21,739 nt of DNA from positions 1-21,739 of the IMG/VR virus record IMGVR_UViG_3300037070_003688. One strand, given 5' to 3'. Shown in pieces: positions 1 to 21,739 of the stretch; the stretch's first letter is position 1; each line of letters begins with the position of its first letter. The notes below the pieces were generated by a model. That model saw nothing but the letters and a program-made list of their open reading frames with translations. It made no database searches and was not told the origin of the DNA. The translations under genes and the position numbers were made by a program. Source of the DNA: a virus.

Positions 1-1
1 A

Positions 2-29
2 GTGTCCAGCTTTGAGTCCAGGTGTCCAG
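2..29. repeat. short GTGTCCAG direct repeats at left edge
   Basis: GTGTCCAG occurs at 2-9 and again at 22-29, with a near copy GAGTCCAG at 14-21. The rest of positions 1-161 holds no gene I can support apart from the leader of the small plus-strand gene at 162. The repeats could be a protein-binding site, but the window edge cuts the context and the motif is short enough to be chance. Confidence 0.3.
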
Positions 30-161
30 GAAACGGCAGACGTGTAGCATCGGTGGCACGTGGAGGCCGGCTGCCGGGCGGGCAGCTGGCCCCACCCAGC
101 CGGCCCCGTCGTCTCACCGCCTGGGCGGCGGGGGCCGGCACTACACATGAGGGAGAACACC

Positions 162-299
162 ATGAACCAACCAACCAACGACTTCCCCGGCGTCGAACCC
201 ATCCGCCGGTGGTTCAAGGCGCTGCCGTTCGCGGCGAAGGCCGGCATCATCATGGCGGTGGCGTGGGCGCTGCTCGCGCTGAAGGGGACGTTCGGCTAG
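162..299 (+). CDS. small membrane peptide, only plus-strand gene
   Basis: This encodes a 45-residue peptide, and I do not recognise its family. The N-terminal half is polar (MNQPTNDFPGVEPIRRWF) and is followed by a hydrophobic helix at about residues 24-41 flanked by lysines, so it should sit in the membrane with one span. The start at 162 is chosen because GGGAGA lies seven bases upstream. An in-frame ATG at 147 and a GTG at 60 have no comparable site. Almost every codon ends in G or C, which argues that it is translated. It points opposite to all other genes here, and its TAG overlaps the stop of the WhiB-like gene by four bases with no terminator between them. It may be a lysis, superinfection-exclusion or regulatory peptide from a neighbouring transcription unit. 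Its role is unknown. Confidence 0.6.
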   Translation: MNQPTNDFPGVEPIRRWFKALPFAAKAGIIMAVAWALLALKGTFG

Positions 300-586
300 G
301 GCGCCAGGTGGTCCACGGCCAGCGCTCGCAGCGCCCGCCGCTCGGCCGGCGTCGCCCCGCCGGCAACCATGCCGACAGCCGGGTCCGGTTCGGTCAACGC
401 CCACGCCAGGCACACCACGCGCACGGGGCATGTCGCGCACAACGCTTTGGCATGGGAGATGCGGGCGACCCCACCGGGGCCGGGGCGGCGCATCTTCGGC
501 ATCGTCATGGCGGCGCCCTGACCGCGGCAGGCGGCGTCGGGCCAACGGTCACGAGACGCGTAGACGGTGTCACGCTCCCACCTCAC
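296..586 (-). CDS. WhiB-like iron-sulfur transcription factor
   Basis: The 96-residue protein has the four-cysteine pattern of the Wbl family: Cys20, then Cys50-x2-Cys53-x5-Cys59, inside the typical context DAAC and AKALCATCPVRVVC. In the family these residues bind a [4Fe-4S] cluster, and the protein regulates transcription by contacting the primary sigma factor. The usual G-[V/I]-W-G-G turn is present only as GMVAGG at residues 72-77, so its tryptophan is missing. There is no basic AT-hook tail; the protein ends RALRALAVDHLAP. The start is a GTG that overlaps the previous stop (GTGA). Phage Wbl proteins such as WhiBTM4 are known to interfere with host WhiB function, and a similar role or late-gene control is an inference. 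It is the last gene of the minus-strand run. Confidence 0.85.
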   Translation of the reverse strand: MRWERDTVYASRDRWPDAACRGQGAAMTMPKMRRPGPGGVARISHAKALCATCPVRVVCLAWALTEPDPAVGMVAGGATPAERRALRALAVDHLAP

Positions 587-747
587 GGCGCGAGCCGATC
601 CACGGCCAGCGCCCGCAACTGGGTGATGGCGGTCACGATCGGGTGAGTGTCACCGGGCTCCGCGTGCTCCTCTATCCAGATGAGGGAGCGCATGGACAGG
701 CGGTGATCCTCCCGCCACTCGAGCTGGACGAGGGGGTGCAGTTCCAT
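583..747 (-). CDS. small protein of unknown function
   Basis: This encodes 54 residues beginning MELHPLVQLEWREDHRLSMR. The start at 747 is favoured over longer in-frame readings because GGGGAGG lies five bases upstream. The protein is soluble, with no signal peptide or cysteine motif, and is mildly acidic in the middle. Its C-terminus (RALAVDRLAP) closely matches that of the following WhiB-like gene (RALAVDHLAP). The two genes share a 14-base identical stretch at 599-612 and 312-325, which suggests a local duplication of a gene end. It is coupled to the WhiB-like gene by a GTGA overlap. I do not recognise a family. Confidence 0.65.
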   Translation of the reverse strand: MELHPLVQLEWREDHRLSMRSLIWIEEHAEPGDTHPIVTAITQLRALAVDRLAP

Positions 748-752
748 GCCGG

Positions 753-767
753 CCTCCCCTTCGGGGG
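753..767 (-). promoter_or_regulatory. ribosome-binding site inside a small hairpin
   Basis: On the minus strand CCCC (767-764) can pair with GGGG (759-756) around the loop CGAA. The GGGG arm is part of the GGGGAGG ribosome-binding site (753-759) of the 54-residue gene. Pairing would hide the site unless ribosomes or a ligand open it. The stem is only four G-C pairs, so any effect is speculative. Confidence 0.35.
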
Positions 768-805
768 GTGGGGCGCGTCCGGGGACTAGGGGCGCGGGGG
801 TTTGG

Positions 806-1024
806 TTAGGAGTCTCCCACGCCACCGGAGGGTTCGGGGGGGCCGTCCGGTGGCGTGCCAACGTCGTTCCCCCGGACAACCTTCATGACCTCCGGCACGG
901 TGAACAGCCCCATCATCAGCAGACCGACCGCGATGGCTCCGACCCGCGGGCAGTCGTCGGTGACACCGAACATGACCAGGGCCACGCCGGCGAGGAACGC
1001 CACGGTGTTACGGAAGGCGCCCAC
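806..1024 (-). CDS. two-span membrane protein, putative holin
   Basis: The 72-residue product has two hydrophobic helices, about residues 7-20 and 28-46, joined by a short loop with TDDCPR. A polar, proline-rich C-terminal tail ends SGGVGDS. Size, two spans, a charged tail and a place directly after the endolysin are the usual features of a small phage holin, which opens the inner membrane to time lysis. It starts with GTG at 1024; no ATG or other start lies upstream in frame before the end of the preceding gene, and the ribosome-binding site is weak. Translation probably depends on reading through from the 27-residue gene just upstream. It could instead be an antiholin or an unrelated membrane protein. 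Confidence 0.65.
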   Translation of the reverse strand: MGAFRNTVAFLAGVALVMFGVTDDCPRVGAIAVGLLMMGLFTVPEVMKVVRGNDVGTPPDGPPEPSGGVGDS

Positions 1025-1037
1025 CCAGACACGGGGC

Positions 1038-1121
1038 TCAGTAGATCTTCACCGCGATGAGCACGGCGCAGACCGCGGTGACGACGTTGGCGATGGTGTT
1101 CACGAATGGGTGATAACTCAT
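1038..1121 (-). CDS. 27-residue membrane peptide, putative holin partner
   Basis: This very short gene encodes 27 residues, MSYHPFVNTIANVVTAVCAVLIAVKIY. Residues 7-24 form a single hydrophobic helix with a lysine at the end. It has AGAGGAG about eight bases before the ATG, and its ATG overlaps the endolysin stop (ATGA), so it is both coupled and independently initiated. The position between the endolysin and the two-span protein suggests a lysis role, as a pinholin-like, antiholin or holin-regulating peptide. Function is inferred only from location and the single span. Confidence 0.6.
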   Translation of the reverse strand: MSYHPFVNTIANVVTAVCAVLIAVKIY

Positions 1122-2629
1122 GTTGAGGACTCCTCTGGGATCGGGATGTTGGGCAGCAGCTCCGGCGGTAGCGGCGCGTGGGAGGTGCCGGTGTCGATGA
1201 GGTGCAGCGCGATGGCCGCATCAATGGGGCCGTGGCGCTCCGTCAGGCGGGCGTTGATCTGCCACCAGGAGCCGTCATGCCATTGGGACAGGAACCACAT
1301 ATCTTCAGTCTCCTCCGCGGTGTTGGGGGGCGGCCCAGGTTTGTGGACGGGCGGGCCGGGCTTGGTGCCGGGGTAGCCGGCGCGGGGCCGGGGCCGTCCG
1401 GCCTTGACCCAGGAGTCGTGCCCATCGATCTCCACCGGCTGGATATGCCACGGCTCCCCGTTGACGTTGCAGTGGACACCCCACCGCGTGGCCTCCGCTG
1501 AGCCCTGCTGGGGGCCTTCGGCGACGGTGGGGGAGCGGTGCACGCGGCCGGGGTTGCGGGCCACCAGGTCGATGGCGCAGTACCAGACGGTGCCGTCCTT
1601 GAACGTCTGGGACTGGTGGAACGACTTGCCGGGCGGGGCAAACCCCTCCTTGTCCGGCTGCACCTTGCGCCAGCCGCCACCGCACCCAATGAGGCCACCC
1701 TGGGCCTGGAGCCAGGAGAACAGCCGGCGGGCGTACTCTGGCTCCATCTTCGGCTCGTAGCGGCGTCTCATCTCCGCCATGGTCACCAGGTCGGTGCCGT
1801 AGCCCACGGGGTACAGGATCGTGCTCACGGGGGGTACCACCTCGGTCCATTGGGTCCAGGCCTGCTCGGTGGCCACGTTCAGGTCCAGGTGATGCGGGGT
1901 GGCCCAGCCGTAGTGCCCGGTGTCGCCCATCGACGAGAACTGCCACGCGTCCAGCGTGGCCACGCCGGTGGGCAACGTGGGGCCGTTGGGGAGGCCGGGG
2001 TCACCGCCCTGGGTGGTGCGCGCCCACGTCTCCCAGTTGGCCGGCTCCACCGGTGGCAGCGGCCAGGACTGCTGCGGCAGCTTGGCCGGCTGGTGCGGGT
2101 AGGCGGGCACGATGATGGCCTGGAAGGCCTCCACCAGCTCGTGCTGGCGGGGGGCGGTCATCGGGTCCAGGAACCACTTGCCGCCGTAGCCGAGCGGCGT
2201 ACGGCCGTCCTTGGCGTGGAGGCGGTCCACCAGTTCCAGCACCCAGTCCACGTAACGGTTGCCGGCCCAGTCGGCCTGCCCGTCAAAGTTCTCCATGTCC
2301 ACCATCGGCGGCAGGGTGGTGGCCTCGCACGTGTCCATCTGGGCCAGCAGGCGGTCCGCGTGGAGGAGCGCGGAACCGGTGGGTGGACGGATGTAGACAT
2401 ACGCGCCTGTCTGTAGGCCGGCGTCGGCGGCGGCGGGGATGAACAGCTGGTACGAGGGGTCCGGGCGGATGTCGTTGCAGGCCCGGCAGAACACTCCGTC
2501 AATGCCGTGCACGGCAGCCACGCGGAAGTCCGGCGCCACGGAGCCCGGTGGAATGGTCATCGCGGCGCCGTTCGCTCCGGGCACCTGGTAGAGCGACACG
2601 TCGAGAAACCCGACCGGCAGCGTGGTCAT
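1118..2629 (-). CDS. bifunctional endolysin: GH25 muramidase plus M15 peptidase
   Basis: The 503-residue protein joins two peptidoglycan-cutting domains. Residues 5-255 match the GH25 lysozyme fold: GFLDVSLYQ at the first strand (Asp10), the catalytic pair in VDMEN (Asp111 and Glu113), and HLDLN near the end of the barrel. Residues 270-408 match an M15 (VanY-type) metallopeptidase, with zinc ligands His338 in SFHQS, Asp354 in CAIDLV and His395 in EPWHIQ. The first domain should cut the glycan chain and the second the stem peptide. A proline-rich linker (411-435) leads to a C-terminal segment of about 65 residues rich in Trp, perhaps for wall binding. There is no signal peptide, so export would need a holin. 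The start at 2629 overlaps the adhesin stop (ATGA), and no ribosome-binding site is visible. A tail-borne wall-degrading role is a less likely alternative. Confidence 0.85.
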   Translation of the reverse strand: MTTLPVGFLDVSLYQVPGANGAAMTIPPGSVAPDFRVAAVHGIDGVFCRACNDIRPDPSYQLFIPAAADAGLQTGAYVYIRPPTGSALLHADRLLAQMDTCEATTLPPMVDMENFDGQADWAGNRYVDWVLELVDRLHAKDGRTPLGYGGKWFLDPMTAPRQHELVEAFQAIIVPAYPHQPAKLPQQSWPLPPVEPANWETWARTTQGGDPGLPNGPTLPTGVATLDAWQFSSMGDTGHYGWATPHHLDLNVATEQAWTQWTEVVPPVSTILYPVGYGTDLVTMAEMRRRYEPKMEPEYARRLFSWLQAQGGLIGCGGGWRKVQPDKEGFAPPGKSFHQSQTFKDGTVWYCAIDLVARNPGRVHRSPTVAEGPQQGSAEATRWGVHCNVNGEPWHIQPVEIDGHDSWVKAGRPRPRAGYPGTKPGPPVHKPGPPPNTAEETEDMWFLSQWHDGSWWQINARLTERHGPIDAAIALHLIDTGTSHAPLPPELLPNIPIPEESST

Positions 2630-5316
2630 GGCGCGTAGTACACGAGCTGAATGTTGCCGACGTACGGGTGGTAGCCGGTCTCCAGCCCGGTGCCGCTGAT
2701 CGTCACCGTGTTGTTGCCGGTGACGAGGTCGGCGACGTTGATCGGGATCGACAGGGACCGCGTTCCCACGTATGGCGGGCCGATCGTCGGCTCGAAGGGG
2801 GTCTGGCGAACAGGGCCGCCGTTGAATTGGTAGTCCAACCGCAAGGCCGACGAGTTGAGGTTCGGGTCGACCCACGACGACAGGACCAGCCGCGCTGCAG
2901 TGACCCCAGCGGCGACCGCCGGCAACGTCAGAGTCGGGGTCGGCAGGTAATAGCCGATGTCCATGCCGCTGCCGTGGGGAACTTGGGCGTCAGGGGCACG
3001 CGACACCCTGGTCGGAGTGCGGACCGCACCGTCCCAACGGACCCCGCCGTAGACGAAGTTCGTTGACGCCAGCCCGGTGTATTTGACCGACGCATGGTTG
3101 TGCGACCCGAGGTAGACGTAGCCCTCGGTGAGCGTCGGCGGCAACGTCCAGTTCGTCGCTGCCCACAGCGTGCCGTTGGCGTACACGTCGATGTGGCTGG
3201 CCGTGAACTCCAATCGAATCGTCGTCATGTTGGTCCGCGAGGTCAACGCTGCAGGGTTCGAGCTGCTCGGCGTGAGCATCGTCTCGACGAAGTTGTTTGA
3301 CACAATAAATCTCGGGACATCGGAGTCGAAGTTGAAGCGCACCGAGAACCCGTTCTTCGGTGCGTGTCCGGCGCCGTTGTAGTCGTAGTGCGACGGGATC
3401 GTGTACGGGTCCTGCGTGATGAAGATGTACGACCAGCCACGCAACGTGTTGGTCGGCGCCACGATCGTGTCGAACTCGATGATGCCGCCACCGGCGAACT
3501 CGAATAGCTCGTTGCTGCGGACGTTGGCGTCGCCGTAGTTCTGTGACCCGGCACCGATCCACAAACGGTTCGAGACGATGACGATGTCATTCGGTGGGAG
3601 CACACCGTCGACCCCGGCAATGTCATCGCAGTGATCGACATGCCCCGCATCGTTATCCCACGTGGCGTTCCGCCACCGGTTCGTCGTCCAGTGCCCCAGC
3701 CCGGCGGTGAACGACTCGGAGAACACGAACATCCCCGGCAGGTACCAGTTGCCGGATGATCCGACCGTCGAGATCGTGGCGACGGAAGACGTCCAGGTCT
3801 GCGGAACCGGCGGCCATATCCGACGTGTCCCCATGAAGGCCGTCACCACGGGCGTCGACCCGAGCCGCAGCGCCCTGACGCCAGCAACCCCGAGACGCAT
3901 ACCACCAGGGTTGACGTATGCCCACAGGCTCGACGTCCCGGTCACCGCCACAGCGGACGTCGACGGCGTCGACGTCCATGTCTGTGCTCCAGCCCTGGCC
4001 CACGTCCCCGTCGTCGCCGTCACGGTGATGCTGGCAGCAGAACGCGCCCACGTCTTCGGTCCTGGGAAGTCGCCACCGCTGGCATCCGTGATGATGCCGC
4101 CGCCATCGTGGACGCCGATCGCCTGGTTGACGCCGGTCAGCTGAGCGCCGTTGGATGCGAAGTCCTTGGTGGTGACCAAGGTGCCGTTGGCATACAGCGT
4201 CCCGATCATCGCGTTGACCCGCCACTCGATGAGGCCGCCGCCGCCCGGCACGGTCGGTGCGGCGATCTGACCGGCATACGTCCCGTCGCGGTAGAAGAAG
4301 ACGCCGTTACCCGGATTCCATTCGACGTGATAGCCGATCCGCAAGGCGGCTGTCGTCCCCGAGACGTGGGTCGCCAACACGAACGCATTGGCGAAAGAGG
4401 TCACGGTGATCTTGACGAACTGGTTGAGCGTGCCTGCCGGTGACGAGATTCGCAGGGCTTCTCCCTGACCGTGATACGGGGTCGTGCTGATCTGTCCAGG
4501 TACCGACGTGTCCCAGACCTCCGGCGTCCCCAACGATCCGTAGACGAAGAAGTTCGAGTAGTCGGGGCTCGCGTTGATGTTGGTGAAGTTGGTGTCGAAC
4601 CACGGTCCGGTACCGGCCCCCACCGACCACGCAGCTGACGTGCCGACCGCTGAGATCGTGGCCGGGGAACCGGGCCACGTCTTCGGTCCGCCAGTGATCT
4701 CCCAGCCCCCCGAAATCCCGTCGACCGCGACCGTTGCCGCCGAGCGGGTCCAGGTCTGTGGGGGCGGAGCTGACGAGTAGTCGCCACCTTCGGCGTCGGT
4801 GATGATGCCACCGCCGTCGCCGACACCGATCGACTGCTTGGTACCGGTCAGTTGGACGCCCTCGGTGGCGAAGTTCTTGGTGGCGACCAGAGTGCCGGCG
4901 ACGTACAGCGTGCCGACCATCGCGGTGACCCGCCATTCGATGACACCACCACCGGACGGCGTCGCCGGGACCGTGGCACTCCCGGCGTACGCCGTGTCGC
5001 GGTAGAACTGGATGATGTTGCCCGGCAACCAGGCGACGTGGTAGCCGAGACGATGTGCGGCCGTTGTCGCGGAGACATGGGTCGCCAACTCGAAGTTGTC
5101 GGCGAACGAGGTCACGGTGATCTTCGAGAACTGGGTGTCGGAGGATGCCGGTGACGTGATCCGCAGAGCAGCCCCGTTGCTGTGGTACGGCGTCGTCTTG
5201 ATCTGCCCAGGAGTCGACGTGTCCCACGTCTCACCACTACCGCCGTAGGCGAACCAGTTCGAGTAATCGGGACTCGAATTGATGCCGGTGAAAGCGGTGT
5301 CGGACCAGGTGGGCAC
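2626..5316 (-). CDS. large receptor-binding/adhesin-like tail protein with duplicated domains
   Basis: The 896-residue protein is built from beta-sandwich-like modules. Residues 4-180 and 239-416 are two copies of one laminin-G-like domain, both starting with a W-x-DT-x-FT-x-IN-x-SPDYSN pattern and ending GDGGGIITDA or HDGGGIITDA. Five short units of about 24 residues with the pattern TWxxSxATIxxVGxSGxW separate them (near 187, 211, 420, 444 and 505). Residues 473-502 carry a LGVAGVRALRLGS...WP strap like those between domains of actinophage tail proteins. A third lectin-like domain spans about 530-756, and 757-896 looks like a C-terminal jelly-roll. It probably binds the host surface at the tail tip. 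It starts at a GTG without a clear ribosome-binding site, 17 bases after the preceding stop. The specific ligand cannot be told. Confidence 0.75.
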   Translation of the reverse strand: MPTWSDTAFTGINSSPDYSNWFAYGGSGETWDTSTPGQIKTTPYHSNGAALRITSPASSDTQFSKITVTSFADNFELATHVSATTAAHRLGYHVAWLPGNIIQFYRDTAYAGSATVPATPSGGGVIEWRVTAMVGTLYVAGTLVATKNFATEGVQLTGTKQSIGVGDGGGIITDAEGGDYSSAPPPQTWTRSAATVAVDGISGGWEITGGPKTWPGSPATISAVGTSAAWSVGAGTGPWFDTNFTNINASPDYSNFFVYGSLGTPEVWDTSVPGQISTTPYHGQGEALRISSPAGTLNQFVKITVTSFANAFVLATHVSGTTAALRIGYHVEWNPGNGVFFYRDGTYAGQIAAPTVPGGGGLIEWRVNAMIGTLYANGTLVTTKDFASNGAQLTGVNQAIGVHDGGGIITDASGGDFPGPKTWARSAASITVTATTGTWARAGAQTWTSTPSTSAVAVTGTSSLWAYVNPGGMRLGVAGVRALRLGSTPVVTAFMGTRRIWPPVPQTWTSSVATISTVGSSGNWYLPGMFVFSESFTAGLGHWTTNRWRNATWDNDAGHVDHCDDIAGVDGVLPPNDIVIVSNRLWIGAGSQNYGDANVRSNELFEFAGGGIIEFDTIVAPTNTLRGWSYIFITQDPYTIPSHYDYNGAGHAPKNGFSVRFNFDSDVPRFIVSNNFVETMLTPSSSNPAALTSRTNMTTIRLEFTASHIDVYANGTLWAATNWTLPPTLTEGYVYLGSHNHASVKYTGLASTNFVYGGVRWDGAVRTPTRVSRAPDAQVPHGSGMDIGYYLPTPTLTLPAVAAGVTAARLVLSSWVDPNLNSSALRLDYQFNGGPVRQTPFEPTIGPPYVGTRSLSIPINVADLVTGNNTVTISGTGLETGYHPYVGNIQLVYYAP
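4069..4602 (-). repeat. second copy of duplicated lectin-like domain
   Basis: This codes for residues 239-416 of the adhesin-like protein and aligns along its length with the copy at 4777-5307. Matching landmarks are SPDYSN, TTPYH, KITVTSFA, LATHVS, GYHV, FYRD, IEWRV, GTLY and DGGGIITDA. The two are clearly diverged rather than recent identical copies. Confidence 0.8.
4777..5307 (-). repeat. first copy of duplicated lectin-like domain
   Basis: This codes for residues 4-180 of the adhesin-like protein, sharing the ordered motifs of the copy at 4069-4602. The spacer between the copies holds two of the short TWxxSxATI units. Confidence 0.8.
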
Positions 5317-5332
5317 GGCGGTGTCGGAACGA

Positions 5333-5794
5333 CTAGGAACCGGTGATGGTGATCAGCAGGGCGGGCAACGTGACGTCAGCACCGTTTGTCGCCAATGTCG
5401 GCGGTGTCGGTACGTCGATGCCAACAAGCTCTTTGGTGCTGTCCGCTCCGCCGTTGTTGCAGTAGTAAGCGACCGCCGTCCAGGTCTCCCCAGCAGCCAC
5501 GGCGGTGAGCACCGGAGCGGGAGCCGAGATCGTCACACTGTTCGCGCCGGACGGTTCCTCGGTGACGGTCAACGTCAAGTCAAGCTGCGTGTTGGTGCGG
5601 GTGTAGCCGGTCGCGGCAGCTTCGGTCATCCCGGCCGACGTCACCTCGGACAGAAAGTTCATCGTGCGAATCGACCCCACAGCGGGCACAGTTCCTTTGA
5701 ACACGGCCATCCGTAGATCCGGCGTGGTGGTGCCGGACGTGAATGCGGCGGTCAACATGTAGTACATGCCGCGGTTGGTCATCGTGAATGCCAT
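5333..5794 (-). CDS. fibre-associated structural protein
   Basis: The 153-residue protein begins MAFTMTNRGMYYMLTAAF. It is rich in Thr, Ala and Val with alternating hydrophobic residues, which suggests a beta-rich structural protein. Proteins with this kind of opening, sitting between fibre genes, are common in actinophages, where they are usually annotated as minor tail proteins. The start has GAGGAG six bases upstream. It lies nine bases after the collagen-like fibre and just before the adhesin-like gene, so it may link or cap fibres. No catalytic motif is visible. Confidence 0.65.
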   Translation of the reverse strand: MAFTMTNRGMYYMLTAAFTSGTTTPDLRMAVFKGTVPAVGSIRTMNFLSEVTSAGMTEAAATGYTRTNTQLDLTLTVTEEPSGANSVTISAPAPVLTAVAAGETWTAVAYYCNNGGADSTKELVGIDVPTPPTLATNGADVTLPALLITITGS

Positions 5795-5803
5795 GTGTGC
5801 TCC

Positions 5804-7542
<1,739 letters not shown>

Positions 7543-7552
7543 GACGCGCTCC

Positions 7553-7765
7553 TCAGCTCACCACGCCGGTGGTGTCGATATCAGGCAGGGGTGGCCGGGC
7601 CAGCACGGCATCCGCATACTCGATGTCACGCACCGTGTTGCGGATGAGCTGCACCACGGCGGCCTTGGCGTTGGCCGCGGACGGGGGGACATTGTTCCAG
7701 CGGCACAATGCAGAGATGACGCGGTCAGTGTCAGCGTCGCGGATGGTCAGGGTGATCTTCGCCAT
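7553..7765 (-). CDS. conserved small phage protein, unknown function
   Basis: The 70-residue protein begins MAKITLTIRDADTDRVISAL and has two likely helices before a proline-rich tail (PPLPDIDTTGVVS). Small proteins with this opening are often found among actinophage tail-tip genes, without known function. The start at 7765 is chosen because GGGAAGG lies a few bases upstream and the ATG overlaps the preceding stop (TGATG). It is probably a minor component or chaperone of tail-tip assembly, which is inferred only from position. Confidence 0.6.
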   Translation of the reverse strand: MAKITLTIRDADTDRVISALCRWNNVPPSAANAKAAVVQLIRNTVRDIEYADAVLARPPLPDIDTTGVVS

Positions 7766-8025
7766 CAGACCTTCCCCGTGATGAACTGCCGGTGGCCGGT
7801 CCGGGAGATGACCACGACGTGGCCGATGGCCGGGGTGTAACCCACAATGGTGTTCGTGACCGACGTCCACGTGGTGGCGATGCCGACGCGGGCGCGCAAC
7901 GGTGAGGTGGACGTGATCACCCCGCGCACGGTGGTCACTGGCGGCGCGTCGGTGACCACGCTCGGCGTGAGCGTGGCGCGGGCCAGATCGGCAAACGCGA
8001 TCGTCAGCTCCTGAAGGTCGTTCAT
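7765..8025 (-). CDS. small OB-fold-like tail protein
   Basis: The 86-residue protein has an N-terminal helix (DLQELTIAFADLARATL). It is followed by a pattern of strands and glycines, VRGVITSTSPLRARVGIATTW then YTPAIGHVVVISRTGHRQFITGKV, that resembles the OB-fold of small phage tail-tip proteins. In that pattern a y-x-P-x-x-G-x-x-V-x-V segment precedes the last strand. It could be a hub or spike-associated piece. Its ATG overlaps the previous stop (ATGA). The fold assignment comes from pattern alone. Confidence 0.6.
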   Translation of the reverse strand: MNDLQELTIAFADLARATLTPSVVTDAPPVTTVRGVITSTSPLRARVGIATTWTSVTNTIVGYTPAIGHVVVISRTGHRQFITGKV

Positions 8026-9089
8026 AGCGCCACCCTCGTGGTGCCGGTCATCTCCGCGTCAGCGGTCAACCCGATGATCAGCTTCTCGATGACATGGCGC
8101 GTGTCCAGACCCAACCTGCTGTTTCGCAGCTGGATGACGTCCCACGGAACAAGGGCGCAGTTGGGCACCGCCGCGAACGACACCGACCGCGACGTGCCCA
8201 GGATCGAATCCAGCCGGGAACGGGCGGCGTCCGCACACATCGCGTTCGACGTGAACAAGTCCGACTCGATCCAGTCAGGCTTCCGCCCAAACGGACCGCC
8301 GTAGTGCGCCGTGGACGTGGTGTCCGTCGCCACCGCCATGTAGACCGTGCCGGCGTCGTTGGGCGGTGACGCGGCGATGATCCGATTAAAGATGTCGTCA
8401 TCAGTAGCGACCGCGAGGGAAGCGGAGACCAGGACACCGGCCTCTCCTTCGTCGATCGTCCAGACCGGTGGAGCGGTGGAAGCGTTGATGTTCACCAGCC
8501 GCAAGGTGCCCAGCCCGTCAAACCTGGGCTGTTTGCCGATGGCTGCGGCCAGCTGCTGGACCGCTTCCCACGGTGACGTCTTGACCTCGTACACCAGGCC
8601 CGGCACGGTGTAGGCGCTGGAGCCCAACGCCTGCAGGGCGTGGGGGACGGCGGTGGCGATAAACGATCCGATCACATCGTTGACCGGTGTACCGGCGGCC
8701 ACCTCCAGGTCGTCTTCCAGGCGGGCATCCAGCGCGAACTTGGAACGATCCATGCCGGTCAGCCGCAATTCTCCGGTGGTGCCGTCCAGATCATAGGAGG
8801 TGATCTTGAAGACACCCAACGGCACCAGTTCCGGCGTCGGACGATGTCCGGCGATGCCGCGGCGGATGGCCAGCTCGGTACCGAACTGCGCCGTTGGTAT
8901 CTGGCCTGGCTCGATGATGGTGACCTCACACTGGCCGTAGGTGGCGGCGGCGGCGTCGAGCGTCACGGTCCCGTCGACCACCTGCAGGTCCGGCACCAGT
9001 ATCTGACCAAACTGCAGGAGGTCCACCTGGACCGCTAACCGGTGCGAGCCACGCAACGCGCCCAGGAACTCCGGCGAGACGGGATTCAT
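8022..9089 (-). CDS. minor tail / baseplate hub protein (DUF5047-like)
   Basis: The 355-residue protein opens MNPVSPEFLGALRGSHRLAV, followed by a G-Q-x-L-x-V-x-D-L-x-V-x-D-G-x-V segment. That layout is typical of the DUF5047 tail proteins of actinophages. The middle has GELRLTGMDRSKFALDARLED, a D-R-S-K motif shared with hub-like proteins, then a long strand-rich C-terminal half. It probably forms part of the ring at the tail tip below the distal tail protein. The start at 9089 is chosen because its ATG overlaps the previous stop (ATGA); the longer in-frame reading would run into the upstream gene. Confidence 0.75.
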   Translation of the reverse strand: MNPVSPEFLGALRGSHRLAVQVDLLQFGQILVPDLQVVDGTVTLDAAAATYGQCEVTIIEPGQIPTAQFGTELAIRRGIAGHRPTPELVPLGVFKITSYDLDGTTGELRLTGMDRSKFALDARLEDDLEVAAGTPVNDVIGSFIATAVPHALQALGSSAYTVPGLVYEVKTSPWEAVQQLAAAIGKQPRFDGLGTLRLVNINASTAPPVWTIDEGEAGVLVSASLAVATDDDIFNRIIAASPPNDAGTVYMAVATDTTSTAHYGGPFGRKPDWIESDLFTSNAMCADAARSRLDSILGTSRSVSFAAVPNCALVPWDVIQLRNSRLGLDTRHVIEKLIIGLTADAEMTGTTRVAL

Positions 9090-11215
9090 GACAGCACCGG
9101 TGGCGCGTCCACCGCGACGTAGGTGATGGTCCACTCGCGGTATTCGCGCCAGGCCGGATCGTTGAGCGGCAGGCGGGCGGTGGCGTGATTCGTCACCGTC
9201 ATCCACCGGTACGGATGCCCCCACTCGTTGCGGCCTTGATAGAGCAACGCCGACGCGCTCCGCAACAGCGACCCCAGCGCGGCGCCATCTGCAAACGTGC
9301 GGGTCACCACGCGCATCTCACCGGTGCCGAGACTGGGGGTGTCCCAGACGGCCACCGGCGAGGCCCGACCGATGACGTTCAGCAGCCCTGTCCGGTGCTC
9401 GGTAGCGATGGCACCGTCATCGATGACCAACTCCACCATCACGGCGCCATACGGGTCACCAGGACCACGCAGCCACTCCCCGCAGTCGCCGGGATGCCAC
9501 ACCGTCGGAGCGCTCGTCTGTTTCCACGCGCCCAACACCTGAACCGTGGCCCCGGACTTAATGAGACCGCGAGCCCGGTACCACAGGTCGACGCCCTCGG
9601 GCTGCTCGTAGTCGTAGACGGTGACGAGGTCGGCCGGTGCCGCGACGGTGAGGGCGCCGCGCACCGGCTGCCAGTGCAGCACGTCGACCGCGGACCGTTC
9701 GACCTGCACGTGAGTCCAGTTGACGTGCCCCGTGTCTCGGGTTACCGAGACCTTGACGGCGCCGCCGGCGAGGATCGCGCCGGGCGCGCTGATCGTCCAG
9801 GTGCGGCCCCGCGGGTCGGTGTAGCTCGAGCCGGTGCCCGGATACTCGGTGCCGTCGAACCGCCAGACGACCGGTCCGCCGATGTGTTCGAGCTGCGCCC
9901 AATGCACCCAGCCGGCGATATCGCCACCGCCGACCGGGCCGACCCCGACCGGCGATACCGATAGGACCCCGGCCACCGCCGACGGTCCCACGGCTGGCGT
10001 CCGCACGCCGTCGATGATGCCGACCATGTTCGCTGAACCGGGCGTGAACTCGACTCCGTACGTGTGCGTCGCGCCGAAGGTCAGCGGGTCGTGGATCGTG
10101 ATGTACGTAGGGGTGGTGCTCGGTGTTCCGACTATCTGGAACCCCATGTTGGGAGTGGCACCGGACGACGTGGCGTAGACCATGAAGTCGCCGCTTTTGT
10201 AGATGACGCCGGGAAATCCGGTGCTGGCGTGGTCGATCCGTGCCCGCCAGGTCAGCCGCATCGGCCCGGTGAACGCCATGTCCGGCGTCATCGGTGTCGT
10301 GATGTAGCCGGCGCCGATGTCGAGATACTCGACTTTGGTGTCAGGCGTCGGGACTGCCGTGATCGTCGCAACGACGGGCGGGTCGGTGTTCACGAAGAAC
10401 GTTGACCCGGCGGCCCACGTCGACCAGTGCAGCTCGCCGTTGACGGTCTGCGCTGCCGCCACGTACGCCTTGTACGTCGTCGCGTTGGCGAGCGGCCCGA
10501 GCACCGCTGACGTCGCGCTCGACGTGACGTCGAACGTGTCGTAAGCCGCTCCCCCGGCGCCTGGATTGAACCCGAGAGCGTTGTAGGTCGCTGCGTCGAA
10601 CACTCTCACCCGATAGCGCTGCTGCATTCCGCCGCTGTCAGAGTCAGGGTCGCCGGCGAACGTCCACGTCAGCGTCGGAGATGCGGTCAAGATCGTGCCG
10701 GACGGACCGCCGACCGTCACGACCGGCGGCGCGCAGTACAGGACGTCGACGAACAGCTCGATCATCTTGGATAGGTACTCGCCGGCGTCGCCCAGCCCCC
10801 CGTACGGCGGCGTGACATGCCAGAACCAAACCTGTAGATCGTCCAGCTGGGCCTGCCCGAACGTGTGCGCAGCGTTGAGCGGCGTCCCCGATGTCTGGAT
10901 ACCGGCCGGAGTCCCGCCGGAGATCGTGAACGCCCACGATTCGTAACCGGCGCCGGACAAATCGCGCAGCGACACATACGCCGTGATCGGGTCGCCGACC
11001 GAGCCGCCCGCGCCGCCGATACCGGCATTCGCGACCCGAGCCCGGACCAGCCCGGCCTTGACGACCGCGCCGGCAGGCATCGCGACCGTCGACAGGTGGT
11101 ACTGCGTGTAGATCGCCCGGCGGATATAGGCGTACGTCGAGTCGGAGCCGTCGATGACGGCCGTGTGCGAATCGCCGGCAATGGTGCCGTTTGGGACAAG
11201 CGCGACGATGGTCAT
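9086..11215 (-). CDS. large minor tail protein with FN3-like and lectin-like domains
   Basis: The 709-residue protein follows the tape measure directly (ATGA overlap), the usual place of the distal tail protein. Residues 1-160 form an N-terminal beta domain (VKAGLVRARVAN, LQVWFWHVTPP, IELFVDVLYCAPP). Residues 163-276 look like a fibronectin type III domain (PPVVTVGGPSG, LTWTF, YRVRVFD, TTYKAYVAA). Residues 295-450 look like a concanavalin/LamG domain (RLTWRARID, VIYKSGDFMVY, HTYGVEFTP, GIIDGV). The C-terminal 200 residues carry the YDYEQPEGVDLWYRARGL pattern common in actinophage minor tail proteins. It probably combines tail-tip structure with carbohydrate binding. Confidence 0.75.
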   Translation of the reverse strand: MTIVALVPNGTIAGDSHTAVIDGSDSTYAYIRRAIYTQYHLSTVAMPAGAVVKAGLVRARVANAGIGGAGGSVGDPITAYVSLRDLSGAGYESWAFTISGGTPAGIQTSGTPLNAAHTFGQAQLDDLQVWFWHVTPPYGGLGDAGEYLSKMIELFVDVLYCAPPVVTVGGPSGTILTASPTLTWTFAGDPDSDSGGMQQRYRVRVFDAATYNALGFNPGAGGAAYDTFDVTSSATSAVLGPLANATTYKAYVAAAQTVNGELHWSTWAAGSTFFVNTDPPVVATITAVPTPDTKVEYLDIGAGYITTPMTPDMAFTGPMRLTWRARIDHASTGFPGVIYKSGDFMVYATSSGATPNMGFQIVGTPSTTPTYITIHDPLTFGATHTYGVEFTPGSANMVGIIDGVRTPAVGPSAVAGVLSVSPVGVGPVGGGDIAGWVHWAQLEHIGGPVVWRFDGTEYPGTGSSYTDPRGRTWTISAPGAILAGGAVKVSVTRDTGHVNWTHVQVERSAVDVLHWQPVRGALTVAAPADLVTVYDYEQPEGVDLWYRARGLIKSGATVQVLGAWKQTSAPTVWHPGDCGEWLRGPGDPYGAVMVELVIDDGAIATEHRTGLLNVIGRASPVAVWDTPSLGTGEMRVVTRTFADGAALGSLLRSASALLYQGRNEWGHPYRWMTVTNHATARLPLNDPAWREYREWTITYVAVDAPPVLS

Positions 11216-14200
11216 GCGCGACCGGCCCGGATCGTCATGGCCGCGGCGCGCACCGCCGCGGCCGTCGTGGTCCCGATAAGCGCGGCAATGGGGCGACCGT
11301 TCAGGTTCACGACGATGGGCGGCAGGGCGGCGGCCGCGGTGTTGACCGTCAGGCTGCCGGCGCCGGTGCCGTTGGCGAAGCGGGCGGGGCCACGCCGGCG
11401 GGCTCGAATGATGGAACGAGTCCGGGCCGCGGACGTCACCTGTGTCCCGGCCGGCACCATCGTGCGCTGCGACAGCAACATCTCAGTACCGTCGGGGAGA
11501 CGGATGAACTCCGCGCCGGCCTCACCGGCGATGCCGGGCGGCCCCGGCGGCACCTTGCCGCCGTGGGCGCGGTTGCCCTCGAACGTCAGCGAGCCGATCA
11601 CCTGAACCCGTCGCGGCTTGAGCGCTTCCACCATCGCCGCGTTGAACTGGGTCATGTCGGCGCCAACACCGATGGCGGCGTCGAGCCCGTCAGCGTGCGA
11701 CTTCGCATCATCGGCGGCCGTGGTCGCCGTCGACGCGTCAGCCCCGACGGTCTCGGTGCCGACAAGCCCGTCGGCGTACGCCTTCGCAGCATCAGCGGCG
11801 TCCTGCGCCTGCTGCCACTCACCGCCGTATGTCTCGGTGCCGATCAGCCCATCCGCGTACGCCTGCGCGGCGTCGGCGGCAGCGAGCGCCTCGGCAGGGT
11901 CACCGTCGATCGGCATCACTGCCGGGCTGCCCTGCAGCGCGGCGTTCGCCTCAGCGATAGCGTCGGCCGTCTGCGGCACCTCGAGCGACGCCGGCACCTT
12001 GACGCCCTCATGCCCGAGCTGGTTCTGAATCAGGGTTTGCGCCTGCTCGCCGGTGATCGTGCCGGCGTCGAGCGCCATCTTGATCGACGCCGTGTACGGG
12101 GTCTCACCGTTGAGCCCGGTGAGGATGTCGAGCTGCCGCCGGGCCTTCTCCACCGACGACAGCTCCACCGCTGCCGTGATTGTCGCTTGGATATTCTCCA
12201 GCCCGAGCATCTGGGCGACCTGCTCGCGGGTGAACTTGTTACCCAGCTCGGCGGTCACCTGGTCGATGTAGCTGTTCGCCATCGCCGTGGCCGCTTCCGA
12301 ACCATCCGTTGAGAACGCTTCGGTGACTTTCGTTTGGATCTGCGGGCGGATCGCGTCGATGGCGTCCAGGAACTTGTCAGCCTTGACGTCACCGGACAGG
12401 ACGTCCTCGACCTTGATGCCCTTCAGATCCTCGGAGAGATCGCCGATCGCCAGGCTGATGTCACGGACCTGCCCGGCGAGCACCTCCGGGGCATTACCGA
12501 TGTCGAACACATCCGACAGAGCGTCCTGGTCGATCCCCATCAGTGAGAACGTCGACCCGAGATCGCGCAGCTCGCCGGTCGCGCCCTTGACGTCGATCCC
12601 CATCTGCTTCGCCGCTTCGGCTTGCTTCTGCAGCGCGGCCTCAGCCGCCGCGGCGACGGCCGGCGTTTTCGCCAACTCGCCGTTCATCTCCTCGAGCCGG
12701 GCCTTGGCCCCGGCGAGCATCGCGTCACGGCCAGCGGAATCGGGCGACGCCTCGAGCGCTGCGACCCAATCCTTCTGTTTCTGGATTGATGCCTCGGTGA
12801 CCGTGTCGGCCGCGTCGAGCCGCTCTTCGAGCGTCCCAACGAAACTATCGATGCCGCTCGTTGCGGTCGGCAGATCCTCGAGACCGAGACTGACCCGCAC
12901 CACCTGCCGGTTCTTCATGAACTGGTCAGCGATGTCGGGGAACCCGTCGAAGAGGTGCGAGAAACTGAACCCGGCATCCTTCGCGGACTGCGGGATCTGT
13001 TTGTCGAGATCGCCGACGCGGTCCTTGACGAGCAGCACCGTCTCGGCGATCCGTTCGAGCATCGGCAGCACCGACGAGGCAATCTCGAGCGAGACGCTCT
13101 CGAGGACGCCTTTCAGTTCGTCCATCGTGTCGCGGAACTCGCGAGCGTCGTCGATCTGCTCGTCCGACGTGACCTTTTGGCTCTCGACGGACCGCATGTT
13201 TGCGAGGATGCCTTGAGTGCCCAAGTCGACCAGCTCGGCGAGGTTCGTCCAGCCCTTGCCGAAGACCTTCCGGCCGGCGTCGGCCCGGTCCGTGGCGTCG
13301 GGGATGCGGTGCAGGACGTCGATGACGTTGAGGAACGTCCCAAGGACGTCGGTCGTGCCGTCCTTGCTGCGCGCGATCGAAGCACCGATGGCGTCGAACT
13401 TGCCGGGCGACTGCCCGGCCGTCGTGTTCATCCGGGACAGCGCCGCCTCCAGCGGCCCGACACCGATACCGAGGTCGCCGGCGACCTCCTGCAGCCGAGA
13501 GGCTTCTTCGGCGGTCAGACCGAGCGCGTCGCGCAGCTCGCCGGCGCCAAGCGCGAGATCCTGGTAGTCGGTAACCGCCTTCGTGGCAAACGCGGTGATG
13601 CCCGCCCCGATGCCCAGTAAGGCACCGGCCCCGCCCGACTTGATCGCCGCGAACGCTGCCGTTGCCGCTGACGTGAACCGGCCGAACCCGCTCTCGCCGG
13701 CCGCCCCGATCTCCTCGCCGAGACCTTCCATCGCCTCGCTGGCACCGGACGTGTCCACCGTGACTTCGGCCTCGACGGACTGCCCGTCGATGTTCTCCAG
13801 TTCCTCACCGACGTCCTGCAGGGCGACGATGGCGTCCTCGGTGTCAACATCCACGACCGCCTCGGCGGTAGCCCCGTCAACGGCCTCAACCTCACTGGAG
13901 ACGGTCTCCAGGGCGTCGATTGCACCGGACGCGTCGGCGGTGGCTTCAACCTCGGCGGTGGCCCCGTCGAGCGTTTCGACCTCGTCGGAGACCGCACCGA
14001 GCGACTCGGTAGCGGCGCCCGCGTCGGCGGTGACGCCAACCGCGGCGGTGGTCCCGTCGAGAGCGGTGACCTCACCGGTGACACCCTCCAGCGACGCGTC
14101 AGCCGCCGCGGTGTCAGCTGACACCGCGACCGACGTCGACTGACCATCCAGCTTCTGGGCGGCCTCTGCCACCGCCTGCAGATCGGCGACGGCAGCGTCG

Positions 14201-14241
14201 GCGCCTTCAACCTTGATATGGGCAGAGATCTCGTCAGCCAC
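11212..14241 (-). CDS. tape measure protein
   Basis: The 1009-residue protein is the longest product of the window, lies between tail tube and tail-tip genes, and sets tail length. Residues 31-180 are five tandem 30-residue repeats, each beginning [LVI]DG and holding a V-x-V-x-[AV]D strand and a helix. Residues 192-222 are hydrophobic and Gly/Ala rich, a likely membrane-inserting segment. Long helical stretches follow to about 760. Residues 770-860 carry repeats of DAAxAYADGLxGTET. The C-terminus has AHGGKVPPGPPG and RLPDGTEMLL, a tail-end pattern common in tape measures. At roughly 1.5 angstrom per residue the tail would be about 150 nm. The GTG start at 14241 overlaps the gp10-like gene by eight bases. 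Confidence 0.9.
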   Translation of the reverse strand: MADEISAHIKVEGADAAVADLQAVAEAAQKLDGQSTSVAVSADTAAADASLEGVTGEVTALDGTTAAVGVTADAGAATESLGAVSDEVETLDGATAEVEATADASGAIDALETVSSEVEAVDGATAEAVVDVDTEDAIVALQDVGEELENIDGQSVEAEVTVDTSGASEAMEGLGEEIGAAGESGFGRFTSAATAAFAAIKSGGAGALLGIGAGITAFATKAVTDYQDLALGAGELRDALGLTAEEASRLQEVAGDLGIGVGPLEAALSRMNTTAGQSPGKFDAIGASIARSKDGTTDVLGTFLNVIDVLHRIPDATDRADAGRKVFGKGWTNLAELVDLGTQGILANMRSVESQKVTSDEQIDDAREFRDTMDELKGVLESVSLEIASSVLPMLERIAETVLLVKDRVGDLDKQIPQSAKDAGFSFSHLFDGFPDIADQFMKNRQVVRVSLGLEDLPTATSGIDSFVGTLEERLDAADTVTEASIQKQKDWVAALEASPDSAGRDAMLAGAKARLEEMNGELAKTPAVAAAAEAALQKQAEAAKQMGIDVKGATGELRDLGSTFSLMGIDQDALSDVFDIGNAPEVLAGQVRDISLAIGDLSEDLKGIKVEDVLSGDVKADKFLDAIDAIRPQIQTKVTEAFSTDGSEAATAMANSYIDQVTAELGNKFTREQVAQMLGLENIQATITAAVELSSVEKARRQLDILTGLNGETPYTASIKMALDAGTITGEQAQTLIQNQLGHEGVKVPASLEVPQTADAIAEANAALQGSPAVMPIDGDPAEALAAADAAQAYADGLIGTETYGGEWQQAQDAADAAKAYADGLVGTETVGADASTATTAADDAKSHADGLDAAIGVGADMTQFNAAMVEALKPRRVQVIGSLTFEGNRAHGGKVPPGPPGIAGEAGAEFIRLPDGTEMLLSQRTMVPAGTQVTSAARTRSIIRARRRGPARFANGTGAGSLTVNTAAAALPPIVVNLNGRPIAALIGTTTAAAVRAAAMTIRAGRA
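13702..14151 (-). repeat. five 90-base tandem repeats in tape measure gene
   Basis: These code for residues 31-180, five exact-length 30-residue units starting LDGQS, LDGTT, LDGAT, VDGAT and IDGQS. Each unit ends in a short acidic helix. A sixth, incomplete unit precedes them (IKVEGADAAVADLQAV). Confidence 0.85.
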
Positions 14242-14680
14242 TGAGCGCCTTCTTTACCTGGGTGGTGACGATGTCGGGGTATTCCCTGCGGAAGGTGTCC
14301 ACCGTCTGGGTCCAGGTCCGCTTCCCGCGTGCACCGGGGTGCCGGATGGGACCGCGCACGGGGTGGCCGTAGCCGGCCCCCTTCAGGAACGTGGTCCGAC
14401 GCCCGACCCTGTGAGGCTTGGTGCCCTCCTCCAGCCAGGTCCACTGAGCCCGCGGGGTGCCCTCAATGAACACCACCGAGTTGCCCATGGTGGCCTTGGT
14501 GCCCATCGTGACCGAGCGCCGGCGGCCACCCCGGCCGTGGAGCATCCAGACGCCACCGCCACCAACGGCGCGCCCCACGGACGCCTTGGCGATGTCCTCG
14601 AATCGGTCAGCGGCCTCCTGGATGATCTGGCGTTCCACCCCGGACAGCCGCGCCGCAGCGGCGGTGAATGGCTCGCTCAC
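14234..14680 (-). CDS. HK97 gp10-like neck protein
   Basis: The 148-residue basic protein begins at a GTG that overlaps the major tail protein stop (GTGA). It has a helical start (MSEPFTAAAARLSGVERQII), a WTWLEEGTKPHRVG segment and a GPIRHPGARGKRTW segment. The W-L-x-x-G-T-x-P-H and H-P-G-x-x-G-K pair is typical of HK97 gp10-like and actinophage neck proteins, which join the head connector to the tail. The family usually lies before the major tail gene; here it follows it. The start at 14680 is chosen because earlier in-frame starts lie inside the tail protein. Confidence 0.75.
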   Translation of the reverse strand: MSEPFTAAAARLSGVERQIIQEAADRFEDIAKASVGRAVGGGGVWMLHGRGGRRRSVTMGTKATMGNSVVFIEGTPRAQWTWLEEGTKPHRVGRRTTFLKGAGYGHPVRGPIRHPGARGKRTWTQTVDTFRREYPDIVTTQVKKALSG

Positions 14681-15426
14681 GCATGGGCACCAGCGGCCCA
14701 CGCCGTCCCGGACCAGTTGAACCCGTACGTCCCAACGGTGATCTTCTGACCGGTCGTCCATGCCGTCGCGGGGACCGCGACGTAGCCCAGACCGGCCAGC
14801 TTGGCGGCGTTCGTGGAGTCGCTGGCGGTGACGGTGGGCTCCGCCGGGAACACGTCCCCAGGCTTGGCGGCACCCTTCACGGCGTCGCCACCGACGATGA
14901 TCACGGACGTCGTGGCGTCACCGAACTCGATATCCGGCTTACGCGAGCACGGCAGGGTGATATCCGCCGTGAGCGTGGTGCGGGCCTCGCCGCCAATGGT
15001 GGCGGATGAAAGCCGGACACGGCCGATGGCCATCGGCGGGTTAGCGCCATTCAGGCCCAGCATGAAATAGCTTTCCTCGGTGTCATGTTCAAAGAGGAAG
15101 CGGTTAAGGCCCGTCGAAACGTTCGGATCTTGCAGGAATGTGACCGACAACTCGTAAGTCGACTTAGCGGGGGTGGGAATAGTCTCCCCTGGCTCGCAGA
15201 ATGTGGCAGGCACATCGGAGGTACTTGTATCTGCGGTGGCATTCAAGGCGCCGGCAGTTGTCTGACAGCTCCACGATTGCGAACCGGCGTTGTAATCGGA
15301 GAGCGCCACGTTCAACAGTGTCTTCCCTCCGGGCGCTTGCCAGCCGCTCTGGAAACCAACGGCCGCCGTGTCCACGACAGCGAATGCGAGTTGCCCGCTT
15401 TCGATCTGGAAGATATTACGGGACAT
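14677..15426 (-). CDS. major tail (tube) protein with C-terminal add-on module
   Basis: The 249-residue protein starts with GAGGAG six bases upstream and lies where siphophages carry the tail tube gene. Residues 1-175 are the presumed tube domain (GKTLLNVALSDYNAG, TYELSVTFLQDPN, RTTLTADITLP). Residues 198-249 are an added module ending NWSGTAWAAGAHA. In an ungapped alignment it matches 39 of 52 residues of the C-terminus of the capsid-adjacent protein at 16309-16617. Such modules would stud the outside of the tail. The first two thirds of the gene use A- and T-ending codons much more than neighbours, while the module does not, so the gene looks like a mosaic. The neck protein gene follows with a GTGA overlap. 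Confidence 0.8.
   Translation of the reverse strand: MSRNIFQIESGQLAFAVVDTAAVGFQSGWQAPGGKTLLNVALSDYNAGSQSWSCQTTAGALNATADTSTSDVPATFCEPGETIPTPAKSTYELSVTFLQDPNVSTGLNRFLFEHDTEESYFMLGLNGANPPMAIGRVRLSSATIGGEARTTLTADITLPCSRKPDIEFGDATTSVIIVGGDAVKGAAKPGDVFPAEPTVTASDSTNAAKLAGLGYVAVPATAWTTGQKITVGTYGFNWSGTAWAAGAHA
14680..14835 (-). repeat. module copy at end of major tail protein
   Basis: This codes for residues 198-249 of the major tail protein and pairs with 16312-16467. Both end in the identical 13 residues NWSGTAWAAGAHA. Confidence 0.85.
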
Positions 15427-15436
15427 TGTGAACTCC

Positions 15437-15841
15437 TCAGCAGGTGACGGTGTCTGTCGTAACGGTGGCGATATAGGCGGGATATTCCTGGCCGGCCACC
15501 AGGACGGTGCCAGGCAGGAACAAGGTGCAGCGGTAGAAGGCGTCACCCACGCGGACGTTCTTGGTGCCGCCGAGCACGGCAAACAGCTGGTCTGCCAGCG
15601 CGTCCAGCTCACGCTGGGAGTCCTCGTCGTTGATGCGTCGGCCCATCAGCGTCACATCCAGTTCCACGCCCATCACCCCTGACGTGAACGTCTCACGGAG
15701 TGATGGACGCCCGATGACGTGGCACGGAAGGTGGGCCACGTCATCGGGGAGGTACGAGTAGGTGGCCAGGCCCGTTGACGCGACGAGCCCGGCGACCTGC
15801 TCCCGTGCGGTGGTGATAACTGGGGTGATCGTGATTATCAC
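15437..15841 (-). CDS. tail terminator-like protein
   Basis: The 134-residue protein is read from a GTG at 15841 that overlaps the preceding stop (GTGA), giving MIITITPVITTAREQVAGL. The pattern of a helix, a strand with PDDVAHLPCHVIGRP, a long strand region (GVELDVTLMGRR), a helix (SQRELDALADQLFAVL) and two further strands fits phage tail terminator proteins. These cap the tube and join it to the head. Gene order between the connector and the tail tube supports this. A head-tail stopper is the alternative, since no separate stopper gene is present. Confidence 0.65.
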   Translation of the reverse strand: MIITITPVITTAREQVAGLVASTGLATYSYLPDDVAHLPCHVIGRPSLRETFTSGVMGVELDVTLMGRRINDEDSQRELDALADQLFAVLGGTKNVRVGDAFYRCTLFLPGTVLVAGQEYPAYIATVTTDTVTC

Positions 15842-16152
15842 GCCACACCGGCCTTGAGCATGTCCCACTTGTGACCAAGCAGTAGCTCGATATCTGGGTC
15901 GCGGGAGATGATGCGGATGACGCCCAGCTCCCCGAACCCCGCCACGCCCTCCGGGGACTGGCGGCGCTTGTAGAGGCGCGAGGCCATCAGGACGATGGCC
16001 TCCTGGACTTCTGGGTCATCGAACCGGCAGTCCATGACGTGATCACGGACCCAGAACGTGGCGGCGTCCAGGGACCGCTGCAGCACCGTGGTACTGGCAG
16101 CGGTCACCGTCCCGATGGATGCCCGCAGCGCGTCAAGGTCCGCCGTGGCCAT
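15838..16152 (-). CDS. head-tail connector/adaptor (gp6/gp15-like)
   Basis: The 104-residue protein is mostly helical and contains MASRLYKRRQSPEGVAGFG followed by a short strand and DPDIELLLGHKW. The R-L-x-R-R-x-S-P-E-G-x-x-G-F-G stretch is characteristic of actinophage head-tail adaptors, which form a ring under the portal. It is the right size and lies between the capsid and tail genes. Its ATG overlaps the stop of the 47-residue gene (TGATG), and its own stop overlaps the next start. Confidence 0.8.
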   Translation of the reverse strand: MATADLDALRASIGTVTAASTTVLQRSLDAATFWVRDHVMDCRFDDPEVQEAIVLMASRLYKRRQSPEGVAGFGELGVIRIISRDPDIELLLGHKWDMLKAGVA

Positions 16153-16295
16153 CAGCTGAGGTACCCCTCGGCGCGCTTGATGCGAGCCTCCTGGTCGTCA
16201 GCCACCTTCGGCTGCTCGGCGGTGCCGCCGGATGACGGAGGAGCGGGCGTCTCCACATCATCCGGCGGCTGGTCGTCAGTGTGTCGCGTGGCCAT
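16152..16295 (-). CDS. 47-residue acidic, disordered protein
   Basis: This encodes 47 residues beginning MATRHTDDQPPDDVETPAPP. It is rich in Asp, Pro and Glu and ends in a short basic helix (EARIKRAEGYLS). A GGGAGG site lies eight bases before the ATG, and the stop overlaps the connector start (TGATG). Small acidic proteins between capsid and connector are common in HK97-like modules; some act as head-assembly or decoration factors. I do not recognise this one, and the composition suggests it is unfolded alone. Confidence 0.65.
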   Translation of the reverse strand: MATRHTDDQPPDDVETPAPPSSGGTAEQPKVADDQEARIKRAEGYLS

Positions 16296-16308
16296 AATCT
16301 GCCTCCCG

Positions 16309-16617
16309 TTAGGCGTGGGCGCCGGCAGCCCAGGCGGTGCCGGACCAGTTGAACTGGAATCCGTTAACGGTGATCTTCTGGCCGGTGGTCCACGCCGTGG
16401 TGGGGTCGGCCACGAAGCCGAGCGGTCCGAGCCTGGCGGCGTTCGGCGCGTCGGACGCGGTGATCGTCGGATATCCGGTGAACGTGTCGTTATTGGTCGC
16501 CGCGTCGTACTGCGCGCCCGGCGGGTTGACGCCGGCGTCGGTCATGGAGACGCCTGGCCCGGAGCGGTCTGCCCGCACCAGTGACTGGTTGGGCCAGGAA
16601 TACTGCAGGCCGGGCAT
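16309..16617 (-). CDS. capsid-adjacent decoration-like protein
   Basis: The 102-residue protein starts one base after sharing the A of the capsid stop (TGATG). Residues 1-45 are unrelated to anything I recognise. Residues 51-102 form a module with TTAWTTGQKITVNG and FNWSGTAWAAGAHA, repeated at the end of the major tail protein. The pattern of aromatic, Gly and Trp residues is reminiscent of small beta modules that bind sugars (CBM5/12-like) or decorate capsids, which is an inference. Position directly behind the capsid gene favours a head decoration protein. Confidence 0.7.
   Translation of the reverse strand: MPGLQYSWPNQSLVRADRSGPGVSMTDAGVNPPGAQYDAATNNDTFTGYPTITASDAPNAARLGPLGFVADPTTAWTTGQKITVNGFQFNWSGTAWAAGAHA
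16312..16467 (-). repeat. module copy shared with major tail protein
   Basis: This codes for residues 51-102 of the capsid-adjacent protein. The matching copy is at 14680-14835. By hand, 39 of 52 residues are identical without gaps, and stretches of DNA such as GGACCAGTTGAAC and ACGGTGATCTTCTG are also shared. Confidence 0.85.
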
Positions 16618-17816
16618 CAGGCGGTCAGCTTGATAACGGCGGTGGGCACCAGCACGGACACCTGGAAGTAGCCGGCGTAGGCCACTTGGACACCGAGCAC
16701 GGACGGCTCCGTCACCTGCAGCGCCCCGATGCGCTGCTCGTACACGCGGGCGGCGGAGCTGTTGAGGAGCAGGATGGTGCCGGCGGCCAGCCCGTAGGAC
16801 ATGTAGACCGTCACGCCGGAGATGGAGCCCATGGCCCCACCGGTGAGCGAACCGGCGCTAAAGCCCGTGCTGTTGCCGTTGGTGACGCCCACGGACGGGA
16901 ACAGCGCCCCGACCACGCCCATCATGTCCGGGGACACAACGAGCAGGAACCGGCCCTCACCAGGCGTGGCGGCGTAGGCGGTGCCCACGGCCTTCCAGAC
17001 GGCGGTGTTCACATCAGCCGCCGTGGATGACGTGGTCAGCACCGGAGTCTGGGCGGTGCTATTGGCCTTAAGCGCGACAGCCGTAGCCGTCTCGGTATCA
17101 ATGGCATATTGCCCAGCCAGATCGTTGAGGACGATATCCATGATCTGCGGCACAGACCAATCCAGGTTCTGGCGAGACAAGTTCAAATATCCGCCATATG
17201 TGTCCATGGACACGCTCACGGAATCAATGAGCATCTTGCGGCTGACCAGCTCCGACTTCTCCGCCGTTTGCTTCGCGGTGTCGGTGTGCTGGGTGATGCG
17301 CGGAATGCTGAACCGGCCACCAGGCATGGCCATGACACCGAGCGCGTTCACGATCGGCCGCGACGTGTCGATGAAGTTGAGCAGCGGCCCCACGACGGGG
17401 GCCGGGATGATTCCCAGGTTGTCGGCGGTGGTCTGGTGGGCGGCGGCGCGGTGGTAGATGCTCAGGCGCTCCTTGGCTTCCTCCACGCCCACGCCGGCCT
17501 GCCAGCGGTCCACGACGTACTGGCCGGCGGAGCGGTACTCCACCGATTGGGAGGCCTGGGGGGTGCGCTGGGTGGCCAGGTCGGAAGCGATCTCCTCGAT
17601 ACGGAGACGTGACTGCTGGGACACCTTGGCGGCGGCCTGCAGCGGCGTCAGAAGCCCGTTGAGGACGGTCATCCGGTCGCTGGTCTTCTGCACCAGCTCC
17701 GTTTCCTGGGTGGAGAGATCGCGCCCGCTGGACTGCTCCAGGAGGGAATCCAGGAACGCCTGGCGCGTCTCCAGCTCGTTGGTGTATTCGGCAATGAGGG
17801 TGTCGGTGGACCCCAT
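16617..17816 (-). CDS. major capsid protein, HK97 fold
   Basis: The 399-residue protein starts at 17816, where AAGGAG lies six bases upstream. A longer in-frame reading from 17870 lacks such a site. Residues 1-90 are helical and charged (IAEYTNELETRQAFLDSLLE, LRIEEIASDLATQ), as expected of the delta scaffold segment that the prohead protease removes. The shell part follows: a VEYRSAGQYVVDRW N-arm, then RPIVNALGVMAMPGGRFSIP, NLSRQNLDWSVPQIMDIVLND and a C-terminal GALQVTEPSVLGVQVAYAGY stretch typical of HK97 major capsids. Upstream lies a 129-base gap with two hairpins, and downstream the decoration-like gene is coupled by TGATG. The cleavage site is not certain from sequence. Confidence 0.9.
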   Translation of the reverse strand: MGSTDTLIAEYTNELETRQAFLDSLLEQSSGRDLSTQETELVQKTSDRMTVLNGLLTPLQAAAKVSQQSRLRIEEIASDLATQRTPQASQSVEYRSAGQYVVDRWQAGVGVEEAKERLSIYHRAAAHQTTADNLGIIPAPVVGPLLNFIDTSRPIVNALGVMAMPGGRFSIPRITQHTDTAKQTAEKSELVSRKMLIDSVSVSMDTYGGYLNLSRQNLDWSVPQIMDIVLNDLAGQYAIDTETATAVALKANSTAQTPVLTTSSTAADVNTAVWKAVGTAYAATPGEGRFLLVVSPDMMGVVGALFPSVGVTNGNSTGFSAGSLTGGAMGSISGVTVYMSYGLAAGTILLLNSSAARVYEQRIGALQVTEPSVLGVQVAYAGYFQVSVLVPTAVIKLTA

Positions 17817-17945
17817 GGTGGGCTCCTTGCGTGAAGGATTGATGTTCCACGCAGGTTCGGTGACACCCACAACAGCCGGAACGGCGCACCAGCGCCCATC
17901 AACGGCTGAAGGAGTCAGCTCCTACAAGGCCGGGAGCATAACGCA
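17817..17945 (-). promoter_or_regulatory. capsid leader with two small hairpins
   Basis: The gap between protease and capsid genes holds inverted repeats AGGAG/CTCCT with a four-base loop (17910-17923) and GGCGC/GCGCC with a four-base loop (17883-17896). It then carries the AAGGAG site before the capsid ATG. Neither stem is followed by a T-run, so they do not look like intrinsic terminators. They may protect or boost the capsid message; no clear promoter is visible. Confidence 0.4.
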
Positions 17946-18551
17946 TCAGACATAGCCGGTGGGGAGATGCCCGCGCTCACGCAGTAACGCCATCATCTCG
18001 TCGCGGGCCGGCGTGGCGCTGGAGGACACCTTCTCCGTGGTGGTGGAGCGGACCTCCAGGACGTTGGCCCCCTCATAGGCGGGGTCAGCGGTCAGCGCGA
18101 GATGATGCAGCCACGCCTTGGTGATCCGGCGCTTGGAACGGTTCTCCGTCCAGACCTCCCCGCCGGGAAACGGCATGAACCCCACGGAGGCATCCAGCAC
18201 CCCGTCAGCGGCCAGCTCCAGCGTCTCATCCCCCAGCGGCGTCTTTGACACGCGCAGTTCCGCCACGAGCGCGTCCGGGCGGTCAGACACCCAGCGCGTG
18301 ACGCGCCCCACCGGGGCGTGCAGCATGTGCTCACGGTTGACGCGGATACGCCCGTTGCGGTGCTCGATGCCGGCAAAGGCGCCAGGCGCGAACGATTCAC
18401 GGAACCGGCCATCAGCACGGGATGTCTCCGCGTCATACGGCATGGCCACCAGCGTGATGATGCGCTCCGGGAACTGCACCTCCGCCACGGACCCCACGGA
18501 GCGGCGCTCCTCCACGGCACCGGCCGGCGCGATGTCCTCGGTCAGCGTCAT
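17946..18551 (-). CDS. HK97-type prohead protease (S78/U35 family)
   Basis: The 201-residue protein carries the family motifs in order: LVAMPYDAETSRADGRFRESFAPGAF near residue 35, the catalytic histidine in NREH (His75), the catalytic serine in DASVGF (Ser122), and LHHLALTADPAYEGA near 149. It should cut the delta segment from the major capsid protein during head maturation. Its ATG overlaps the portal stop (ATGA). The last 35 residues are polar and may be trimmed by self-cleavage. Confidence 0.9.
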   Translation of the reverse strand: MTLTEDIAPAGAVEERRSVGSVAEVQFPERIITLVAMPYDAETSRADGRFRESFAPGAFAGIEHRNGRIRVNREHMLHAPVGRVTRWVSDRPDALVAELRVSKTPLGDETLELAADGVLDASVGFMPFPGGEVWTENRSKRRITKAWLHHLALTADPAYEGANVLEVRSTTTEKVSSSATPARDEMMALLRERGHLPTGYV

Positions 18552-19756
18552 TGCAATACCCCTGATGTCAGTGGCGGTGCCGCCACGGTGTTGATGCTCC
18601 GCTCCAGTTCCTGGATCTGCTCCAGCGCGAAGACGCCGGTGCGGAGCCAGATGTCCTCCGTCTGGGCACGCTCCAGCGGGCCGGGCCGGACGTACTCGTC
18701 ACGGTTCAGCTCCACGGACGTGCCGCGTGGCAGCAGCCAGCCGGACAACTCCTCCATGACGCGGGCCGCCTTCGGCTTGAGGCCGGCGCGCCAGTGATAA
18801 TCAAACAGCTGCACCGTCGTGGAATAGGTGAGCGAATCCCCGCCGGACGGGAGGCCCAGCAGGAACGGCGGCACACCGAGCAGGGTGGCGATACGGGATT
18901 CCATGGTCTGGGCCAGCTCCACCAGCCCCAGATCCTTCGGGGAATAGGAGAGCAGCTCATACTCAAGGCCACCGGCGAGCACGGCCGGCAGGCCCATCTT
19001 GGACATGCGCGCCTCCACCCAGGCGGTCTGCAAATCCTCCGCCTGCTCCTTGCCGATGGGGCGGGCGGACTTGATGACGGCCGGCGGCACGGCCCCGGAG
19101 GAGGCCAGCTGAGAGACGTAGCGCATCAGAGCGTTGGCGGCCACCAGGCGGGCGCTGCCGGCCTCCAGCGGGCCGTGGCCACGGGCGTCACCAATGCTCG
19201 ACTGATAGCGGATGTGGAGCATGTCGTCGGACACGTCGCGGTCACCGATGAGGTAGCGGCGCAGGCCGGCCCGGTTCAGCTCCACGTTCACCGTCCACGG
19301 CGGCACCACGTGGAACCGGGCCGGGTAGCCGGCACCGTCGCGGTAGCGGGCGGTGGTCAGGATGAAGGCCTCACCCTGCTGGTAGTCCCAGAACAGCTGC
19401 TTGGCGAACTCCGCCCAGCCGTTGTAATGGTCCGGGGAGGGGTTATTGATCCAGTCCGCGGACAATGATGGGGCGGCCCCCACGAAGTACGGGGGCATGG
19501 TGGACAACACCGACGCGTTGAGGTCCAGGCCGGCCCAGGCCACATCCGTCAGCGTCTCCACGCGGCCCCACCAGTTGGGCGTGGACCACGTGTCCGGCCA
19601 CCCCGCCCACGGCTGGGGAGCAATCACGCCAACATCTCCACCGCCGGCGTGGGGGCCAACAGTGCCCGGCGGCACAGAGGCCGGATCAATGCCGTTAGGG
19701 GTGTCGCGGGTGCGATTCTCCACCACGACCAGCCCAGACGGGAGGGATTGTTCCAC
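18548..19756 (-). CDS. phage portal protein, HK97 family
   Basis: The 402-residue protein would form the twelve-part ring through which DNA enters the head. Recognisable portal segments include DLNASVLSTMPPYFVG, an AFILTTARYRDG strand, DMLHIRYQSSIGDARGHGPLE, and near the end ATLLGVPPFLLGLPSGG (292-308) with LTYSTTVQLFDYHWRAGL, the usual portal C-terminal helix region. The start is a GTG at 19756 without a clear ribosome-binding site. It sits inside a CCACTAGTGG palindrome; another in-frame GTG about ten codons further in is possible. Confidence 0.9.
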   Translation of the reverse strand: MEQSLPSGLVVVENRTRDTPNGIDPASVPPGTVGPHAGGGDVGVIAPQPWAGWPDTWSTPNWWGRVETLTDVAWAGLDLNASVLSTMPPYFVGAAPSLSADWINNPSPDHYNGWAEFAKQLFWDYQQGEAFILTTARYRDGAGYPARFHVVPPWTVNVELNRAGLRRYLIGDRDVSDDMLHIRYQSSIGDARGHGPLEAGSARLVAANALMRYVSQLASSGAVPPAVIKSARPIGKEQAEDLQTAWVEARMSKMGLPAVLAGGLEYELLSYSPKDLGLVELAQTMESRIATLLGVPPFLLGLPSGGDSLTYSTTVQLFDYHWRAGLKPKAARVMEELSGWLLPRGTSVELNRDEYVRPGPLERAQTEDIWLRTGVFALEQIQELERSINTVAAPPLTSGVLQ

Positions 19757-19786
19757 TAGTGGACCAATGCTAGGCCATTAAGGCCT
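19753..19786. repeat. two inverted repeats in terminase-portal gap
   Basis: CCACTAGTGG (19753-19762) is a ten-base palindrome covering the portal GTG. AGGCC/GGCCT with a five-base ATTAA loop lies at 19772-19786, just after the terminase stop. No T-run follows. They may affect translation of the portal gene, which lacks a normal ribosome-binding site. Confidence 0.4.
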
Positions 19787-19788
19787 CG

Positions 19789-21288
19789 TCATGTATACAT
19801 GGTGGGCGCGCCGGCCTGGCCAGTCTCTACCCCCCAGACGGCCAGGGCGGCGGCCACCAACGGGCTGATGTCGGTGTCGGAGTTGCGCCGGTCAAACGCC
19901 CAACGCTGGCCCACGGCGCGTTTGGAGGCCCCCGCCACAGCGTCATTGAGACGCCAGTCACCCAGGTGGGCAATCCGGCGTTGCAGCACACGGTCGTAGA
20001 AGGCCCCTGCAGCGTCCGTAGCGCCCCGCGTGCCCACAGGGACCACCACCACCCCGAAACCATCAAGAGCGGGCATCAGAGAGGCCGCTGGAGAGATCGT
20101 GTCGATGATGACGGGGGCGTTCCAGCGCTCCGCCACCTCCACGAGGCGCCCCAGCAGCCACGAGGACGGGTCGGAGCGGCTCTCGATGACCTCCACGGCG
20201 CGGTACTCATCCACCGCCCCGGCGGCCACGATGGCGGCGCGCTGGCGGTCCGGGGAGAGATCCACGCCCAGCACCAGCTCCGACGCCGGCAGGATCACGT
20301 CCCCCCGGTGGCAATCCGCCCAGGCCTCCGCCGGGATGACCTGGGAGCTGCCGGAGTGGGAGAACACACAGAGGTACTCGCGCAGGAAGTCGGAGGCCCC
20401 CATGGCCGCGGCCTCCGAGCGCAGGAAGTCGAGCGTGATGCCGTTGGGCACGTCCAGGGTGGGGACCGTGGCCTTCCAGACCTCCTCGTCCAGGTGGTCC
20501 GCGTCGGGATCAGCGGACCATTCCAGCCAGCAGGTACGCGCCCCCGGCTGGCCGATGGCCTGGCGGCCCAGCTCCATGAACTGCTGCAGCAGCGTGGATT
20601 CCTCGTCACCCGCTGATGACAGCACCACGAGCTGGGCGCCGATGCCGGCCAGCGAACCGTCACGCTGCGCCATGGTCGGCCGCACGGCGCGCATCAGCTC
20701 CGCCTTGTGGGTCAGCGCCTCGTCGATGATCGCCAGGTCCAGGTCCAGGCCCCGCGGACCCTTCTCGCTGGGTGTAAGCGGCGCGTACCACGAGCCGTTA
20801 TCGAAATACATGCGGGGGTAGCCGCTATGGCGGCTCACACGGCTGATGCGCCCCGACAGCGGGGAGCGCATGAACATGTCCAGGTGCTCCTCCCAGCGGC
20901 TGACGGCCGACGTGCGGGTCTGGGCCAGGTAGGCAATGTGCTGCGGGCCGACATGACGCGTGTCGGTGTAGCCGGTGAGGTCATAGTCCGGCAGCAGCGC
21001 CTGCATCAGCACCCGTGCTCCGCTCCAGCGCGTCTTCCCTGACTGGCGGCCCACCAGCGCGCCGACGCGGTCGTACTGCAGCCGGCGGCGCTCCCCGATG
21101 ACGTCCACCTGCGTCGACACCTCGGACAGGTGGTGCTGCCAGAAGTACATCGGGGGCAGCTCCAGGCGCTCCCAGATGTCACACATCACCCACCCCAGGT
21201 TTGGAGCCGTCAGCGCGGTCCCGATGCGCGGCAGGGTGCCGGTCAACGGCTGCGGCGGGGTCGCCGGATCGACGGCCCGGAGGATCAC
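19789..21288 (-). CDS. large terminase subunit
   Basis: The protein is 499 residues from the GTG at 21288. The ATPase part has the Walker A motif GRQSGKT (80-86), a common variant in actinophages, Walker B LAIIDE (185-190) and a coupling motif LVVLSSAGDEES. The nuclease part has acidic residues in GVDLSPD (Asp343), VIIDTIS (Asp396) and SDTDIS (Asp473). It should cut concatemers and drive DNA into the portal. The start is uncertain: two adjacent GTG codons (21291 and 21288) follow the HNH stop with a GTGA overlap. The strong AGGAGG nearby serves another frame. The next gene is the portal. Confidence 0.9.
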   Translation of the reverse strand: MILRAVDPATPPQPLTGTLPRIGTALTAPNLGWVMCDIWERLELPPMYFWQHHLSEVSTQVDVIGERRRLQYDRVGALVGRQSGKTRWSGARVLMQALLPDYDLTGYTDTRHVGPQHIAYLAQTRTSAVSRWEEHLDMFMRSPLSGRISRVSRHSGYPRMYFDNGSWYAPLTPSEKGPRGLDLDLAIIDEALTHKAELMRAVRPTMAQRDGSLAGIGAQLVVLSSAGDEESTLLQQFMELGRQAIGQPGARTCWLEWSADPDADHLDEEVWKATVPTLDVPNGITLDFLRSEAAAMGASDFLREYLCVFSHSGSSQVIPAEAWADCHRGDVILPASELVLGVDLSPDRQRAAIVAAGAVDEYRAVEVIESRSDPSSWLLGRLVEVAERWNAPVIIDTISPAASLMPALDGFGVVVVPVGTRGATDAAGAFYDRVLQRRIAHLGDWRLNDAVAGASKRAVGQRWAFDRRNSDTDISPLVAAALAVWGVETGQAGAPTMYT

Positions 21289-21329
21289 CACGCCCGCGTT
21301 GCCGTTGGCACGGCGCGCACTTTGTTCAT
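21285..21329 (-). CDS. possible 14-residue leader peptide before terminase
   Basis: AGGAGG at 21334-21339 lies four bases before an ATG (21327-21329). That ATG opens 14 codons, MNKVRAVPTATRAW, ending in a TGA that overlaps the terminase GTG. The frame is that of the HNH gene, so this peptide is also its C-terminus. Ribosomes starting here would finish exactly at the terminase start, which suggests translational coupling. Separate translation is unproven. Confidence 0.4.
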   Translation of the reverse strand: MNKVRAVPTATRAW

Positions 21330-21608
21330 GTGTCCTCCTTGGCTGTCGCTGCAATGTCGGCAGCTGGCCACGTAATGCCCGCCAGCCATCACCCAGGCCT
21401 CCAAGGATTGGAACAACCCCAGGGGTGGCTGGTGGTCTGCAACGGAGGCGGGACGACGTCCACAATGCACGCAGACGGGAGCATCGGCCAGCAACGCGGC
21501 ACGATGCGCCTTATGTTGCGAGGATCTGCGAGCTCGAGCCCTCCAGGCGGCTTTCATGGCCGCAAACCATACACCCAGGCAGGCTTGGCGCAATGTTGGC
21601 ACCAACAT
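21285..21608 (-). CDS. HNH endonuclease
   Basis: The protein is up to 107 residues. It has a zinc-ribbon HNH core: CVHC (46-49), VADHQPPL with Asp58-His59 as the first catalytic pair, and CRHC (83-86). The family usually continues with N-x-x-K or N-S-x-x-G; here SDSQGG follows, so the usual asparagine is replaced by serine. Small HNH proteins next to the large terminase are needed for DNA packaging cleavage in HK97-type phages. The start is uncertain: ATG 21608 has no ribosome-binding site and lies inside a stem, and ATG 21557 is an alternative that keeps the whole core. The stop overlaps the terminase start. Confidence 0.8.
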   Translation of the reverse strand: MLVPTLRQACLGVWFAAMKAAWRARARRSSQHKAHRAALLADAPVCVHCGRRPASVADHQPPLGLFQSLEAWVMAGGHYVASCRHCSDSQGGHMNKVRAVPTATRAW

Positions 21609-21639
21609 TAACGAGCACGGGTTATGGCTCGTTTAATGT
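21605..21639. repeat. long inverted repeat over the HNH start
   Basis: The arm ACATTAACGAGC (21605-21616) pairs with GCTCGTTTAATGT (21627-21639), with one unpaired base, around a ten-base loop. The proposed HNH ATG lies inside the arm. No T-run follows on either strand. It could be an operator or an RNA stem controlling the start. Confidence 0.65.
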
Positions 21640-21739
21640 CCCCCGGCTATTAATCCCCGCTGATATTAGCGGCGTGGATGGATATCCATCCACGCCGGGC
21701 CGTTTGGGGTAAAATATGTCGACGTGTTTGTGGTCTCCT
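21609..21739. other. AT-richer upstream region, possibly end of another gene
   Basis: This stretch ahead of the HNH gene is clearly richer in A and T than the rest. It holds the palindrome, part of the inverted repeat and a near-palindrome CCGCTGAT/ATTAGCGG. Minus-strand frames remain open from the window edge to stops at 21622 and 21666, so the end of an upstream gene may lie here. The reading VDIFYPKRPGVDG is one candidate, but it carries many A/T-ending codons. A weak TAATAT box (21663-21668) is the only promoter-like word, without a matching -35. Confidence 0.35.
21670..21697. repeat. 28-base perfect palindrome
   Basis: Each half reads CGGCGTGGATGGAT followed by its exact complement, with no loop. 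Such loop-free symmetry suits a dimeric DNA-binding protein or a recombination/packaging site more than a terminator. Confidence 0.7.

Follow-up and report, generated by a model that had tools for sequence, protein, structure and literature searches.

A shared C-terminal module on the tail tube protein and a capsid-adjacent protein of a probable actinobacteriophage, with a putative capsid-docking peptide

In many tailed phages, Ig-like domains are interchangeable parts that occur on capsid, decoration, tail-tube and sheath proteins alike (Fraser et al. 2006, as cited in PMC9230969; reviewed in PMC7602432). In the mycobacteriophage Douge, Ig-like domains on the capsid and the tube bind mycobacterial surface glycans (PMC13033339). 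Capsid binding by a small unstructured protein is exemplified by gp4 of phages Patience and Adjutor, which is a random coil when free and binds to the capsid hexamer (PMC10635136).

The window analyzed here, a complete IMG/VR record, spans 21,739 bases and has a G+C content of 67%. Its minus strand carries a head-tail gene block. The host of the phage is probably an actinobacterium. The major capsid gene (16617..17816, minus strand; phrog_2263, 4e-59; the ATG at 17816 was chosen as its start) is directly followed by the gene of a 102-residue protein, P0001 (16309..16617, minus strand), whose ATG overlaps the capsid stop codon by one base (TGATG). The major tail (tube) protein, P0002 (249 residues; 14677..15426, minus strand), matches phrog_4574 (3.8e-7), and its body resembles the lambda tube protein gpV (Foldseek 7t2e, E 1.8e-4). 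Both neighborhoods are as the first-pass annotation of this DNA had described them. The P0001 reading frame is a real gene, with full-length homologs at the same genomic position in two related contigs, L026 and L027. A frameshift fusing the capsid protein to P0001 was considered, as the reading frame of P0001 extends upstream without a stop. By eye, however, there is no obvious slippery site, and the capsid stop in L026 precedes a separate start.

Several other genes of the window deserve mention. An unlisted reading frame for an acidic 47-residue protein (16152-16295, minus strand), preceded by a good ribosome-binding site (GGGAGG), lies downstream of P0001 and ahead of the adaptor gene, whose start its stop overlaps. 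Short reading frames resembling it (DQE-RI-RAE motif) follow the P0001 homologs in L026 and L027. A Neck1/tail-completion-like gene (14234-14680, minus strand; phrog_5, 2.6e-4) overlaps the major tail protein gene on one side and the tape measure gene on the other; this region shows no evident pair of tail assembly chaperone genes, and the gene order is the same in L027. An 896-residue tail-region protein (2626-5316, minus strand) has no Pfam match and is internally repetitive, with two or more long repeats. The product of the gene at 1118-2875 (minus strand) is probably an endolysin and contains a domain of glycosyl hydrolase family 25 (PF01183, 3.5e-12).

P0001 and P0002 end in the same module. 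Residues 51-102 of P0001 (16312-16467) and 198-249 of P0002 (14680-14835) align without gaps at 39 of 52 identical positions, as had been claimed, and the identical run at their C-termini is 14 residues long (FNWSGTAWAAGAHA), one more than the 13 originally stated. The similarity is also visible in the DNA, where 114 of 156 bases agree (73%). Identity is lowest at third codon positions (43/52, 42/52 and 29/52 for positions 1, 2 and 3), as expected for a conserved protein. No third copy of the module was found in the record.

Beyond this 52-residue core, the module comprises residues 39-102 of P0001 (16312..16503, minus strand) and 186-249 of P0002 (14680..14871, minus strand). In P0001 it is preceded by an N-terminal peptide of 22 residues (MPGLQYSWPNQSLVRADRSGPG; 16552..16617, minus strand), predicted to be disordered on its own, and by a linker (residues 23-38; 16504..16551, minus strand) in which pLDDT stays low as far as about residue 35. 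In P0002 a linker of approximately residues 168-185 (14872..14925, minus strand; pLDDT below 50 at 168-181) separates the tube domain from the module. AlphaFold2 models, computed from alignments of window and contig sequences, place a helix followed by a three-stranded sheet at equivalent positions in both modules (helix 57-66 and strands 82-84, 87-91 and 96-98 in P0001; helix 204-212 and strands 229-231, 234-238 and 243-245 in P0002), so that structure prediction returns one fold for the two segments rather than different ones. The P0002 module is predicted with a pLDDT of about 88-93. The P0001 model is of moderate confidence, with a mean pLDDT of 64, about 76-84 in the module and below 50 in the first 29 residues. 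The best-conserved residues of the module are N59, A60, L63, G67, W76, W91 and W96 (P0001 numbering).

The module matches no carbohydrate-binding or Ig family that we searched for. P0001 belongs to no family in Pfam, NCBIfam or PHROGs, and neither solved nor viral predicted structures match the module at E 0.001 or better. Its Trp/Gly pattern had been read as a sign of carbohydrate binding, a reading by analogy with Douge that gains no profile or fold support, as Pfam, PDB-sequence and Foldseek searches gave no match to a carbohydrate-binding module family. In Pfam searches of 25 module sequences, the only Ig-type profile to appear was Big_7, at E 0.13 in one member, and both models have a helix with three short strands in place of the two sheets of a beta-sandwich. 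We rejected membership of the module in carbohydrate-binding or Ig families after finding no match via Pfam, NCBIfam, PHROGs, PDB sequences or Foldseek. A weak match to phrog_117 (major tail protein; 1.9e-4) was seen for 6 of the 25 sequences. We found no earlier account of the module in the open-access literature.

The module is nevertheless widespread. We found it in 66 further distinct viral contigs and assigned its carriers by hand from their neighbors and their similarity to labeled proteins, with the proviso that one contig may count twice. The carriers are 31 major tail proteins, 17 small proteins encoded between terminase and portal in podovirus-like contigs, 11 small post-capsid proteins, seven tail sheaths with an inserted module (matching Pfam and PHROG sheath models), four small proteins behind a tail protein, one capsid fusion (L049, a phi29-like capsid protein; PF25622, 3.4e-93) and two proteins without a class. 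Some tail proteins contain tandem copies. Among annotated phages, major tail proteins from Microbacterium phages end in the module, and a divergent form, which we call type B, occurs on major tail proteins of Streptomyces R4-type phages. Profile comparison relates type B to the type A form (97.5% probability, E 5.2e-12), and the two stand in tandem in some tail proteins. A pattern scan of genome contigs confirmed no cellular or prophage copies. In some sheath proteins (L025 4203-6596 and L080-L083) the module is split by another inserted, repeat-like domain, which by eye resembles a segment of Dewdrop gp63. A type-B module protein (L106 3753-4088) shows a sub-threshold match to DUF2510 (PF10708, 3.9e-4) near its YWDGTAW end.

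The N-terminal peptide of P0001 has a distribution of its own. Alignment with the L026 and L027 homologs reveals a conserved start, WPNQ-x-x-VR-x-D-x-SGPG (PNQQVVRxDxSGP-like), and both contigs encode a second small post-capsid protein (L026 3051-3380; L027 2086-2412) in which the same peptide is followed by a PKD domain (8.1e-6). We collected contigs with related capsid genes and read the reading frame at the capsid stop, a survey that covered 90 loci with 83 distinct proteins. Of the 90 loci, 83 encode the core motif PN[QRK]x(1-2)[VL], compared with 26 of 5,519 control reading frames from the same loci (0.5%). In 76/90 the start codon is at positions -3 to 0 relative to the capsid stop, a figure favored by our choice of starts close to the stop, which does not affect the motif count. 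As for a decoration protein, the gene thus lies beside the capsid gene and is conserved with the capsid type. No solved structure of this capsid family was found in the PDB.

The part of the protein behind the peptide is swapped. It is a type-A module in the window, L026 and L101/L027, a type-B module in L103, L106, L118 and L176, and in other loci a SAP/HeH-like, AT-hook-like or otherwise charged tail, classes assigned by simple motifs with weak Pfam support for Rho_N. The longer C-terminal part in L105 was tried as a LamG-like lectin, but Pfam gives no match and the label was a guess. The peptide most likely serves as a capsid-docking tag, with the major capsid protein as its proposed partner.

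How the two copies in the window came to resemble one another can be judged from their relatives. Chance or compositional likeness of two Gly/Ala/Trp-rich ends, which the high G+C content might promote, is refuted and retains a negligible probability: composition-adjusted blastp lengthens the match to 44/64 residues (E 2e-26), the local score of 232 lies far beyond those of 2000 shuffles (mean 35.7, SD 5.9, maximum 67), and the two segments share a predicted fold and belong to a large family. Recent events within this genome, either duplication or gene conversion, would account for the 39/52 identity and the 14 identical last residues, and the AU test on a weakly resolved tree (56 columns) does not reject the copies as sisters (p 0.129). 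Each copy is, however, nearer to copies in other phages. The head-copy module is closest to that of L008 (86% identity) and the tail-copy module to those of L056 and others (88%), and the partner in the window ranks 19th and 25th of 48 for the two copies; such ranks are evidence rather than proof. The identical end is the family consensus, dS between the window copies is 0.97, compared with 0.58 and 0.81 for P0001 and its orthologs in L027 and L026 (dN approximately 0.23), and L027 combines a type-A head copy with a type-B tail copy. Recent copying within this genome is not supported, and we regard it as very unlikely. Of the earlier suggestion that one surface module was copied onto head and tail, the recurring design survives, given its presence on tube, sheath, phi29-like capsid and capsid-adjacent proteins, whereas the copying within the genome is disfavored, as closer relatives lie elsewhere. 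Decoration of the whole virion, also suggested there, agrees with head-and-tail decoration as a recurring theme among relatives, in which the module is carried by tube, sheath and capsid proteins. At loci where both genes are readable, the module is on head and tail in three, on the tail only in two, on the head only in two and on neither in seven. The small protein of L106 and L107 is one and the same. L062 and L073 have the head copy and a tail protein without the module. Homotypic joining of head to tail through the module is disfavored, since in some phages only the head or only the tail bears it.

What the module and P0001 do on the particle allows further readings. The module may be a structural part that oligomerizes or braces neighboring subunits on tube, sheath or capsid and stabilizes the particle. 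Its best-conserved residues may form the core, no binding family was found for it, and many decoration proteins stabilize capsids (PMC7602432). Its C-terminal placement behind a flexible linker, its tandem repeats and its absence from either protein in some close relatives fit an optional appendage better, and we consider bracing rather unlikely. P0001 could instead occupy the capsid interior or the neck, or act as an assembly factor, leaving only its tail-tube relative on the surface. The Rho_N/SAP-like, AT-hook-like or charged tails behind the same peptide would suit contact with DNA and could mean an inner, DNA-facing position, which counts against the reading favored below, as do the module's lack of a carbohydrate-binding, Ig or fold match and the moderate confidence of the P0001 model. 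In other relatives the peptide is followed by a type-A module, a type-B module or a PKD domain, and elsewhere the module is fused to surface-type proteins (tube, sheath and a phi29-like capsid protein). An inner, neck or assembly role for P0001 is, in our judgment, unlikely.

As the module occurs on proteins of the tail exterior and on one capsid protein, and the peptide tracks the capsid type, a docking peptide with an exchangeable domain is the simplest reading. We therefore favor, with some reservation, a swappable actinophage virion-surface module of about 60 residues, attached to the tube via a linker and to the head via the capsid-docking peptide of P0001. Phages of actinobacteria would swap this module between abundant structural proteins. 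On the tail, each tube subunit (P0002) would bear one module at its C-terminal end, held by the flexible linker. At about 1.5 Å of tail per tape measure residue and six tube subunits per 4-nm ring, the 1,009-residue tape measure suggests roughly 200 modules on the tail. P0001 would be produced at the capsid gene through translation across the stop-start overlap and would display its module through the conserved N-terminal peptide docked on the capsid. With P0001 coupled to the capsid gene and a module on the tail tube, head and tail would carry the same domain. On the head the module would presumably face outward, and its role, by analogy with Douge, may be weak multivalent contact with the host envelope. 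More tentatively, this non-Ig module, absent from Pfam and NCBIfam, could serve actinophage virions in general as a surface domain on tube, sheath and capsid, with the short peptide of the proteins behind this capsid type as a general docking tag for interchangeable domains.

Among isolates, phages of Dismasvirus, Rogerhendrixvirus and the Streptomyces R4 type have major tail proteins that end, like P0002, in the module or in its divergent form. In the searched records these isolates have one place for the module each, none of them listed as capsid-adjacent, whereas the window phage has two. T4 Hoc and T5 pb10 combine a capsid-binding part with a displayed domain thought to aid host adhesion (PMC7602432), as proposed here for P0001. 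No sequence relation to either was detected, and the putative docking part of P0001 is a peptide of only about 20 residues. By analogy, the Patience and Adjutor gp4 may be compared with this peptide as a small unstructured capsid binder; a displayed domain, as in P0001, does not figure in the part of PMC10635136 that describes it. If the proposed role is correct, it would name a docking peptide for a widespread capsid type.

In Douge, related domain types cover head and tail, as the module would here. The Douge domains have an Ig fold and the head copy lies within the capsid protein itself, in contrast to the head copy of the window phage, which is on a separate small protein. Like the Ig-like domains of phages, the module is a small domain exchanged among capsid, decoration, tube and sheath proteins. 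It differs from them in matching no Ig profile and in its predicted helix followed by three short strands, which raises the possibility that the spread of one exchangeable domain over head and tail is not restricted to Ig-like folds.
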